From Mycobacterium sp. ITM-2016-00316 (GTDB lineage Bacteria > Actinomycetota > Actinomycetes > Mycobacteriales > Mycobacteriaceae): a stretch of 64,000 nucleotides of DNA. Positions 1 through 64,000 of the stretch are shown here, in pieces. The stretch spans positions 682,001 to 746,000 of the forward strand of contig NZ_CP134398.1 in the NCBI RefSeq assembly GCF_002968335.2, written 5' to 3'. Under the pieces are notes generated by a model, which was not told where the DNA came from, searched no databases, and saw only the letters and a program-made list of their open reading frames with translations. A program made the position numbers and the translations under genes. Each line of letters opens with the position of its first letter. Positions within the stretch are counted from its first letter, which is position 1.

Positions 1-372
<372 letters not shown>

Positions 373-378
373 ACCCCG

Positions 379-388
379 AATGTACGGT
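379..388. promoter_or_regulatory. Overlapping divergent -10 elements (ANNNTANNNT)
   Basis: The ten bases AATGTACGGT read as TACATT on the minus strand and TACGGT on the plus strand, sharing the central TA at 383-384. Each hexamer ends exactly 6 nt before a start codon (ATG at 372 minus, GTG at 395 plus). This is the geometry of two leaderless mycobacterial promoters on one core. The promoter assignment is inferred from sequence only. Confidence 0.5.
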
Positions 389-394
389 CACGGT

Positions 395-775
395 GTGATA
401 GATCACTTCGGAATCAACTGTGCGGATTGGGAGAAGTCGAAGGCCTTTTACGACAGGGTCCTCGGCGTGCTGGGGTTCACCCGGCAGATGGATTTCCCGG
501 TCGCCATCGGCTACGGCGTCGACGGCAAACCGGACTTCTGGATCGCGGATATGAGCGCGGGCGAGGCGGCCGGCCCGAACCGTGAGACGCATTTCGCGTT
601 CCACGCCGCGGACACCGACGCGGTGCGGGCGTTCTATGACGCCGCGTTGGAAGTGGGTGCGGAATCCCTGCATGCGCCGCGGCTGTGGCCCGAATATCAC
701 CCGGGTTACTTCGGGGCGTTCGTCCGGGACCCGGACGGCAACAACGTGGAGGCGGTCTTTCACGGGGCGGCGTGA
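395..775 (+). CDS. VOC family (glyoxalase/bleomycin-resistance/dioxygenase) protein
   Basis: A 126-residue single VOC domain protein: DHFGINCADWEKSKAFYDRVLG at the N-terminus and a C-terminal FVRDPDGNNVEAVFH, the usual second half-site with a glutamate metal ligand. The fold binds a divalent metal and catalyses reactions such as isomerisation or dioxygenation, but the substrate of this member is unknown. I chose the GTG at 395 because it gives the family-typical start at the DHFG strand and because a TACGGT -10 ends 6 nt upstream. An in-frame ATG at 380 would add five residues. The gene is divergent from the amidohydrolase and followed closely by the DinB-like gene. Confidence 0.85.
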   Translation: MIDHFGINCADWEKSKAFYDRVLGVLGFTRQMDFPVAIGYGVDGKPDFWIADMSAGEAAGPNRETHFAFHAADTDAVRAFYDAALEVGAESLHAPRLWPEYHPGYFGAFVRDPDGNNVEAVFHGAA

Positions 776-792
776 GGGCGCGCCCGGGTGGG

Positions 793-798
793 TACGTT
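793..798 (+). promoter_or_regulatory. -10 element TACGTT for the DinB-like gene
   Basis: TACGTT ends 7 nt before the ATG at 806, consistent with a leaderless transcript that starts at the ATG. It also argues against the longer in-frame start at 788. Confidence 0.45.
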
Positions 799-805
799 GG
801 CGACT

Positions 806-1318
806 ATGAGTGACGCAGCCAGGGAACTGCTTCGGGACGCCTTCACCAGACTCATCGAGCATGTCGAGGAGCTGACCGACGGGCTGTCCGACGAGGTGTC
901 GTGGTGGCAGCCGGTGGCCGGTGCGAACAGCGTTGCCTGGCTGATCTGGCACAGCGCCCGTCAGCACGATATCCAGCTCGCCGATATCGCCGGCACCGAG
1001 CAGGTATGGATCCGGGACGGGTGGCGGGAACGCTTCGGGCTGGACCTGCCGGGCAATGACATGGGGTACGGGCACACGCCCGATGAGGTGGCCAAGGTGC
1101 GTGCCCCGGCCGACCTGCTTGCCGGCTACTACCGCGCGGTGCACAAAGTGACGTTGGAGTACATCGCGTCGATCGACGACGCCGAGTTGAAGCGCATCGT
1201 CGACGACAACTGGGATCCGCCGGTGACGGCGAGCGTGCGGCTGGTCAGCATCGTCGACGACAGCGCACAGCACCTCGGGCAGGCCGCGTACCTCAAGGGC
1301 ACGCTGGCCTCGACTTGA
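806..1318 (+). CDS. DinB-like / mycothiol-transferase-type (DUF664) protein
   Basis: 170 residues. It has the four-helix-bundle pattern of the DinB/DUF664 family: an N-terminal helix (AARELLRDAFTRLIEHVEELTDG), the metal-site segment SVAWLIWHSARQHDIQLADI with histidines on one helix, and a C-terminal VRLVSIVDDSAQHLGQAAYLKG providing the third histidine. Family members bind a divalent metal, and in mycobacteria several are thought to transfer mycothiol or other thiols. That specific role is inferred here. The ATG at 806 follows a good -10. It stands alone between the VOC gene and the aldehyde dehydrogenase gene, which has its own promoter. Confidence 0.8.
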   Translation: MSDAARELLRDAFTRLIEHVEELTDGLSDEVSWWQPVAGANSVAWLIWHSARQHDIQLADIAGTEQVWIRDGWRERFGLDLPGNDMGYGHTPDEVAKVRAPADLLAGYYRAVHKVTLEYIASIDDAELKRIVDDNWDPPVTASVRLVSIVDDSAQHLGQAAYLKGTLAST

Positions 1319-1359
1319 CAGGTGTCAACCCCGGTGCGAGCTACGTCACAGCCCCGGTT

Positions 1360-1365
1360 TAACAT
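1360..1365 (+). promoter_or_regulatory. -10 element TAACAT for the aldehyde dehydrogenase gene
   Basis: TAACAT ends 6 nt before the ATG at 1372, consistent with leaderless transcription. Confidence 0.45.
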
Positions 1366-1371
1366 GGCTCC

Positions 1372-2883
1372 ATGACTGCCACAGCAGACCGTTCCGACGT
1401 GTCGACCATCCTCAACCCCGCCACCGGCGCGGTGGCCGGCGAGGTGCGCTGGACCAACCCCGCCGATGTACCCCAGATCGCCGCCGGGCTGCGCGAGGCG
1501 CAGCGCGAATGGGAGGCCCGCGGCGCCAAGGGCCGCGCCAAGGTGCTCGCCCGCTACGCCGTCTGGCTGGGCGACCACCGCGACGAGATCGAGCGGTTGC
1601 TGATCGCCGAAACCGGCAAGTCGGCCACCGACGCGGCCCAAGAGGTGCCGCTGCTGATCATGATCCTGTCCTACTACATCAAGACGGTCGAGAAGGCGAT
1701 GGCACCGGACAGCCGACCGGCACCGCTGCCGTTCCTGTCCATCAAGAAAATCGCCGTGCACTACCGCCCGCGTGCGGTCGTCGGGATCATCGCGCCGTGG
1801 AACTACCCCGTCGCCAACGCGATGATGGACGCCATCGGCGCGCTGGCCGCCGGCGCCGCGGTGCTGCTCAAACCGTCCGAGCGCACCCCGCTGACCGCCG
1901 AGGTGTTGCTGCGCGGCTGGCTGGATTCGGGTGCCCCCGAGGTGCTGGCCCTGGCCCAGGGGGCGCGTGAAGTATCCGAGGCCGTCATCGACAACTCCGA
2001 CTACATCCAGTTCACCGGATCGTCGGCGACCGGTGTGAAGGTGATGGAGCGTGCCGCGCGCCGGCTCACCCCGGTCAGCCTGGAACTCGGTGGCAAAGAC
2101 CCGATGATCGTGCTCGACGACGCCGATGTGGAACTTGCCGCCAATGCCGCGGTGTGGGGCGCGATGTTCAACGCGGGCCAGACCTGTGTGTCCGTTGAGC
2201 GGGTCTACGTAATGGAGCAGGTCTACGACGCGTTCGTCGCCGCGGTGGTGAAGGCGGTGCAGAACCTGAAGGTGGGTTCGGGAGAGGGCTACGACTTCGG
2301 CGCCCTGATCGATGAGTCCCAGGTGGCCGTCACCGCCAGGCATGTCGACGATGCCCTGGCCAAGGGTGCCAGAGCGCTGACCGGCGGCAAGCGCTCCGAG
2401 GGTGCGGGCAGTTTCTACCCGCCCACGGTCCTCGTCGATGTCGACCACTCGATGGCGTGTATGACCGAGGAGACCTTCGGTCCCACGCTGCCCATCATGA
2501 AGGTGTCCTCCGTCGGTGAGGCCGTGCGGCTGGCAAACGACAGCCCGTACGGGCTGAGTGCGGCGGTGTTCTCCAAGGATGTCGAGCGCGCCAAGGACAT
2601 TGCGCTGCAGCTGGATTGCGGTGCCGTCAACGTCAACGACGTGATTTCCAACCTGATGTGCACCACCGCCCCGATGGGCGGCTGGAAGACCTCCGGGATC
2701 GGCGCACGCTTCGGCGGTGTCGACGGTGTGCGCAAGTACTGCCGGCAGGAGACCGTGGTGGTGCCGCGGCTGAGCGTCGGTGCCGGAGGCAACTACTACA
2801 ACAACTCGCTCAAGGCGCTGGCCCGGATGAACAAGATGATGACCAAAATGGCGCTGTCGCGGCCCAGGCGCGAAGCCAAGTAG
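1372..2883 (+). CDS. Aldehyde dehydrogenase family protein (GabD2-like)
   Basis: 503 residues, full length for an NAD(P)-dependent aldehyde dehydrogenase. Visible signatures are the cofactor-binding APWNYPV, FTGSSATG, the general-base glutamate in SLELGGKDP (about residue 238) and the catalytic cysteine in GQTCVSVER (about residue 271). The sequence resembles mycobacterial succinate-semialdehyde dehydrogenase GabD2 in the catalytic core, but the aldehyde substrate cannot be decided from sequence. The C-terminus extends past the core with a lysine-rich tail (MNKMMTKMALSRPRREAK), perhaps for membrane association. It is a single-gene transcription unit followed by PPK2 with its own promoter. Confidence 0.9.
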   Translation: MTATADRSDVSTILNPATGAVAGEVRWTNPADVPQIAAGLREAQREWEARGAKGRAKVLARYAVWLGDHRDEIERLLIAETGKSATDAAQEVPLLIMILSYYIKTVEKAMAPDSRPAPLPFLSIKKIAVHYRPRAVVGIIAPWNYPVANAMMDAIGALAAGAAVLLKPSERTPLTAEVLLRGWLDSGAPEVLALAQGAREVSEAVIDNSDYIQFTGSSATGVKVMERAARRLTPVSLELGGKDPMIVLDDADVELAANAAVWGAMFNAGQTCVSVERVYVMEQVYDAFVAAVVKAVQNLKVGSGEGYDFGALIDESQVAVTARHVDDALAKGARALTGGKRSEGAGSFYPPTVLVDVDHSMACMTEETFGPTLPIMKVSSVGEAVRLANDSPYGLSAAVFSKDVERAKDIALQLDCGAVNVNDVISNLMCTTAPMGGWKTSGIGARFGGVDGVRKYCRQETVVVPRLSVGAGGNYYNNSLKALARMNKMMTKMALSRPRREAK

Positions 2884-2931
2884 ACCACCTGCTGTTCACC
2901 CGGACGTCACCGTCTCGTACGTCCGGGTGGA

Positions 2932-2937
2932 TAGCTT
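2932..2937 (+). promoter_or_regulatory. -10 element TAGCTT for the PPK2 gene
   Basis: TAGCTT ends 6 nt before the GTG at 2944, consistent with leaderless transcription from that GTG. Confidence 0.45.
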
Positions 2938-2943
2938 CGGCCG

Positions 2944-3801
2944 GTGACCCTGGATCTTTCCCGCTACGCCGTCCGTGACGATGACGACGACGATCCCGAA
3001 CTGCTGTTGATGCCCGGCGGCGATGTCGTCGATACCTGGCGGGAGAACTACCCGTACGGCGAGCGCATGAAGCGCATCGAGTACGAAGAGCAGAAGCGCC
3101 TGCTGCAGATCGAACTGCTCAAGTTGCAGAAGTGGAGCCAGGCCAACGGCCTACGGCACGTCATCGTGTTCGAGGGGCGTGACGCCGCGGGCAAGGGCGG
3201 CACCATTAAGCGGTTCATGGAGCATCTCAACCCGCGCGGGGCGCGGGTGGTCGCACTGGAGAAGCCGACCGAGAAGGAACGCACCCAGTGGTACTTCCAG
3301 CGGTATGTGGAGCACCTGCCCGCCGCCGGGGAGATCGTGTTGTTCGACCGGTCCTGGTACAACCGGGCCGGCGTCGAACGGGTGATGGGTTACTGCACAC
3401 CCAAGCAGCACGCCGAGTTCATCCGCCAGGCCCCGCTGTTCGAGCAGATGCTGGTCAACGACGGCATCAGCCTGACCAAGCTGTGGTTCTCGGTGACCCA
3501 GAACGAACAGCGCACCCGTTTCACCATCCGTCAGGTCGACCCGGTCCGGCAGTGGAAACTCTCGCCCACCGACCTGGCGTCGCTGGACAAGTGGGACGAC
3601 TACACCGCGGCCAAGGAAGACATGTTCGCCTGGACCGACACCGAGACCGCGCCGTGGACCGTCGTGAAAAGCAACGACAAGAAACGCGCCCGGATCAACG
3701 CGATGCGCCATGTGCTGAGTAAGTTCGACTACGACAACAAGGACTACGAGGTGATCGGCCAGCCCGATCCGATGATCGTGGGCCGCGCGCTTTCGGACTG
3801 A
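2944..3801 (+). CDS. ppk2: Polyphosphate kinase 2 (class I PPK2)
   Basis: 285 residues with the P-loop kinase core of the PPK2 family: Walker A GRDAAGKGG (about residues 77-85), lid RGARVVALEKPTEKERTQWYFQRYVEHLP, Walker B LFDRSWYNRAGVERVMG (about 132-148) and KLWFSVTQNEQRTRF. The N-terminal YPYGERMKRIEYEEQKRLLQIELLKLQ helix is typical of one-domain class I enzymes that phosphorylate nucleoside diphosphates with polyphosphate. It resembles M. tuberculosis Rv3232c. An acidic DDDDDDPE stretch near the N-terminus is a local peculiarity. A 16-nt gap with an AGAGAGG ribosome-binding site leads into the next gene, so the two are probably co-transcribed. A second, distinct PPK2 lies at 26-27 kb. Confidence 0.92.
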   Translation: MTLDLSRYAVRDDDDDDPELLLMPGGDVVDTWRENYPYGERMKRIEYEEQKRLLQIELLKLQKWSQANGLRHVIVFEGRDAAGKGGTIKRFMEHLNPRGARVVALEKPTEKERTQWYFQRYVEHLPAAGEIVLFDRSWYNRAGVERVMGYCTPKQHAEFIRQAPLFEQMLVNDGISLTKLWFSVTQNEQRTRFTIRQVDPVRQWKLSPTDLASLDKWDDYTAAKEDMFAWTDTETAPWTVVKSNDKKRARINAMRHVLSKFDYDNKDYEVIGQPDPMIVGRALSD

Positions 3802-3817
3802 CACAGAGAGGGGTGCC

Positions 3818-4675
3818 ATGCGTTCGCTGCTGGCGCTCCTGCTCTGGGTGGTGACGACGGCGCTGCTGGCCGTCACCGTGCCCGCGCTGTGGACGCAGCA
3901 CAACATCGTCAGCGTGGACGGGTACTCGGACCTGGCGGCGGGCGCGGCCAGGAGTCCGGCCCTGCAGCAGCCGATGGCCGCCGAGCTGACCGCCCAGGTC
4001 TCTAGTGCCACCGGAGCCTCGGGCGTGCAGGCCACCCTGCTGGGTGCGGCCGCCAACTCCTACACCGGTAGCCCGGTCTTCCCGGGGCAGTTCGCCGCCG
4101 TCAACCGGGTGGCGCATCGCTGGCTGTTCACCAACGACGCGCAGGGCCGGTGGGTGGTGGACCTGTCGCCGATGCTGGCCGACAGTTCCATCCGGCAGAC
4201 GCTGGACGGGTTCGGCGTCCAGGTGCCGACGAGCCTGCAGGTTCCGGTGACCGAGAACGAATCCGGCGGTCTGCGGCCGGGCCAGTTGCGGCCCGTCGCG
4301 TTGTGGGGCCCGTGGGTCAGCGTCGGGGTGGCGGTACTTGCCGTCGTATTCGCCCTACTTACCCTCACGGCGTCCCGCAAGCGCGGCAGAATGTTTGCCG
4401 CGCTGGGAGTTTCGGCACTGCTGGTCGGTGCGGCCGGCTGGGCCGGTATCGAGATCGGCCGCGGCCACATCGACGATGCGCTGAACCGGACCACCGGCAA
4501 CATTCACGCCATCGCCGATGTGATGGTCGCCCACGCGATCAACAGCATGCACATGTGGCTGAACCTCACCCTGACCGTCGGCGGCGGCATGGTGATCATC
4601 GGGGTGATCGTGTCGCTGCTCAGCGGGCTGGGCGGGTCACGTCAGGAAGAAGTCCCCGTCACCCGCAAGCGCTGA
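3818..4675 (+). CDS. Mycobacterial membrane protein of unknown function
   Basis: 285 residues. There is one N-terminal membrane segment or uncleaved signal (LLALLLWVVTTALLAVTVPAL), a soluble extracytoplasmic part of about 140 residues, then three further hydrophobic segments (about residues 163-185, 195-213 and 245-270) and a charged C-terminal tail. No catalytic motif is recognisable. It follows ppk2 by 16 nt with a strong Shine-Dalgarno sequence, so a shared transcript is likely. The similar neighbour of Rv3232c in M. tuberculosis may be its homologue, but I am not sure. Convergent with the acyltransferase gene 4 nt away. Confidence 0.75.
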   Translation: MRSLLALLLWVVTTALLAVTVPALWTQHNIVSVDGYSDLAAGAARSPALQQPMAAELTAQVSSATGASGVQATLLGAAANSYTGSPVFPGQFAAVNRVAHRWLFTNDAQGRWVVDLSPMLADSSIRQTLDGFGVQVPTSLQVPVTENESGGLRPGQLRPVALWGPWVSVGVAVLAVVFALLTLTASRKRGRMFAALGVSALLVGAAGWAGIEIGRGHIDDALNRTTGNIHAIADVMVAHAINSMHMWLNLTLTVGGGMVIIGVIVSLLSGLGGSRQEEVPVTRKR

Positions 4676-4679
4676 CCGG

Positions 4680-6104
4680 TCAGCGCCGCCCGCGCGGCGG
4701 CACCCGTTTCACGTCGCTGACGGCAAGGCCGGCGGCCACCTCCAGGTCGAAGAGCGCGGGTTCGATAAGGTCGGCCATCTTGTGGATGTCCGCCGCCACC
4801 TCGGGTGTGGTGATGAAGCCGAAGTCGACCGAACCGCAGTAGCTGAAGCACGTGACGTTGAGCGCCACATCGAAGAGCAGCGGGCCGAGCGGCATCAGGC
4901 TCTCGACCTTCGCACCGCCGAGATACAGCGGGAAGTCCGGGCCGGGCACATTGCTGATCACGACGTTCATCGGGGCGATCGAGCTGCCGATCCCACTGGC
5001 CGCGTAGGCCCGCGATGCCAGCGCGAGCAGGCCCGGCGGCGTGGTCTCGGTGTAACCCATGATCTGGTTCGCGGTCAGCGCCTTGGCCATCTCCTTGGCG
5101 CCCTGGGTGTAGGCGTAGATGGCCTTGATGCGTCGGGCCGGGTCGGCGATATCGCTGGCGAGCACCACGGTCATGGCCGAGACCTGGTTGCCCACACCGT
5201 TATCGGATTCCGACCGGGTGGACACCGGCACCTGGGAAACCAGTGACTTCTCCGGCAACTCGTTGCGCTCCTTGAGGTATTCGCGCATGGCGCCGGACAC
5301 CAGTGCGAGCACGACATCGTTGAGCTTGACCCCGAATGCCTCCTTCACCGCCTTGACCCGCTCCAGCGGCACCCGCGCCCCCGCCACCCTGCGGTGCGGC
5401 GAGATCGGGGCGTTGAATCGCACTGTCGGCCCATCGAAATAACGCGGCGGCTTGTTGTCGATCCCGCGCACCGCGATCTGCTGGCGCACCGTCTGCTCGA
5501 TGAGCCGGGCGATCCGGTAGGGCGTCTTGACGCCGAGGTTGATCAGTCCGTTGATGAACCGAACCTCGGGCCGCGGCAGACCGACGCCGACGAGGGAGCG
5601 GTCGACGTCGACGGCGGGTGGGCGCGGTTCGCGGGTCACGTCGAAGAGGATCTCGGTGAGTCCGGCGCCGGAGACGCCGTCGACGACGGCGTGGTGCATC
5701 TTGGTGATGATCGCGACGCGGCCATTCTTGAGGCCCTCGATCCACCACAGTTCCCACAGCGGTTTGGACCGGTCGAGTTTGTAGGACATCAGCCGGCCGG
5801 CGAGTTCGTCGAACTCCTTGCGGCCGCCGGGCGCCGGGACCGCGATCCGCCGGATGTGAAAGTCGATGTCGAGGTCGTCGTCCTCGACGAACCACGGGCG
5901 GTCCATCCCCATCGGCGCACCCGTCACACGCCAGCGCAACTGGGGAAGTTCGGGCAACCGGCTGGCGACGAGTTCGCGGACGCGTTCGAAGCTGAAGTCC
6001 GGCGCGTCGGTCGGGTCGCACACCGCACATGCCCCGATGTGCATGTGCCAGCCACCGGTTTCGGCGAACCAGAATGCTGCGTCCACGCTCGATAGCCGGC
6101 TCAT
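4680..6104 (-). CDS. WS/DGAT wax ester synthase / diacylglycerol O-acyltransferase
   Basis: 474 residues, the usual length of mycobacterial Tgs-type enzymes that esterify diacylglycerol or fatty alcohols with acyl-CoA to make storage lipids. The N-terminus [24 protein letters not shown] is typical, and the catalytic motif HHAVVDG is at residues 137-143. The C-terminal domain carries [21 protein letters not shown], the conserved PLW/NVPGP region. One of probably many paralogues in the genome, so substrate preference is open. The ATG has six cytosines and then a TACGCT -10 directly upstream, again a leaderless arrangement. Confidence 0.93.
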
Positions 6105-6110
6105 GGGGGG

Positions 6111-6116
6111 AGCGTA
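6111..6116 (-). promoter_or_regulatory. -10 element TACGCT for the WS/DGAT gene
   Basis: On the minus strand TACGCT is followed by six cytosines and then the ATG at 6104, consistent with leaderless transcription. Confidence 0.45.
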
Positions 6117-6131
6117 CGCGGGGGGTGATGG

Positions 6132-6395
6132 CTATCGGTCGTGGTTGCGCATGCGGTGGCGAAGTTTCTGCACCGGCTCGGCGCTGGTGACCGCCGACGT
6201 GATCGCCAACGCGATGAGCACATCGGCGGCCGTGATGAACAGGCCGGCCCAGTACATCCATCTGATGGTGGGATCCGGTTGGGCGGCGAAGTAGGTGAAC
6301 AGGAAAATCGGCCCGACGATCCCGCAGACCAGCGTCATGGCCTGGATGGCGAGATAGCGTTTGAACACCGAGAATCCGGACATCGGCGTCAGCAT
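6132..6395 (-). CDS. Small membrane protein of unknown function
   Basis: 87 residues with two or three hydrophobic segments (LAIQAMTLVCGIVGPIFLFTYF and WMYWAGLFITAADVLIALAITSAV), ending in a basic tail RHRMRNHDR. No family is recognised with confidence. The ATG at 6395 was chosen over an in-frame TTG ten codons upstream; a further ATG exists at 6383. It is transcribed towards the WS/DGAT gene with 27 nt between them, so it may lead that transcript. It is divergent from the dihydrodipicolinate-reductase-like gene. Confidence 0.6.
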   Translation of the reverse strand: MLTPMSGFSVFKRYLAIQAMTLVCGIVGPIFLFTYFAAQPDPTIRWMYWAGLFITAADVLIALAITSAVTSAEPVQKLRHRMRNHDR

Positions 6396-6458
6396 AACCG
6401 CGCTGGCGTTCCCGCGATTGGGCAAATTACCGTCGTGGTTACAGTAGCGTCAGCCAAC

Positions 6459-7511
6459 ATGCTGCGCGTCATTCAGTGGGCCACCGGATCGGTCGGCAAG
6501 CAGTCGGCTGCCGCCGTACACAGCCATCCTGACCTGGAACTTGTCGGCGCATACGTCTACAGCGCGGGCAAGGCCGGCCGTGATGTCGGTGAGATCTGCG
6601 GTATCGGCGATATCGGGGTCAGGGCCACCGACGACCCCGACGAGATCGTCGCGGCCGACGCCGATTGTGTGCTCTACATGCCGCAGGGCGAGATGAACCC
6701 GCTTGGCGCCGTCGGCGACATCTGCCGGTTGTTGGCCTCGGGCAAGAACGTGATCTCCACCGCCGTCACCGCACTGATCTACCCCGCTGCCATGGGCCGC
6801 CGCGTACTGGCCAGGCTGACCGAAGCCTGCGCCGCAGGCAAGGCTTCCTTTCATGGCACCGGGATCGAACCAGGCTGGGCCGCAGAGGTTCTGCCGCTGA
6901 CCATGTCCGGGCTCTTCCAGCGCATCGACACGCTGCTGGTGCAGGAACTGCTCGACTACAGCACCTACGACAGCGCCGAGATGATGTTCGATGTCATGGG
7001 CTTCGGCCGACGTCCCGACGAACCGGTCCCGATGGCCGACCCGCTGTTGGCCGGGATGACCTTCCGGGCCCCGCTGATGCTGCTCGCCGACGGTCTGGGC
7101 GCCACGATCGACGATTTCCTGTTTGACCGGGAGCTCGCCGTGGCGGCCGACCCCTTCGACGTCAAGGCCGGCCGCATCGAGGCGGGAACCGTTTCCGCGC
7201 AACGCTTCTCCTACACCGCGGTGGTCAACGGCCGCCGGGCCCTGACCATCGAGCACATCACCCGCCTCGGTGACGATCAGGCGCCGGACTGGCCGACCGG
7301 ACGGGGCTGGCACGTCACCGTCGAGGGCAACCCGTCGATGGAACTGCGATCGGCCATCGCCGTGCGCGGCGAGGACGAGACCGAGCAGGGCTGTCTGGGC
7401 ACCGCGATGCACGCGGTGCACGCCATCGCCCCGGTGTGTGCGGCCCCGCCGGGCATCCGCACGTTCCTGGACCTGCCGATCATCGCCGGCCGGGGCGTGC
7501 TGGGCGGGTAA
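6459..7511 (+). CDS. NAD(P)-binding dihydrodipicolinate-reductase-like dehydrogenase
   Basis: 350 residues. The N-terminal Rossmann fold MLRVIQWATGSVGKQSAAAV has a GxxGxxG-like turn, followed by ELVGAYVYSAGKAGRDVGEI. This pattern belongs to the DapB-N/2,4-diaminopentanoate-dehydrogenase-like family that is abundant in mycobacteria. The middle contains the substrate-side FHGTGIEPGWAAEVLPLTMSG. The reaction is unknown; several homologues are linked to steroid or amino-acid catabolism, but there is no such context here. The ATG was chosen because it begins the first beta strand. Reading upstream in the same frame gives only shadow sequence. Confidence 0.82.
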   Translation: MLRVIQWATGSVGKQSAAAVHSHPDLELVGAYVYSAGKAGRDVGEICGIGDIGVRATDDPDEIVAADADCVLYMPQGEMNPLGAVGDICRLLASGKNVISTAVTALIYPAAMGRRVLARLTEACAAGKASFHGTGIEPGWAAEVLPLTMSGLFQRIDTLLVQELLDYSTYDSAEMMFDVMGFGRRPDEPVPMADPLLAGMTFRAPLMLLADGLGATIDDFLFDRELAVAADPFDVKAGRIEAGTVSAQRFSYTAVVNGRRALTIEHITRLGDDQAPDWPTGRGWHVTVEGNPSMELRSAIAVRGEDETEQGCLGTAMHAVHAIAPVCAAPPGIRTFLDLPIIAGRGVLGG

Positions 7512-7555
7512 CGCGCGTGAAATAGCGACGACACCTGGGGGTAGTGCGCCCGAAC

Positions 7556-7561
7556 TACTTT
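7556..7561 (+). promoter_or_regulatory. -10 element TACTTT for the symporter gene
   Basis: TACTTT ends 7 nt before the ATG at 7569. The in-frame GTG at 7563 would lie only one base from the hexamer, so the ATG is the better start. Confidence 0.45.
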
Positions 7562-7568
7562 CGTGCCG

Positions 7569-8867
7569 ATGAAGACTCTTTCCAGCCCCGCCGTGCAGAT
7601 CGGCATCGCGGCCGTCGGAGGTATCGCATTCGGTCTGCTCGTCGGCGAGTGGGCGGCAAATCTGAAGTTCGTCGGGGACATGTTCATCCGGCTCATCCAG
7701 ATGTCGATCGTGCCGCTGGTGGTGGCCTCGGTCATCGTGGCCACCGCGTCGATGACGGGTGCCGGCACCGGCCGCATCGCCTTCCGCACCTTCAAATGGA
7801 TGCTCGGCTTCTCCTTCGTGGCGGCGGTGTTGGCGTGGCTGCTGAGCACCTTGATCCAGCCCGGCGCGGGCATGGTCTTCACCCAGGAACTCGATCCCGC
7901 CCTGCAGGAGTCCGCGGGGGAGGCGCTGGGCTGGCAGGACACGCTGCTGAACTTCGTCTCGACCAACATCTTCAATGCGATGTCGACCGCCACGATGGTC
8001 CCCATCATCGTCTTCTCGCTGCTGTTCGGCATCGCGCTGCGCAGCCACATCAACGCCCGTGGCGATGACTCGGTGCTCGGCTTCATCGATCAGATCCAGC
8101 AGATCGTGCTGACCATGATCCGGTTGGTGATGTACATCGCGCCGATCGGCGTCTTCTGCCTGCTCGCTGCCCTCGCCGGTGACGTGGGTTTCTCGGTGGT
8201 GACCACGGCGCTGAAGTATCTCGGCACCACGCTGCTCGGGGTGCTCATCCTCTTCGCGCTGTTCGTCCTCGTCGTCACGGTGCGTACCCGGCTCAGCCCG
8301 TTGAAGCTGCCGGAGAAGCTCGCCGAACAGACCGCCATCGCCATCACCACGACCAGCTCTGCGGTCACCTTCCCGACCGTGCTGCGCAACGCCGTCGAGA
8401 AGGTGGGCGTCAGCCAGAAGGTCGCCAACTTCACCCTGTCCATCGGACTGACGATGGGCTCCTACGGCGCCGTCCTGAACTACATGATCGTGGTGATGTT
8501 CCTGGCCCAGGCCGGCGACATCAACCTCAGTTTCGGTCAAATCGCGCTCGGGATGGCGCTGGCGATCCTGCTCAACATGGGCACCATCACCGTCCCCGGC
8601 GGCTTTCCGGTCGTCGCGATGTTCCTGGCGACCTCACTGGGGCTGCCGTTCGAAGCCGTCGGCCTGCTGATCGCCGTCGACTGGTTCGCCGGAATCTTTC
8701 GCACCTTCCTCAACGTCAACGGGGATACCTTCGTGGCGATGCTGGTCGCCAACGCCGACGACGAGATCGACCGCGATGTGTACAACGGCACCAAGACGGT
8801 GACCGCCGAGGAACTCGACCTCGCCGAGTACAGCGACGCCCTGGCGCGCGCGGACCAGGCGGACTAA
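7569..8867 (+). CDS. Dicarboxylate/amino acid:cation symporter (DAACS family)
   Basis: 432 residues with about eight membrane segments and two re-entrant hairpins of the DctA/GltP fold. The serine-rich hairpin TAIAITTTSSAVTFPTVLRNA, the unwound helix segment SIGLTMGSYGAVLNYM, the second hairpin region NMGTITVPGGFPVVAMFLATSLGLP and the ligand-binding DWFAGIFRTFLNVNGDTF are all present. It imports C4-dicarboxylates or acidic amino acids with sodium ions or protons. It has its own leaderless promoter. The last four bases overlap the stop of the convergent peptidase gene. Confidence 0.92.
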   Translation: MKTLSSPAVQIGIAAVGGIAFGLLVGEWAANLKFVGDMFIRLIQMSIVPLVVASVIVATASMTGAGTGRIAFRTFKWMLGFSFVAAVLAWLLSTLIQPGAGMVFTQELDPALQESAGEALGWQDTLLNFVSTNIFNAMSTATMVPIIVFSLLFGIALRSHINARGDDSVLGFIDQIQQIVLTMIRLVMYIAPIGVFCLLAALAGDVGFSVVTTALKYLGTTLLGVLILFALFVLVVTVRTRLSPLKLPEKLAEQTAIAITTTSSAVTFPTVLRNAVEKVGVSQKVANFTLSIGLTMGSYGAVLNYMIVVMFLAQAGDINLSFGQIALGMALAILLNMGTITVPGGFPVVAMFLATSLGLPFEAVGLLIAVDWFAGIFRTFLNVNGDTFVAMLVANADDEIDRDVYNGTKTVTAEELDLAEYSDALARADQAD

Positions 8868-10846
8868 CCGCCGATGGTCCGCCACAGGTAGCGGTAGATC
8901 AGCGCCGACCGGAACGCGGCCTGCGAATTGTCCGCCGCGCCACCGTGACCACCCTCGATGTTCTCGTAGTAGCTCACCGGATGCCCGGCCTCCTCGAGGG
9001 CCGCGGTCATCTTGCGGGCGTGCCCGGGGTGCACCCGGTCATCGCGGGTCGAGGTGGTGATCAGGATCGGCGGATAGCTGCGGTCGGCCGAAATATTCTG
9101 ATACGGCGAGTATTTCGAGATGAACTCCCAGTCGTCGGGATCATCGGGGTTGCCGTACTCGGCCACCCACGACGCCCCGGCCAGCAGCAGGTGGAACCGT
9201 TTCATGTCCAGCAACGGCACGCTGCACACCAAGGCGCCGAACAGGTCCGGGTAGCGGGTCAGCATGATGCCCATCAGTAGGCCGCCGTTGCTGCCGCCCT
9301 GTGCGCCCAGTCGTGCCACCGTGGTCACCCCGCGCGCCACCAGATCCCGTGCCACCGCGGCGAAATCCTCGTCCACCAGGTGGCGTCCCGCGCGCATGGC
9401 CTGGGTGTGCCAGCCGGGCCCGTACTCACCGCCGCCGCGGATGTTGGCCAGCACGTAGGTGCCGCCGCGGGCCAGCCACAGCCGGCCCAGCACCCCGTCA
9501 TATCCCGGTGTCCGCGACACCTCGAACCCGCCGTACCCGCCCAGCAGTGTCGGCCCGGTCGCGCCCGGCCTGCCGACCACGAAGTACGGGATCCGGGTGC
9601 CGTCGGCCGACGTCGCGAAATGCTGTGCGACCTCGATACCGGCCGCGTCGAAGAAACCGGGCGCCTGCTTGATCTGGGTGACCGGGCCATCCGGTGTGCC
9701 GTGCAGCAGCTGTGAGGGTGTGACGAAACCGCTTGAATCCAGGAAGATCTCGTCGCCGTGCGAGTCGGCGGCGGCGATCACCGTGTTGGTGTTCGGCGGC
9801 ACCCCGGGCAGCTCGGCGGCCGTCCACGCGCCGGGAGTGAAGATCTGCACCCGGCTGGCGACATCGGCCAGCGTGACCACGACGAGCCTGTCCCGGGTCC
9901 ACGAGTACTGGTGCAGGCTGGTGCGGGCATCCGGCTCGAACACCACGGTCAGATTCTTTGTGCCCGAGATGAACTCGGCGTAGCTGGCCGCCAGCAGTGA
10001 GCCGGCGGCATACCCGTCCCAGTCGGTGCGCAGCTCGATGAGCAGCCAGTCGTGATGCACCGAGACGCTGGCGTCGGTGGGGGCGTCGATGCGCAGCAGT
10101 TCCTCGTCACGCAGCTCGTAGATCTCGTCGTTGAAGAAGTCGACCGCACGGCTGATCATGGTCCGCTCGAAACCGGGGGTGCGGTCCACCGAGGCCGCGA
10201 CGATGACATCGGCCTGCTCCCCGGCGTACACCGTTGTCGCATCGGCCAGGGCGTCCCCGCGGTGCCAGCGCTTGACCAGCCGGGCGTAGCCGGAATCGGT
10301 CAGCGAATCCGGGCCGAAGTCGGTGCCGACCAGCACGGTGTTCGCGTCCTCCCAGGTGATCTGGGTCTTGGCTTCGGGTAGTTCGAATCCACCTGTCACG
10401 AATTCGCGTGTGCGCATGTCGAATTCCCGCACCACCACCGCGTCGGCCCCGCCGCGGGACAGGCTGATCAGCGCCAGCGCGTGGTCGGGTTCGATGACAT
10501 CGGCGCCGGCCCACACCCAGTTCTCACCGTCGGCGGCCGCCAGCGCGTCGACATCGATCACCACATCCCAGTCGGGGGTGTCGCTGCGGTAGCTCTCCAG
10601 CGTGGTGCGCTGCCACAGGCCGCGCGGGTTGGCCTCGTCGCGCCAGAAGTTGTACAGGTATTCCCCGCGCCGGCGCACGTACGGGATGCGGGCGTCGGTG
10701 TCGAGCACCTGCAGCGCCTCGGTGCGCATGGCCTCGAACTCGTCGTCGCCGAGATCGGCCAGGGTCGGTTCATTGTGCCGGCGCACCCAGTCCAGGGCGT
10801 CGTCGCCGGTGACGTCTTCGAGCCAGAGGTACGGGTCAGAACTCAT
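8864..10846 (-). CDS. Prolyl oligopeptidase family serine peptidase (S9A)
   Basis: 660 residues: an N-terminal seven-bladed beta-propeller region opening with DPYLWLEDVTGDDALDWVRRHN and a C-terminal alpha/beta-hydrolase domain. The catalytic triad is visible as Ser in GGSNGGLLMG (about residue 518), Asp in TTSTRDDRVHPGHARK and His in IEGGHGG. It cleaves short proline-containing peptides, probably in the cytoplasm because no signal peptide is seen. Divergent from the DUF779 gene with 34 nt between start codons; a weaker -10-like TAAGAA lies 7 nt before its ATG. Confidence 0.93.
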   Translation of the reverse strand: MSSDPYLWLEDVTGDDALDWVRRHNEPTLADLGDDEFEAMRTEALQVLDTDARIPYVRRRGEYLYNFWRDEANPRGLWQRTTLESYRSDTPDWDVVIDVDALAAADGENWVWAGADVIEPDHALALISLSRGGADAVVVREFDMRTREFVTGGFELPEAKTQITWEDANTVLVGTDFGPDSLTDSGYARLVKRWHRGDALADATTVYAGEQADVIVAASVDRTPGFERTMISRAVDFFNDEIYELRDEELLRIDAPTDASVSVHHDWLLIELRTDWDGYAAGSLLAASYAEFISGTKNLTVVFEPDARTSLHQYSWTRDRLVVVTLADVASRVQIFTPGAWTAAELPGVPPNTNTVIAAADSHGDEIFLDSSGFVTPSQLLHGTPDGPVTQIKQAPGFFDAAGIEVAQHFATSADGTRIPYFVVGRPGATGPTLLGGYGGFEVSRTPGYDGVLGRLWLARGGTYVLANIRGGGEYGPGWHTQAMRAGRHLVDEDFAAVARDLVARGVTTVARLGAQGGSNGGLLMGIMLTRYPDLFGALVCSVPLLDMKRFHLLLAGASWVAEYGNPDDPDDWEFISKYSPYQNISADRSYPPILITTSTRDDRVHPGHARKMTAALEEAGHPVSYYENIEGGHGGAADNSQAAFRSALIYRYLWRTIGG

Positions 10847-10868
10847 GCCTCAATTCTTACCGTGCGCG

Positions 10869-10874
10869 TAGCCT
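10869..10874 (+). promoter_or_regulatory. -10 element TAGCCT for the DUF779 gene
   Basis: TAGCCT ends 6 nt before the ATG at 10881, consistent with leaderless transcription. Confidence 0.45.
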
Positions 10875-10880
10875 GGGCAC

Positions 10881-11351
10881 ATGACCAGCCGAGCCCTGAT
10901 CACCGCGGCCGCCGCGGACCTGTTGCGTACGCTGCAGAACCGCCACGGGGCCTTGATGTTTCATCAGTCGGGCGGGTGCTGCGACGGTTCCTCGCCGATG
11001 TGTTACCCGGACGGGGACTTCATCGTCGGCGACCGCGACATCCTGCTGGCGGTGCTCGACGTCGGCGACGGTGTGCCGGTCTGGATCTCCGGCCCGCAGT
11101 TCGACGCCTGGAAGCACACCCAGCTGGTCATCGACGTCGTGCCGGGCCGCGGCGGTGGGTTCAGCCTGGAGTCCCCGGAGGGCATGCGATTCCTGAGTCG
11201 TGGCCGGGTGTTCACCGATGAGGAGACCGCCGGATTGGCCGCCCCGATCACCGGGGCGCAGTACGAGGCCGGCGCTCGGCCCGAGCACGAGGGCACCCGC
11301 ATCGTGGCCGAGGCACACGAGGCCTGCCCGGTGCCGCAACGTTTGGGCTGA
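10881..11351 (+). CDS. DUF779 family protein
   Basis: 156 residues. The conserved segments HQSGGCCDGSSPMCYPDGDF and WKHTQLVIDVVPGRGGGFSLESPEGMRFLSRGRVFT define the DUF779 family. These short proteins carry a CC and a further cysteine that could bind metal or undergo redox chemistry. In other actinobacteria they sit beside acetaldehyde dehydrogenases, but none is adjacent here. Instead the gene directly precedes a peptide/nickel-type ABC operon, and its stop codon is the first triplet of that operon's palindromic operator. Confidence 0.82.
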   Translation: MTSRALITAAAADLLRTLQNRHGALMFHQSGGCCDGSSPMCYPDGDFIVGDRDILLAVLDVGDGVPVWISGPQFDAWKHTQLVIDVVPGRGGGFSLESPEGMRFLSRGRVFTDEETAGLAAPITGAQYEAGARPEHEGTRIVAEAHEACPVPQRLG

Positions 11352-11373
11352 ACATATTCACTTCATGTGTTCA
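11349..11373. promoter_or_regulatory. Palindromic operator upstream of the ABC importer operon
   Basis: Arms TGAACATAT (11349-11357) and ATGTGTTCA (11365-11373) are inverted copies with one mismatch, separated by 7 nt. The shape and the TGAACA...TGTTCA ends resemble ArsR/SmtB-type metal-sensor operators as I remember them. It lies just upstream of the substrate-binding-protein gene and overlaps the likely promoter. The class of regulator is inferred. Confidence 0.5.
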
Positions 11374-11385
11374 GATAGACACATG
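11364..11385. repeat. Second inverted repeat CATGTGT-N8-ACACATG over the start codon
   Basis: A perfect 7-bp inverted repeat. The right arm contains the ATG of the lipoprotein gene and the left arm overlaps the right half of the neighbouring palindrome. It could be a second operator half-site or an mRNA hairpin that hides the start codon. Confidence 0.4.
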
Positions 11386-12948
11386 AGGACCCCGGCCGCC
11401 GCGTTGGCCGTCGTGCTGCTGGCGGGCTGCGCCGCGCCGTCCGATGGCGCCGACCCCGACCAGATCGTGCTCTCGGACGGATTCGAGCTCGGTGGCTACA
11501 ACCCGGTCAACGGCTACGCGGAGTCCGGTGTGTCCCCGATCTATGACGGGCTGTACCGGCCGGCCGCGACCACCGATACGTCGCTGCCCGAGCTCGTTCC
11601 GGCACTGGCAGCCCAACCCCCGCAACCGGCCGGCCCCAACACCTGGCGGCTGCCGCTGCGTTCCGGGGTCAGGTTCTCCGACGGCAGCACACTCGACTCG
11701 GCCGATATCGTGGCCACCTACGCCGCGGTGCGCGATCCGGCGGTCGCCTCCGAGATCGCCACCTCCATCGCGCCGATCGTGCGGGTCGGCGCCGATGGTC
11801 CCGATGCCGTCACCGTCGAATTGAACACCGCCGCCGACCCCCGGCCCTACCTACTGCTGGGCATCCTGCCGTCGGAGAAGGTCGAGGCCGCCCCGGCGGC
11901 CGACTGGGCGGTGAACACCGAGCCGGTGGGCACCGGTCCGTACCGGCTGGAAAGCCTGCGCCCGGATCAGGCCGTCATGGTCGCCCGCGACGACTACTGG
12001 GGTGAGCCCGCCCGGATCAAGCGCGTCGTCTACACCTACACACCCGACGACAACGCCCGCGCGCAGGCGATGGTCGCCGGGTCGGCGGACGGCACCAGCC
12101 TGCCGCCGCGGCTCATCGGCTCCATCGCGCGCGACGGCATCCAGACCGTCGGCGTCGCATCGGCGGACTGGCGCGGGGTGTCGCTGCCCGCAGGCAACCC
12201 GTTCACCGCGGACCCGAAGGTACGGCTGGCGATGAACATCGGGGTGGACCGCGAGGCGCTGGTCCGCGACGTCCTCGTCGGCTACGGCCGGGCGGCCAGC
12301 ACGCCCGTGGCTGCCGTCTACGGCGACGCCCACAACCCGGCCGCGGAGTACCGATTCGACCGGGAGCGCGCCACGGCGCTGCTCGAGGAGGCCGGCTGGC
12401 GCGCCGCAGGTGATCAGATCCGCGAAAAAGACGGCGTCCGAGCGTCATTCGAACTGTTGTACAACGCCCAGGACACCCTGCGGCGCGATATCTCGGTCGC
12501 CTTCGCCGCGGCGATGACACCGCTCGGCATCGATATCCGGCCGCGTGGCAGCAGCTGGGATGAGATCGACACCCGCTTCGTCGATGCCGCGGTGCTGCTC
12601 GGTGGCGGCGCGACGCCCTACAGCATCGACTCGCAGGTCTATGACGCCCTGCACACCCGGGTGCCGGACTCATCCCCGTACTCGAACCCCGGCGACTTCA
12701 CCGCGCCCGGGCTCGACGCGCTGCTGGAGCAGGCGAGCGCATCGGCGTCCGGGTCGGCCAAAGACGAGCTGTACCGCCGGATTCAGGCCACCTACGCGGC
12801 CGAGCCGTCCCAGGTGTTCCTGGTGTTCCTCGACCACGCGTACGGCTACCGGGAGCTGGGCTGGCAGCAGAGCGCACCCATCCTGGAGCCGCATTCGCAC
12901 GGTGTCGGCTGGGGCCCGTGGTGGGATCTCGCCGCCTGGAAGCGATGA
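11383..12948 (+). CDS. ABC transporter substrate-binding lipoprotein (family 5, peptide/nickel type)
   Basis: 521 residues. A short lipoprotein signal, PAAALAVVLLAGC, puts the acylated cysteine at residue 16, so the mature protein is anchored outside the membrane. The SBP_bac_5 fold is indicated by NTWRLPLRSGVRFSDGSTLDSADIVATYAAV, NTEPVGTGPYRLESLRPDQAVMVARDDYWG and KVRLAMNIGVDREALVRDVLVGYGRAA. Family members bind oligopeptides, nickel chelates or metallophores. It is first in a five-gene operon with two permeases and two short ATPases. The ATG at 11383 gives the best lipoprotein signal; an ATG six codons upstream is possible. Confidence 0.88.
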   Translation: MRTPAAALAVVLLAGCAAPSDGADPDQIVLSDGFELGGYNPVNGYAESGVSPIYDGLYRPAATTDTSLPELVPALAAQPPQPAGPNTWRLPLRSGVRFSDGSTLDSADIVATYAAVRDPAVASEIATSIAPIVRVGADGPDAVTVELNTAADPRPYLLLGILPSEKVEAAPAADWAVNTEPVGTGPYRLESLRPDQAVMVARDDYWGEPARIKRVVYTYTPDDNARAQAMVAGSADGTSLPPRLIGSIARDGIQTVGVASADWRGVSLPAGNPFTADPKVRLAMNIGVDREALVRDVLVGYGRAASTPVAAVYGDAHNPAAEYRFDRERATALLEEAGWRAAGDQIREKDGVRASFELLYNAQDTLRRDISVAFAAAMTPLGIDIRPRGSSWDEIDTRFVDAAVLLGGGATPYSIDSQVYDALHTRVPDSSPYSNPGDFTAPGLDALLEQASASASGSAKDELYRRIQATYAAEPSQVFLVFLDHAYGYRELGWQQSAPILEPHSHGVGWGPWWDLAAWKR

Positions 12949-12958
12949 CGTGGAAGCG

Positions 12959-13954
12959 GTGAGACTCCCCTGGGCGCTGCGCTCCAGCCCGCCGCTGAAA
13001 CTGCTCGGGATCCGCGCCGCCGTCGCGGTCCCGCTGACCCTGGCGATCTCGGCGGCCATGTTCTGGGTCGCCTCGTTGTCACCGTTCGATCCGCTGGCCG
13101 CCTACCTCGGCTCCAACTACCAGTTCGCCACCGAGTCCCAGCGCGCGGCGATGCGGGCCGCCTACGAGACCGATATGCCGTGGTGGCGGGCGTGGTGGCA
13201 GTGGATGGGCGGGCTGGTGCACGGTGACCTCGGCTGGTCGTCCACCCAATCCCAGCCGGTGGCCACCGTGCTGGCCGAACGAATGCCGTTCACGCTGCTG
13301 CTCTCGGGTGCCGCGTTGTTGACCGCCGCGGTGGTGGCGATCGTGGCGGGCGCCGTCGCCGGGATGCGCAATGGCGGGGTCATAGACCGGCTCTGCACCG
13401 GCGTCGCGGTGGTGTTCGCCGCGGTGCCGCCCTTCGTGGTGTCCCTGGGGTTGGTGCTGGTGGTCGCGGTCGGACTGCGCTGGTTGCCGGCATCCGGTGC
13501 GGTGGCGCCGGGAGCGGACTACACGGTCGCCGGTGTGCTGCGGCACGCCGTCCTGCCGTGGATCGCGCTGACCATCTCCCAGATTCCGTGGCTGCTGCTC
13601 ACCACCCGCGCCGCGGTGGTGGCAAGCACCCAGTCCGACGCCGTGCGCGGGGCGCGGGCCCGCGGTGTGCACGGTGGCGCGCTGCTGCGCGGCCATGTTG
13701 CGCCGGTGTCGGTGCTCCCCACGTTCGCGCTGCTGGGCACCCGGCTGCCCGAGCTGATCGCCGGCGCGGCGATCGTCGAGACCGTATTCGGCTGGCCCGG
13801 TATGGCTGCGGTACTGGTGGAATCTGCTGCGGCCCTGGACTTTCCGCTTCTTGCCGCGCTGACCGTCGGGGCTGCGCTCGCGGTGCTCGCCGGTTCGGCG
13901 CTGTCGGATGCCGCGGCGGTGGCGATCGACCCGAGGGTGAGGATCGCGGCATGA
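12959..13954 (+). CDS. ABC transporter permease (peptide/nickel type, first)
   Basis: 331 residues with about six membrane segments. It has the N-terminal segment and periplasmic loop of NikB/DppB-type permeases (LGSNYQFATESQRAAMRAAYETDMPW), and near the end the EAA-like cytoplasmic loop VVASTQSDAVRGARARGVHG that contacts the ATPase. Start is ambiguous between GTG codons at 12950 and 12959; the second has GGAAG six bases upstream. It follows the binding-protein gene by ten bases. Confidence 0.85.
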   Translation: MRLPWALRSSPPLKLLGIRAAVAVPLTLAISAAMFWVASLSPFDPLAAYLGSNYQFATESQRAAMRAAYETDMPWWRAWWQWMGGLVHGDLGWSSTQSQPVATVLAERMPFTLLLSGAALLTAAVVAIVAGAVAGMRNGGVIDRLCTGVAVVFAAVPPFVVSLGLVLVVAVGLRWLPASGAVAPGADYTVAGVLRHAVLPWIALTISQIPWLLLTTRAAVVASTQSDAVRGARARGVHGGALLRGHVAPVSVLPTFALLGTRLPELIAGAAIVETVFGWPGMAAVLVESAAALDFPLLAALTVGAALAVLAGSALSDAAAVAIDPRVRIAA

Positions 13955-14034
13955 GCGAAGCTTGCGAGCGAATCGATGGATGGGCATGCGAGACCCGAGC
14001 TTGCGAGGTGGTCGCATGAGCGAAGCGTGCATGA
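13949..14034 (+). repeat. GAGCGAAGC-type repeat element between the two permease genes
   Basis: GCATGAGCGAAGCTTGCGAG at the end of the first permease gene recurs as GCATGAGCGAAGCGTGCATGAG at 14014, with related GCTTGCGAG units in between. It resembles the GAGCGAAGCGACGGG units near 48.0, 53.4 and 57.5 kb. The element supplies the stop-proximal bases of one gene and the start region of the next, separating what is usually a directly coupled permease pair. Confidence 0.5.
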
Positions 14035-14825
14035 GGTGGCCATGGATCGTGCTTGCGGTGATCGCCGCGGCCGCCGTCGGCATCCCGCTGGTGGCGGGGG
14101 AGCAGGTCGCCGATTTCGCGGCGGCGCTGCGGCCACCGGGCGCCGGGCATCTGGCGGGGACCGACCATTCCGGATACGACCTGCTGGTCCGCACCGCCGA
14201 GGGCCTGCGCGTGTCGCTCCTGATCGCCGCGGTGTGCGCCGTGGCGGCCACCGTGCTGGGCCTGGTCATCGGGGTGGCCGCCGCGCTGGCCGGCGGCTGG
14301 GTCGACGCCGTGGTGATGCGGCTGGTCGACGGGTTCAACGCGCTGCCGCACCTGGTGGTCGGCATCGTGATCGCGGCCATGTGGCGGGGTGCGCCGCTGG
14401 CCATCATCGCCTCGATCGCGCTGACGCACTGGCCCGCGGTGGCCCGGGTGGTCCGCGCCGAGCTGCTGGCGGTCACCGACTCGGGCTGGATCCAGACCTC
14501 CCGGCTGGCCGGCGCTTCCCGCTGGTTCATCGCCCGCGGCCATCTGCTGCCCGCGGTCACCGGCCAGGCGCTGGTCGCCATGGTCATGGTGCTGCCGCAC
14601 GCGGTGTGGCACGAATCCACCCTGTCCTTCCTCGGGGTCGGGCTCTCCCCGGACCGGGCCAGCCTCGGCACATTGCTCAGCGACGCCCGCGGCGATGTGC
14701 TGACCGGCGCATGGTGGACGCTCGTCGTCCCCGCGTCGGCACTCGTCGTGACCGCACTCGCCTTCGCGGCGGTCGGCGCCCTGGTACGTGAGCGGCACCG
14801 TCCACCGGTGGGCCAGGTCTGGTGA
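14016..14825 (+). CDS. ABC transporter permease (peptide/nickel type, second)
   Basis: 269 residues. NikC/DppC-type permease with the marker GTDHSGYDLLVRTAEGLRVSL, five or six membrane segments, the EAA loop ELLAVTDSGWIQTSRLAGAS and the conserved ESTLSFLGVGLSPDRASLGTLLSDAR. The ATG at 14016 has GAGGTGG six bases upstream; an ATG five codons later is an alternative. The first five residues (MSEAC) come from the repeat element that separates it from the first permease gene. The end overlaps the first ATPase gene by four bases (GTGA), showing translational coupling. Confidence 0.87.
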   Translation: MSEACMRWPWIVLAVIAAAAVGIPLVAGEQVADFAAALRPPGAGHLAGTDHSGYDLLVRTAEGLRVSLLIAAVCAVAATVLGLVIGVAAALAGGWVDAVVMRLVDGFNALPHLVVGIVIAAMWRGAPLAIIASIALTHWPAVARVVRAELLAVTDSGWIQTSRLAGASRWFIARGHLLPAVTGQALVAMVMVLPHAVWHESTLSFLGVGLSPDRASLGTLLSDARGDVLTGAWWTLVVPASALVVTALAFAAVGALVRERHRPPVGQVW

Positions 14826-15577
14826 CCGGGCTCGAAGGCTTGACCGTGGACATCGCGGTCCGGCGACGCGGCACGGAAACCGTGCGGGTGCTCGACGGGG
14901 TGGATCTGGATGTGCCCGCCGGTCGGGTCACCGCGCTGGTCGGTGAATCGGGCTGCGGCAAGTCGCTGGTGGCCTCCGCGCTGAGCGGACTGATGCCGCC
15001 CGGCTCGCGAGTGTCGGGACGAATAGTGCTCGGCGACAGGGAAATCCGTCACGATGATGAGCGGGCATGGCGGCTGCTTCGGGGTGCTCACGTGGGGGTG
15101 GTGCCGCAGTCGGCGGCCACCTCGTTCACCCCGGTGCGCACCGTCGGCGCCCAGCTCGACGAGGTCTGTGCCCGGCTGGGTGCCGACCGGACACCCGCGC
15201 AGCTGTGCGCGGCCGTCGCACTTCCCGTCGACGCGCTGCGCCGCTACCCGCACGAACTGTCCGGCGGCATGGCCCAGCGTGCGGCCATCGCCGCCGCGAT
15301 CGCGGGACGCCCTGGCCTGCTCCTGGCCGATGAGCCGACCTCGGCGCTGGACCCGGAGAACGCGGCGGTCGTCTGGGCACTATTGGGTGCGGCGGCCGCC
15401 GCGGGTGCCGCGGTGCTGGCGATCACCCATGACGTGCCGTCCCTGCTGCGCGCCGCCGTCTGCTCCGATATCGCGGTGATGGCCCACGGTGCTGTGCGCA
15501 GGCAACTGCCGCTCGATGCGGCGCTGGCCCTCGACGATCCCCACACGCGGGCCCTGCTGCGGACGGTGCCGGCGTGA
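14822..15577 (+). CDS. ABC transporter ATP-binding protein (first)
   Basis: 251 residues, a complete nucleotide-binding domain: Walker A GESGCGKS (about residues 41-48), Q-loop VVPQSAATSFTPVRTVG, signature LSGGMAQR, Walker B LLLADEPTSALD and switch His in ITHDV. It lacks the C-terminal oligopeptide/dipeptide extension found in OppD/DppD, which makes it NikD/CntD-like in size. Starts with GTG inside the permease stop and ends overlapping the next ATPase start by four bases. Confidence 0.9.
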   Translation: MTGLEGLTVDIAVRRRGTETVRVLDGVDLDVPAGRVTALVGESGCGKSLVASALSGLMPPGSRVSGRIVLGDREIRHDDERAWRLLRGAHVGVVPQSAATSFTPVRTVGAQLDEVCARLGADRTPAQLCAAVALPVDALRRYPHELSGGMAQRAAIAAAIAGRPGLLLADEPTSALDPENAAVVWALLGAAAAAGAAVLAITHDVPSLLRAAVCSDIAVMAHGAVRRQLPLDAALALDDPHTRALLRTVPA

Positions 15578-16182
15578 GCCTGCGGGCAGCGGGAGTGACC
15601 GTGTCCTTCGGTGGCACAACCGTGCTCGACACGATCGACCTGGATGCGCCCGCCGCGTCGATCACCGGGATCACCGGCCCATCGGGCAGCGGCAAGACCA
15701 CTCTGCTGCGGGTGCTGGCCGGCCTGCAGACCCCGGACCGCGGCACGGTGCGCTACGGGGTAGCGGCCGTGGCGCCCCCGGGGTCCATCGCGCTGCTGGC
15801 CCAGCATCCCCGCCTGGTCTGCAACCCGCGCTGGACGCTGCGGCGGATCATCGGCGAACCCGCCGCGATCCGCGGTGAACCCGACACCGTGGATGAGCTC
15901 GCCGAGCGGGTCGGCCTGGATTCTGGCCTGCTGCAACGGTATCCGGGTCAGGTCAGTGACGGGCAGTTGCAGCGGGCCTGCCTGGGCCGGGTGCTCGGCC
16001 AATCCGCGGGCACGGTGCTGTGCGACGAACCCACCGCGATGCTGGACCCCATCGCGTCGGCGTCGGTGCGGGGATTACTGCGGGAGATCTCGGCCGCCGG
16101 CGCCGTCGTCGTCGTGGTCAGTCACGACCCCGAGCTGATCGCGGCGCTCGCCGACCGGCAGCTCAGCCTTTCGCCAGGGTGA
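15574..16182 (+). CDS. ABC transporter ATP-binding protein (second, short)
   Basis: 202 residues, a minimal nucleotide-binding domain: Walker A GPSGSGKT, Q-loop LLAQHPRLVCNPRWTL, a slightly unusual signature VSDGQLQR (D in place of the first G), Walker B VLCDEPTAMLD and switch His in VSHDP. Size and sequence are like NikE/CntF. It closes the five-gene importer operon. Its last 20 bases overlap the 3' end of the convergent methyltransferase gene. Confidence 0.88.
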   Translation: MSLRAAGVTVSFGGTTVLDTIDLDAPAASITGITGPSGSGKTTLLRVLAGLQTPDRGTVRYGVAAVAPPGSIALLAQHPRLVCNPRWTLRRIIGEPAAIRGEPDTVDELAERVGLDSGLLQRYPGQVSDGQLQRACLGRVLGQSAGTVLCDEPTAMLDPIASASVRGLLREISAAGAVVVVVSHDPELIAALADRQLSLSPG

Positions 16183-17029
16183 ACTGCACGACGTCGGTCT
16201 GGCGCGCACGGAACAGCTTCGCGCATCCGGTGAGGTACTTCATGTAGCGCTCGTAGACCTCTTCGGACTGGATCGCGATCGCCTCGTCCTTGTGCTCCTG
16301 CAGCTTCTCGGCCCAGATGTCGAGGGTCTTGGCGTAGTGCAGCTGCAGGGACTGTTCACGGGTCAAGGTGAAATTGCCCTCCGCGGCCTTCTCCTTGACC
16401 ATCTCGACCGACGGCAACCGGCCGCCCGGGAAGATCTCGGTGATGATGAATTTCACGAACCGGGCCAGCTCGAAGGTCACCGGGATGCCGGCCTCCTTGG
16501 CCTTCGCGGGATTGAACGCACAGATGGTGTGCAGCAGCATCACCCCGTCGTCGGGCAGCGCGTCATGGGCCATCCGGAAGAAATCCGGGTAACGGTCGAA
16601 ACCGAAATGCTCGAAGGCACCGATGGAGACGATCCGGTCGACCGGCTCGCTGAACTGCTCCCAGCCCTGCAGCAGCACCCGCCGGTCCCGCGAGCTGTCC
16701 ATCGCATCGAAGCTGCGCTGCACGTGGGAGGCCTGGTTCTTCGACAACGTCAGGCCGACGACGTTGACGTCGTACTTCTCCACCGCGCGCCGCATGGTGG
16801 CACCCCAGCCGCAGCCGACGTCGAGCAGCGTCATCCCCGGCTGCAGCCCCAGCTTGCCCAGCGCGAGGTCGATCTTGGCCAGCTGAGCCTCTTCCAGCGT
16901 CATATCGTCACGCTCGAAGTAGGCGCAGCTGTAGGTCTGCGTCGGGTCGAGGAACAGCTGGAAGAATTCGTCGGACAGGTCGTAGTGGGCCTGGACATCC
17001 TCGAAGTGCGGCGTCAATTTGTTCGGCAT
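16163..17029 (-). CDS. Mycolic acid methyltransferase / cyclopropane synthase (PcaA/CmaA/MmaA family)
   Basis: 288 residues. SAM-dependent methyltransferase with motif I LLDVGCGWGATMRRAVEKY, the substrate-channel start LTPHFEDVQAHYDLSDEFFQLFLDPTQTYSCAYFERDDM, the active-site region GAFEHFGFDRY and C-terminal [13 protein letters not shown]. These enzymes act on double bonds of meromycolic acids carried on acyl-carrier protein, forming cyclopropane rings or methyl branches. It is close to PcaA/CmaA/MmaA but the exact paralogue, and so the position modified, cannot be fixed by eye. The ATG at 17029 gives the family-typical start; upstream in-frame sequence is not conserved-looking. Confidence 0.9.
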   Translation of the reverse strand: MPNKLTPHFEDVQAHYDLSDEFFQLFLDPTQTYSCAYFERDDMTLEEAQLAKIDLALGKLGLQPGMTLLDVGCGWGATMRRAVEKYDVNVVGLTLSKNQASHVQRSFDAMDSSRDRRVLLQGWEQFSEPVDRIVSIGAFEHFGFDRYPDFFRMAHDALPDDGVMLLHTICAFNPAKAKEAGIPVTFELARFVKFIITEIFPGGRLPSVEMVKEKAAEGNFTLTREQSLQLHYAKTLDIWAEKLQEHKDEAIAIQSEEVYERYMKYLTGCAKLFRARQTDVVQFTLAKG

Positions 17030-17155
17030 TGCGGTTCCCCCTCTTGGTCGCACTGCGACACATCTCAAGGCATTCGACACCATCAATGTTTCGGATTGGT
17101 GAGCAGGCCCGTGTCGGGTTACCCAGAGGGGTCCGCGACCAAACGCGCGCCCCGA

Positions 17156-17161
17156 TAGGGT
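17156..17161 (+). promoter_or_regulatory. -10 element TAGGGT for lpdC
   Basis: TAGGGT ends 7 nt before the GTG at 17169, supporting that GTG over the in-frame start nine bases upstream. Confidence 0.5.
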
Positions 17162-17168
17162 GGTACCC

Positions 17169-18563
17169 GTGACCCATTATGACGTCGTCGTACTCGGAGC
17201 CGGCCCCGGCGGATATGTGGCGGCCATCCGCGCTGCCCAACTCGGTCTGAACACCGCGATCGTCGAACCCAAATACTGGGGCGGCGTCTGCCTGAACGTC
17301 GGGTGCATCCCGTCCAAGGCGCTGCTGCGCAACGCCGAGCTCGCCCACATCTTCCACAAGGAAGCCAAGACCTTCGGCATCAGCGGGGAGGCCACCTTCG
17401 ATTTCGGTGCCGCCTTCGACCGCAGCCGCAAGGTCGCCGACGGCCGCGTCGCCGGCGTGCACTTCCTGATGAAGAAGAACAAGATCACCGAGATCCACGG
17501 CTACGGCAAGTTCACCGACGCCAACACCATCGAGGTCGACCTCAACGAGGGCGGCACCGAGTCGTTGACCTTCGACAACGCGATCATCGCGACCGGGTCG
17601 TCCACCCGCCTGGTGCCCGGCACGTCGCTGTCCGAGAACGTCGTCACCTATGAGAAGCAGATCATGTCGCGGGACCTGCCCGGGTCGATCATCATCGCCG
17701 GCGCCGGAGCCATCGGCATGGAGTTCGCCTACGTGCTGAAGAACTACGGCGTCGAGGTCACCATCGTCGAGTTCCTGCCGCGCGCGCTGCCCAACGAGGA
17801 CGCCGAGGTCTCCAAGGAGATCGAGAAGCAGTACAAGAAGCTGGGCGTGAAGATCCTCACCGGCACCAAGGTCGAGACCATCGAGGACGACGGGTCCACG
17901 GTCACGGTCACGGTGTCCAAGGACGGCAAGTCCGAGGAGCTCAAGGCCGACAAGGTCATGCAGGCCATCGGTTTTGCGCCCAATATCGAGGGCTTCGGGC
18001 TGGAGCACACCGGGGTGGCGCTCACCGAGCGCAAGGCCATCGACATCGATGACCACATGCGTACCAACGTGCCGCACATCTATGCCATCGGCGATGTGAC
18101 CAGCAAGCTGCAGCTCGCCCATGTGGCCGAGGCGATGGGCGTGGTGGCCGCCGAGACGATCGCCGGCGCCGAGACACTGACCCTGGGTGACTACCGGATG
18201 ATGCCGCGCGCCACCTTCTGCCAGCCGCAGGTCGCCAGCTTCGGTCTCACCGAGGAGCAGGCCAAGGAAGAGGGCTACGACGTCAAGGTCGCCAAGTTCC
18301 CGTTCACGGCCAACGGCAAGGCTCACGGATTGGCCGACCCCGTCGGCTTCGTCAAGCTGATCGCCGACACCAAGTACGGCGAGCTGCTGGGCGGGCACCT
18401 GATCGGGCCCGACGTCTCCGAGCTGCTGCCCGAGCTGACGCTGGCCCAGAAGTGGGATCTGACCGTCAACGAGCTCACCCGCAATGTGCACACTCACCCG
18501 ACCCTGTCCGAGGCGCTGCAGGAAGCCATTCACGGCCTGGCCGGCCACATGATCAACTTCTGA
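17169..18563 (+). CDS. lpdC: Dihydrolipoyl dehydrogenase
   Basis: 464 residues. FAD-binding [15 protein letters not shown] at the N-terminus, redox-active disulfide CLNVGC (Cys41 and Cys46), NAD-binding [17 protein letters not shown], and the C-terminal His-Glu of the interface in [15 protein letters not shown]. It reoxidises lipoamide in pyruvate and other 2-oxoacid dehydrogenases, and in M. tuberculosis also serves the peroxynitrite reductase system. Start and sequence match M. tuberculosis Lpd (Rv0462). The next gene follows after 11 nt. Confidence 0.97.
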
Positions 18564-18574
18564 CGGGGTCCGCC

Positions 18575-18850
18575 GTGCCGAGCAGGGCAGTGATCGTCGC
18601 CGCCATCGGCGGCCTGGTGATCGGGCACATGTTGTGGTTGCTCGCCATCACGCTCGCGATCAACACCAGCGAGGTGAGCTTCTGGGTGCTCATCGCCTCG
18701 GCGGTGATCACGGTGCTGTCCGCGATCGTCGCCTGGCTGGGCTGGCGCGCGTATCAGCGCAAGGATCAGGCGTGGACGGCGTTCCTGTGGTCGGTGCCGG
18801 TGGCCCCGATGTTGCTGACGCTCGTGGTGCTGGCTGTCACGTACTTGTAA
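18575..18850 (+). CDS. Small membrane protein (Rv0463-like)
   Basis: 91 residues with three predicted membrane helices (VIVAAIGGLVIGHMLWLLAITLAI, FWVLIASAVITVLSAIVAWLGW and AFLWSVPVAPMLLTLVVLAVTYL) joined by a short basic loop YQRKDQ. No catalytic motif. Same position and size as Rv0463 after lpdC, which it probably represents. The GTG start lies 11 nt after the lpdC stop, so it is likely co-transcribed. Confidence 0.75.
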   Translation: MPSRAVIVAAIGGLVIGHMLWLLAITLAINTSEVSFWVLIASAVITVLSAIVAWLGWRAYQRKDQAWTAFLWSVPVAPMLLTLVVLAVTYL

Positions 18851-18912
18851 GCCGCGCGCCTCCAGCTGTGCGTTTCCCGACTTAGCTGTGGTGCTTTTGC
18901 CAGAATCGCGCT

Positions 18913-19995
18913 ATGGGCGACGGCGGACGCAGCGAATTGCTCCGCCAGTGGTGGGGCCAGCGCGACGACTACACGTGGCGGATCGAGTTCCTGCGCAGCC
19001 GCGGGCTACTACCGGTCCTGCGGAACCTGATCGCCGGTATCGGTGTGGTCATGGGCGTCCTCGCGGCGATCAATGCGTTTCTGCCGCCCGGTCAGGACAG
19101 CACCCTCATCCGGGCCGGCTGGGCGGTAGTCTCCCTCGGGTCGCTGGCGTGGTCGGCGCGCTGGGCGCTGCGGCCATGGCCGACCGCGCGCGCGTCGGCG
19201 TTCCTGGTCGCCTATGTCGACGTCATCATGACGCTGTCGGTGCTGTTGTTCGGCGATCCCACCGTGGCGATGTCGGGGGTCCCGATCTTGTTGTGCGCCG
19301 GCGGCTATGTGGTGTTCTTCCACGGTCCGCGAGTGCATCTGGCCCATATCGCGTGGTGCACGCTCGTCGTGATCGGCATCGCGGTGTGGCTGGTGTTGAG
19401 CACTTCCGACCATGGCCTGCAGGTGGCGGTGTCGCGAGCGGTGATCGCCCTGCTCGTCACCGTGTGCATCCTGCCTGCGCTGCAGTTCGGGTTCTGGCTG
19501 CTGCAGGGCAGTTCGATGCAATCGCTGACCGACCCGCTGACGGAGTTGACCAATCGTCGGGGCCTGCCGGTCTCGATGAAACGGCTCAATGAGGGTGCAC
19601 CTGCGGATGCGCACCTGTGCGCGCTGCTGATCGACGTCGACGGCTTCAAGGACGTCAACGACACCTACGGACACGGGGTGGGTGACGACGTGCTGATCCG
19701 CACGGCGCGGCGGATCCGTGCGAGCGTGCGTCGCGATGCCGTCGTCGTGCGTTGGGGCGGCGAGGAATTCCTGGTGGTTGACCTGATCCAGGCAGCTCAA
19801 GCCGTCCTGATTGCCGAGCGGATTCGCTCGGCAATCTCCGCGCCCGCTCAACCGGCCGTCACGGTGAGCATCGGCTTGGCCACCGGCGCCCGGACCGTTG
19901 CGGGTCTCGGCGACGCGATCGCCGCTGCCGATTCGGCGATGTATGAGGCCAAGTCCTCCGGCGGTGACTGTGTCGTCATCACCGATGTGTGCTGA
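18913..19995 (+). CDS. Membrane-bound GGDEF domain protein (diguanylate cyclase)
   Basis: 360 residues. About six membrane helices in the first 200 residues, then a GGDEF domain: DPLTELTNRRGLPVSMKRL, VDGFKDVNDTYGHGVGDDVL and the active-site signature RWGGEEF at about residues 280-286, the functional GGEEF variant. The C-terminal SAADSAMYEAKSSGGD segment is also typical. It should make cyclic di-GMP from GTP at the membrane. I do not see an RxxD inhibitory site with certainty. It is absent from this position in M. tuberculosis as I recall, so this may be an insertion between the Rv0463 and Rv0464c homologues. Confidence 0.9.
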   Translation: MGDGGRSELLRQWWGQRDDYTWRIEFLRSRGLLPVLRNLIAGIGVVMGVLAAINAFLPPGQDSTLIRAGWAVVSLGSLAWSARWALRPWPTARASAFLVAYVDVIMTLSVLLFGDPTVAMSGVPILLCAGGYVVFFHGPRVHLAHIAWCTLVVIGIAVWLVLSTSDHGLQVAVSRAVIALLVTVCILPALQFGFWLLQGSSMQSLTDPLTELTNRRGLPVSMKRLNEGAPADAHLCALLIDVDGFKDVNDTYGHGVGDDVLIRTARRIRASVRRDAVVVRWGGEEFLVVDLIQAAQAVLIAERIRSAISAPAQPAVTVSIGLATGARTVAGLGDAIAAADSAMYEAKSSGGDCVVITDVC

Positions 19996-20009
19996 CGCGG
20001 GCCGGGCCT

Positions 20010-20579
20010 CTAGTCCGGGAAGTCCAGCGGGATACGCAACGTAGCCATGGTGGCGGCGAGTGCATCGTATTGTCCAGCGAGGGTGCAGAATTCGATGATC
20101 TGCGCGCGGTTGTAGAGCTTGGACAGCGCCGTCCACGTCTCGGCCGACATGGACCGCGTGATGACGAACTCGTCGGTCGCGGTGATGAGCACCCGCTGAT
20201 GCGGCGCCAGACCCGGCGCGTCGGGGCCCTCGAAGATGGCGGCCTGGACCTCCGCGTCCAGTCCGCGACTGCGGGCCAGTCGGCGGTGCTGCTGCAGTTC
20301 GTATTCGCTGTTGCGCAGGTGACCGACCCGCAGGATCACCAGTTCGGCATCCTTGCGGTCCAGCTTGCCGGCGTAGAGCAGGTAACCGGAGAGCGGCAGC
20401 CAGGCCAGGAACATGAGCCGGTGCTGACCCAGGACGTTCATCAGGTGGAATTTCGGGGCCCGGATCCGGCGGGCGCCGGCCTTGGCGATGACCCAGTTGA
20501 GTGGGCCGAGTTCGCGCAACCCGCCGGGCGGGATGCGGGCGGGGGAGTCCCCGGCGGGGGCTACTTCGGAATCGGTCAT
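20010..20579 (-). CDS. Carboxymuconolactone decarboxylase family protein (Rv0464c-like)
   Basis: 189 residues. The CMD/AhpD-like core is ELVILRVGHLRNSEYELQQHRRLARSRGL. The usual CxxC of AhpD is replaced (RNSEYE), so a peroxidase role is unlikely and the function is unknown. It is downstream of ramB with a 4-nt overlap, so the pair is translationally coupled, as with Rv0464c-Rv0465c. Convergent with the GGDEF gene. Confidence 0.85.
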   Translation of the reverse strand: MTDSEVAPAGDSPARIPPGGLRELGPLNWVIAKAGARRIRAPKFHLMNVLGQHRLMFLAWLPLSGYLLYAGKLDRKDAELVILRVGHLRNSEYELQQHRRLARSRGLDAEVQAAIFEGPDAPGLAPHQRVLITATDEFVITRSMSAETWTALSKLYNRAQIIEFCTLAGQYDALAATMATLRIPLDFPD

Positions 20580-22012
20580 GTCGTCTGCTTCGTCAGATAT
20601 GGGGACACCGTGCTGCGGTGTTCATCGAGGTCGAGGGCCTTGCCGAGGGCCGGGAAGGCGCGCTGCGGGCAGTTGTCCCGTTCACACACCCGGCAGCCGG
20701 CACCGATCGGTGTTGCGGTCGTAGCGTTTGGGCCACCGGACAGATCCAGCCCTTCCGAGTAGACCAGCCGGTGCGCATGTCGGAGCTCACAGCCCAGGCC
20801 GATCGCGAACGTCTTACCCGGCTGACCATAGCGCGACGCGCGGCGCTCGACGGTGCGCGCCACCCACATGTAGTCGCGGCCGTCGGGCATCTGGGCAATC
20901 TGGACCAGGATCTTGCCGGGGTTGGCGAACGTCTCGTAGACGTTCCACAGCGGGCAGGTACCGCCGGAGGAGGAGAAGTGAAAGCCGGTGGCGGACTGGC
21001 GTTTGGACATGTTGCCGGCCCGGTCCACCCGCACGAAGGACAGCGGCACCCCGCGCATGGACGGGCGCTGCAGGGTGGACAGCCGGTGCGCGATGGTCTC
21101 GTAGGACACCGCGTAGAACGCGGAGAGCCGCTCGACGTCGTAGCGGAAGTTCTCGGCCACTTCGTGGAACTGCCGGTAGGGCAGCACGGTGGCCGCGGCG
21201 ACGTAGTTGGCCAGACCCAGCCGGGCCAGCGTGCGTGACTCGTCGCTGGTGAATTTGCCCTCGTCGACCAGTGTGTCGATCAGGTCCCCGAATTCCAGGT
21301 AGCCCAGTTCGGCGGCCAGCTTGAAGACGTATTGACCGCTGGCCAGATGCCCGCCGATCTCCAGCGTGCGGGTCGCGGGGTCGAAGCGGTGCAGCACCGG
21401 GTCGCCGAGGTCGGTGCGCCGCACGATACGTACGCCGTGCACCCGGGTCAGCCGATCGGACAGTTCGCGGGTGAGTTCGGCACGGTGCATGCGCATCGCG
21501 ATGGTGAGATCTTCGGCGGCGGTGTCGAGCTCGTGCAGATAGTTCTGCCGTTGGTAGAAGTAGTCGCGCACCTCCTCGTGCGGCATGGTGATGGTTCCGG
21601 AACCCGCGCCGGACCCGGAGCTGAAACGGCCCTCTGAGAGGGCGGCCAGTTGGGTGCTGGTCAGCCGGTAGCGCTGGTGCAGGCTGACCATCGCCCGTGC
21701 GATCGCCGGGTGGGTGGCGACGATATCGGCGAGCTCGGCCGGGTCGATGGCGATGTCGAGGTCGCGGTCCAAGGTCACCTCGCGCAGCTCGGCCACCAGC
21801 CGGGTGTCGTCCTGGGAGGCGAAGAAGGTCGCGTCCACTCCGAAGACCTCGGTGATGCGCAGCAGCACGGCGACGGTCAGCGGGCGGACGTCGTGTTCGA
21901 TCTGGTTGAGGTAGCTCGGGGAGATGTCCAGCATCTGCGCCAGCGCAGCCTGGCTGAAGCCACGCTCCCGGCGGAGTTGGCGTACCCGCGAGCCGACGTA
22001 GGTCTTGGACAC
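20576..22012 (-). CDS. ramB: RamB, transcriptional regulator of acetate/glyoxylate metabolism
   Basis: 478 residues. N-terminal XRE-type helix-turn-helix (VGSRVRQLRRERGFSQAALAQMLDISPSYLNQIEHDVRPLT, about residues 6-47), a central IrrE/short-chain-fatty-acyl regulator domain, and a C-terminal cysteine cluster CRVCERDNCPQ (Cys440, 443, 448). RamB represses isocitrate lyase and its own gene in mycobacteria and acetate genes in corynebacteria. The GTG start lies 7 nt from a TAGGCT -10. A perfect TGCAAAG/CTTTGCA palindrome lies in the ramB-Rv0466 gap, and aceA is two genes away. Confidence 0.95.
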   Translation of the reverse strand: MSKTYVGSRVRQLRRERGFSQAALAQMLDISPSYLNQIEHDVRPLTVAVLLRITEVFGVDATFFASQDDTRLVAELREVTLDRDLDIAIDPAELADIVATHPAIARAMVSLHQRYRLTSTQLAALSEGRFSSGSGAGSGTITMPHEEVRDYFYQRQNYLHELDTAAEDLTIAMRMHRAELTRELSDRLTRVHGVRIVRRTDLGDPVLHRFDPATRTLEIGGHLASGQYVFKLAAELGYLEFGDLIDTLVDEGKFTSDESRTLARLGLANYVAAATVLPYRQFHEVAENFRYDVERLSAFYAVSYETIAHRLSTLQRPSMRGVPLSFVRVDRAGNMSKRQSATGFHFSSSGGTCPLWNVYETFANPGKILVQIAQMPDGRDYMWVARTVERRASRYGQPGKTFAIGLGCELRHAHRLVYSEGLDLSGGPNATTATPIGAGCRVCERDNCPQRAFPALGKALDLDEHRSTVSPYLTKQTT

Positions 22013-22019
22013 CCCAAAC

Positions 22020-22025
22020 AGCCTA
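22020..22025 (-). promoter_or_regulatory. -10 element TAGGCT for ramB
   Basis: On the minus strand TAGGCT ends 7 nt before the GTG at 22012, consistent with a leaderless ramB transcript. Confidence 0.5.
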
Positions 22026-22033
22026 GTCAAGGC

Positions 22034-22052
22034 TGCAAAGGTTGGCTTTGCA
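22034..22052. promoter_or_regulatory. RamB-type operator TGCAAAG-N5-CTTTGCA
   Basis: A perfect 7-bp inverted repeat between ramB and the thioesterase gene. The half-site TTTGCA/TGCAAA matches the core of the described RamB recognition sequence, and the position just upstream of the ramB -10 fits autoregulation and control of the divergent gene. Confidence 0.65.
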
Positions 22053-22077
22053 TTCTTCGCAGACCATATTGGGAACC

Positions 22078-22938
22078 ATGACCCTGGCGAAGATCCTGAT
22101 GCCCGTCCCCGACCCGCACCCGGATGTGTTCGATGTGCAGTGGCCGTTGCGGGTGGCCGATATCGACCGCGAGGGCCGCCTGAAGTTCGACGCCGCCACC
22201 CGGCACATCCAGGACATCGGCTCGGACCAGCTGCGCGAAATGGGCTATGAGGACACACATCCGGCGTGGATCGTGCGGCGCACGATGATCGATCTGATCG
22301 AGCCGATCGCCTTCAAGGACACCCTGCGGCTGCGCCGCTGGTGCTCGGGGACGTCGAATCGGTGGTGCGAGATGCGGGTCCGCATCGAGGGCCGGCGGGC
22401 CGGCTTGATGGAGTCCGAGGCGTTCTGGATCAATTTCAGCCAGGAGACCCAGGCCCCGTCCCGGATCTCCGACGACTTCCTTGCCGGATTGCGACGCACC
22501 ACCGATGTGGACCGGCTGCGCTGGAGGTCCTACCTCAAGGCCGGCCCTCGCGACACCGCGGCGGCGGTGCGCAAGTACCCGGTGCGGGTCAGCGATATCG
22601 ACCTGTTCGACCACATGAACAACTCGGTGTACTGGAGCGTGATCGAGGAGTACCTGCACGAGGCGCCGGAGCTGCTGAAGGCGCCGCTGCGGGTGACCAT
22701 CGAACACGACTCCGCGGTGGCCCTCGGTGACGATCTGGAGATCATCTCGCACGTGTATCCGGCCGGCTCGACCGACAAGTTCGGTCCGGAGCTGAGGATC
22801 GCACTGTTACAACGCTCACATATGCCGTCGGGGACGAGACCAAAGCGGTCGCGGCACTGTTCTCGTTGTGACCCGCCGGGTTTTAACAGTACGGGCGTAC
22901 TGACCAGCAGAAACCACCTACCCGTCGGTAGCTTCTGA
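22078..22938 (+). CDS. Acyl-ACP thioesterase family protein (Rv0466-like), C-terminus frameshifted
   Basis: Double hotdog-fold acyl-ACP thioesterase: first domain FDVQWPLRVADIDREGRLKFDAATRHIQDIGSDQL, second domain YPVRVSDIDLFDHMNNSVYWSVIEEYL. It should release fatty acids from acyl carriers. As read, the frame runs to 22938 and ends in unrelated residues. At about 22793 the frame slips: one base downstream the sequence EDRTVTTLTYAVGDETKAVA ends at a stop at 22871, exactly like the Rv0466 C-terminus. Restoring one base near CTGAGG gives 264 residues, the M. tuberculosis length as I remember it. Either an assembly error or a recent deletion. Confidence 0.8.
   Translation: MTLAKILMPVPDPHPDVFDVQWPLRVADIDREGRLKFDAATRHIQDIGSDQLREMGYEDTHPAWIVRRTMIDLIEPIAFKDTLRLRRWCSGTSNRWCEMRVRIEGRRAGLMESEAFWINFSQETQAPSRISDDFLAGLRRTTDVDRLRWRSYLKAGPRDTAAAVRKYPVRVSDIDLFDHMNNSVYWSVIEEYLHEAPELLKAPLRVTIEHDSAVALGDDLEIISHVYPAGSTDKFGPELRIALLQRSHMPSGTRPKRSRHCSRCDPPGFNSTGVLTSRNHLPVGSF
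22887..22902. repeat. Inverted repeat CAGTAC-GGGC-GTACTG
   Basis: A perfect 6-bp inverted repeat with a 4-nt spacer, 15 nt after the corrected stop of the thioesterase gene and about 200 nt before aceA. It has no T-run after it, so an operator is as likely as a terminator. Confidence 0.45.
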
Positions 22939-23105
22939 ACCGGTAAAGCGGGATGCGTACTTAACAATCTTCGCAACATTGGTGTGACAGTTGGACAAAA
23001 TTGGCAATTGAAACGGGTGGACCTGCGGTAATGCGGTAGGGCATGCTCGGTATAGCAAAGCGGCCAAGTCGCTGCAGCGTTAACAAATACTGATGAGGAG
23101 CAGCC

Positions 23106-24392
23106 ATGTCCACCGTTGGCACGCCGAAGAGCCCGGAACAGATCCAGCACGACTGGAACACCAACCCCCGTTGGAAGGGCATCGAGCGCACGTACACCGC
23201 CGAAGACGTCGTCGCCCTGCAGGGCCACGTGGTCGAGGAGAGCACCCTGGCCCGCCGCGGCGCCGAGGTGCTGTGGGACCAGCTGCACACCATGGACTAC
23301 GTCAACTCGCTGGGCGCGCTGACCGGCAACCAGGCCGTGCAGCAGGTGCGCGCGGGTCTGAAGGCCATCTACCTGTCCGGTTGGCAGGTCGCCGGCGACG
23401 CGAACCTCTCCGGCCACACCTACCCCGACCAGAGCCTGTACCCGGCCAACTCGGTGCCGCAGGTCATCCGCCGGATCAACAACGCGCTGCTGCGCGCCGA
23501 CCAGATCGCCAAGGTCGAGGGTGACACCTCGGTGGAGAACTGGCTGGCCCCGATCGTCGCCGACGGTGAGGCCGGCTTCGGCGGCGCGCTCAACGTCTAT
23601 GAGCTGCAGAAGGCCATGATCGCCGCCGGTGTCGCCGGGTCGCACTGGGAGGACCAGCTGGCCTCGGAGAAGAAGTGTGGCCACCTCGGTGGCAAGGTGC
23701 TGATCCCCACCCAGCAGCACATCCGCACCCTGACCTCGGCGCGTCTGGCCGCCGACGTCGCCGACGTGCCGACCCTGGTCATCGCCCGCACCGACGCCGA
23801 GGCCGCCACCCTGATCACCTCCGACGTCGACGAGCGCGATCAGCCGTTCATCACCGGCGACCGGACCAAGGAAGGCTTCTACCACGTCAAGAACGGTGTG
23901 GAGCCCTGCATCGCCCGCGCCAAGGCCTACGCCCCGTACTCCGACCTCATCTGGATGGAGACCGGTACCCCGGACCTGGAGCTGGCCAAGAAGTTCGCCG
24001 AGGCCGTCAAGGCGGACTTCCCCGACCAGATGCTCGCCTACAACTGCAGCCCGTCGTTCAACTGGAAGCAGCACCTGGACGATTCGACCATCGCGAAGTT
24101 CCAGAACGAGCTCGGCGCCATGGGCTTCAAGTTCCAGTTCATCACCCTGGCCGGCTTCCACGCCCTGAACTACTCGATGTTCGATCTGGCCCACGGCTAC
24201 GCCCGCAACCAGATGAGCGCCTACGTCGAGCTGCAGGAGCGCGAGTTCGCCGCCGAGGAGCGCGGCTACACCGCGACCAAGCACCAGCGTGAGGTCGGCG
24301 CCGGCTACTTCGACCGGATCGCCACCACCGTGGATCCGACCAGCTCGACCACCGCGCTGGCGGGTTCGACCGAAGAGGGTCAGTTCCACTAA
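23106..24392 (+). CDS. aceA: Isocitrate lyase
   Basis: 428 residues, the short isocitrate lyase type (Icl1). The catalytic loop [11 protein letters not shown] holds the active-site cysteine near residue 191; NCSPSFNWK and the substrate site [22 protein letters not shown] are present. It splits isocitrate into glyoxylate and succinate in the glyoxylate shunt and in mycobacteria also acts as methylisocitrate lyase, allowing growth on fatty acids and acetate. A strong AGGAG ribosome-binding site precedes the ATG. The 230-nt upstream region is the longest regulatory gap in this block and ramB lies next door. Confidence 0.98.
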
Positions 24393-24481
24393 GAAGTCCG
24401 ACAACCAGAGTTGATAGCGTCAGGCCTCGTCCGTGCATGCGGGCGGGGCCTGACGGCTGTCCGGAGTCCAAGGGAGTTGCA

Positions 24482-26307
<1,826 letters not shown>

Positions 26308-26319
26308 GCTCGGCGCGCA

Positions 26320-27192
26320 TCAGGCGGTCTTGAGTCGCCGCTTTTCCACCTCGGCGTCGAAATCCGCTGAGGGCCACTGCAGATCGAGGCTCTTCAGGGC
26401 CTCGATCATCAGCTCCAACACTGCGAGCCGGCTGTACCACTTTCGGTTGCACGGCACGATGTGCCACGGCGCGTATTCCGTCGAGGTCTTGTCCAGCATG
26501 GCTTGATAGGCCTCTTGGTAGAGCGGCCATTTCAGCCGCTCGTCGATATCGGCCGGGTTGTACTTCCAGTACTTGTCGGGCCGGTCCAACCGCTCGGCGA
26601 GGCGCTTCTTCTGCTCTTCCAGCGACACGAACATCGCCACCTTGACGATGGTGGTCCCGGCGTCGACGAGTTCGCGCTCAAAGGTGTTGATCTCGTCATA
26701 CCGTGGGCCCCACACGTCCGGTGGCACCAGATTGTGCACCCGCACGATCAGCACGTCCTCGTAATGTGACCGGTCGAAGACGCCGATGTGGCCGGCGGCC
26801 GGCAGCGCCTTGTTGATGCGCCACAGGTAGTGATGCGACAACTCCTCTGGCGTGGGCTTACCGAAGCTGCGGTACTGGATGCCTTGCGGATTACTGGCTC
26901 CGACAACATGTTTCACGATGCCGCCCTTACCCGCGGTGTCCATCCCCTGCAGGACGAGCAACACCGAACGGTGGTCACCACTGCGGCTGTTGGCGTAGAG
27001 CATCTCCTGCAGGCCGGCGAAGCGTTCATTGCGCTCGGCGTGTAGCGCCGGCGCGTCCGATTTGGCGCCGGTGAATCCGGGGGTGGCGTTGGCGTCGATC
27101 TCGGACACCAAGTCGCCCGGCTTGAACCGCAGATGGGCGTGCGGCTGGTGGCTCCACAGCGTGGACAGTTCCGAGGTGTTGTCAGGGCTCAC
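26320..27192 (-). CDS. PPK2 family polyphosphate:nucleotide phosphotransferase (second paralogue)
   Basis: 290 residues. Walker A LQGMDTAGKGGIVKHVVGASNP, then VFDRSHYEDVLIVRVHNLVPP as Walker B and lid, and KVAMFVSLEEQKKRLAERLDRPDKYWKYNPADIDERLKWP. The GMDTAGKGG and FDRSHYEDVL variants differ from the class I gene at 2.9 kb and resemble the AMP/NMP-phosphorylating class II/III enzymes, though class cannot be settled by eye. It begins with GTG 6 nt after the TetR gene stop, so the two form an operon. Convergent with umaA. Confidence 0.9.
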   Translation of the reverse strand: MSPDNTSELSTLWSHQPHAHLRFKPGDLVSEIDANATPGFTGAKSDAPALHAERNERFAGLQEMLYANSRSGDHRSVLLVLQGMDTAGKGGIVKHVVGASNPQGIQYRSFGKPTPEELSHHYLWRINKALPAAGHIGVFDRSHYEDVLIVRVHNLVPPDVWGPRYDEINTFERELVDAGTTIVKVAMFVSLEEQKKRLAERLDRPDKYWKYNPADIDERLKWPLYQEAYQAMLDKTSTEYAPWHIVPCNRKWYSRLAVLELMIEALKSLDLQWPSADFDAEVEKRRLKTA

Positions 27193-27198
27193 AACTGG

Positions 27199-27900
27199 CT
27201 AGTCAAGCAGGTGCGGCGGCAGATCGGGGGACGGATGGGGCTGCGAGTTGAACTTCTCCAGCGAGCCGCCGACCTCGACGATGCCGCACAGCGAGCTCCA
27301 CGACAGCATCGTCAGATAGTCGATGAGGTCATCGGTGGACATCCGTGGATTGGACATCCAGGAGTGGGTGGCCAGCTGCACGCCGCCGACGATCATGAAC
27401 GCCCACGGCTCGACGCCGGAGGTGTCCATCTTCTCTGCCTGCATGCGCCGGCGCAGCATGACGGCGAGCATGCGGGCGATGATCTGCTCGGAGTCGTTGA
27501 TGGCCTTGGTGCGGCTCGAGCTGCTGTTGGACATGACGAATCGGTACGGCTCGGGTTCGGAGGCGACCGTGTCCACATAGACCCGGATGACTTCCCGCAC
27601 CAGGGTGTAGCCGTCCAGGTTCGACGACAGCGCCGCGGCCATGTTGGGAATCAGCGTGACCTGAGCGAACCGCATCATGACGGCGGTGGTGAGATCGTTC
27701 TTGTCCACGAAGTAGCGGTAGAGCACCGTCTTGGAGACACCGATCTCGGCGGCGATCTCGTCCATGCTGACATTGGCGCCGCGCTGTCGGATAGCCTCCA
27801 GCGTGCCGTCCACCAGCTCGTTTCGTCGTTCGACTTTGTGCTGGTGCCAGCGTCGTTTCCGGCCATCGGTCTTCACCGCTGCCGCGCTCTGCTGTGCCAC
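27199..27900 (-). CDS. TetR family transcriptional regulator (Rv0472c-like)
   Basis: 233 residues. TetR helix-turn-helix NELVDGTLEAIRQRGANVSMDEIAAEIGVSKTVLYRYFVDKNDLTTAV near residues 30-77, followed by a ligand-binding region with no recognised specificity. It is divergent from the DUF445 gene, as Rv0472c is from Rv0473, and drives the downstream PPK2 gene in the same operon. The GTG at 27900 was chosen because it restores the family length and the more upstream in-frame residues lie in the promoter region. Confidence 0.88.
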   Translation of the reverse strand: MAQQSAAAVKTDGRKRRWHQHKVERRNELVDGTLEAIRQRGANVSMDEIAAEIGVSKTVLYRYFVDKNDLTTAVMMRFAQVTLIPNMAAALSSNLDGYTLVREVIRVYVDTVASEPEPYRFVMSNSSSSRTKAINDSEQIIARMLAVMLRRRMQAEKMDTSGVEPWAFMIVGGVQLATHSWMSNPRMSTDDLIDYLTMLSWSSLCGIVEVGGSLEKFNSQPHPSPDLPPHLLD

Positions 27901-27978
27901 AGTCGTGATAATCCAATCACTAGGTCGACTCGATACTACGGTGGACGGGCCGCTGGTGCCGTAGCGGATGATGGGGGA

Positions 27979-29268
27979 GTGGTACACACGAGTTTCGCGG
28001 AGTCACTGGCCGGTGCCGACTCGGAGGCGGACCGGGAACGGCAGCGCGGGTTACGGCGGATGAAGGTCGTCGCGCTGAGCTTCCTGCTCGGCGCGACGGT
28101 GATTTTCTTGCTGAGCACCTGGCTCCAATCCCGTGGCGCCGCACCGTGGGTGGGTTATGTGCGCGCCGCCGCCGAGGCGGGCATGATCGGCGCGCTCGCC
28201 GACTGGTTCGCGGTGACCGCGCTGTTCAAGCATCCGCTCGGCATCCCCATTCCGCACACCGCGATCATCAAACGCAAGAAGGATCAGCTCGGTGAAGGTC
28301 TGGGCACCTTTGTGCGGGAGAACTTCATGTCGCCCGACGTGGTCGCGACGAAGCTGCGCGACGCCGAGGTGGCGGGCCGCACCGGTAAGTGGCTCGCGGA
28401 TCGGCGCAATGCCGAGCGCGTGGCCGCCGAGGTGTCCACGGTGTTGCGCGTGCTCATCGAGATGCTGCGCGACGAAGACGTCCAGCAGGTGCTGGACCGG
28501 ATGATCATCAAGCGCATCGCCGAACCGCAGTGGGGCCCGCCGATCGGGCGGGTGCTGTCCAGCCTGCTGGAGGAGGGTCGCCAGGAGGCGCTGCTCCAAT
28601 TGCTGGCCGACCGCGCCTTCCAGTGGTCGCTGAACTCCGGCGAGGTGATCGAGCGGGTGATCGAGCGCGATTCCCCGACCTGGTCACCGCGCTGGGTGGA
28701 TCACCTGGTCGGCGACCGGATCCATCGCGAGCTGATGGACTTCACCGACAAGGTGCGCCGCGACCCGAACCACGAGCTGCGTCGCTCTGCCACCAAGTTC
28801 CTGTTCGAGTTCGCCGACGATCTGCAGAACGACGGCGCCACGATCCAGCGTGCGGAGAACGTCAAGGAGCAGATCATGGCGCGCGATGAGGTCGCGCGGG
28901 CGGCCGAGACGGCATGGGCCGCGGCCAAACGGATCGTGCTGGAATCCGTCGATGATCCGTCTTCGACCCTGCGGACCCGGGTGGCCGACTCGGTGGTGCG
29001 GATCGGCGAGTCGCTGTGCGATGACCCGGAGATGCGCGACAAGGTCGACAGCTGGATCGTGCGGGCCGCCCAGCACCTCGTCGCGCAGTATGGGACGGAG
29101 ATCACAGCGATCATCACCGAGACGATCGAGCGCTGGGATGCCGATGAGGCGAGCCGCCGGATTGAGCTTCACGTGGGCCGTGACCTGCAGTTCATCCGGA
29201 TCAACGGCACGGTGGTCGGGTCACTGGCCGGTCTGGTCATCTACACGGCGGCGCAGCTGCTCTTCTAG
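27979..29268 (+). CDS. DUF445 family membrane protein (Rv0473-like)
   Basis: 429 residues. DUF445 (YheB-type): an N-terminal membrane segment MKVVALSFLLGATVIFLLSTWL, the family hallmark EAGMIGALADWFAVTALFKHPLGIPIPHTAIIKRKKDQLGEGLGTFVRENF, long amphipathic helical middle part, and a C-terminal membrane anchor VVGSLAGLVIYTAAQLLF. Function is unknown; the helices suggest a periplasm- or membrane-associated scaffold. GTG at 27979 is the only reasonable start before the hallmark other than an internal ATG at the membrane segment. Confidence 0.85.
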   Translation: MVHTSFAESLAGADSEADRERQRGLRRMKVVALSFLLGATVIFLLSTWLQSRGAAPWVGYVRAAAEAGMIGALADWFAVTALFKHPLGIPIPHTAIIKRKKDQLGEGLGTFVRENFMSPDVVATKLRDAEVAGRTGKWLADRRNAERVAAEVSTVLRVLIEMLRDEDVQQVLDRMIIKRIAEPQWGPPIGRVLSSLLEEGRQEALLQLLADRAFQWSLNSGEVIERVIERDSPTWSPRWVDHLVGDRIHRELMDFTDKVRRDPNHELRRSATKFLFEFADDLQNDGATIQRAENVKEQIMARDEVARAAETAWAAAKRIVLESVDDPSSTLRTRVADSVVRIGESLCDDPEMRDKVDSWIVRAAQHLVAQYGTEITAIITETIERWDADEASRRIELHVGRDLQFIRINGTVVGSLAGLVIYTAAQLLF

Positions 29269-29302
29269 AGTGCTAGCAGAGTGCTTGCAATAGTTAGCAC
29301 TC
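29268..29302. promoter_or_regulatory. Candidate operator: two 11-bp direct repeats plus an inverted half-site
   Basis: GAGTGCTAGCA and GAGTGCTTGCA are exactly adjacent (29268-29278, 29279-29289), and TAGCACTC (29295-29302) is the reverse complement of their first eight bases. The repeats have one helical turn spacing and overlap the predicted -35 of the regulator gene that follows, suggesting autoregulation by that XRE protein. Confidence 0.5.
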
Positions 29303-29313
29303 GCGCCTACCGT
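29285..29313 (+). promoter_or_regulatory. Promoter of the Rv0474-hbhA operon
   Basis: TTGCAA at 29285-29290 and TACCGT at 29308-29313 are separated by 17 bases, the optimal spacing for a housekeeping promoter. Transcription would start near 29320, giving a leader of about 34 nt with a GGAGG ribosome-binding site before the GTG at 29354. Confidence 0.5.
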
Positions 29314-29353
29314 GGTTTCCGTCAGCCAAAAACCGACGGATCGGAGGTTCATC

Positions 29354-29797
29354 GTGACGCAGGACGAAAATCTTGCCGTCGTGGTGAGCAACGCCGCGCA
29401 CGACATCGGCGGCTATATCCGGGCCCAACGCGAGGCGGCGCAGGTATCGGTGCGCCAACTCGCGGAGAAGGCCGGGGTGAGCAATCCCTACCTCAGTCAG
29501 ATCGAGCGTGGGCTCCGTAAACCGTCGGCTGATGTGCTCAGCCAGATCGCCAAGGCATTGCGTGTGTCCGCCGAGGTGCTCTACGTCCAAGCCGGAATGC
29601 TCGAACCCAGCGAGGGCAGCAAGGTGCGTGACGCGATAGTCACCGATACCGCGATCACCGAGCGGCAGAAGCAGGTGCTGCTCGACATCTACAACTCGTT
29701 CTGTCAGCAGAACGAGGCTGAGGCCGAAATAGAGGCTGCAGCAGCCGAATCCGAGCCTGAACCCGAACCACCCGCTGCACAACCGACCACCATCTGA
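29354..29797 (+). CDS. XRE family transcriptional regulator (Rv0474-like)
   Basis: 147 residues. Helix-turn-helix of the Cro/CI type: [52 protein letters not shown] (about residues 16-67). The C-terminus is glutamate/alanine/proline-rich ([19 protein letters not shown]). It precedes hbhA by 11 nt and is probably its operon partner, as Rv0474-Rv0475 are. GTG at 29354 has GGAGG six bases upstream, better than an in-frame start 14 codons earlier. Repeats over its -35 suggest it controls itself and hbhA. Confidence 0.88.
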
Positions 29798-29808
29798 GAG
29801 GAAGAACC

Positions 29809-30429
29809 ATGAGCGAGAAGACCCAGCCCACCGTCGAAGACCTCAAGGCTCCGTTGCTGGCGGCTGTCGGCGCTGCCGATCTGGCCCTGGCCAAGGTCAA
29901 CGAGATCGTCGAGACCCTGCGTGATCGTGCCGACGAGGCCCGCACCGACAGCAAGACCCGCGTCGAAGAGGGCCGCGCCCGCCTGACCAAGCTGCAAGAG
30001 GACCTGCCCACCCAGTTCGACGAGCTGCGCGACAAGCTGACCTCCGAGGAGCTGCGCAAGGTTGCCGAGAAGTACGCCGACGAGGCGACCAGCCAGTACA
30101 ACAAGCTCGTCGAGCGCGGCGAGGCCGCCCTGGAGCGTCTGCGCAACCAGCCGGCCCTCGAAGAGGCCGCCTCGCGCGTCGAAGAGGTCACCGATCAGGC
30201 CGTCGAGCTGACCCAGGATGCGCTGGGCACCGTCGCCAGCCAGACCCGCGCGGTCGGCGAGCGCGCCGCCAAGCTGGTCGGCGTCGAGCTGCCCAAGAAG
30301 GTCGAGAAGGCCACCCCGGCCACTCCGGCCAAGAAGGCTCCGGCCAAGAAGGCCCCGGCCACCCCCGCCGCCAAGAAGGCCGCCCCGGCCAAGAAGGCGG
30401 CCCCGGCCAAGAAGGTCACCCAGAAGTAG
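29809..30429 (+). CDS. hbhA: Heparin-binding haemagglutinin HbhA
   Basis: 206 residues. A long alanine/glutamate/arginine-rich coiled-coil region (about residues 10-155) followed by a lysine-proline-alanine C-terminal tail with repeated [13 protein letters not shown] and [14 protein letters not shown] units. The tail binds heparan sulfate and carries methylated lysines in pathogenic mycobacteria; in saprophytes the protein is linked to lipid inclusions and aggregation. The ribosome-binding site GAGAGGAAG is strong. The tail repeats are coding and not a DNA repeat array. A perfect palindrome GGTTCGCGAACC abuts the stop codon. Confidence 0.96.
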
Positions 30430-30440
30430 GTTCGCGAACC
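30429..30440. repeat. Perfect palindrome GGTTCGCGAACC at the hbhA stop
   Basis: Twelve-base palindrome starting on the last base of the hbhA stop codon. The stem would be only four pairs with a CGCG loop, too weak for a good terminator; it may be a protein site. Confidence 0.35.
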
Positions 30441-30454
30441 GGATGGCACCCGCA

Positions 30455-30460
30455 TAGGCT
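30455..30460 (+). promoter_or_regulatory. -10 element TAGGCT for the DUF2516 gene
   Basis: TAGGCT ends 6 nt before the GTG at 30467, suggesting an internal leaderless promoter within the hbhA operon and supporting the GTG over the adjacent ATG. Confidence 0.45.
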
Positions 30461-30466
30461 GCAGGC

Positions 30467-30751
30467 GTGATGCTTGCAAACCTGGCGGGTGCCATTCTGC
30501 TTGTCCTGGTCGGGATCGTGGTCCTGGTCGGCGTGTACGCCTTCGTCCACGCCGCGATGCAACGGCCCGACGCGTACACCGCCGCCGGAAAGCTCACCAA
30601 GCCGGTCTGGTTGCTGATCCTCGGCGCCGGCGTGCTCCTGGCGCTGCTCCTGCGCGACGCGTTCGGCGCCGCGATCTGTGCCTGCGCGACCGGTGTCTAC
30701 CTGGTCGACGTGCGGCCGAAGATCCTGGAAATCCAGGGAAAGTCACGCTGA
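30467..30751 (+). CDS. DUF2516 family small membrane protein (Rv0476-like)
   Basis: 94 residues with three membrane segments ([41 protein letters not shown] and [21 protein letters not shown]). DUF2516 proteins are conserved next to hbhA in mycobacteria and have no known activity. Start is GTG-ATG in tandem; the GTG fits the -10 spacing. Confidence 0.82.
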
Positions 30752-30755
30752 GGCG

Positions 30756-31154
30756 ATGCGTGTCCTCAGCGCCGCGCTGTGCGCGGCCGGTCTGCTGCTG
30801 AGCGCACCGATTGCGGCGGCCGAGCCTGCGGGCGCCTACATCGACCACACCTCATGGGTGCAGTGGGGCGACCTGAAGAGCCTGCGGGTGTATCCGACCC
30901 CGGCCGGCCGCGCACAGGCCGCAATTCCGGGCACCCAGCCGCAGCAGAATCAGGCCTGGGCCGAGGTGCTGGCCGTCTCGCCGGAGGCCGACATCCCGGG
31001 AATGCAGGCGCAATTCAACTGCCACTGGCAGTTCGCCGAGTTCGTCGAGCCGGGTAAGACCAGCTGGAATCTCGAGCCGTGGCGGCCCGAGGTCAGCGAT
31101 GCCGAACTGGTGGCCACCGGCTGTAACCCCGGGGGCACCGAAGAGCCGTTCTGA
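30756..31154 (+). CDS. Secreted DUF2599 family protein (Rv0477-like)
   Basis: 132 residues. N-terminal signal peptide RVLSAALCAAGLLLSAPIAAA with likely cleavage after AAA, then a small domain starting AYIDHTSWVQWGDLKSLRVYPTPAGR and containing two cysteines (FNCHWQ and ATGCNPG) that could form a disulfide. DUF2599 has no assigned function. The gene starts four nt after the DUF2516 gene and is in the same transcript. In M. tuberculosis deoC follows; here the next gene is convergent instead. Confidence 0.82.
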   Translation: MRVLSAALCAAGLLLSAPIAAAEPAGAYIDHTSWVQWGDLKSLRVYPTPAGRAQAAIPGTQPQQNQAWAEVLAVSPEADIPGMQAQFNCHWQFAEFVEPGKTSWNLEPWRPEVSDAELVATGCNPGGTEEPF

Positions 31155-31190
31155 CCCTGATCGCCGGGCTGCTCAACGCGGGTCGTTCGG

Positions 31191-32048
31191 CTACAGTCCC
31201 GCGAAGCAGGGATCCGAGCTCTGCCCGGTGCTGGGCGGCATGGCGGCATTGCGGCTGAAGAACTTCGCGACCACTCCGGAATCGGTGACCTCCACGCTGT
31301 CGGCCTTGATGCCCAGCGGGTAATTCTCGGTCATCTGCTTGAGGAACGCGTCCAGCGCGGGCTGCACGGTCTCCCGGGGCAGCACGAAGCCCAGGCCCGT
31401 CAGCGCCTCCACCGTCAGCGTCAGCTCGTTGTTCCGCACCTCGGGCTTGGTGACGATGCTGCCGAGCATGCCCTGCAGTTCGATGGTGCCGTCGCTGGGA
31501 TTGGTCGTCACGCCGTTGACGAAGCTGCCGATCAGCGGGATCGCGTTCTGGATGGTCCGCTTGATGCCGTCGGCCGACCAGGTGATCTTGGCGTCCAGCG
31601 CGCCGACGGTGCCCGGTGCGGCCGGGTTGTTGGTGACCTCGACGTCGTTGATGACGATCTCGGCCTTCATCCCCTCGGCCTCACGGATGCGTTCCCCGCC
31701 GGTGGTCACGGTGATGTTGTTGTAGTTGTCGCTGAGGTACTGCAGCACGATCGGGCGCGGGCCGAACGACACGTCGACGCCGTCCTGCACGACGCAGGAG
31801 GTGATGCGGGTGACCGTCGAATCGGCGATCCGGCGGGCCACCAGCTCGGTGCCGACGATGCCGGCCACCGCCAGCGCCAGCACGATGACCACCACCAGCA
31901 CGATGGACAGCGGGTCACGGAACAGCCGCTTGAGCCTGCTCTGCGGCTCGGCCTCCGGCGTCGGCTCCGGCTGGTGCGGCGGCGCCGGCTGCGGCACGGG
32001 CGGGGGCGGCGGTACCTCGTCGGCAGGTCGGGCCCAGGGATCGGTCAC
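31191..32048 (-). CDS. DUF2993 (LmeA-like) membrane-anchored protein (Rv0479c-like)
   Basis: 285 residues. A proline-rich cytoplasmic N-terminus (PPPPPVPQPAPPHQPEPTPE), one membrane anchor (PLSIVLVVVIVLALAVAGIVGTELVA) and an extracytoplasmic DUF2993 domain. DUF2993 includes LmeA, which binds phospholipids and takes part in mannan maturation in mycobacteria. A role in lipoglycan or envelope lipid handling is plausible but not shown. It overlaps the upstream nitrilase gene by four bases, indicating coupling. Confidence 0.85.
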   Translation of the reverse strand: MTDPWARPADEVPPPPPVPQPAPPHQPEPTPEAEPQSRLKRLFRDPLSIVLVVVIVLALAVAGIVGTELVARRIADSTVTRITSCVVQDGVDVSFGPRPIVLQYLSDNYNNITVTTGGERIREAEGMKAEIVINDVEVTNNPAAPGTVGALDAKITWSADGIKRTIQNAIPLIGSFVNGVTTNPSDGTIELQGMLGSIVTKPEVRNNELTLTVEALTGLGFVLPRETVQPALDAFLKQMTENYPLGIKADSVEVTDSGVVAKFFSRNAAMPPSTGQSSDPCFAGL

Positions 32049-32851
32049 GGACTCGATTGTGCCCTAGCGAAATGAGTGCGGTTACGCAGCACCGCGATCG
32101 TCTCGCGTGCCTTGGCCGCCGCGTCCAGGTCGATATCGGTCACCAGAAGCCGTTCGTCGGCGTCCGCGACGGCGATGACCTCCCCGGTTGCCGACGCGAC
32201 GAGGCTGCCCCCGACCCCGGTCGGACCGAGCGCGGCGATCTCGTCACCGGGGTAGGCCTGATCGACGGCGGCCACCACGGCGGTGGTGTCGATCGCGCGG
32301 GCCCGGGCCAGCAACGTCCACTGGTCCAGCTTGCCGGGGCCGGTGCCCCACGACGCGTGCACCGTGATGAGTTGGGCGCCGCGATCGGCCAGATCGGTGT
32401 ACAGCTCCGGGAAACGGACGTCATAGCAGAGGGTCAGCCCCACCCGCACACCGCCGACATCGATCACCGTCGGCCGGCCTCCGGGCGCCACGGTCTTGGA
32501 CTCGGCGAAACCGAACGCGTCGTAGAGGTGGATCTTGTCGTAGTGCGCGTCGGTGCCGGGGCCGGACGCGATCAGCGTGTTGGTCACCCGGCCGTCACCC
32601 GACGGGCAGAACATGCCTGCCACGACCGTGATCCCGGTGCGCTGCGCGGCGGCGCGGACACCGTCGGCCCAGCGGCCGTTCAGCGGTTCGGCGACCGGGG
32701 CCAGTGGCACGCCGAACCGGCACATGGTGGCCTCGGGGAACAACACCAGCGTGGCGCCGGCGTCGGCGGCCTCGCGGCTGTACGTGTCGACGAGCTCCAG
32801 ATTGGCCGCGGGGTCGGTGCCGGACCGGATCTGAGCCAGGGCAATCCGCAT
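32045..32851 (-). CDS. Carbon-nitrogen hydrolase (nitrilase superfamily, Rv0480c-like)
   Basis: 268 residues. The Glu-Lys-Cys catalytic triad is visible in LFPEATM, YDKIHLYDAFG and LTLCYDVRFPEL. The sequence resembles deaminated-glutathione amidase/omega-amidase type members, so it may repair deaminated small thiols or amides, but the substrate is not certain. Its ATG is 7 nt from a TAGGCT -10. It is translationally coupled to the DUF2993 gene. Confidence 0.9.
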   Translation of the reverse strand: MRIALAQIRSGTDPAANLELVDTYSREAADAGATLVLFPEATMCRFGVPLAPVAEPLNGRWADGVRAAAQRTGITVVAGMFCPSGDGRVTNTLIASGPGTDAHYDKIHLYDAFGFAESKTVAPGGRPTVIDVGGVRVGLTLCYDVRFPELYTDLADRGAQLITVHASWGTGPGKLDQWTLLARARAIDTTAVVAAVDQAYPGDEIAALGPTGVGGSLVASATGEVIAVADADERLLVTDIDLDAAAKARETIAVLRNRTHFARAQSSP

Positions 32852-32858
32852 GTAGCCC

Positions 32859-32864
32859 AGCCTA
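32859..32864 (-). promoter_or_regulatory. -10 element TAGGCT for the nitrilase gene
   Basis: On the minus strand TAGGCT ends 7 nt before the ATG at 32851. Its TAG overlaps the stop of the upstream methyltransferase-like gene. Confidence 0.45.
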
Positions 32865-33665
32865 GGTCGCGGGTGCGACGGCCGCCCACGGCACGGTCAG
32901 CACGCCGTCACGCAGCCGACGGCGCGGCGGGTCGACCGGAAAGCCGTCGGCGCGTAGCTGCTCCAGCATCGCCCGCCAGCGCACCCGCGGGCCGAACACC
33001 CCGTGCCCGGCCGCGGCAGCCCAGGCCCGGTCCGCGGCGTGCAGCAGGGTGTGGATCTGCTGGCCCTCGACGTTGTGGTGGATCAGCACCTTCGGCAGCC
33101 GCTCGGCCAGCTCCGAGGGCCGTTCGATGGCGAACGGATCGCAGGCCAGCGTCAGGCTCACCGGCCCGTCGGCGTCCAGCAGCACCCAGCAGCAGAGCCG
33201 GCCCAACTCGTCGCAGGTGCCGTCGACCAGTAGCCCGCCCGGAGCCAGCCCCGCACACAGCTGTGCCCACGCGGCGTCCACCTCGGTGACCGGATACTGC
33301 CGCAGCACGTTGAACGCCCGCACCAGCACCGGACGCAGCCCGGCCAATTCGAAACCGCCGAGCGCGAACTCGACCCCGTCGGTGGCGGCCTGTTGTGCGG
33401 TGCGGACCCGCTCCGGGTGGATCTCCAGCCCCACCACCCGCGTATCCGGGCGCACCGTCTGCAACCGCGATGCCAGTTCCAGGGTGGTGACCGGCAGCGC
33501 GCCGTAACCCAGATCGACGACCAGCGGGTCGGCGGCGGTCAGCAGCGCCGCGCGCACCCGCGGCGAGTGCACCAGCCAGCGGTCGCTGCGCCGCAGCCGG
33601 TTGTAACCGGTGGTGCCGCGGGTCGGTAGGCCGAGCGGCTTCTTCAGACGTGCTCGTTGATCCAT
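32862..33665 (-). CDS. Class I SAM-dependent methyltransferase-like protein
   Basis: 267 residues. A Rossmann-like motif I DPLVVDLGYGALPVTTLELASRL, motif II-like TRVVGLEIHPERV and LAPGGLLVDGTCDELGR as in class I methyltransferases. The substrate is unknown. The gene overlaps the upstream DUF2505 gene by 22 bases, so it is read from the same promoter. It is not between Rv0480c and Rv0481c in M. tuberculosis as I recall. Confidence 0.75.
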   Translation of the reverse strand: MDQRARLKKPLGLPTRGTTGYNRLRRSDRWLVHSPRVRAALLTAADPLVVDLGYGALPVTTLELASRLQTVRPDTRVVGLEIHPERVRTAQQAATDGVEFALGGFELAGLRPVLVRAFNVLRQYPVTEVDAAWAQLCAGLAPGGLLVDGTCDELGRLCCWVLLDADGPVSLTLACDPFAIERPSELAERLPKVLIHHNVEGQQIHTLLHAADRAWAAAAGHGVFGPRVRWRAMLEQLRADGFPVDPPRRRLRDGVLTVPWAAVAPAT

Positions 33666-34150
33666 TGCGAGGTGAACTGTTCTTCCAGCCGGACCATCTC
33701 CGCAAGTTGGCCGCCGATGAAGCCCTCGACTTTGCCGCCCAGCAGCGGTATCCGCACCTCGACGGTGGCCCGCACGTCCACCCGGGCGCCGTCACCGATG
33801 CTGCTCATCGCGGCGGTGCCGCCGACCCTGACCGGCGCGCCCGGCACGGTGCCCTTGACGGTGCCGGTGGCCAGGCCGTCCCGGACCGGACTCCAGATTT
33901 CCTCGCGGACCAGGGTGAGGTCCCCGGCGTGCAGTTGGCTGACGAATCCGGGCAGCCGGTGGAAGCGGATCGTCTGGGTGGTGGCGATGAGCAGGCCGCC
34001 GTCGTCGTCGATGGTCAGCGCGTCCAGGGTGGCGACATCGCAGCCGGACTTCTCCAGCCGCTCCAACCAGTACGCCTCATCGGCGAACGCGCCGTGCACC
34101 TGCGTCACGCTGCACCGGTACTCCGCTGCCATGTCATAGGAACGCGGCAT
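33644..34150 (-). CDS. DUF2505 family protein (Rv0481c-like)
   Basis: 168 residues. DUF2505 proteins are START/polyketide-cyclase-like in shape: [29 protein letters not shown], the central [35 protein letters not shown], and the C-terminal helix [26 protein letters not shown] lipid- or cofactor-binding role is possible but unproved. The ATG at 34150 lies 7 nt from a TAGCGT -10 that shares its TA with the murB -10. Confidence 0.85.
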
Positions 34151-34157
34151 GCCGGTC

Positions 34158-34167
34158 ACGCTACCGT
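34158..34167. promoter_or_regulatory. Overlapping divergent -10 elements (ACGCTACCGT) for DUF2505 and murB
   Basis: Read on the minus strand the first six bases are TAGCGT, 7 nt from the DUF2505 ATG. Read on the plus strand the last six are TACCGT, 8 nt from the murB GTG. The two hexamers share the central TA at 34162-34163, exactly as at 379-388. Confidence 0.5.
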
Positions 34168-34175
34168 TAGCGGCC

Positions 34176-35231
34176 GTGGCCGGAACGAATTTCGCGGGCG
34201 CGGCGGTCGCCGAGAACGTACCGCTCGCCGCGCGCACGACTGTGCGCATCGGGCCCGTCGCGCGGCGACTGATCACCTGCGACACCACCGACAGACTCGT
34301 CGCCACGCTGTCGGCGCTGCCCGTGGGTGATGACGTGCTGGTGCTGGCCGGCGGCTCCAACGTGGTGTTGGCCGACGACCTGTCGGGATTGACGGTGGTG
34401 GCGGTCGCCAACACCGCGATCACCGTCGACGGATCCGTGCTGCGCGCCGAGGCGGGTGCGGCCTGGGACGATGTCGTGGTCGCCGCGCTGGCCCACGGTC
34501 TCGGCGGGCTGGAATGCCTGTCCGGTATCCCGGGATCGGCGGGTGCCACCCCGATCCAGAACGTCGGCGCCTACGGGGCCGAGGTTGCCGACACCATCTC
34601 GCGGGTCAGGCTGCTGGACCGCAGCACCGGACTCGACGAATGGGTCGCGCCCGACCGGCTCGGATTCGGGTACCGGCACAGTGTGCTCAAGTACCAGTCC
34701 ACGATCGTCGTGTTGGAGGTCGAGTTCACCCTCGACCCGACCGGCCGCAGCGCACCGCTGCGGTACGGAGAACTCGCCACCACGCTGGGCGTCCAGGCCG
34801 GCCAGAGGGCCGACCCTGGGCGGGTGCGCGAGGCGGTGCTGGCGTTGCGCGGCGCCAAGGGGATGGTGCTCGACGCCGCTGACCACGACACCTGGAGCGT
34901 CGGGTCCTTCTTCACCAACCCGGTGGTGACATCCGAGGCCTTCGAACGACTGAGCGCCGACGTCGGCGTGCCGGTCCCGCACTATCCCGCCTCCGACGGC
35001 GTGAAACTGGCGGCCGGTTGGCTGGTGGAACGGTCCGGTTTCGGCAAGGGATATCCCGGGCCCGACGAACCTGCCCGGCTGTCCACCAAACATGCGCTGG
35101 CGCTGACCAATCGCGGCTCCGCGACCACCGCGGATCTGATCGCCCTGGCCAGGGTGGTGCGCGACGGGGTACTCAGCCGCTTCGGGATCGAACTCACACC
35201 CGAGCCGGTACTGATCGGGTGCAATCTCTAG
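34176..35231 (+). CDS. murB: UDP-N-acetylenolpyruvoylglucosamine reductase
   Basis: 351 residues. FAD-binding [16 protein letters not shown] and [23 protein letters not shown], catalytic serine in [10 protein letters not shown], and the C-terminal [23 protein letters not shown] with [11 protein letters not shown]. It reduces enolpyruvyl-UDP-GlcNAc to UDP-MurNAc in peptidoglycan synthesis. The GTG at 34176 gives a start close to that of M. tuberculosis MurB and matches a leaderless promoter. The ATG nine codons earlier overlaps the start codon of the divergent gene in a GCATGC. Confidence 0.95.
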
Positions 35232-35232
35232 G

Positions 35233-35238
35233 TACGCT
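35233..35238 (+). promoter_or_regulatory. -10 element TACGCT for the L,D-transpeptidase gene
   Basis: TACGCT ends 8 nt before the GTG at 35247, between murB and the transpeptidase gene. Confidence 0.4.
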
Positions 35239-35246
35239 GGGTCCAC

Positions 35247-36569
35247 GTGAGACCTACCGGTGAATGTGAAGGCGCCCAGCTGAGTCGGCGTCGTGCGCTC
35301 ACCATCCTGGGTCTCGGCGGCGCCGGCTTCCTCGCCGCCTGCTCGAGCACCTCAGGGACGGGCACCAGCGCACCCGAGCCCACCGACGAAGCATCGGCAC
35401 CGAGCATCACCCTGACCCCCGATGACGCGTCCGCCGATGTGGTGCCGACCGCCGCGGCCGGGGCCACGGTCAGCGACGGCTGGTTCCAGCGCATCTCGCT
35501 GACCAATGCCGCGGGTGAACCGGTCGACGGAAAGCTCAACCGCGATCGGACCGAGTTCACTGTCACTGAGCCGCTGGGCTACGGCGGCGACTACACCTGG
35601 ACCGGTTCGGTGGTGGGCCGTGACGGTAAGGCGGTTCCGGTCACCGGCGGGTTCAGCACCGTCAACCCACAGACCAGGGTGAGCGGCGTGTTCCAGCTCG
35701 CCGATCATCAGACCGTCGGGGTGGCCGCGCCGATCATCCTGCAATTCGACGCCGCCATCGCCGATGCGGACAAGGCCACCGTCGAGAAGGCGCTCACGGT
35801 CACCACCACTCCCGAGGTGGAGGGCAGTTGGGCCTGGCTGCCCGACGAGGTCGGCGGCTCCCGGGTGCACTGGCGCACCAAGGACTACTACCCGGCCGGC
35901 GCCACCGTGCACGTCGACGCGAATCTCTACGGGGTGTCCTTCGGCCCGGATGCCTACGGCGCCGCCGACTCGACGCTCGACTTCACCATCGGCAGACGCC
36001 AGGTGGTCAGGGCCGAGGCCTCCAGCCACCGCATCCAGGTGCTCGACGGTGCCGGCGCGGTCATCATGGACTTCCCGTGCAGCTACGGCGAAGGCGACCT
36101 GGACCGCAACGTCACCCGCAGCGGCATCCACGTGGTCACCGAGAAGTACGAGGACTTCTACATGACCAACCCGGCCGCCGGGTACGCCAACGTGCGGGAG
36201 CGGTTCGCGGTCCGGATCTCCAACAACGGCGAGTTCATTCACGCCAACCCGGCCAGTTCCGGTGCGCAGGGCAACACCAACGTCACCAACGGCTGCATCA
36301 ACCTCTCGCTCACCGACGCCGAGCAGTACTTCAACACCGCCATGTACGGCGACCCGGTCGAGGTGACCGGCACCCGCATCGACCTGTCCTACGCGGACGG
36401 CGACATCTGGGACTGGGCCGTGCCGTGGAGCGAGTGGACGTCCATGTCGGCGCTCAGCAGCGACGACCCGCCGGCGAACATCCCCGTCACCGCGCCGGTC
36501 ACCCCCAGCGATGCCCCGACGCTGTCGGGGACGCCCACCACGACGCCGGTTCCTACCCCCGGCGGTTGA
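35247..36569 (+). CDS. lprQ: L,D-transpeptidase lipoprotein (LdtMt5/LprQ-like)
   Basis: 440 residues. The signal [21 protein letters not shown] has a twin-arginine-like RRR and a lipobox ending at Cys. Immunoglobulin-like domains follow, then the YkuD catalytic domain with the active site [10 protein letters not shown] ... [11 protein letters not shown] containing the nucleophilic cysteine; the more usual SHGC is TNGC here. A threonine/proline-rich tail ends the protein. It makes 3-3 peptidoglycan cross-links in the envelope. Its place after murB matches Rv0483. Its 3' end overlaps the convergent SDR gene by 17 bases. Confidence 0.94.
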
Positions 36570-37311
36570 CGCGGGAACCGGTCGCGCCGGTGACCTGGTC
36601 ACGCGGGCGCACCACGATGAGATCCAGGTCGACGTGCGCAGGCCGGCTCGCGACGAATCCGATGACCTCGGCGATGTCCTCGGCCACCAGTGGTTCCACC
36701 CCGGCGTACACCTTCTCGGCGCGCTCGGCATCCCCGTCGAACCGGTTCAGCGAGAAGTCGGTCTTGACCATTCCCGGCGCCACCTCGGTGAGCCGCACCG
36801 GCTTGCCGAACAGCTCGCTGCGCAGTGTGCGGTGCAGGACACCCTGGGCGTGCTTGGCCGTGGTGTAGCCAGAACCGTTGTCGTAGGTCTCCAGTGCGGC
36901 GATCGAGGTGACGGTGACGATGAGTCCGTCACCGGAGTCGATCAGCTTGGGCAGCAGCGCTTTCGTCACGTGCAGGGTGCCCAGCACGTTGGACTCCCAC
37001 ATCCAACGCCAGTTCTCGATGTCGGCGTCGGCCACCGACTCCAGCCCGCGTGCGCCGCCGGCGTTGTTGACGAGCACATCCACCCGGTCCAGGCGCTCGG
37101 CCAGCGCCGCCACCGCGGCCGGATCGGTGACGTCCGCCACAATTGCGGTGCCGTCGATCTCGGCGGCCAGCGCCTCGATGGGGCCGGGCCGTCGTGCCAC
37201 GCAGATCACGTGAAATCCCTGTGCAGCAAGCGTTTTGGCGGTTGCTGCACCGATTCCGGCACTGGCTCCGGTGACTACCGCGACGCGGCGCCGATCTGTT
37301 GAGGTCGTCAT
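36553..37311 (-). CDS. Short-chain dehydrogenase/reductase (Rv0484c-like)
   Basis: 252 residues. Classical SDR: cofactor motif [34 protein letters not shown], catalytic serine in TVTSIAAL and YxxxK as YTTAKHA. Substrate unknown. The ATG at 37311 is 7 nt from a TAGGGT -10, preferable to an in-frame start eight codons upstream. Confidence 0.92.
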
Positions 37312-37318
37312 GGTGACA

Positions 37319-37324
37319 ACCCTA
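37319..37324 (-). promoter_or_regulatory. -10 element TAGGGT for the SDR gene
   Basis: On the minus strand TAGGGT ends 7 nt before the ATG at 37311, consistent with leaderless transcription. Confidence 0.45.
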
Positions 37325-37366
37325 ATCCCGGGCATCTGACCTTCGCGCGAGCGCCGGCGGGCGTGC

Positions 37367-37372
37367 TACGTT
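37367..37372 (+). promoter_or_regulatory. -10 element TACGTT for the polycysteine leader ORF
   Basis: TACGTT ends 6 nt before the GTG at 37379, so transcription should start at the leader ORF itself. Confidence 0.55.
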
Positions 37373-37378
37373 GACGGC

Positions 37379-37456
37379 GTGTTCTCGATGAGTCAGGCGA
37401 GCGTTCTCGCCGCGCGGTGTGCGTGTTGTTGTTGCGCACCCGCCGCGCCCTGCTGA
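37379..37456 (+). CDS. Leaderless polycysteine leader peptide upstream of the ROK regulator and mshA
   Basis: A 25-residue ORF beginning GTG TTC TCG ATG and ending in ARCACCCCAPAAPC then TGA. It has six cysteines, four of them consecutive (TGT TGT TGT TGC) plus two flanking. It sits directly behind a TANNNT -10 with the 6-nt spacing of leaderless mRNAs and 78 nt before the ROK regulator gene. Polycysteine leaderless small ORFs are described in mycobacteria as cysteine-responsive attenuators: ribosomes stall on the cysteine codons when cysteinyl-tRNA is scarce and change the folding of the downstream RNA. The target here, mycothiol synthesis, consumes cysteine. Function is inferred; the ORF and promoter are seen directly. 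Confidence 0.75.
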   Translation: MFSMSQASVLAARCACCCCAPAAPC

Positions 37457-37478
37457 CCCCGAGGACCATTTCGTCCCG

Positions 37479-37532
37479 CTGAGTCGCCGGTGTGGCAGAA
37501 GCCCACCCACCCCGACTCAGACCAGAGGACTC
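37479..37532 (+). promoter_or_regulatory. Candidate attenuator stem with competing GACTC arms before the ROK gene
   Basis: CTGAGTCG (37479-37486) pairs perfectly with CGACTCAG (37513-37520), extended by GGTG/CACC. A second GACTC at 37528-37532 overlaps the AGAGGA ribosome-binding site and could pair with the same GAGTC, hiding the site. Such mutually exclusive pairing fits attenuation by the upstream leader ORF; no U-run follows, so translational control is more likely than termination. Confidence 0.45.
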
Positions 37533-37534
37533 CC

Positions 37535-38827
37535 ATGACCACCATCGCTGCCCCTCCCGCCGCCGCTCGTCAGACCCCGGCCGCGCACGCCAAGCGCGCC
37601 CTGTTGGCCCGGCACCAGATCGTCGCGCCGTCGCTGAAGGTGGCCGATGCGGCGGCCGCATCGGTGTTCGGTGCCGTCCGTCAGCGCGGCCCGATCGCCC
37701 GTGACGCCATCGCGCGCGTCACCGGGCTGAGCATCGCCACGGTGAACCGCCAGGTCACCGCCCTGCTCGAGGTCGGAGTTTTGCGTGAACGCGCGGATCT
37801 CGCGGTGTCCGGGGCCATCGGTCGCCCGCGCGTCCCCGTCGAGGTCAACCATGAGCCGTTCCTGACTCTGGGCCTGCACATCGGCGCCAAGACCACCAGC
37901 ATCGTGGCCACCGATCTGTTCGGACGGACCCTCGACGTCGTCGAGACCCCGACCCCGCGCGGTCCCCAAGGCGCCGCGCTGGCAGCACTGGCCGGCAGTG
38001 CCCGCCGCTACCTGAGCCGATGGCACCGCCGCCGCCCACTGTGGGTGGGTGTCGCCGCCGGTGGCGTCGTGGACAGCACCTCCGGCTACCTGGACCATGC
38101 CCGGTTGGGCTGGACGCAAGCGCCGGTCGGCCCGGTGTTGGCCGAGACGCTGGGACTGCCGGTGTCGGTGGCCTCGCACGTCGACGCCATGGCCGGCGCC
38201 GAGTTGTTGCTCGGCGGGCGTCGTCCGGGCGCGCAGGCCGGTACCAGCCTCTATGTCTACGCCCGCGAGACGGTTGGCTACGCGCTGTCCATCGGCGGCC
38301 GCGTGCACTCGCCATCGAGCGGTCCAGGCACCATCGCCGCGCTGCCGGCGAGTTCCGAGTTGCTCGGTGGCACAGGTAAATTGGAGTCGACAGTGAGCGA
38401 CGAAGCGGTGCTGAACGCGGCCCGCGACCAGCGCATCGTGCCGGCCGAGGGCCCCGCGTCGACGCTGCCTGCGGTGCTGCGCGCCGCCCGCGGCGGCCAT
38501 GAGGGCGCCCACGCGCTGCTGGCCGAACGGGCCAGGGTGCTCGGTGAGGCGGTGGCGCTGCTGCGCGACATGCTCAACCCCGACGATCTGGTGGTCGGCG
38601 GTCAGGCCTTCACCGAGTACCCGGAGGGAATGGAGTCGCTCGAGCGCGCGTTCGCGGCGCGGACCGTGCTGGGACCCCGCGATATCCGGGTGACCGCGTT
38701 CGGGAACCGGGTGCAGGAAGCGGGTGCCGGTGTGGTGTCGCTCGGCGGTCTCTACGCCGATCCGATCGCCGCCATGCGCCGCGCCCAGCTGCGCCGCGGC
38801 GAAGTGGGTGTGCTGGGCGCATCCTGA
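37535..38827 (+). CDS. ROK family transcriptional regulator (Rv0485-like)
   Basis: 430 residues. An N-terminal winged helix-turn-helix ([43 protein letters not shown], about residues 47-89) joined to a ROK sugar-kinase-like domain starting [19 protein letters not shown]. The zinc-binding CxCGxxGC of active ROK kinases is absent. Rv0485 is reported to regulate PE/PPE genes in M. tuberculosis; here the position before mshA suggests a joint transcript. ATG at 37535 has AGAGGA five bases upstream. Confidence 0.88.
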
Positions 38828-38871
38828 TACCTCGGGTGTGGTCAGCTCGGCGCAGGTGTAGACATGTCATT

Positions 38872-40194
38872 GTGCGCGCCGTCCCAGAAACGCCCGGACT
38901 GAAGGACACTGCCCGTCGCGTTGCGGTGCTCTCGGTGCACACCTCGCCGCTGGCCCAACCCGGAACCGGTGATGCCGGCGGCATGAACGTCTACGTGCTG
39001 CAGACCGCGCTGGAGTTGGCCCGCCGTGGTGTCGAGGTCGAGATCTTCACCCGGGCCACCTCGTCGGCGGATGCGCCACTGGTCCAGGTCGCGCCCGGAG
39101 TGCTGGTGCGCAACGTGGTGGCAGGCCCGTTCGAGGGGCTCGACAAGAACGATCTGCCCACCCAGCTGTGCGCGTTCACCGCGGGCGTCCTGCGCGCCGA
39201 GGCCACCCACGAGCCCGGCTACTACGACATCGTGCATTCGCACTACTGGCTGTCCGGGCAGGTCGGATGGCTGGCCGCCGACCGCTGGGCGGTGCCGCTG
39301 GTGCACACCGCGCACACCCTTGCCGCGGTGAAGAACGCCGCGCTCGCCGAGGGTGACGCCCCGGAGCCCGCGCTGCGCGCGGTCGGCGAGCAGCAGGTGG
39401 TCGACGAGGCCGACCGGCTGATCGTGAACACCGAAATCGAAGCGCAGCAGCTGGTTTCGCTGCACAATGCGGACCGCCGGCATATCGACGTGGTGCATCC
39501 CGGGGTGGACCTGCGGGTTTTCACACCGGGGGACAAGCAGGCCGCGCGGGCGGCGCTGGGGCTGAGCGCGGATGCCAGGATCGTGGCCTTCGTCGGGCGT
39601 ATCCAGCCGCTCAAGGCACCCGACGTGTTGCTGCGCGCAGCCGCCCGGCTGCCCAGCGTGCAGGTGGTCATCGCAGGCGGACCTTCCGGCAACGGCCTCG
39701 CGACGCCCGACAACCTTGTTCGGCTCGCCGCCGAACTGGGTATCACCGACCGCGTGACATTCATTCCACCGCAGTCCAGGGATGCCCTGGTCCAGGTGTA
39801 CCGGGCCGCCGATATCGTCGCGGTCCCGAGCTACAACGAGTCGTTCGGTCTCGTCGCGGTCGAGGCCCAGGCCTGCGGCACCCCGGTGGTGGCCGCGTCG
39901 GTCGGTGGTCTGCCGGTCGCCGTGCGCGACGGGGTGAGCGGCACCCTGGTCGACGGGCACGATGCCGGGGACTGGTCGCAGGCGCTCGGTGCGCTTTTCG
40001 AGCGTGGCCCCGAGACGATGGGTGCCGCCGCCGTGGCGCACGCCGCGACGTTCTCCTGGGCGCACACCGTGGATGCGCTGCTGGACAGCTACACCCACGC
40101 CATCACCGACTACCTCGCGCGGCATCCCCGCCGTGAACCCGCCGGGCGTCGCAACGGTAGGCGGTTCGCGCTGCGCAGGGGAGTGCGGGCGTGA
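38872..40194 (+). CDS. mshA: D-inositol-3-phosphate glycosyltransferase MshA
   Basis: 440 residues. GT4 family: N-terminal [47 protein letters not shown], the UDP-sugar binding [14 protein letters not shown] and the EX7E-type [23 protein letters not shown]. It transfers GlcNAc from UDP-GlcNAc to inositol-3-phosphate, the first step of mycothiol synthesis. GTG at 38872 gives the family-like start. It lies 44 nt after the ROK gene and overlaps the following YbjN gene by four bases (GTGA). Confidence 0.96.
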
Positions 40195-40699
40195 GCAATA
40201 CGGTCCAGGCCATCATCGAGAAGACGCTGCAGGCCAACGAACTGAGTACGAGCACCACAAGGGTGCCCACGGCGGGCTGCCCGGCATCGTGGTGGCGCTG
40301 CCGGGCGAGCGCAGGCTCAAGACCAACACCATCCTGAGCATCGGCGAGCACTCGGTGCGGGTGGAGGCCTTCGTCTGCCGCCGCCCCGATGAGAACTTCG
40401 AAGCCGTCTACAAGTTCCTGCTCAAGCGCAACCGCAGGCTCTACGGGGTGGCCTACACGCTGGACAATCTCGGCGATATCTACCTGGTCGGCTGGATGTC
40501 GAACAGTTCGGTCGACGCCGATGAGCTCGACCGGATCCTCGGACAGGTGCTCGAAGCCGTCGACTCCGACTTCAACACGTTGTTGGAGTTGGGTTTTCGC
40601 TCGTCCATCCAGAAGGAATGGGAGTGGCGGGTGGCAAGGGGTGAGTCGCTGAAGAACTTGCAGGCCTTTGCACATCTCATCGACGACCAGCCTTCGTGA
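40191..40699 (+). pseudogene. YbjN domain protein (Rv0487-like), single-base frameshift
   Basis: The GTG at 40191 overlaps the mshA stop and reads [17 protein letters not shown] for 18 codons, then loses the frame. From about 40244 the homologous sequence continues in another frame as YEHHKGAHGGLPGIVVALPGERRLKTNTILSIGEHSVRVEAFVCRRPDE and on to the normal end IDDQPS. One base is missing in CTGAGTACGAG, most likely a G of CTGGAG. With it restored the protein has 169 residues. YbjN proteins have a type III secretion chaperone-like fold and unknown function. Constant linkage to mshA suggests a related role. Confidence 0.82.
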
Positions 40700-40712
40700 C
40701 AGAATGCCAGCC

Positions 40713-41453
40713 ATGGCGAATCTGATCCTGCTGCGTCACGGCGAGAGCACGTGGAACGAGAAGAACCTGTTCACCGGTTGGGTAGATGTCGATCTCACCG
40801 ACAAGGGCCGGGCCCAGGCGATCCGCGGTGGCGAACTGCTCGCCGAGCAAGGCGTGCTGCCCGATGTGCTGTACACCTCGCTGCTGCGCCGGGCGATCGT
40901 CACCGCGAACCTGGCGCTGGAGGCCGCCGACCGACTGTGGATCCCGGTGCACCGGGACTGGCGCCTCAACGAGCGCCATTACGGCGCCCTGCAGGGCCTG
41001 GACAAGGCCGCCACCAAAGAGAAGTACGGTGACGAGCAGTTCATGGCCTGGCGCCGCAGCTATGACACCCCGCCGCCGCCCATCGAGAAGGGCAGCGAGT
41101 TCAGTCAGGACACCGACCCGCGCTATGCCGATATCGACGGCGGCCCGCTGACCGAATGCCTCGCCGATGTGGTGGCCCGGTTCGTTCCCTACTTCGAGCA
41201 GACCATCGTCCCCGATCTCAAGGCCGGTAAGACGGTGCTCATCGCCGCGCACGGCAACTCGCTGCGCGCCCTGGTGAAGTACCTGGACGGCATGTCGGAC
41301 GACGACATTGTCAGCCTGAACATCCCGACCGGTATCCCGCTGCTCTACGAACTGGACGACGACCTCAAGCCGGTGGTGGCCGGCGGCCGGTACCTGGACC
41401 CCGAGGCCGCAGCCGCGGGAGCCGCCGCCGTGGCCGCCCAGGGCGCCAAGTAA
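40713..41453 (+). CDS. gpmA: 2,3-bisphosphoglycerate-dependent phosphoglycerate mutase
   Basis: 246 residues. Phosphohistidine motif [15 protein letters not shown] near the start, [17 protein letters not shown], and second histidine in [14 protein letters not shown]. It interconverts 3- and 2-phosphoglycerate in glycolysis and gluconeogenesis. ATG at 40713 gives the family start; an ATG three codons upstream is possible. It follows the YbjN gene by 13 nt. The alanine-rich tail is typical of mycobacterial Gpm1. Confidence 0.96.
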
Positions 41454-41463
41454 GCCAACAGCA

Positions 41464-41553
41464 AGTGAACGCGAGTAAACGGTGACCGAACTCCTGTCTT
41501 TGTTCGTGTGACTTGTCCCGGTTTGGCCGCACGCTGCTGGGATGACGTTCACC
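41464..41553. promoter_or_regulatory. PHO-box-like repeats upstream of senX3
   Basis: AGTGAAC (41464-41470), AGTAAAC (41474-41480) and GGTGACC (41481-41487) are near-repeats of the reverse complement of GTTCACC, and a perfect GTTCACC lies at 41547-41553 just before the -10. GTTCACC repeats are the half-site of actinobacterial PhoP/RegX3-type regulators. Binding is inferred. Confidence 0.4.
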
Positions 41554-41560
41554 CGATGCG

Positions 41561-41566
41561 TACGCT
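41561..41566 (+). promoter_or_regulatory. -10 element TACGCT for senX3
   Basis: TACGCT ends 6 nt before the GTG at 41573, consistent with leaderless senX3 mRNA. Confidence 0.5.
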
Positions 41567-41572
41567 TTTCGC

Positions 41573-42745
41573 GTGAGTGTCGGTTCCGCGTTGCTGTTGG
41601 CGGCAGCGTTGGCATTGCTTGCGCTGGGGGGCGGCGTGGCAGCGGGGATGGTCGTGTCCTCGCGACTTGCCGAACGCCGGGCCCGCCTGCTGGCCGAGCA
41701 GGGCCGCGGAATCACCATCTCCCAGATGCTCAGTCATATCGCGGCGATGTCACCCATGGGGATCGTGGTGGTCGACGCCTTCCGCGACGTGGTCTACATG
41801 AACGACCAGGCCGCCGAACTGGGTCTGGTGCGTGACCGGCTGCTCGACGATCGTGCCTGGCAGGCGGTGCAGCGGTGCCTGTCCACCGGCGCCGACGTCG
41901 ATATCGATCTGTCGCCGCGCAAGAAGCAGAAGTCGGGCCGCTCGGGTCTTTCGGTGCGCGGCCATGTGCGGCTGCTGGTCGAGGAGGACCACCAGTTCGC
42001 GGTCGTGTTTGTCGGAGATCAGTCCGAGCAGGCGCGGATGGAAGCGACCCGCCGCGATTTCGTCGCCAATGTCAGCCATGAGCTGAAGACGCCGGTCGGT
42101 GCCATGGGTGTGCTGGCCGAGGCGCTACTGGCCTCCACCGATGACCCCGACAACGTCCGCCGGTTCGGCGAGAAGATGGTGGTCGAATCGAATCGGCTGG
42201 CCAGCATGGTCGGCGAGCTGATCGAGTTGTCCCGGCTCCAAGGCGCCGAACCGCTGCCCCAGCTGGACAGCGTCGATGTCGACACCGTGGTCGCCGAAGC
42301 GTTGTCGCGCTACAAGGTGGCCGCCGACAACGCCGATATCGCGATCACCACCGACGCCCCGACCGGTTACCGGGTGCTCGGCGATGAGCGGCTGCTCGTG
42401 ACCGCCATCGCGAACCTGGTGTCCAACGCCATCGCGTACTCGCCGGACGGGTCGCCGGTGTCGATCAGCAGGCGCCGGCGCGGCAACGATATCGAGATCG
42501 CGGTGACCGACCGCGGAATCGGCATCGCACGGGCCGATCAGGAGCGGGTGTTCGAGCGGTTCTTCCGGGTCGACAAGGCCCGCTCGCGTGCCACCGGCGG
42601 TACCGGGCTCGGCCTGGCCATCGTCAAGCACGTGGCCGCCAATCACAACGGATCCATCCGGTTGTGGAGTCAGCCGGGTACCGGCTCGACGTTCACCCTT
42701 GCCATACCGGCCATCCCAGACGACCGATCGGTTGACGATGATTGA
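41573..42745 (+). CDS. senX3: Sensor histidine kinase SenX3
   Basis: 390 residues. One N-terminal membrane segment ([24 protein letters not shown]), a PAS-like sensor region ([25 protein letters not shown]), phosphoacceptor histidine in [14 protein letters not shown] (about residue 167), N-box [13 protein letters not shown] and G-boxes [10 protein letters not shown] and [14 protein letters not shown]. With RegX3 it controls the phosphate-starvation response. Only 18 nt separate it from regX3; the MIRU repeats present there in M. tuberculosis are absent. Confidence 0.96.
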
Positions 42746-42763
42746 GAGAGGACCGTGCCACCC

Positions 42764-43450
42764 ATGACGAGTGTGCTGATCGTTGAGGACGAGGAGTCCC
42801 TGGCCGACCCGCTGGCGTTCCTGCTGCGTAAGGAGGGGTTCGAGGCCACCGTTGTCGGGGACGGCCCGTCCGCGCTGGCCGAATTCGAGCGGGCCGGTGC
42901 CGATATCGTGCTGCTGGACCTGATGTTGCCCGGGATGAGCGGTACCGATGTCTGCAAGCAGTTGCGGTCACGGTCGAGTGTGCCGGTCATTATGGTCACC
43001 GCCCGCGACAGCGAGATCGACAAGGTGGTCGGGCTGGAGCTCGGCGCCGACGACTATGTGACCAAGCCGTATTCGGCACGTGAGCTGATCGCCCGGATCC
43101 GGGCGGTGTTGCGGCGCGGCGCCGACAGCGAAGATGTCGGTGTCGCGGACGGTGTGCTGGAGGCCGGCCCGGTGCGGATGGATGTGGAACGGCATGTGGT
43201 GAGCGTCAATGGCGAGCCGATCACCTTGCCGCTCAAGGAGTTCGACCTGTTGGAGTACCTGATGCGCAACAGCGGCCGGGTGCTGACCCGCGGTCAGTTG
43301 ATCGACCGGGTGTGGGGCGCGGATTATGTCGGGGACACCAAGACCCTCGATGTGCACGTCAAACGGCTGCGCTCGAAGATCGAAGCCGATCCGGCCAACC
43401 CGGTGCACCTGGTGACGGTGCGGGGGCTGGGCTACAAGCTCGAGGGCTGA
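42764..43450 (+). CDS. regX3: Response regulator RegX3
   Basis: 228 residues, OmpR/PhoB class. Receiver domain with acidic pocket VEDEES, phospho-acceptor Asp in LLDLMLPG (about residue 52), Thr in MVTAR and Lys in VTKPYSARELIARI, then a winged-helix DNA-binding domain from VNGEPITLPLKEFDLLEYLM to VHLVTVRGLGYKLEG. Activated by SenX3 under phosphate limitation. The ATG at 42764 was preferred to a GTG three codons upstream; GAGAGAGG lies upstream. Confidence 0.96.
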   Translation: MTSVLIVEDEESLADPLAFLLRKEGFEATVVGDGPSALAEFERAGADIVLLDLMLPGMSGTDVCKQLRSRSSVPVIMVTARDSEIDKVVGLELGADDYVTKPYSARELIARIRAVLRRGADSEDVGVADGVLEAGPVRMDVERHVVSVNGEPITLPLKEFDLLEYLMRNSGRVLTRGQLIDRVWGADYVGDTKTLDVHVKRLRSKIEADPANPVHLVTVRGLGYKLEG

Positions 43451-43453
43451 GTC

Positions 43454-43480
43454 CCCACAGATAGTGAATCCTGTTGTGGG
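43454..43480. terminator. Possible bidirectional terminator between regX3 and the Rv0495c-like gene
   Basis: CCCACA and TGTGGG form a 6-bp inverted repeat with a 15-nt loop in the 33-nt convergent gap. Weak stem and no U-run, so only a candidate. Confidence 0.3.
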
Positions 43481-43483
43481 CGG

Positions 43484-44272
43484 CTACTCCGCGGCGCGGG
43501 TGGCCGGGTGCACGGCGATCAGGCCGAGTTGGCCGCGGCGTTTACACATGGCCGCCAATTCGGCGTAGGCCTTGTCACCGAGCAGCGCAGTGAGCTCGGG
43601 CCGGTAGGACTGCCAGACCGGCCGTTCACCCACATGGGCGGCGGGGTCGCCGGTGCAGTACCAGTGCAGGTCGAGACCGCCCTCGCCCCAGCCGCGCCGG
43701 TCGTACTCGGTGATCACGGTCTGGAGCACATCGGAACCGTCCGGGCGGGTCACCCAGTCCTGGGTCCGGCGGATCGGCAGCTGCCAGCAGACCTCGGGTT
43801 TCATGGTCAGCGGTTCGACCCCGAGCTTGAGCGCCTTGGAGTGCAGTGCGCATCCGATACCGCCCGGGAATCCGGGCCGGTTCTGGAAGATGCAGGCGCC
43901 CTTGTACTTGCGGGTGCGCAGGTTGGGCTTGCCGTCGTACTCGTCCTCTTCCAGATAGCCCTTGCGGCCCAGACCCTTGGACCGGAACTGCCAGTCCTCG
44001 TCGGTCAGCGTCTTGACGGCGTCGTCGAGCAGGGCCCGATCGTCGTCGTCGGACAGGAACGCGCCGTGCGAGCAGCAGCCGTCATCGGGGCGTCCTTCGA
44101 CGGTGCCCTGGCATGCGGGTGTGCCGAACACACAGGTCCATCTGGACAGCAGCCACGTCATGTCCGCCTTGATCAGGTGCTTGGGGTCCTCCGGGTCGTA
44201 GAACTCCACCCACTCGCGGGCGAAGTCCAATTCGACCTCGCCACCGATACCGCCGACATGTGATGTCCCCAC
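43484..44272 (-). CDS. Cysteine-rich conserved protein (Rv0495c-like)
   Basis: 262 residues with at least nine cysteines in clustered positions: [50 protein letters not shown] and [11 protein letters not shown]. Such spacing resembles the YkgJ/DUF3109-type zinc or iron-sulfur cluster proteins, but I am not sure of the family. No enzyme activity is known. Present in the same place, divergent from ppx, in M. tuberculosis. GTG at 44272 is 8 nt from a TACCGT -10 and gives a sensible N-terminus. Confidence 0.8.
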
Positions 44273-44280
44273 AGTTGTCA

Positions 44281-44299
44281 ACGGTAAACCCACTAACGT
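44281..44299. promoter_or_regulatory. Divergent -10 elements for the Rv0495c-like gene and ppx
   Basis: TACCGT on the minus strand (44286 to 44281) lies 8 nt from the GTG at 44272. TAACGT on the plus strand (44294-44299) lies 7 nt from the GTG at 44307. Both fit leaderless transcription; the elements are adjacent but do not overlap. Confidence 0.45.
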
Positions 44300-44306
44300 G
44301 GGTCGC

Positions 44307-45288
44307 GTGCGATTGGGCGTGCTGGATGTGGGCAGCAATACGGTGCATTTGTTGGTTGTCGATGCGCGCCGTGGCGGCCATCCGACCCCGATGAGTTCCA
44401 CCAAGGCCGCGCTGCGCTTGGCCGAGGCCATCGAACTCGAGCGGAAAGCTGACCCGCAAGGGTTCGGACGCGCTGGTCGCCACCGTCGATGAATTCGCGA
44501 AGATCGCGACCAGTTCGGGGTGCGCGGAGATGATGGCCTTCGCGACCTCTGCGGTGCGCGACGCCAAGAACTCCGAGGCGGTGCTGGCCCGGGTGAAGGC
44601 CGAGACCGGGGTCGCGCTGCGGGTCCTCAGCGGTGTCGACGAATCCCGGCTCACCTTCCTCGCGGTGCGCCGCTGGTACGGCTGGAGTGCCGGGCGCATC
44701 ATCAACATCGATATCGGCGGCGGTTCACTGGAGCTCTCCAGCGGTGTCGACGAGGAGCCGGAGGTCGCAATGTCGCTACCGCTGGGCGCCGGCCGGATGA
44801 CCAGGGAATGGTTGTCCGAGGATCCGCCGGGTCGCCGCCGGGTGGCGATGCTGCGGGACTGGCTGTCCACCGAGTTGTCCGAGGCGGGCGCGGTGATGCA
44901 GGCTGCGGGCACACCGGACCTGGCGGTCGCCACCTCGAAGACGTTCCGTTCGCTGGCCCGGCTCACCGGTGCGGCGCCCTCGGGTGCAGGCCCGAGGGTC
45001 AAGCGGACGCTGACCGCAGCCGGCCTACGGCAGCTCATCGCGTTCATCTCTAGGATGACTACGGCCGACAGAGCAGAGCTGGAAGGGGTGAGTGCCGAAC
45101 GGGCGCCACAGATCGTGGCGGGCGCATTGGTAGCTGAGGCGAGCATGCGGGCGCTGGGTGTCGAAACGGTACAGATCTGTCCCTGGGCATTGCGGGAGGG
45201 ACTGATTCTGCGGAAACTCGACAGTGAAGCGGACGGAACCGCCCTGGTCGAGACCACCCCAGCCACTCCCAAGGGCAACACACGATGA
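44307..45288 (+). pseudogene. ppx: Exopolyphosphatase/Ppx-GppA phosphatase (Rv0496-like), single-base frameshift
   Basis: The actin-like ATPase-fold start [19 protein letters not shown] and [12 protein letters not shown] are intact from the GTG. Near 44439-44443 the frame changes and [25 protein letters not shown] continues in the next frame, followed by [14 protein letters not shown], the phosphate-binding NIDIGGGSLELSSG and the normal C-terminus. One extra base in CTCGAGCGG (or two missing) explains it; removing one gives 326 residues with the same spacing as M. tuberculosis Ppx1. The enzyme releases phosphate from polyphosphate or acts on guanosine penta-phosphate. The stop overlaps the next start by four bases. 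Confidence 0.85.
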
Positions 45289-46295
45289 CAGAACCGAGCG
45301 ATACCACGTCCACCCGTCCGATATCGGTGGCGGAGCTGCTCGCCAAGAACGGATCGATCGGATCCCCGGCACCCGGCGGCCGCCGCCGGCGCCGCCGTGG
45401 CAATGCCGATGCGGTCACCGTCGCCGAGCTGACCGGTGAGATGCCGATCATCACGATCGAGGACGCACCCACGGCCGAGGCGACCCCGGTCGTCGAGGAG
45501 CCGCCGACGGTCGAGGACACCCCCGTCGTCGAGGAAACCCCCGTTGTCGAGGAAACCCCGGTGCAGGCCGATGTCGAACCGGAGGCCGAACCGGAACCGG
45601 AACCGGAGCCGGAGACAGAGCCCGAAGCCGAGCCCGACGCCGCCGAAACCGATTACGCCGAGCACCTGCAGCAGCGCGATGCGGAGCCCGAGCCACTGGC
45701 CTTTGCCCCGCGCCGCCACGCGCACACCTTGAAGAAGCACCCGCATGTGCCGGCCGGTGGCGCCGAGGGGATGACCTTCGACCCGCTGCACGACGACGAT
45801 GATCACGAAGCCCTCGATGATGGCGACGATGACCGCGGCACCGTGAAGAACCGCCCGTCGTTCCAGAGGTCACCGTCCGACACGCTGTTCGGTGGGGATT
45901 CCGTCGCCGACGATGTGGCCCGCAAGGGCCGGACACTCGGCCCGGAGGACATCGATCTCGGGGACACCCAGAAGGTGGCCATCGACGCCGACGAGCCGCT
46001 GGCGGCGCTGGACCTGACCGAACCCGACGCTCCGACGCCGTTCATGCGCGGCGTGTGGATCGTGGTGCAGAGCGTGCTCGCGGTCGCGCTCGGCGCAGGT
46101 CTGTTCATCGCTTTCGACCAGCTGTGGAAGTGGAACAACATCGTGGCGCTGGCGCTCTCGGTGCTGGTGATCCTGGGCCTGGTGGTGGGTGTGCGGGTGG
46201 TGCGTAAGACCGAGGACATCGCGAGCACGCTGATCGCGGTGGCGGTGGGCGCCATGGTGACGCTCGGGCCGCTGGCCCTGCTGCAGTCCACCTAA
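45285..46295 (+). CDS. Membrane protein with acidic repeat region (Rv0497-like)
   Basis: 336 residues. A cytoplasmic N-terminus with TRPISVAELLAKNGSIGSPAPGGRRRRRRG, then a Glu/Pro/Val-rich region with VVEETP repeats and long EPEPE runs (about residues 60-125), and three membrane helices near the end (WIVVQSVLAVALGAGLFIAF, ALALSVLVILGLVVGVRVV and VAVGAMVTLGPLALL). Function unknown. Translationally coupled to ppx upstream and followed directly by the sugar isomerase gene. The acidic repeats are coding low complexity. Confidence 0.85.
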   Translation: MTEPSDTTSTRPISVAELLAKNGSIGSPAPGGRRRRRRGNADAVTVAELTGEMPIITIEDAPTAEATPVVEEPPTVEDTPVVEETPVVEETPVQADVEPEAEPEPEPEPETEPEAEPDAAETDYAEHLQQRDAEPEPLAFAPRRHAHTLKKHPHVPAGGAEGMTFDPLHDDDDHEALDDGDDDRGTVKNRPSFQRSPSDTLFGGDSVADDVARKGRTLGPEDIDLGDTQKVAIDADEPLAALDLTEPDAPTPFMRGVWIVVQSVLAVALGAGLFIAFDQLWKWNNIVALALSVLVILGLVVGVRVVRKTEDIASTLIAVAVGAMVTLGPLALLQST

Positions 46296-47141
46296 GTGCG
46301 CCCCGCGATCAAGGTCGGTCTGTCGACGGCCTCGGTGTACCCGCTGCGGACCGAGGCGGCCTTCGACTACGCCGCCCGCCTGGGCTACGACGGTGTCGAG
46401 TTGATGGTCTGGGCAGAACCGGTCAGCCAGGACATCGAGGCCGTCGAAGCCCTGTCGCAGACGTACGGCATCCCGGTGCTCTCGGTGCATGCGCCGTGCC
46501 TGCTGATCTCACAACGGGTGTGGGGCGCGAACCCGATCGCCAAGCTGGAACGCAGCGTGCGGGCCGCCGAGCAGCTGGGCGCCCAGACCGTGGTGGTGCA
46601 TCCGCCGTTCCGCTGGCAGCGCCGCTACGCCGAGGGGTTCAGCGAGCAGGTCGCCGACCTGGAGGCCGGTAGCGATGTCCTGGTCGCGGTGGAGAACATG
46701 TTCCCGTTCCGGGCAGACAGGTTCTGGGGCACCGGACTGCCCTCGATCGAGCGGATGCGCAAACGCGGCGGCAGCCCCGGCCCGGGCATCTCGGCGTTCG
46801 CGCCGTCCTTCGACCCGCTCGACGGCGGGCATGCGCACTACACCTTGGACCTGTCGCACAGCGCCACGGCGGGCACCGACGCACTGGAGATGGCGCGACG
46901 GATGGGGCAGGGCCTGGTTCATCTGCACCTGTGCGACGGCAGTGGGGCGTCCACCGACGAGCATCTGGTGCCGGGCCGGGGCACCCAGCCCGCCGCCGAG
47001 GTGTGCCGTCAGTTGGCCGCCAGTGATTTCACCGGCCACGTCATTCTTGAGGTCACCACCTCGGGAGCCCGTAACGCCGCCGAACGGGAGGCCCTGTTGA
47101 CCGAGTCCCTGCAGTTCGCCCGGGAGCACCTGCTGCGATGA
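46296..47141 (+). CDS. Sugar phosphate isomerase/epimerase, TIM barrel (Rv0498-like)
   Basis: 281 residues. Xylose-isomerase-like TIM barrel (AP endonuclease family 2): VGLSTASVYPLRTEAAFDYAARLGYDGVELMV, metal-site residues in VHAPCL, VVHPPFRWQ, VAVENMFPF, TLDLSHSATAG and VHLHLCDG. Family members isomerise or epimerise sugars or inositols; the substrate is not known. GTG follows the previous stop with no gap and the 3' end overlaps the thioesterase gene by four bases. Confidence 0.88.
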   Translation: MRPAIKVGLSTASVYPLRTEAAFDYAARLGYDGVELMVWAEPVSQDIEAVEALSQTYGIPVLSVHAPCLLISQRVWGANPIAKLERSVRAAEQLGAQTVVVHPPFRWQRRYAEGFSEQVADLEAGSDVLVAVENMFPFRADRFWGTGLPSIERMRKRGGSPGPGISAFAPSFDPLDGGHAHYTLDLSHSATAGTDALEMARRMGQGLVHLHLCDGSGASTDEHLVPGRGTQPAAEVCRQLAASDFTGHVILEVTTSGARNAAEREALLTESLQFAREHLLR

Positions 47142-47980
47142 GCGTGTTGTTCAGCGATGCCATGCGCCTGCGGTCGGCCGGCGACGGCGTGTACGAGGGT
47201 GCGCTCAACGAGCACTGGACCATCGGGCCCAAGGTGCACGGCGGGGCGATGCTGGCGCTGTGTGCGAATGCGGCGCGCGCCGAGCTGGCCGAACCGTCCG
47301 GCGGGCTGGAGCGCAGCGACCCGGGGATCAACCCAATGGAACCCATTGCGGTGTCCGGGAACTTTCTGTGGGCACCGGATCCCGGCGCCCTGCGGGTCAT
47401 CACGACCGTGCGCAAACGTGGCCGCCGGATCAGCCTGGTCGACGTCGAACTGATGCAGGGCGACCGGGTGGCGGTCCGCGCGGCGGTCACCCTCGGCGTC
47501 CCCGAGCACGATGCGCCGCCGCTGCTGTCGACCAACCCCGTCGTGCCGTTGATGACGCCCGAACCGCCGCCCGGGCTGGAGCCGATCGGTCCCGGACACC
47601 GGATGGCCGACATTGTGCATCTGGCCCACGGATGCGATATCCGGCCGTCGTTGACGACCATGGCGCCGCGCTCGGATGGCGGACCACCGGTCATCGAGTA
47701 CTGGGTGCGGCCCCGGGGCGAAGCTCCCGATGTGCTTTTCGCCCTGCTGTGTGGCGATGTGTCGGCCCCGGTGACGTTCGGGGTCAACCGGTTCGGCTGG
47801 GCCCCCACCGTCCAGCTGACGGCCTTCCTGCGGGCCCGCCCGGCCGACGGCTGGCTGCGGGTGCTGTGCACCACGACCCAGATCGGTCAGGAGTGGTTCG
47901 ACGAGGACCATGTCGTGGTGGACTCGGCGGGCCGCATCGTGGTGCAGACCCGTCAGCTCGCGCTGGTGCCGTCGACGTAG
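47138..47980 (+). CDS. Acyl-CoA thioesterase-like protein (Rv0499-like)
   Basis: 280 residues. Tandem hotdog-fold thioesterase family: LNEHWTIGPKVHGGAMLALCANAARAEL in the first domain and LCGDVSAPVTFGVNRFGWAPTVQLTAFLRARPADGWLRV in the second, as in TesB-like proteins. It should hydrolyse acyl-CoA or related thioesters. Overlaps the isomerase gene by four bases, which puts it at the end of the ppx-led transcript. Followed by two copies of the CCCGTCGCTTCGCTCGCC repeat. Confidence 0.85.
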   Translation: MSVLFSDAMRLRSAGDGVYEGALNEHWTIGPKVHGGAMLALCANAARAELAEPSGGLERSDPGINPMEPIAVSGNFLWAPDPGALRVITTVRKRGRRISLVDVELMQGDRVAVRAAVTLGVPEHDAPPLLSTNPVVPLMTPEPPPGLEPIGPGHRMADIVHLAHGCDIRPSLTTMAPRSDGGPPVIEYWVRPRGEAPDVLFALLCGDVSAPVTFGVNRFGWAPTVQLTAFLRARPADGWLRVLCTTTQIGQEWFDEDHVVVDSAGRIVVQTRQLALVPST

Positions 47981-47991
47981 ACGCGAACTTT

Positions 47992-48044
47992 CCCCGTCGC
48001 TGCGCTCGCCCTGAAGTTTTCCCCCGTCGCTTCGCTCGCCCTGG
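47992..48044 (-). repeat. Tandem pair of the GGGCGAGCGAAGCGACGGG repeat
   Basis: On the plus strand CCCCGTCGCTGCGCTCGCCC (from 47992) and CCCCGTCGCTTCGCTCGCCC (from 48022) differ at one base and are each followed by CTG. They fill most of the 88-nt gap before proC. The reverse complement matches the units near 53.4 and 57.5 kb. Confidence 0.6.
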
Positions 48045-48068
48045 CACCCGCCATGGGAAACTGCACCC

Positions 48069-48920
48069 GTGGCAAGAATTGCGATCATCGGCGGAGGAAG
48101 TATCGGCGAAGCGCTGCTCTCGGGGCTGTTGAGGGCGGGCCGTCAGGTCAAGGACCTCGTCGTCGCCGAGAAGCATCCCGACCGTGCCAAGCAGCTGGCA
48201 GAAACCTACTCGGTGCGGGTGACCTCGGTGTCCGACGCCGCGGACAGCGCCACCTACGTCATCATCGCCGTCAAACCGACCGATGTGGAGTCGGTGACCG
48301 GTCAGATCGCCGAGGCCGTCGCCAAGGCCGAGGGCCAGAGCGAGGAGCAGGTCTTCGTCAGCGTGGCCGCGGGCGTCAGCACGGCGTTCTTCGAGGCCAA
48401 ACTGCCCGCGGGCACCCCGGTCATCCGGGTGATGCCGAACGCCCCGATGGTCGTCGGTGGGGGTGTCAGTGCGGTGGCCGCCGGCCGGTTCGCGACGGCC
48501 GAGCAGCTCAAGGAGGTGTCGGACATCTTCGACACCGTCGGCGATGTGCTGACGGTGGCCGAATCGCAGCTGGACGCGGTGACCGCGGTGTCGGGTTCCG
48601 GGCCCGCCTACTTCTTCCTGATGGTCGAGGCACTGGTCGACGCAGGCGTCGATGCCGGGCTGAGCCGGGAGGTCGCCACCGAACTCGTGGTGCACACCAT
48701 GGCCGGATCGGCGGCCATGCTGTTGGACCGCCGGGACAGCGCGCAGGCCGGTGTGATGGACACCTCGGCGACCGTGCTGCGGGCCATCGTGACGTCTCCA
48801 GGCGGTACCACCGCGGCTGGTCTGCGGGAACTGGAGCGAGGCGGCCTCCGCAGTGCCGTCTCCGATGCCATCGCGGCGGCAAAAAGGCGCTCTGAGCAGC
48901 TCGGAATTACATCCGAGTAG
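48069..48920 (+). CDS. proC: Pyrroline-5-carboxylate reductase
   Basis: 283 residues. NADPH-binding ARIAIIGGGSIGEALLSGLLRAG, IIAVKPTDVESVTGQI, VSVAAGVST, VIRVMPNAPMVVGGGVSAV, and the P5CR signature AVSGSGPAYFFLMVEALVDAGVDAGLSREVATEL with TSPGGTTAAGLRELERGGLRSAV. It reduces pyrroline-5-carboxylate to proline. GTG start immediately before ARIAII. No clear ribosome-binding site is seen. Confidence 0.96.
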   Translation: MARIAIIGGGSIGEALLSGLLRAGRQVKDLVVAEKHPDRAKQLAETYSVRVTSVSDAADSATYVIIAVKPTDVESVTGQIAEAVAKAEGQSEEQVFVSVAAGVSTAFFEAKLPAGTPVIRVMPNAPMVVGGGVSAVAAGRFATAEQLKEVSDIFDTVGDVLTVAESQLDAVTAVSGSGPAYFFLMVEALVDAGVDAGLSREVATELVVHTMAGSAAMLLDRRDSAQAGVMDTSATVLRAIVTSPGGTTAAGLRELERGGLRSAVSDAIAAAKRRSEQLGITSE

Positions 48921-49057
48921 TTCACCAATTTCGGACTGATTAGCCCACACCCGTCGCAATAACCCCAGTGGCCACGCTATTCTCCTCGTGTATGCACGCG
49001 TACGTGCCAGCGGTGGGGAAGCCGCTGGAACGGCCGTGCCTTATGGATTGGGTTGCG

Positions 49058-49288
49058 ATGACGTCATTGAACGGGCCATCGGCGCGGGATTCCGCCGGCG
49101 ACGGCCAGCCGAAGGCTCAATTTCTCACCGTCGCGGAAGTGGCAAGCCTGATGCGGGTGAGCAAGATGACCGTCTACCGGCTGGTGCACAACGGCGAACT
49201 GCCGGCGGTACGCGTCGGACGGTCCTTCCGGGTGCATGCCAAGGCGGTCCACGATCTGCTGGAGACGTCGTACTTCGACGCCGGGTAG
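49058..49288 (+). CDS. BldC/excisionase-like helix-turn-helix protein (Rv0500A-like)
   Basis: 76 residues. MerR-type HTH_17: FLTVAEVASLMRVSKMTVYRLVHNGELPAVRVGRSFRVHAKAVHDLLETS, essentially the whole protein. It resembles BldC of Streptomyces and the excisionase fold, and should bind DNA cooperatively without a ligand domain. ATG at 49058 gives the start found in M. tuberculosis Rv0500A as I recall it. A TATTCT -10 lies about 75 nt upstream (48979 region), so the mRNA probably has a leader. Confidence 0.9.
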   Translation: MTSLNGPSARDSAGDGQPKAQFLTVAEVASLMRVSKMTVYRLVHNGELPAVRVGRSFRVHAKAVHDLLETSYFDAG

Positions 49289-49364
49289 GACGCGTTTTCC
49301 ACTTGGCCGGGCCACCCAGGTAAGGTGACCCGGTCAGTTCACTCATTGGTAGGTAGCGGAGTTC

Positions 49365-49466
49365 ATGGGTTCAGTTATCAAGAAGCGGCGCAAGCGCATG
49401 TCGAAGAAGAAGCACCGGAAGCTGCTTCGTCGCACTCGGGTTCAGCGCAGAAAACTCGGTAAGTAG
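49365..49466 (+). CDS. Small ribosomal protein bS22
   Basis: 33 residues, [18 protein letters not shown] then [14 protein letters not shown], almost wholly basic and identical in style to Rv0500B. It is the extra small-subunit protein seen in mycobacterial ribosomes near the decoding centre. GGAG lies five bases upstream of the ATG. Sits between the BldC-like gene and galE2. Confidence 0.93.
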
Positions 49467-49483
49467 CTTTCGGCTTCAGCCGA

Positions 49484-49489
49484 TAGGCT
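49484..49489 (+). promoter_or_regulatory. -10 element TAGGCT for the epimerase gene
   Basis: TAGGCT ends 6 nt before the ATG at 49496, consistent with leaderless transcription. Confidence 0.5.
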
Positions 49490-49495
49490 GGCCCG

Positions 49496-50551
49496 ATGGA
49501 CGAGCAGGCGACCGATCCGAAAGTGGTGTTGGTCACCGGCGCCTGCCGTTTCCTCGGCGGCTACCTGACCGCTCGGCTCGTGCAGAACCCGGCGATCGAC
49601 CACGTCATCGCGGTCGACGCCATCGCGCCGAGCAAGGATCTGTTACGCAGGATGGGGCGCGCGGAATTCGTGCGCGCCGACATCCGCAACCCGTTCATCG
49701 CCAAGGTCATCCGAAACGGTGACGTCGACACCGTCGTGCACGCCGCGGCGGCGTCGTACGCACCGCGGGCAGGCGGGCGGGCGACCCTCAAAGAGCTCAA
49801 CGTGATGGGGGCGATCCAGCTCTTCGCGGCGTGCCAGAAGGCGCCGTCGGTACGCCGGGTCATTCTCAAGTCCACCTCCGAGGTGTACGGGGCGAGCTCA
49901 CGGGACCCGGTGATGTTCACCGAGGACGGCGGGGCCCGCCGGCCGCCCGCGGACGGTTTCGCCCGCGACAGCATCGATATCGAGGGGTACGTCCGCGGTT
50001 TGGCCCGCCGTCGTCCCGATATCGCGGTGACGATCCTGCGGCTGGCCAACATGATCGGCCCTGCGATGGACACCGCGCTGTCGCGGTACCTGGCCGGTCC
50101 GGTGGTGCCCTCGGTGCTGGGGCGCGATGCGCGGCTGCAACTGCTGCACGAACAGGATGCGCTCGGTGCGCTGGAGCGTGCCACGGTCGCCGGTCGCGCG
50201 GGCACCTTCAACGTCGGAGCGTCGGGCATCATCATGATGAGTCAGGCGATCCGCCGATCCGGACGGGTCGCGCTGCCGGTGCCTCGTTCGGCGCTGGCCG
50301 CCGTCGATTCCTTGAGGCGCGCAACGAGTTACACCGAACTCGATCGCGAGCAGCTGAATTATCTGAGCTACGGCCGGGTGATGGACACCGCGCGCATGCG
50401 TAACGTCCTAGGGTATAACCCTAAGTGGACGACAGCGGAGGCTTTTGACGATTACGTGCGGGGACGTGGTCTGACTCCGATCATCGACCCGAAATGGGTA
50501 CGCTCAGTGGAGAGCCGTGCCGTGACGCTGGCGCAACGCGTCGGAGGCTAG
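49496..50551 (+). CDS. galE2: NAD-dependent epimerase/dehydratase (GalE2-like, Rv0501)
   Basis: 351 residues. Extended SDR with cofactor motif VLVTGACRFLGGYLTARL (GxxxxGG-like), VVHAAAASYAPRA, STSEVYGA and REQ-type LRLANMIGPAMDT. The usual catalytic YxxxK is not evident in its normal place (SIDIEGYVRGLARRRPD), so UDP-galactose epimerase activity is doubtful and the name reflects homology only. Own leaderless promoter; 36 nt before the acyltransferase gene. Confidence 0.85.
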   Translation: MDEQATDPKVVLVTGACRFLGGYLTARLVQNPAIDHVIAVDAIAPSKDLLRRMGRAEFVRADIRNPFIAKVIRNGDVDTVVHAAAASYAPRAGGRATLKELNVMGAIQLFAACQKAPSVRRVILKSTSEVYGASSRDPVMFTEDGGARRPPADGFARDSIDIEGYVRGLARRRPDIAVTILRLANMIGPAMDTALSRYLAGPVVPSVLGRDARLQLLHEQDALGALERATVAGRAGTFNVGASGIIMMSQAIRRSGRVALPVPRSALAAVDSLRRATSYTELDREQLNYLSYGRVMDTARMRNVLGYNPKWTTAEAFDDYVRGRGLTPIIDPKWVRSVESRAVTLAQRVGG

Positions 50552-50587
50552 TCGACTAGGTGATCGGGCGGGGGGAGAGGGTGACGC

Positions 50588-51652
50588 GTGGCGGGTGAAC
50601 CCAGAGCGAAAGTGATTCCGCTGCACTCCAATTCGGGCCGTTCCTCGGCGCAGCGCCGGGCCTCGCAGCGGGCGGACAGTGCGCGCAGGCACCCGTCGCT
50701 GCTCGCCGATCCCGATGGTCGCGCCTCCGCCGAGCAGATGGCCGCCGTCGTCCGCGAGATCGATCAGCACCGCAACGGTGCCGCCGAAACTGCTGCCGAC
50801 GACGCCCCCAACGAGCTGGCCAGGGCCATCTCGGGGATCGCCGAGTTCGTCACCAAACGGATGACCGGTGACTACACCGTCGACGAGTTCGGGTTCGACG
50901 CACACCTCAACGACGCCGTTGTGTTGCCCATGCTGCGTGGGCTTTTCAACTCCTGGTTCCGGGTTGAGGTCAGCGGTGTCGAGAACCTCCCGCTCGATGG
51001 AGCCGCGCTGGTGGTGGCCAACCATGCCGGCGTGCTGCCCTTCGACGGGCTGATGGCCGCGGTCGCCGTGCACGATCACCATCCGCGTCAGCGCGTGCTG
51101 CGCATGCTGGCCGCCGACCTGGTGTTCGACATGCCCGTTGTCGGGCAGGCCGCTCGCAAGGCCGGGCACACCGTCGCCTGCACCTCCGACGCGCACCGGT
51201 TGCTCGCCGCGGGTGAGCTCACCGCGGTGTTCCCCGAGGGCTTCAAGGGCCTCGGCAAACCGTTCAAGGACCGCTACAAGCTGCAGCGGTTCGGCCGCGG
51301 CGGGTTCGTCTCGGCCGCACTGCGGGCCAAGGCGCCGATCGTGCCGTGCTCCATCGTGGGATCCGAGGAGATCTATCCCAAGATCGGCGACATCAAGCTG
51401 CTGGCGCGGGTGCTGGGCCTGCCGTACTTCCCGGTGACCCCGCTGTTCCCGCTGGCCGGGCCGCTCGGGCTGGTGCCGCTGCCGTCCAAATGGCATATCA
51501 AGTTCGGGGAACCGATCTCGACCGAGGGCTACGACGAGACGGCCGCCGACGATCCGATGGTCACCTTCGAACTGACCGACCAGGTCCGCGAGACCATCCA
51601 GCACACCCTGTACCAACTGCTGGCCAACCGCCGGAACACCTTCCTGGGCTGA
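50588..51652 (+). CDS. PlsC-type lysophospholipid acyltransferase (Rv0502-like)
   Basis: 354 residues. An N-terminal basic, disordered region of about 75 residues, then the acyltransferase motifs: block I VVANHAGVLPFDG (HX4D as HAGVLPFD), block III VFPEGFKGLGKPFKDRYKLQRFGRGG and block IV APIVPCSIVGSEEIYP. It probably acylates a lysophospholipid or related lipid at the inner membrane. GTG start. The strong hairpin after the gene probably ends transcription in both directions. Confidence 0.88.
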   Translation: MAGEPRAKVIPLHSNSGRSSAQRRASQRADSARRHPSLLADPDGRASAEQMAAVVREIDQHRNGAAETAADDAPNELARAISGIAEFVTKRMTGDYTVDEFGFDAHLNDAVVLPMLRGLFNSWFRVEVSGVENLPLDGAALVVANHAGVLPFDGLMAAVAVHDHHPRQRVLRMLAADLVFDMPVVGQAARKAGHTVACTSDAHRLLAAGELTAVFPEGFKGLGKPFKDRYKLQRFGRGGFVSAALRAKAPIVPCSIVGSEEIYPKIGDIKLLARVLGLPYFPVTPLFPLAGPLGLVPLPSKWHIKFGEPISTEGYDETAADDPMVTFELTDQVRETIQHTLYQLLANRRNTFLG

Positions 51653-51671
51653 TTCGCCGATGCCCGGCTCG

Positions 51672-51727
51672 CGAGTGTGAGTCCTCGTCGGCCGCGCGGG
51701 AGTTTCACCGACGACGATTCACACTCG
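51672..51727. terminator. Long hairpin between the convergent acyltransferase and dehydratase genes
   Basis: Left arm CGAGTGTGA ... CGTCGG (51672-51691) pairs with right arm CCGACG ... TCACACTCG (51708-51727). About 18 of 20 positions pair around a 16-nt loop. No U-run, as is common for mycobacterial terminators. Its position in a convergent gap suggests a bidirectional terminator. Confidence 0.55.
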
Positions 51728-51743
51728 GCCTGGACGCGCGGGC

Positions 51744-52274
51744 TCAGGCGTTCTGCCCGGCCACCATCTTCGCGATCGCGGCATCGCGGGCGGCGGCGAT
51801 CTGCGCGGTGACCTCGTCCGTGTGGCCTTCGTGTTCGGCCTCACCGAGGATCGTGATGACGCTGGTGAGCACGGGATTGCCGTCGTCGTCGGTGACCTCG
51901 GCCCGCACCTCGGTGAGGATGGCGCCGTGCGATTCGATGACCGAGTCCAGGTACGAGTCGAACCACAACTTGTCGCCGACCTTGATGGGGCGGTGGAAGA
52001 TCAGCTTCTGGTCGCGGTGCAGCACGCGCTCCATGTTGACCGGCACATCGAACTGGTTGAAGATCTCCAACTGGACCCGCCGGCCGGCCACCGCGATGAA
52101 CGTCAACGACGCAAGCATGGCGTCGTGCCCGTGCTCGGCGGCGCCCTCTTCGGAGTGATGCGCGGGATGCTCGTCCTTGACGGCGTTCGCGAATTCGCGG
52201 ACCTTCTCCCGTCCGACCTCGAAATAGTCGGGGTACCGGAAGTGGGTTCCGACAATCTCTTCAGCGATTCCCAT
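51744..52274 (-). CDS. FAS1-like dehydratase domain protein (HadA/HadC-like, Rv0504c)
   Basis: 176 residues. Hotdog-fold MaoC N-terminal type: [67 protein letters not shown] and [21 protein letters not shown]. It resembles the HadA/HadC subunits of the mycolate 3-hydroxyacyl-ACP dehydratase; these lack the catalytic hydratase residues and need a HadB-type partner, which is not in the window. 26 nt separate it from the upstream phosphatase gene on the same strand. Confidence 0.88.
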
Positions 52275-52300
52275 GGCGGGTCAGCCTATCAGCGCGAGGG

Positions 52301-53101
52301 TCAACGACCCGCGTCGCGCCGGGAGGCCACCGCGGCCAGGGCTCCGCCGACCGCGCCCAGGGCCAGCGCCGATGGGACCCCGATCCGGGCCGCTTTGCGT
52401 GCGGTGCGGAAGTCGCGTATCTCCCATCCGCGTTCACGCGCGACATCGCGCAGTGCGGCATCGGGGTTGATCGCCACTGCCGTGCCGACCAGTGACAGCA
52501 TCGGCACGTCGTTGAAGCTGTCCGAGTACGCCGCGCATCGGCGCAGGTTGAGACCCTCTCGGATGGCCAGCGACCGGACCGCGTGCGCCTTACCCGCCCC
52601 GTGCAGGATGTCGCCGACCAGCCGGCCGGTGAAGACACCGTCGACCGATTCGGCGATGGTGCCCAGCGCCCCGGTCAGGCCCAGCCGGCGGGCGATGGTG
52701 TCCGCGAGTTCGAAAGGGGTGGCGGTCACCAGCCACACCTGCTGCCCGGCGTCGAGGTGCATCTGGGCCAGCGCGCGGGTGCCCGGCCAGATCTTGTCGG
52801 CGATGATCTCGTCATAGATGTCCTCGCCGAGTTCGACCAGTTCCGCGGTCGAACGGCCCTCGATGAAGGCCAGCGCCTTCTGCTTGCCCTCGGCGACGTC
52901 GTCGCTGTTCTCCTTGCCGGTGAACTGGAATTTCGCCTGCGCGTAGACGATTCCGAGGATGTCGCCGTAGGTGAAGTACTTGCGGGCGGCCAGCCCGCGG
53001 GCAAAGTGCACCAGCGACGAACCATGCACCAGGGTGTTGTCGACGTCGAAGAACGCGGCCGCGGTCAGGTCCGGCGGCGGCGGCGGGGGCGTCTCGGACA
53101 C
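52301..53101 (-). CDS. serB1: HAD-IB family hydrolase (SerB1-like, Rv0505c)
   Basis: 266 residues. HAD motif [14 protein letters not shown] with nucleophile Asp, motif II TAT, motif III Lys in GKAHAV and motif [17 protein letters not shown]. Subfamily IB includes phosphoserine phosphatases and the lysophospholipid/lipid phosphate phosphatases; assignment as phosphoserine phosphatase is by homology to the M. tuberculosis annotation and is uncertain. A C-terminal hydrophobic segment [21 protein letters not shown] may anchor it. GTG start. Divergent from the glutaredoxin-like gene. Confidence 0.86.
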
Positions 53102-53139
53102 GTTTCAACCCTAAGTCACGCAGGGTCGATACTGGATGT

Positions 53140-53391
53140 GTGGACCATCAGGTGGTGTTGCTCACACGAGCCGGCTGCAGCATGTGCGAACGAGCGGCCG
53201 CGGCGCTGACCGCGCTGGCCGAAGAACTGGGGTTCGCGCTGAGCTCCACCGACGTCGATGCAGCGGCTGCTGCGGGGGAACCCGCCCTGCGTGCCGAATT
53301 CGGCGATCGGCTGCCGGTCGTGTTGCTCGACGGCGCCGAACACAGCTACTGGGAGGTCGACGAACCCCGGTTGCGCGCAGATGTCAGTTAA
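53140..53391 (+). CDS. Glutaredoxin-like protein (DUF836, Rv0508-like)
   Basis: 83 residues, a thioredoxin-fold protein with redox motif CSMC in LLTRAGCSMCERAAAALTALAEELG, cis-proline in RLPVVLLDG. Likely a small mycoredoxin/glutaredoxin-like thiol protein. The mmpS2/mmpL2 genes that precede Rv0508 in M. tuberculosis are not here. Followed by two repeat units before hemA. Confidence 0.87.
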   Translation: MDHQVVLLTRAGCSMCERAAAALTALAEELGFALSSTDVDAAAAAGEPALRAEFGDRLPVVLLDGAEHSYWEVDEPRLRADVS

Positions 53392-53432
53392 TTTGGTGGC
53401 GCGCTGGTGAACGGCTACTTTGGACCCTGACC

Positions 53433-53482
53433 GGGCGAGCGAAGCGACGGAAATAGCTGTCCTGGGCGAGCGAAGCGACGGG
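53433..53482 (+). repeat. Two GGGCGAGCGAAGCGACGG repeats upstream of hemA
   Basis: Identical 18-base units at 53433-53450 and 53464-53481, separated by 13 nt, occupy the 113-nt gap before hemA. The same unit in reverse orientation precedes proC, and a shorter form precedes hemB. Confidence 0.65.
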
Positions 53483-53504
53483 AAGTGTCGAAGGTGATGA
53501 TGCC

Positions 53505-54884
53505 GTGAGCGTGCTGCTATTCGGGGTTTCGCATCGCAGTGCGCCGGTGTCCGTACTGGAGCAGTTGAGCACTGACGAGTCCGATCAGGCCAAGATCATC
53601 GACGAGGTCCTGCAGTCCTCGCTGGTCACCGAGGCCATGGTGCTGTCGACCTGCAACAGGGTCGAGGTGTACGCCGTGGTCGACGCATTCCACGGCGGGT
53701 TGTCGGTGATCGGTCAGGTGCTCTCCGAGCATTCCGGTATGGGCCTCAATGACCTCACCAAGTACGCCTATGTGCGCTACGCGGAGGCCGCCGTCGAGCA
53801 TTTGTTTGCCGTCACCAGCGGACTCGATTCCGTCGTCATGGGCGAGCAGCAGGTCCTGGGCCAGGTCCGGCGGGCCTACGCCGCCGCCGAGTCCAACCAC
53901 ACCGTCGGTCGCACCCTGCACGAACTGGCCCAGCGCGCGCTGTCGGTCGGTAAGCGGGTGCACAACGAGACCGGAATCGACTCCGCGGGCGCCTCGGTGG
54001 TGTCGGTGTCGCTGGAGATGGCCGAAAAGCGGCTCAACGGCGGGCTGGAGCGCAGCGACCGGGGAATCGGCACGGGCCTGGCCGGTAAGTCCGCCGTCGT
54101 GGTCGGCGCCGGCTCGATGGGCGCATTGGCCGCCAAGCACCTGGTCCGGGCCGGGGTGGACCGCATCGATGTGGTCAACCGGTCGCTGCCGCGGGCCCGC
54201 CGGCTCGCCGAGAACATCTCCGCACTCGGCGTGCCCGCCACTGCCTACACCCTGGACGACATCTCCTCCGTGCTGGCCACCGCCGATGTGGTGGTCAGCA
54301 GCACCGGCGCGGTCCGGCCGGTGATGTCGCTGGCCGACGTGCACCACGGCCTCACGGCGCGCGACGGTGACCGCCCGCTGGTGATGTGCGATCTGGGTAT
54401 GCCCCGCGATATCGACCTCGCGGTGGCCGGCCTGCCCGGCGTGCACGTCATCGACATGGACCGCATCCAACGCGAGCCCACCGCCCGCGCGGCCGCTTCC
54501 GATGCCGAAGCGGCCCGGGCCATCGTGGCCGCCGAGGTTGCCAACTACCTGGCCGGGCAGCGGATGGCCGAGGTGACCCCGACGGTGACGGCGCTGCGCC
54601 AGCGTGCCGCCGATGTGGTGGAGGCCGAATTGCTGCGGCTGGACAACCGGCTGCCCGGGCTGGACTCCACGCACCGCGACGAGGTGGCCCGCACGGTGCG
54701 CCGCGTCGTCGACAAGCTGCTGCACGCCCCCACGGTGCGGGTGAAGCAACTTGCAGGGGCCCCCGGCGGAGACAGCTACGCCGAGGCGCTGCGTGAGCTC
54801 TTCGAGCTCGATCCGCAGGCTGTCGACGCCGTCTCCGGTGGCGAATTGCCTTTGATCGCAACAGATAACGACCAGCCCGAGTGA
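53505..54884 (+). CDS. hemA: Glutamyl-tRNA reductase
   Basis: 459 residues. Catalytic cysteine in [13 protein letters not shown] (about residue 50), [26 protein letters not shown] site [20 protein letters not shown], and dimerisation helices at the C-terminus. It reduces glutamyl-tRNA to glutamate-1-semialdehyde, the first step of the C5 tetrapyrrole pathway; the next enzyme, HemL, begins at the right end of the window. GTG start with GAAGG upstream. Overlaps hemC by four bases. Confidence 0.97.
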
Positions 54885-55816
54885 TCCGGATCGGCACCCG
54901 GGGCAGCCTGCTCGCGACGACTCAGGCCGGCTTCATCCGTGATGCCCTGACCGCCAACGGCCACCCCGCCGAATTGGTCATCGTCGCCACGGCCGGCGAC
55001 CAATCCAGTGCACCCATCGTTGAGATCGGCGTCGGCGTCTTCACCGCGGCGCTGCGCGAGGCGGTCGCCGACGGTGTCGTCGACATGGCGGTGCACTCCT
55101 ACAAGGATTTGCCGACCGCGGCCGACCCCAGGTTCGACATCGCCGCCATCCCGCCCCGTGAGGACGCCAGGGACGCGCTGGTGGCCCGTGACGGCATGGT
55201 GCTGGGAGAGTTGCCCGCCGGCTCGACGATCGGCACCTCGAGCCCGCGACGGGCCGCGCAGCTTAGAGCACTGGGTCTCGGTTTGGAAATTCGCCCCCTA
55301 CGAGGCAACCTAGACACCAGGTTGAACAGGGTAAGTAGCGGTGATCTCGACGGAGTCGTCGTCGCCCGGGCGGGTCTTGCACGCATCGGACGGCTCGACG
55401 CTGTGACCGAGTCTCTCGAACCGGTGCAGATGTTGCCGGCACCGGCGCAGGGGGCTCTCGCAGTGGAGTGTCGCTCCGGTGACAGTGAGCTTGTCGCGGT
55501 GCTGGCGGAGTTGGATGACGCCGACACTCGCGCCGCGGTCACCGCTGAACGTGCCCTGCTCGCCGAACTGGAGGCGGGCTGTTCCGCGCCGGTGGGTGCC
55601 ATCGCTGAGGTGGTCGAGTCCATCGATGAGGACGGCCGGGTCTTCGAAGAGCTGTCGCTGCGGGCATGCGTGGCGGCGCTGGACGGATCCGACGTGATCC
55701 GTGCGTCCGGGATCGGTACTCCGGAGCGGGCACGGGAGCTTGGGCTCTCGGTGGCCGCGGAGCTGTTCGAACTGGGTGCACGTGACGTGTTGGCAGATGC
55801 TGGGAGTGACAGATGA
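54881..55816 (+). CDS. hemC: Porphobilinogen deaminase (hydroxymethylbilane synthase)
   Basis: 311 residues. [15 protein letters not shown] start, [55 protein letters not shown], and dipyrromethane cofactor cysteine in [12 protein letters not shown] (about residue 234). It polymerises four porphobilinogen units. GTG start inside the hemA stop; its stop overlaps the hemD start by four bases. Confidence 0.97.
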
Positions 55817-57480
55817 CTGGGCACGCAGGTAGCCGAGGCCGCAAGATCCGGCCCGGCCGCATCACGTTCGTTGGCTCAGGCCCGGGCGATCCAGGCCTGC
55901 TGACGACCCGTGCGCGGACGGTACTCGCCAACGCCGCGACGGTGTTCACCGACCCCGATGTACCCGAGGCGGTGTTGGCGCTGATCGGCTCCGAGTTGCC
56001 GCCCACGTCCGGGCCGGCGCCGGAGGCTCCCGCCTCGGATTCCGATGGCGCCGAGTTGGCGGCCGTGGTGGCCGGTGGCCCCGATGTGCGTCCCGCGCTG
56101 GGCGACCCGGCCGAGGTCGCCAAGACCCTGGCCGCCGAGGCCCGGCACGGCGTGGATGTGGTCCGGCTGGTGGCCGGTGACCCGCTCTCGGTCGACGCGG
56201 TCATCACCGAGGTCAACACCCTGGCTCGCACCCACCTGAATTTCGAGATCGTGCCCGGCCTGCCGGACACCACCGCAGTGCCGACGTATGCCGGTCTGCC
56301 GCTGGGCTCCTCGCACACCGTGGCCGATGTCCGGGACCCCAACGTCGATTGGGCCGCGCTGGCCGCCGCCCCCGGCCCGCTGATCCTGCACGCCACCGCC
56401 TCGCATCTGGCCGATGCGGCGCGCACCCTCGTCGAGTTCGGCCTGGCCGAGAACACCCCGGCCGTGGTCACCGCGCATGGCACCACCTGCCAGCAGCATT
56501 CGGTGGAGACCACGCTGGCCGGCCTGGGGGACAAGGCGATTCTGACCGCGGCCGAGTCCACCGGCGGCACCCCGGGTCCGCTGGCCGGGCCGCTGGTGGT
56601 GACGATCGGCAAGACCGTCGCCAACCGCGCGAAGCTGAACTGGTGGGAAAGCCGTGCGCTGTACGGCTGGACCGTGCTGGTGCCGCGCACCAAGGATCAG
56701 GCCGGTGAGATGAGCGATCGCCTGGTCACCCACGGCGCACTGCCCGTCGAGGTGCCCACCATCGCCGTCGAGCCGCCACGTAGCCCGGCCCAGATGGAAA
56801 GGGCCGTCAAGGGTTTGGTCGACGGACGGTTCCAGTGGGTGGTGTTCACCTCGACCAACGCCGTCCGTGCGGTGTGGGAGAAGTTCAACGAGTTCGGTCT
56901 GGATGCGCGGGCGTTCTCCGGTGTGAAGATCGCCTGTGTCGGTCAGGCCACCGCGGATCGGGTTCGCGCCTTCGGTATCAACCCCGAGCTGGTGCCCTCC
57001 GGTGAGCAGTCCTCACTGGGTCTGCTTGACGAATTCCCGGACTACGACGAGATTTTCGATCCGGTGAACCGGGTGTTGTTGCCCCGCGCCGATATCGCCA
57101 CCGAAACTCTGGCCGAGGGCCTGCGCGAACGTGGCTGGGAGATCGAGGATGTCACCGCCTACCGCACCGTGCGTGCAGCCCCGCCGCCGGCGCAGACCCG
57201 CGAGATGATCAAGACCGGCGGTTTCGACGCGGTGTGCTTCACCTCGAGCTCGACGGTGCGCAACCTGGTCGGCATCGCAGGCAAGCCGCACGCGCGGACC
57301 ATCGTCGCGTGCATCGGCCCCAAGACCGCGGAAACGGCAGTCGAATTCGGCCTGCGCGTCGACGTGCAGCCGGAGACGGCCGCTGTCGGTCCGCTGGTCG
57401 AGGCGCTCGCCGAGCACGCCGCGCGCCTGCGGGCCGAGGGTGCACTGCCTCCGCCGCGTAAGAAGAGCCGCCGCCGCTAA
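55813..57480 (+). CDS. hemD: Bifunctional uroporphyrinogen-III methyltransferase/synthase
   Basis: 555 residues, two domains. The N-terminal SUMT-like methyltransferase domain ([22 protein letters not shown] to about residue 265) and the C-terminal HemD domain from about residue 280 ([39 protein letters not shown] ... [16 protein letters not shown]). The first domain is diverged, for example in the usual GDP repeats, so its methyltransferase activity is uncertain. The second closes the ring to uroporphyrinogen III. Coupled to hemC. Confidence 0.93.
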
Positions 57481-57487
57481 ATGGGGC

Positions 57488-57502
57488 GGGCGAAGCGACG
57501 GG
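57488..57502 (+). repeat. GGGCGAAGCGACGGG repeat between hemD and hemB
   Basis: A shortened version of the GGGCGAGCGAAGCGACGGG unit in the 30-nt hemD-hemB gap. Its GGG plus AGAG provides the ribosome-binding site of hemB. Confidence 0.55.
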
Positions 57503-57510
57503 AGAGCTAG

Positions 57511-58482
57511 ATGCGGGTCCGCCCCCGTAGGCTGCGGTCGACGCCGGCGATGCGTCGGCTGGTCGCGCAGACGTCGTTGGAGCCGCGCCATCTGGTGCTG
57601 CCGATGTTCGTCGCCGACGGACTGTCGGAGCCGCGTCCGATCACCTCGATGCCCGGAGTCGTCCAGCACACCCGGGATTCGTTGCGCCGGGCCGCCGCCG
57701 AGGCGGTGGCCGCCGGGGTGGGCGGGCTGATGCTTTTCGGTGTGCCGCGCGACGAGGACAAGGACGCCATCGGTAGCGCAGGCCTGAACCCGGACGGCAT
57801 CCTGAACGTGGCTCTCGGCGATCTTGCCGCTGATTTGGGTGACGCCACCGTTTTGATGGCCGATACCTGCCTCGACGAGTTCACCGATCACGGGCACTGC
57901 GGCGTGCTGGACGCGCACGGCCGGGTCGACAACGACGCCACCAACGAACAGTATGTGAAACTCGCTGTGGCCCAGGCTCATTCGGGTGCGCACGTGGTCG
58001 GGCCGAGTGGCATGATGGACGGTCAGGTGGCGGCGATTCGGGACGGTCTCGACGAGGCCGGGCACGAAGATGTCGCCATCCTGGCCTACGCCGCGAAGTT
58101 CGCCTCGGCCTTCTACGGCCCGTTCCGGGAAGCCGTCGGCTCCAGCCTTTCCGGTGATCGGCGCACCTACCAGCAGGATGCGGGCAATGCCCGGGAGGCC
58201 GTGCACGAGATCACGCTGGATATCGATGAGGGCGCCGATATCGTGATGGTCAAACCCGCGATGAGCTATCTCGACGTGGTGGCCGCCGCCGCGGACATCT
58301 CACCGGTACCGGTGGCTGCGTATCAGATCTCGGGGGAGTACGCGATGATCAGCGCCGCCGCGGCCAACGGCTGGATCGACCTGCAGGCTTCGGCACTGGA
58401 ATCGTTGATCGGTATCCGGCGTGCCGGGGCCGATATCGTGCTGACCTACTGGGCGGCCGAGGCCGCCGGATGGCTGGCGTGA
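57511..58482 (+). CDS. hemB: Delta-aminolevulinic acid dehydratase (porphobilinogen synthase)
   Basis: 323 residues. LVLPMFVADG, cysteine-containing metal site MADTCLDEFTDHGHCGVL, Schiff-base lysines in AYAAKFASAFYGPFREAVGS and VMVKPAMSYLDVV, and PVAAYQISGEYAMI. Condenses two aminolevulinate molecules. ATG preceded by GGGAGAG from the repeat. Overlaps the next gene by 13 bases. Confidence 0.97.
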   Translation: MRVRPRRLRSTPAMRRLVAQTSLEPRHLVLPMFVADGLSEPRPITSMPGVVQHTRDSLRRAAAEAVAAGVGGLMLFGVPRDEDKDAIGSAGLNPDGILNVALGDLAADLGDATVLMADTCLDEFTDHGHCGVLDAHGRVDNDATNEQYVKLAVAQAHSGAHVVGPSGMMDGQVAAIRDGLDEAGHEDVAILAYAAKFASAFYGPFREAVGSSLSGDRRTYQQDAGNAREAVHEITLDIDEGADIVMVKPAMSYLDVVAAAADISPVPVAAYQISGEYAMISAAAANGWIDLQASALESLIGIRRAGADIVLTYWAAEAAGWLA

Positions 58483-58904
58483 CCGAGGAACCGCCCGCCG
58501 CCGACCAGGTGAGCCGCCCCGAGGACGTCGACACCGGGTTCTGGCTCTGGATGGCAGCCCTGCCCCTCATGGCGATCGGCTACATCATCGATCTGGCCAC
58601 CGCACGCATGCCGGATGCCGGTGCCTATGTCTACGTCGCATCGGGTCTTTTCCTCGTGGTGACCATCGCCGTGGTCGCGACGTTCGCGGTCCTGATGCGG
58701 CTGGGCTACCGGTGGCCGCGCACGCTGCTGACCGCGGGCGGCCTGACGGCGGTGGTCTATTCGGTCTCCAGCCTGTTCACCGTGGACCGGTCCGAGTTCG
58801 CCGCGGTCGGGTTCGCGGCGTGCACCATCTTCGGTTCGGTGCTGATTCTCGGCGGCGTGGTGTTGTTGCACCGCAAGGACGCTCACGAATACCTCACCCG
58901 TTAG
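58470..58904 (+). CDS. Membrane protein (Rv0513-like)
   Basis: 144 residues with four membrane segments (FWLWMAALPLMAIGYIIDLA, YVYVASGLFLVVTIAVVATFAVLM, TLLTAGGLTAVVYSVSSLF and GFAACTIFGSVLILGGVVLLH). No known function. Start overlaps the hemB end, so it is coupled. First of four small membrane-associated genes ending the hem operon. Confidence 0.78.
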   Translation: MAGVTEEPPAADQVSRPEDVDTGFWLWMAALPLMAIGYIIDLATARMPDAGAYVYVASGLFLVVTIAVVATFAVLMRLGYRWPRTLLTAGGLTAVVYSVSSLFTVDRSEFAAVGFAACTIFGSVLILGGVVLLHRKDAHEYLTR

Positions 58905-58916
58905 GCTGGCGCGGAT

Positions 58917-59360
58917 ATGACCAAACCCACACCTGCGCCGCGTCCGGCCATCGTCAACATCGCGTTCTGGCTGGTGCTGGCGGGATCGGTGCTGATGCTG
59001 GCCGGTGGTCTGCTCGGGCTGATCAGTGCGATCAGCACGCCGCGCAGCGCCTTCTCCGCCGAGCTGTCCGACAGCGAGGTCCACAGCATCGTGGTCATGC
59101 GCGGGGGCATCAGTGGTCTGCTGCTGATCACGGGTGTGGTGCTGAGCTTCCTGGCGGGCCGTGCGCGCAGCGGGGACCTGCGCTTCCGCCGGGCGATGGT
59201 GTGGCTGGCAGTGGTATTGGTGGCGCTGGTGTTCGTGCTGGCGCTGCTGGCGCCGTTTGCCATCGCGCCGCTGGCCCTTTTCGGTGTGGTGCCGGTGGCC
59301 ATCGGTGCGACGCTGTTCATGCGGCCGGCGGCCTCCGACTGGTTTCTGGAGGTGCAATGA
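58917..59360 (+). CDS. Membrane protein of unknown function in the hem operon
   Basis: 147 residues with four membrane segments (VNIAFWLVLAGSVLMLAGGLLGLISAI, MRGGISGLLLITGVVLSFLAG, MVWLAVVLVALVFVLALLAPFAI and APLALFGVVPVAIGATLFM). No motif recognised. ATG 12 nt after the preceding stop, and overlaps the next gene by four bases. Confidence 0.72.
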   Translation: MTKPTPAPRPAIVNIAFWLVLAGSVLMLAGGLLGLISAISTPRSAFSAELSDSEVHSIVVMRGGISGLLLITGVVLSFLAGRARSGDLRFRRAMVWLAVVLVALVFVLALLAPFAIAPLALFGVVPVAIGATLFMRPAASDWFLEVQ

Positions 59361-59848
59361 CCGAGGGCACCCCGCCGACACCCGACACCACCGAGCAGGT
59401 GTTGTTCCACGAGCCGGGCGGCACCTGGTGGTGGTTGCTGGCGGGCCCGGCGGCTGGTGGCGCGATGATGTTCATCCAGCTCTCGGGTGGTGGCGGCGTG
59501 CAGTTCGGGGTGCCCGCGGCCTTCATGATCCTGGTCAGTGGCTTCCTGTGGATTCAGATCAAGGCCGCGCGCATCCACACGTCGGTGGAGTTGACACCCA
59601 CCACGCTGCGGCAGGGCACCGAGTTCGTCACCATCGCCGAGATCGTGAAGATCTACCCGGAACCCAAGCGTCACGAGAACGAGAAATGGCAGTCCTACCG
59701 CGCCTTCGGTGAGCTGAGTGGCATTCCGCGTGGGCGTACCGGCATCGGCATGAAACTGACCGACGGCCGTTCGGGCCAGGCCTGGGCGCGCAGGCATCGC
59801 ACACTGCGCGCGGCGTTGGAATCTCTGGTCGGGGAGCCGGCGTCGTGA
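59357..59848 (+). CDS. DUF3093-like membrane protein
   Basis: 163 residues. Two membrane helices (WWWLLAGPAAGGAMMFIQL and FGVPAAFMILVSGFLWIQIKA), then a soluble domain beginning ARIHTSVELTPTTLRQGTEFVTIAEIVKIYP, like the bacterial PH-type/DUF3093 proteins. Function unknown. Overlaps both neighbours by four bases (ATGA at its start, GTGA at its end). Confidence 0.72.
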   Translation: MTEGTPPTPDTTEQVLFHEPGGTWWWLLAGPAAGGAMMFIQLSGGGGVQFGVPAAFMILVSGFLWIQIKAARIHTSVELTPTTLRQGTEFVTIAEIVKIYPEPKRHENEKWQSYRAFGELSGIPRGRTGIGMKLTDGRSGQAWARRHRTLRAALESLVGEPAS

Positions 59849-60132
59849 GGCGCACCGCGCTGGTGCAACTCGCGGTGGCAGTTCTGGCCCTGGCCGGTGC
59901 GGTGATGAGCTGGCTCGCCGCCGGATCCAGGGAGCAGGTGCCGCCGATCATGGACGGCCAACCCACGGTGTCGACGGTGGTCTATTACCCGCCACTGATC
60001 GTGCTGGCGCTGGTATTGCTGACCGCCGCCGGGGTGCTTACGGTACTGGGCATCGCGCGATTGCGCCGCTCCCGTCCGTCCGTGGGGCAGGCCACATTTG
60101 CAGAGGGATTCGACGGTCCGGATCGCGGGTAG
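59845..60132 (+). CDS. Small membrane protein (Rv0514-like)
   Basis: 95 residues. Two membrane helices (ALVQLAVAVLALAGAVMSWLAAG and YYPPLIVLALVLLTAAGVLTVLGIARL) around a short outside loop. Size and place match Rv0514. GTG start within the previous stop. Last gene of the hem operon. Confidence 0.72.
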   Translation: MRRTALVQLAVAVLALAGAVMSWLAAGSREQVPPIMDGQPTVSTVVYYPPLIVLALVLLTAAGVLTVLGIARLRRSRPSVGQATFAEGFDGPDRG

Positions 60133-60192
60133 TCCGGGCCTGCTGGTCGCGGGGGCAGCGCCGTCACCGCGGAGTCGGGAACGAGCTCTGGG

Positions 60193-60924
60193 ATGGAAAC
60201 GATGACAAGGATCGATCGTTGGGTGGGAGCCGCGGCAGCCGCGGCGTGCGTAGCGACGGGGTCGCTGGCGCTGGCGGGGCCTGCGGCGGCGGAGCCCGAG
60301 GCGTGTCCGGATATCCAGGTGCTGTTCGCGCGCGGCACGTTCGAGGCGCCCGGGGTCGGTGGCACGGGCCAGGCGTTCGTGGACGCGCTGCGTGCCAAGA
60401 CCCCCGGCAAGTCGGTGGACGTGTACCCGGTGAACTATCCTGCGTCGCTGGATTTCGCGACCGCCGCCGACGGTGTGGTGGACGCGAGTAACAAGGTGCG
60501 CGCCACGGCGGCGGCCTGCCCGGACACCAAGATGGTGCTCGGCGGGTTCTCGCAGGGGGCGGCGGTCGCGGCCTACCTCACCGCAGACGCGGTGCCCGAG
60601 GGTTTCGCCCTGCCGCCGGGCCTGACCGGTCCGCTGGAACCGTCGGTGGCCGATCATGTGGCCGCGGTGGCCTTGTTCGGTAAGCCGTCGAGTGGTTTCC
60701 TGCAGATGATCTACACCGGCGCGCCACCGATCACCGTCGGCAGCGGTTACGCCGGCAAGACGATGGACCTGTGCATCCCGACCGATCCGGTGTGCGCCCC
60801 GGGAGGCGGCGACGGGAATGCCCACAACATGTACGCGGCCAACGGCCTGGTCGACCAGGCCGCCGACTTCGCCGCGTCCAGGTCCGGCGCCGAAGGCCCC
60901 GGTCAGGCCGCCGACCTGCCGTAA
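60193..60924 (+). CDS. Secreted cutinase family esterase
   Basis: 243 residues. Signal peptide VGAAAAAACVATGSLALAGPAAA, then the cutinase domain: CPDIQVLFARGTFEAPGVGGTGQAF, catalytic serine in GGFSQGAAVAA (about residue 119) and Asp/His in CIPTDPVCAPGGGDGNAHNMY. The four cysteines fit the two disulfides. Mycobacterial cutinase-like proteins cleave lipid esters, including some mycolate esters. Two ATG codons three apart; the first is used. No strong promoter seen. Confidence 0.92.
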   Translation: METMTRIDRWVGAAAAAACVATGSLALAGPAAAEPEACPDIQVLFARGTFEAPGVGGTGQAFVDALRAKTPGKSVDVYPVNYPASLDFATAADGVVDASNKVRATAAACPDTKMVLGGFSQGAAVAAYLTADAVPEGFALPPGLTGPLEPSVADHVAAVALFGKPSSGFLQMIYTGAPPITVGSGYAGKTMDLCIPTDPVCAPGGGDGNAHNMYAANGLVDQAADFAASRSGAEGPGQAADLP

Positions 60925-60958
60925 GCCCGCGGAATTATGACCCGCGCCACACTTGATT

Positions 60959-60990
60959 GGAACAAAGTGCGGAATCTGTAACACTGTTCC
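60959..60990. promoter_or_regulatory. Inverted repeat GGAACA-N20-TGTTCC before the MpaB gene
   Basis: GGAACA (60959-60964) and TGTTCC (60985-60990) are perfect inverted copies, supported inside by AGTG and CACT. The right arm ends three nt before the ATG. A candidate operator for the TetR regulator in the same operon. Confidence 0.45.
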
Positions 60991-60992
60991 CC

Positions 60993-61868
60993 ATGACCGA
61001 ACTGGCGGAGAACGCACCCGAGGCACTCGACGATGCATTACCGCTCGGGCCCGACTCCCTGGTGTGGAAGTACTTCGGGGAGAACCGGATGTACCTCATC
61101 GGGCCGCGTCCGGCGGTACTGCAGAACATGCTCGCCGAACTCGGTCAGGGCGTGCTGGATCACTCGACGTTCTTCTCCGATACCGCCGAGCGTCTCAAGC
61201 GCACCATCCCGCCGATCTTCAAGACGGTGTACGGCTCCGAAGAGCAGAACGCGGGCACCCAGGTGCGCGACTTCCACACCGATATCAAGGGCGAAATGCC
61301 CGGCCCGGACGGCACACCGGTCGGGCGCTACCACGCCCTGGATCCGGAGACCTACTACTGGGCGCACGCCACGTTCGTCGAGCAGGTCATCTACTTCGCC
61401 GACACCTTCGTCAAGCGCCTCAGCGAGGCCGAGAAAGAACAGATCTTCCTGGAGTCCAAGACCTGGTACCGACGCTACGGGGTCAGTGATCGCCCGCAGC
61501 CGGCCACCTACGTCGAGTTCGTGCAGTACTGGGACCGGATGCTCGACGAGGTCGCCGTCGCGCACAAGTCCGCCAGGTACGGCGTCGGTTACGTCACCAA
61601 GGGATTCCCGTGCCCCAAGGGCGTGAATCCGGTGGCCTGGAAGATCGTCGCGAAGGTGTTCGATCCGGTGGCCGCGTTCATCACCACGGGCGGGCTGCCG
61701 CCACGGGCACGGGATCTGCTGGGACTGCCGTGGACCGAGCGGCAAGAACGCAACTACCAGCGGTTCGCCGCGTTCTGCCGGTCGCGTCCGGTCAACTGGG
61801 CATGGGACCGGTTGCCGATGTCGGTGCGCTACAGCAAATTCGCCCAAGCCGGTTATGCCAGGGGCTGA
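60993..61868 (+). CDS. Oxygenase MpaB family protein (DUF2236)
   Basis: 291 residues. DUF2236/MpaB-like: [66 protein letters not shown] with histidines that may bind haem, and a conserved C-terminal helix set. Family relatives include latex-clearing protein and fungal MpaB, haem oxygenases that cleave isoprenoid chains. The substrate in mycobacteria is unknown. Its 3' end overlaps the TetR gene by 14 bases. Confidence 0.85.
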
Positions 61869-62445
61869 CGCCGGCGAAACCATCCTCGACGCGGCACTCG
61901 TCGAGTTGGAACGGCATGGCTTCCGCAAGGTCGCCCTCGACGATGTCGCGCGACGGGCCGGCGTCAGCCGGACCACCATCTACCGGCGCTTCGCCAACCG
62001 CGACGAACTCGTCGGCGCCGTCATCGAGCGTGAGAACGTGGCGCTGTTCGCCGATATCGCGGCCGAGCTGAAAGAGGCGAAGCCGCAAGCGAATTACTAC
62101 GTGGAGGCCTTCACGCTGTCGATCATGAGGTTCCGGCGGCACCGGGTGCTCAACCAGATGATCGTCGACGATCCCGCCCTGGCACAGGAGATGCTGCACC
62201 GACACTACGGTGCCGCCGTCGAACGCATGGCCGCGGCGCTGCTGGTGATCTTTCCGGACGGTTTCGCCGAGCGGATCGGCGCCCCGGCGGTCAACGACCT
62301 GGCCGACACCATCCTGCGGTATGCCGCGATGGTGCTGTTGTTGCCCAGCGTGCAGCCGCTGCAAACCGCCGACGACATCCGGGCGTTCGCGACGCGGCAT
62401 TTCCTGCCCAGCTTGCCTCCGGCTTTGCGGTCGGTATCGGCCTGA
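61855..62445 (+). CDS. TetR family transcriptional regulator
   Basis: 196 residues. [53 protein letters not shown] in the first 55 residues, then a C-terminal ligand domain. Overlap with the MpaB gene shows that the two are co-expressed; it probably represses its own operon through the GGAACA/TGTTCC site upstream. Confidence 0.9.
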
Positions 62446-62482
62446 TTGTTTGGTGGCTCACATATTCGGGCAGCCGTGAGCC

Positions 62483-62677
62483 ATGACTACTGAACAGGGT
62501 CGCGGGTCCGAGGCGTCGCCGGAAGAGATCGGCGCCTATGAAGACAACCGTCCGACATCCGTGCTCCCGGGCAGCGATGGCACGGTGTCGGGCACCGCGG
62601 TGACCGATTGGCTGGACGGCGACGGAAACCCAAAGTTCGATGAGAACTCCGAAGAAACTGAGAATCCGAAGAATTAG
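62483..62677 (+). CDS. Small acidic protein of unknown function
   Basis: 64 residues, mostly disordered-looking and acidic, with EEIGAYEDNRPTSVLPGSDGTVSGTAVTDWLDGDGNPKF in the centre and a Glu/Asn tail. No membrane or signal segment. No family recognised. Codon use agrees with real coding sequence. Its stop codon TAG is part of the -10 for the next gene. Confidence 0.6.
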   Translation: MTTEQGRGSEASPEEIGAYEDNRPTSVLPGSDGTVSGTAVTDWLDGDGNPKFDENSEETENPKN

Positions 62678-62680
62678 GCT
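62675..62680 (+). promoter_or_regulatory. -10 element TAGGCT for the PNPOx-like gene
   Basis: TAGGCT ends 6 nt before the GTG at 62687; its TAG is the stop codon of the preceding small gene. Confidence 0.45.
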
Positions 62681-62686
62681 GGCCGG

Positions 62687-63166
62687 GTGACGCCGTTGGA
62701 ACAGATCGCCGCCGCCTTCGTCGACATGGCGCATTCCATCGTGTGGGCCTCGGTGGCCACCGTGGACGCCGACAGCAAGCCGCGCAGCAGAGTCCTGCAC
62801 CCCATCTGGGAGTGGGACGGCACCGATCTGTTCGGCTGGGTGGCGACCGTGCCCTCGCCGGTCAAGCAGCGGCATCTCGCGGTGCACCCGTACATGTCGG
62901 TGAACTACTGGGCACCCAGCCACGACACCTGCAGCGCCGACTGCCTTGTCGAGTGGTACACCGATGACGACACCCGAACGACGGTGTGGGACAAGTTCGT
63001 CCAGGCTCCGGAACCACTGGGGTACAACCCGACCATCATCCCGGGCTGGGACTCACCCACCTCACCGGCATTCGCAGTCCTGCGCCTGGCCCCGTACCGG
63101 CTGCGGGTGCAGCCCGGCACCGTGATGACCGCGGCGAGCGGGACGGTGCTCAGCTGGAACGCGTGA
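62687..63166 (+). CDS. Pyridoxamine 5'-phosphate oxidase-like flavin protein
   Basis: 159 residues. Split-barrel flavin-binding fold: IVWASVATVDADSKPRSRVLHPIWEWDGTDLFGWVATVPSPVKQRHLAVHPYMSVNYW, then C-terminal FAVLRLAPYRLRVQPGTVMT. Could bind FMN or F420; substrate unknown. Own leaderless-type promoter. Overlaps the 3' end of the next, convergent gene by 17 bases. Confidence 0.82.
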   Translation: MTPLEQIAAAFVDMAHSIVWASVATVDADSKPRSRVLHPIWEWDGTDLFGWVATVPSPVKQRHLAVHPYMSVNYWAPSHDTCSADCLVEWYTDDDTRTTVWDKFVQAPEPLGYNPTIIPGWDSPTSPAFAVLRLAPYRLRVQPGTVMTAASGTVLSWNA

Positions 63167-63533
63167 GCAACAACGCGGATTTCACCGGGACAATGCGCAA
63201 CACGTGCCGCCACGGCCCCTTGAGCACGCTCAGCGCCTCACTCAGCGGCACCACTCGGGGCGCCTCGACCAGCAGGCTGCGGCCGTCGATCTGCACCCGA
63301 CCCGACCCGGCGGCCTGCAGGTTGCGCACCCAGTCGGTATCGGTGCCGTAGGGCAGCAGCACCGCCACGCCATCGGTGGTCGGGAAGGCCGTCACCGGTG
63401 TGCGGTAGTCCTTCCCGGATCTGCGGCCGACATGGTCGACGGCCGACCACAGCGGCACATATCCGGCCAGGGGTTCCACCACCGGATTGACGAACCTGCG
63501 GTTGAGCTCGGCGCGTTGGCGGGCGAACAGCAT
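63150..63533 (-). CDS. Deazaflavin (F420)-dependent nitroreductase family protein
   Basis: 127 residues, the DDN/FDOR-A fold: VPLWSAVDHVGRRSGKDYRTPVTAFPTTDGVAVLLPYGTDTDWVRNLQAAGSGRVQIDGRSLLVEAPRVV. These mycobacterial proteins reduce quinones or other compounds with F420H2. Size and the GR(K)SG..YRTPV motif are typical. Confidence 0.85.
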   Translation of the reverse strand: MLFARQRAELNRRFVNPVVEPLAGYVPLWSAVDHVGRRSGKDYRTPVTAFPTTDGVAVLLPYGTDTDWVRNLQAAGSGRVQIDGRSLLVEAPRVVPLSEALSVLKGPWRHVLRIVPVKSALLLTRSS

Positions 63534-63893
63534 GACCCGATCCTAGAGCTCTCCGACGGCCGCCACGGGGTTGCTGCAGATGCGGCGCAGAGGACTCCGA
63601 ATCAGGTCCGTGCGGTAGGAGACGGGCCGGGCCGACCTCGACCGCTTTGCACCGGGGCTGTTCCGGCAATCCGGACGGATATCGGATCGTGGCCCGGCTC
63701 ACGGGTAGCTGGCCGATGTCACACACGGTGGCTCACCGTGCCGCGTAACGGTGCTGAAGCAGCTGAAATGCTGTTCTCGCCGATTCGGCGAGGTGCGTGC
63801 GGCGCGCGACGAATGAGTTGCTGCGCGGGGGAAGCGCCAGTTCCACTACACCCTGTAGTTGCTGAGTTGGCATTGACTGGAACACTGGGGGTC
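63534..63893. other. Intergenic region before hemL
   Basis: 360 bases without a convincing gene. A minus-strand open frame here has no family resemblance and depends on an overlap with the nitroreductase gene. The only clear structure is ACTACA-CCC-TGTAGT at 63845-63859, 34 nt upstream of the hemL ATG. No tRNA fold is visible. Confidence 0.6.
63845..63859. promoter_or_regulatory. Inverted repeat ACTACA-CCC-TGTAGT upstream of hemL
   Basis: A perfect 6-bp inverted repeat with a 3-nt spacer. The TACA...TGTA core is reminiscent of BlaI/CopY-class operators, but spacing differs and no such regulator is nearby. A candidate operator for hemL. Confidence 0.4.
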
Positions 63894-64000
63894 ATGCGCA
63901 GTACCGGTTCGTCCGTTTCGGCATCCGCGAAGTTGTTCGCCGACGCGTCCTCGGTGATCCCCGGCGGGGTGAACTCGCCGGTGCGGGCCTTCAGCGCCGT
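63894..64000 (+). CDS. hemL: Glutamate-1-semialdehyde 2,1-aminomutase, N-terminal part
   Basis: The first 35 codons, MRSTGSSVSASAKLFADASS then VIPGGVNSPVRAFSA, match the start of HemL, including the conserved IPGGVNSPVRAF. It converts glutamate-1-semialdehyde to 5-aminolevulinate, the step after HemA. The gene runs off the right edge. It is separated from the hemA-hemB operon by about 5 kb, as in M. tuberculosis (Rv0524). Confidence 0.93.
   Translation, partial: MRSTGSSVSASAKLFADASSVIPGGVNSPVRAFSA

Follow-up and report, generated by a model that had tools for sequence, protein, structure and literature searches.

The leader ORF and its neighbours

The window, by which we mean the whole 64-kb stretch of DNA analysed here, belongs to a genome of 5.99 Mb and carries on its forward strand a short leader ORF (sORF), a gene for a ROK-family regulator, and mshA. 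The sORF is preceded by the -10 element TACGTT (37367..37372), taken from sequence only as a leaderless promoter and separated by six bases from the GTG at 37379. The ORF itself (37379..37456) has 25 codons followed by TGA (37454-37456) and reads VFSMSQASVLAARCACCCCAPAAPC. Four consecutive cysteine codons, TGT TGT TGT TGC, occupy 37424..37435, with further cysteine codons at 37418-37420 (TGT) and in the last position before the stop (TGC, 37451-37453). The next gene (37535..38827) begins with an ATG 78 nt past the sORF stop and encodes the ROK-family regulator (PF00480, 53.9 bits, cut-off 22.9), which by position and kind is the orthologue of Rv0485/Msmeg_0932. The mshA gene, for D-inositol-3-phosphate glycosyltransferase, is assigned here to 38872..40194 (TIGR03449, 656.3 bits, cut-off 462.5), with its GTG start 1,415 nt from the sORF stop. 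The layout given in the first-pass annotation of this DNA, from TACGTT and the 6-base gap through the 25-codon GTG ORF with its four cysteine codons and TGA to the 78-nt gap, is exact by coordinates, and the roughly 1.4 kb that it gave between the sORF and mshA agrees with the distance from the stop to the assigned start.

The leaderless start that characterizes polycysteine attenuators appears to be present in the window sORF, which is also the first ORF before the conserved downstream gene, that of the ROK regulator. The -10 element of the relatives is mostly GTGCTAAGTT or GTGCTAAATT. When both strands of the 64 kb were scanned for ORFs of 6-45 codons that have TANNNT 4-9 nt before ATG or GTG and at least three consecutive cysteines, this sORF was the sole match; ten first-order Markov windows used as a control gave one match in total. 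A mechanically called ORF of 117 aa (window 37308-37661) overlaps the sORF on the opposite, minus strand. Predictions on the minus strand over these uORFs had no transcripts, according to the accessible portion of Shell et al. (2015, PMC4633059).

Conservation among mycobacteria

The relatives compared here are a chosen sample, made up of the best 80 of 297 plus 69 of the 230 genomes with a match. The resulting 150 regions upstream of ROK orthologues comprise 80 named GTDB loci, 29 other loci, 40 picked stretches, and the window. These sets overlap, with 19 groups of identical leaders. ROK starts were assigned by script in each relative, except that of L050, which was set by hand, and the terms window clade, rapid grower, and slow grower are labels assigned in this analysis. 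The closest ROK proteins among the best 80 of 297 come from Mycolicibacterium bacteremicum, M. neoaurum, and Mycolicibacterium sp. P9-22.

A leaderless Cys-rich sORF, counted as a TANNNT element, 6-7 nt, a start codon, and then a short ORF containing three or more cysteines, is found in 147 of the 150 regions, the window included. In the other three a contig end cuts off the upstream DNA, so that the sORF is present in all 147 regions with enough DNA, which represent 127 distinct leaders. The frame is conserved as well. In a frame-blind test in which the RTG was taken 5-8 nt after the -10 element (L006 was not usable), the longest TGY run lies in frame with the first RTG in 123 of 126 leaders, and the lengths of the spacer between stop and ROK start favour no frame (residues 46/43/38 across the 127 leaders). 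The assignment of the sORF by the first-pass annotation to the kind of leaderless polycysteine leader reported in mycobacteria as a cysteine-responsive attenuator is supported. The sORF is real and is kept in nearly every examined mycobacterium that has the ROK gene. That it is a chance ORF without function is refuted by this conservation; both the count of regions and the frame test stand against chance, no support for it was found, and its probability is negligible.

The sORF also follows the fate of the ROK gene in unusual genomes. Ten genomes of the weak-ROK set have a ROK match at E<=1e-40, whether whole, broken, or displaced, and all ten keep the sORF; in G115, where the ROK gene has decayed, the sORF is absent. 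In G230 (L246, L258) most of the ROK gene is apparently missing, with only ROK residues 327-422 matching, and an sORF lies about 500 nt upstream of mshA. Two identical leaders from near relatives of the window (L006, L090) have a cysteine run decayed to CACRC and have kept the promoter, the ORF, and the RNA arms described below. Another group (L125-L128) has a 37-codon sORF with scattered cysteines (CCRCVCRCA) that still begin 9 codons before the stop.

The sORF is already published. Whether the locus had been studied was left open in the first-pass annotation; the M. tuberculosis and M. smegmatis orthologues appear in Figure 7B of Shell et al. (2015, PLoS Genet, PMC4633059). The accessible portion of that paper describes conserved leaderless sORF orthologues before Rv0485/Msmeg_0932 and similar small proteins upstream of cysA2/Msmeg_5788 and nirA/Msmeg_4527, notes their enrichment in cysteine, and proposes cysteine-directed attenuation. 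On that portion of the paper, the published uORF and the window sORF are alike in position, downstream orthologue, leaderless start, richness in cysteine, and conservation, and the window copy is an orthologue; the downstream gene is called hypothetical there, and the RNA layout, mshA, and mycothiol are absent from it. Attenuators of the same general design come from the work of Canestrari et al. (2020), which according to the accessible parts of papers citing it (PMC9094748, PMC9031893, PMC13236596) found that Cys-codon sORFs regulate in M. smegmatis. As described there, these attenuators share with the window leader the leaderless start, the consecutive cysteine codons, and a position upstream of a gene or operon, whereas the downstream gene at the window locus is a regulator.

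Geometry and codon choice of the cysteine run

Total sORF length is spread from 13 to 37 codons across the 127 distinct leaders, yet the distance from the start of the cysteine run to the stop is 9 codons in 73 leaders and 10 in 37 (110 of 127 together). Such a steady distance from run to stop, set against the varying length, points to a constraint on the position that a paused ribosome takes up with respect to the stop. The longest run has four cysteines in 61 leaders, three in 48, two in 13, five in three, six in one, and a single cysteine in one (L006), and is at least three in 113 of the 127. Codon choice within these ORFs is also distinctive, with a TGT:TGC ratio of 405:124 in 119 distinct sORFs compared with 27:102 in 52 CDS-like ORFs that were chosen mechanically from the window. 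The ROK gene sequences read alongside these sORFs, many of them cut, hold 10 cysteine codons, all of them TGC.

The tail of the sORF seems to matter as RNA. In the window clade, which accounts for 9 of the 104 rows of the alignment A1 described below, the number of bases before the tail differs, and the stretch GCCGCGCC is consequently read in another frame: in the window it gives A-A-P (APAAPC) instead of R-R-A, with the bases kept. Retention of the tail bases in a different frame argues for an RNA role of the tail rather than a peptide role. This observation bears on the idea that the sORF encodes a functional small protein, rich in cysteine, that binds metal or takes part in redox chemistry and acts in trans. 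The conserved cysteine residues favour such a protein, but most of the other residues vary, the length is free to range over the spread given above, and the change of frame in the window clade leaves the bases rather than the residues intact; we regard a functional small protein as very improbable.

RNA arms in the leader and spacer

Alignment A1 contains 104 distinct leaders; the remaining 23 of the 127 (L125-L147) were left out for their differing spacers and are reported apart. Five candidate helices, A to E, can be drawn through the leader. The 5' arm of helix A is GCCGCGCC in the stop-proximal codons (37442..37449), and its partner GGTGTGGC (37489..37496) is common to helix A and helix B, the 3' arm of the latter being GCCCACC (37501..37507). 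Helix C joins GAGTCG (37481..37486) to CGACTC (37513..37518). Just past the stop, GGAC within GAGGACC (37463..37466) resembles a Shine-Dalgarno (SD) sequence and forms the 5' arm of helix D. Its partner GTCC (37473..37476) is common to helix D and helix E, and the 3' arm of helix E is the SD of the ROK gene itself, GAGGAC (37525..37530). The helices fall into two sets. Set 1 consists of helix A (GCCGCGCCTG with CAGGTGTGGC) and helix D (post-stop GGAC with GTCC); set 2 consists of helix E (GTCC with the SD), helix C (GAGTCG with CGACTC), and helix B (GGTG.GG with CCCACC). Because GGTGTGGC and GTCC are common to both, the two sets are mutually exclusive.

Both sets are well kept in A1. For set 1, 91.9% of cells are paired (94.9% for helix A) compared with 36-50% in slid versions, and for set 2 the figure is 89.9% compared with 41-52%. 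Covariation in set 1 is weak, with 4 pairs changed on both sides compared with 3.7 in shuffles and 9 cells compared with 5.9; its covariation score is reached by 4 of 500 shuffles, helices A and D together do better than shuffles on only two of five measures, and slid versions have up to 29 cells changed on both sides compared with the 9 of set 1 itself. Set 2 has 8 cells changed on both sides compared with 2.7 in shuffles (0/500), and its slid versions reach 26. Covariation carries limited weight here because conservation is high. RNAalifold, unprompted, draws helix A only (7 pairs). For the sORF tail, a partner that at most 5 of 100 shuffles can equal exists in 86 of the 104 A1 leaders and 12 of the 23 left-out ones. 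Among those 23, eleven leaders (L129, L134-L137, L140-L143, L145, L147) have spacers of only 50-61 nt, in which helices C, D, and E are absent by eye; when folded as single sequences, L134 and L140 have the 5' part of the sORF paired with the SD region.

Searches for known RNA families added little. Two Rfam matches in 36000-39500 are both far below the gathering score and outside the leader, and a tRNA scan gave nothing useful. A model of the leader structure, R1, has no second copy in the window genome (G000), and negatives with this model are weak because it missed a copy known to exist in G088, the genome from which L128 comes. Marginal R1 matches in two ROK-less genomes (G085, G002) and in one of another genus (G307) were dropped as chance; none of the three loci has a 6-45-codon ORF with a three-Cys run or CC.C.

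Folding models

When the spacer is folded alone, the ROK SD of the 104 A1 leaders is unpaired at 0.165 compared with 0.38 in shuffles. This unpairedness is below the shuffle mean in 93 of the 104, and in 61 no more than 5 of 50 shuffles are as low; the 23 left-out leaders show no closure (0.412 compared with 0.43). For the window itself the isolated spacer leaves the SD unpaired at 0.50, above the 0.31 of shuffles, and closure in the window clade would therefore need a ribosome at the stop. Single-sequence folds of the window spacer fit such an arrangement. In the fold of the entire spacer, the post-stop GGAC is the partner of GTCC, and the SD is unpaired in the centroid (z -3.56, 0/200 shuffles), with a weak local 4-pair stem touching the SD in the minimum-energy fold. 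Once the 10 nt that directly follow the stop are taken away, the partner of GUCC is the SD (z -4.06, 0/200 shuffles).

Two schemes compare a ribosome on the cysteine codons with one at the stop. If folding is limited to RNA downstream of the ribosome, predicted unpairedness of the SD across the 104 leaders is 0.235 for a ribosome on Cys and 0.169 for one at the stop; it is higher on Cys (up) by more than 0.1 in 30 and lower (down) in 7. In this scheme the window has 0.47 on Cys compared with 0.23 at the stop, the window clade has 5 up and 0 down of 9, and contrast is almost absent from the 23 left-out leaders (3 up, 1 down). Helix A in the stalled model reaches only 0.22 across 99 leaders and is 0.0 in the window clade, where the contrast comes from helix D versus helix E; a single A-versus-B switch for all species was rejected accordingly. 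If the full leader is folded with the ribosome masked, stall and stop are nearly alike, with means of 0.171 and 0.155 and, at a threshold of 0.05, 21 up and 13 down of 104. The full-leader result counts against a switch. The two schemes disagree in strength, and the contrast in the downstream-only scheme is moderate. An RNA switch, considered by itself, is on these models a tentative proposal with somewhat less than an even chance of being right.

The leader could instead act by premature transcription termination, for example of the Rho-dependent type, and not by hiding the ROK SD. This is rather unlikely. In the A1-type leaders the conserved pairing of GTCC with the SD favours control of translation. 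A search of 37300-38950 for a stem-loop followed by a T tract gave three hits only, all on the cysteine codons (37411-37426) and none in the spacer. Termination does gain support from an mBio paper of 2014 (PMC4128351), in whose accessible part the M. marinum and M. bovis orthologues of Rv0485 are among the genes with a high 5' UTR to CDS ratio, and such ratios are read by its authors as support for transcriptional attenuation. Poor translation of the ROK gene and termination could also act jointly. Both M. marinum and M. bovis, however, belong to the slow-growing species, and the leaders with short spacers may be of that kind.

mshA and mycothiol

Mycothiol contains cysteine, and the first-pass annotation saw in the sORF a device that couples cysteine supply to mycothiol synthesis via mshA. 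In the window the ROK gene and mshA are adjacent, co-oriented, and 44 nt apart, as would be expected if the sORF controlled a ROK-mshA operon and cysteine supply set mycothiol synthesis through mshA. This coupling is unlikely, given the sequence before mshA and the distribution of the sORF.

Directly before mshA stands TGTAGACAT-N4-GTG (window 38857-38874), which includes the -10-like element TAGACA (38859..38864) and follows a conserved pattern. The pattern, TGTA[AG]NNAT-N3-8-GTG, was written after seeing such loci. Of 121 distinct Mycobacterium loci, 113 have it, namely 11 of the 13 without ROK and 102 of the 108 others; in controls it occurs in 1 of 2,420 mononucleotide shuffles and in none of 23 loci from other genera. 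At least three of the eight mshA loci without the element (L024, L055, L073) look cut before the start codon. The spacing fits a leaderless promoter, and the element looks like a putative promoter of mshA's own. A direct link between the sORF and mshA is doubtful because mshA seems to have this promoter.

Genomes without the ROK gene offer a second view. An absent or weak ROK match characterizes 27 genomes, 16 of which show none at E 1e-15; setting aside two without an mshA match and G075, which has a decayed ROK gene (tblastn), leaves 13 ROK-less Mycobacterium genomes. All 13 have mshA, and none has a leaderless polyCys sORF in the roughly 1.46 kb scanned upstream of it. A single deletion of adjacent DNA could have removed ROK and sORF together. 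What these genomes show is therefore that mshA manages in the absence of the device; they do not show that ROK needs the sORF. In six of the 13 loci (L229, L231, L233, L234, L238, L239) a short CC.C ORF overlaps the mshA start region; these were not counted, as the stretch tested before them has no TANNNT. Genome G029 (L159, L249) separates the two genes, with ROK and sORF 3.8 kb from mshA, and here the sORF stays with ROK. The mshA of G029 retains a TGTAAAGAT-GACT-GTG element.

The arrangement is likewise missing from the other genera examined. ROK adjoins mshA in none of 23 loci and in none of 19 deeper upstream stretches, and the 23 loci have no leaderless polyCys sORF before mshA. The 19 deeper stretches include short ORFs with a CCC run in L205, L206, L211, and L221, with no TANNNT in the preceding 18 bases printed. 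A literature search, with most subscription journals outside it, found no link between the sORF and mshA or mycothiol. The coupling to mycothiol is weakened by the element that mshA has for itself even in ROK-less species, the 13 genomes that have mshA without such an sORF, and the association of sORF with ROK in G029. The device most likely serves ROK, and mshA may receive read-through from the leader across the 44-nt gap.

A proposed cysteine-responsive attenuator of the ROK gene

The sORF is probably a cysteine-responsive translation attenuator, that is, a uORF that controls the ROK gene. The proposal builds on features observed in this analysis: the sORF with its frame and cysteine codons, the geometry of the run, the conserved arms, and the element before mshA. 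With the mRNA 5' end at or next to the GTG, the ribosome would start on the sORF without an SD. When cysteine is plentiful, it would pass the cysteine codons and proceed to the stop, covering the tail of the sORF together with the bases that directly follow. With the ribosome in that position, GTCC would pair with the ROK SD atop the hairpin of helices C and B (set 2), and the ROK gene would be poorly translated; polarity or early termination may come after. When Cys-tRNA is short, the ribosome would pause earlier, at the TGT run that begins 9-10 codons ahead of the stop. The post-stop GGAC would then be free to capture its partner, and the ROK SD would open. In some relatives the freed sORF tail might also pair with GGTGTGGC during the pause. 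Transcription of mshA would start from its own leaderless-type element, with at most some extra read-through from the leader. The predicted direction of the response follows leader-peptide logic and published reports, and we infer the stalling and the RNA switch along with it.

A further and more speculative possibility, which we hold slightly less probable than the RNA switch taken by itself, is that a two-layer switch specific to Mycobacterium, made of the sORF-tail arm and the SD look-alike, gates ROK by cysteine and not mycothiol synthesis, and that other congeners rebuilt the input with a shorter, different RNA. The target of the sORF was earlier taken as hypothetical or as mycothiol synthesis, and the data place the device on ROK, of the Rv0485 type. 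The gain is a concrete RNA model with rivals that can be separated. As cited in the accessible part of PMC4128351, Rv0485 regulates PE13/PPE18 in M. tuberculosis. In the literature accessible here, the conserved distance from cysteine run to stop, the RNA layout with the SD look-alike, and the separate mshA element were not found.

Related leaders and other cysteine-run sORFs

The proposed attenuator resembles known leader systems in part. In the uORF leaders of the erm and whiB7 type, the position of a ribosome in the leader ORF likewise decides the fate of the downstream gene, but the signal there is a drug, while that proposed for the window leader is an amino acid and its spacer has no terminator-like site. 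The trp and ilvB leader-peptide attenuators also have a short leader ORF in which successive codons specify the amino acid that regulates them. The window leader differs from them in having no T-tract terminator in the spacer, in its leaderless start, and in a next gene that is not one of cysteine biosynthesis.

Two other cysteine-run sORFs are present in the window's genome. The fetched flanks of two strong PF01406 matches (L185, L186; cysS or mshC by kind) contain no leaderless sORF with three consecutive cysteines. An ATG sORF, MAAVTAAVDSTTRIALVVRRHVDLKRICSCCCPS, ending in CSCCCPS* (L204 867-971), lies upstream of a cysH-type gene (PF01507 match, L183), in front of a putative nirA; the 18 preceding bases printed contain no TANNNT. 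A leaderless-type polycysteine sORF, VTARLELLLTKRRAVDLCRTAGCCCCCSC, ending in AGCCCCCSC* (L191, L197; L191 394-483, at about 5.07 Mb of G000:C1), lies about 0.6 kb before an ORF for a two-domain rhodanese.
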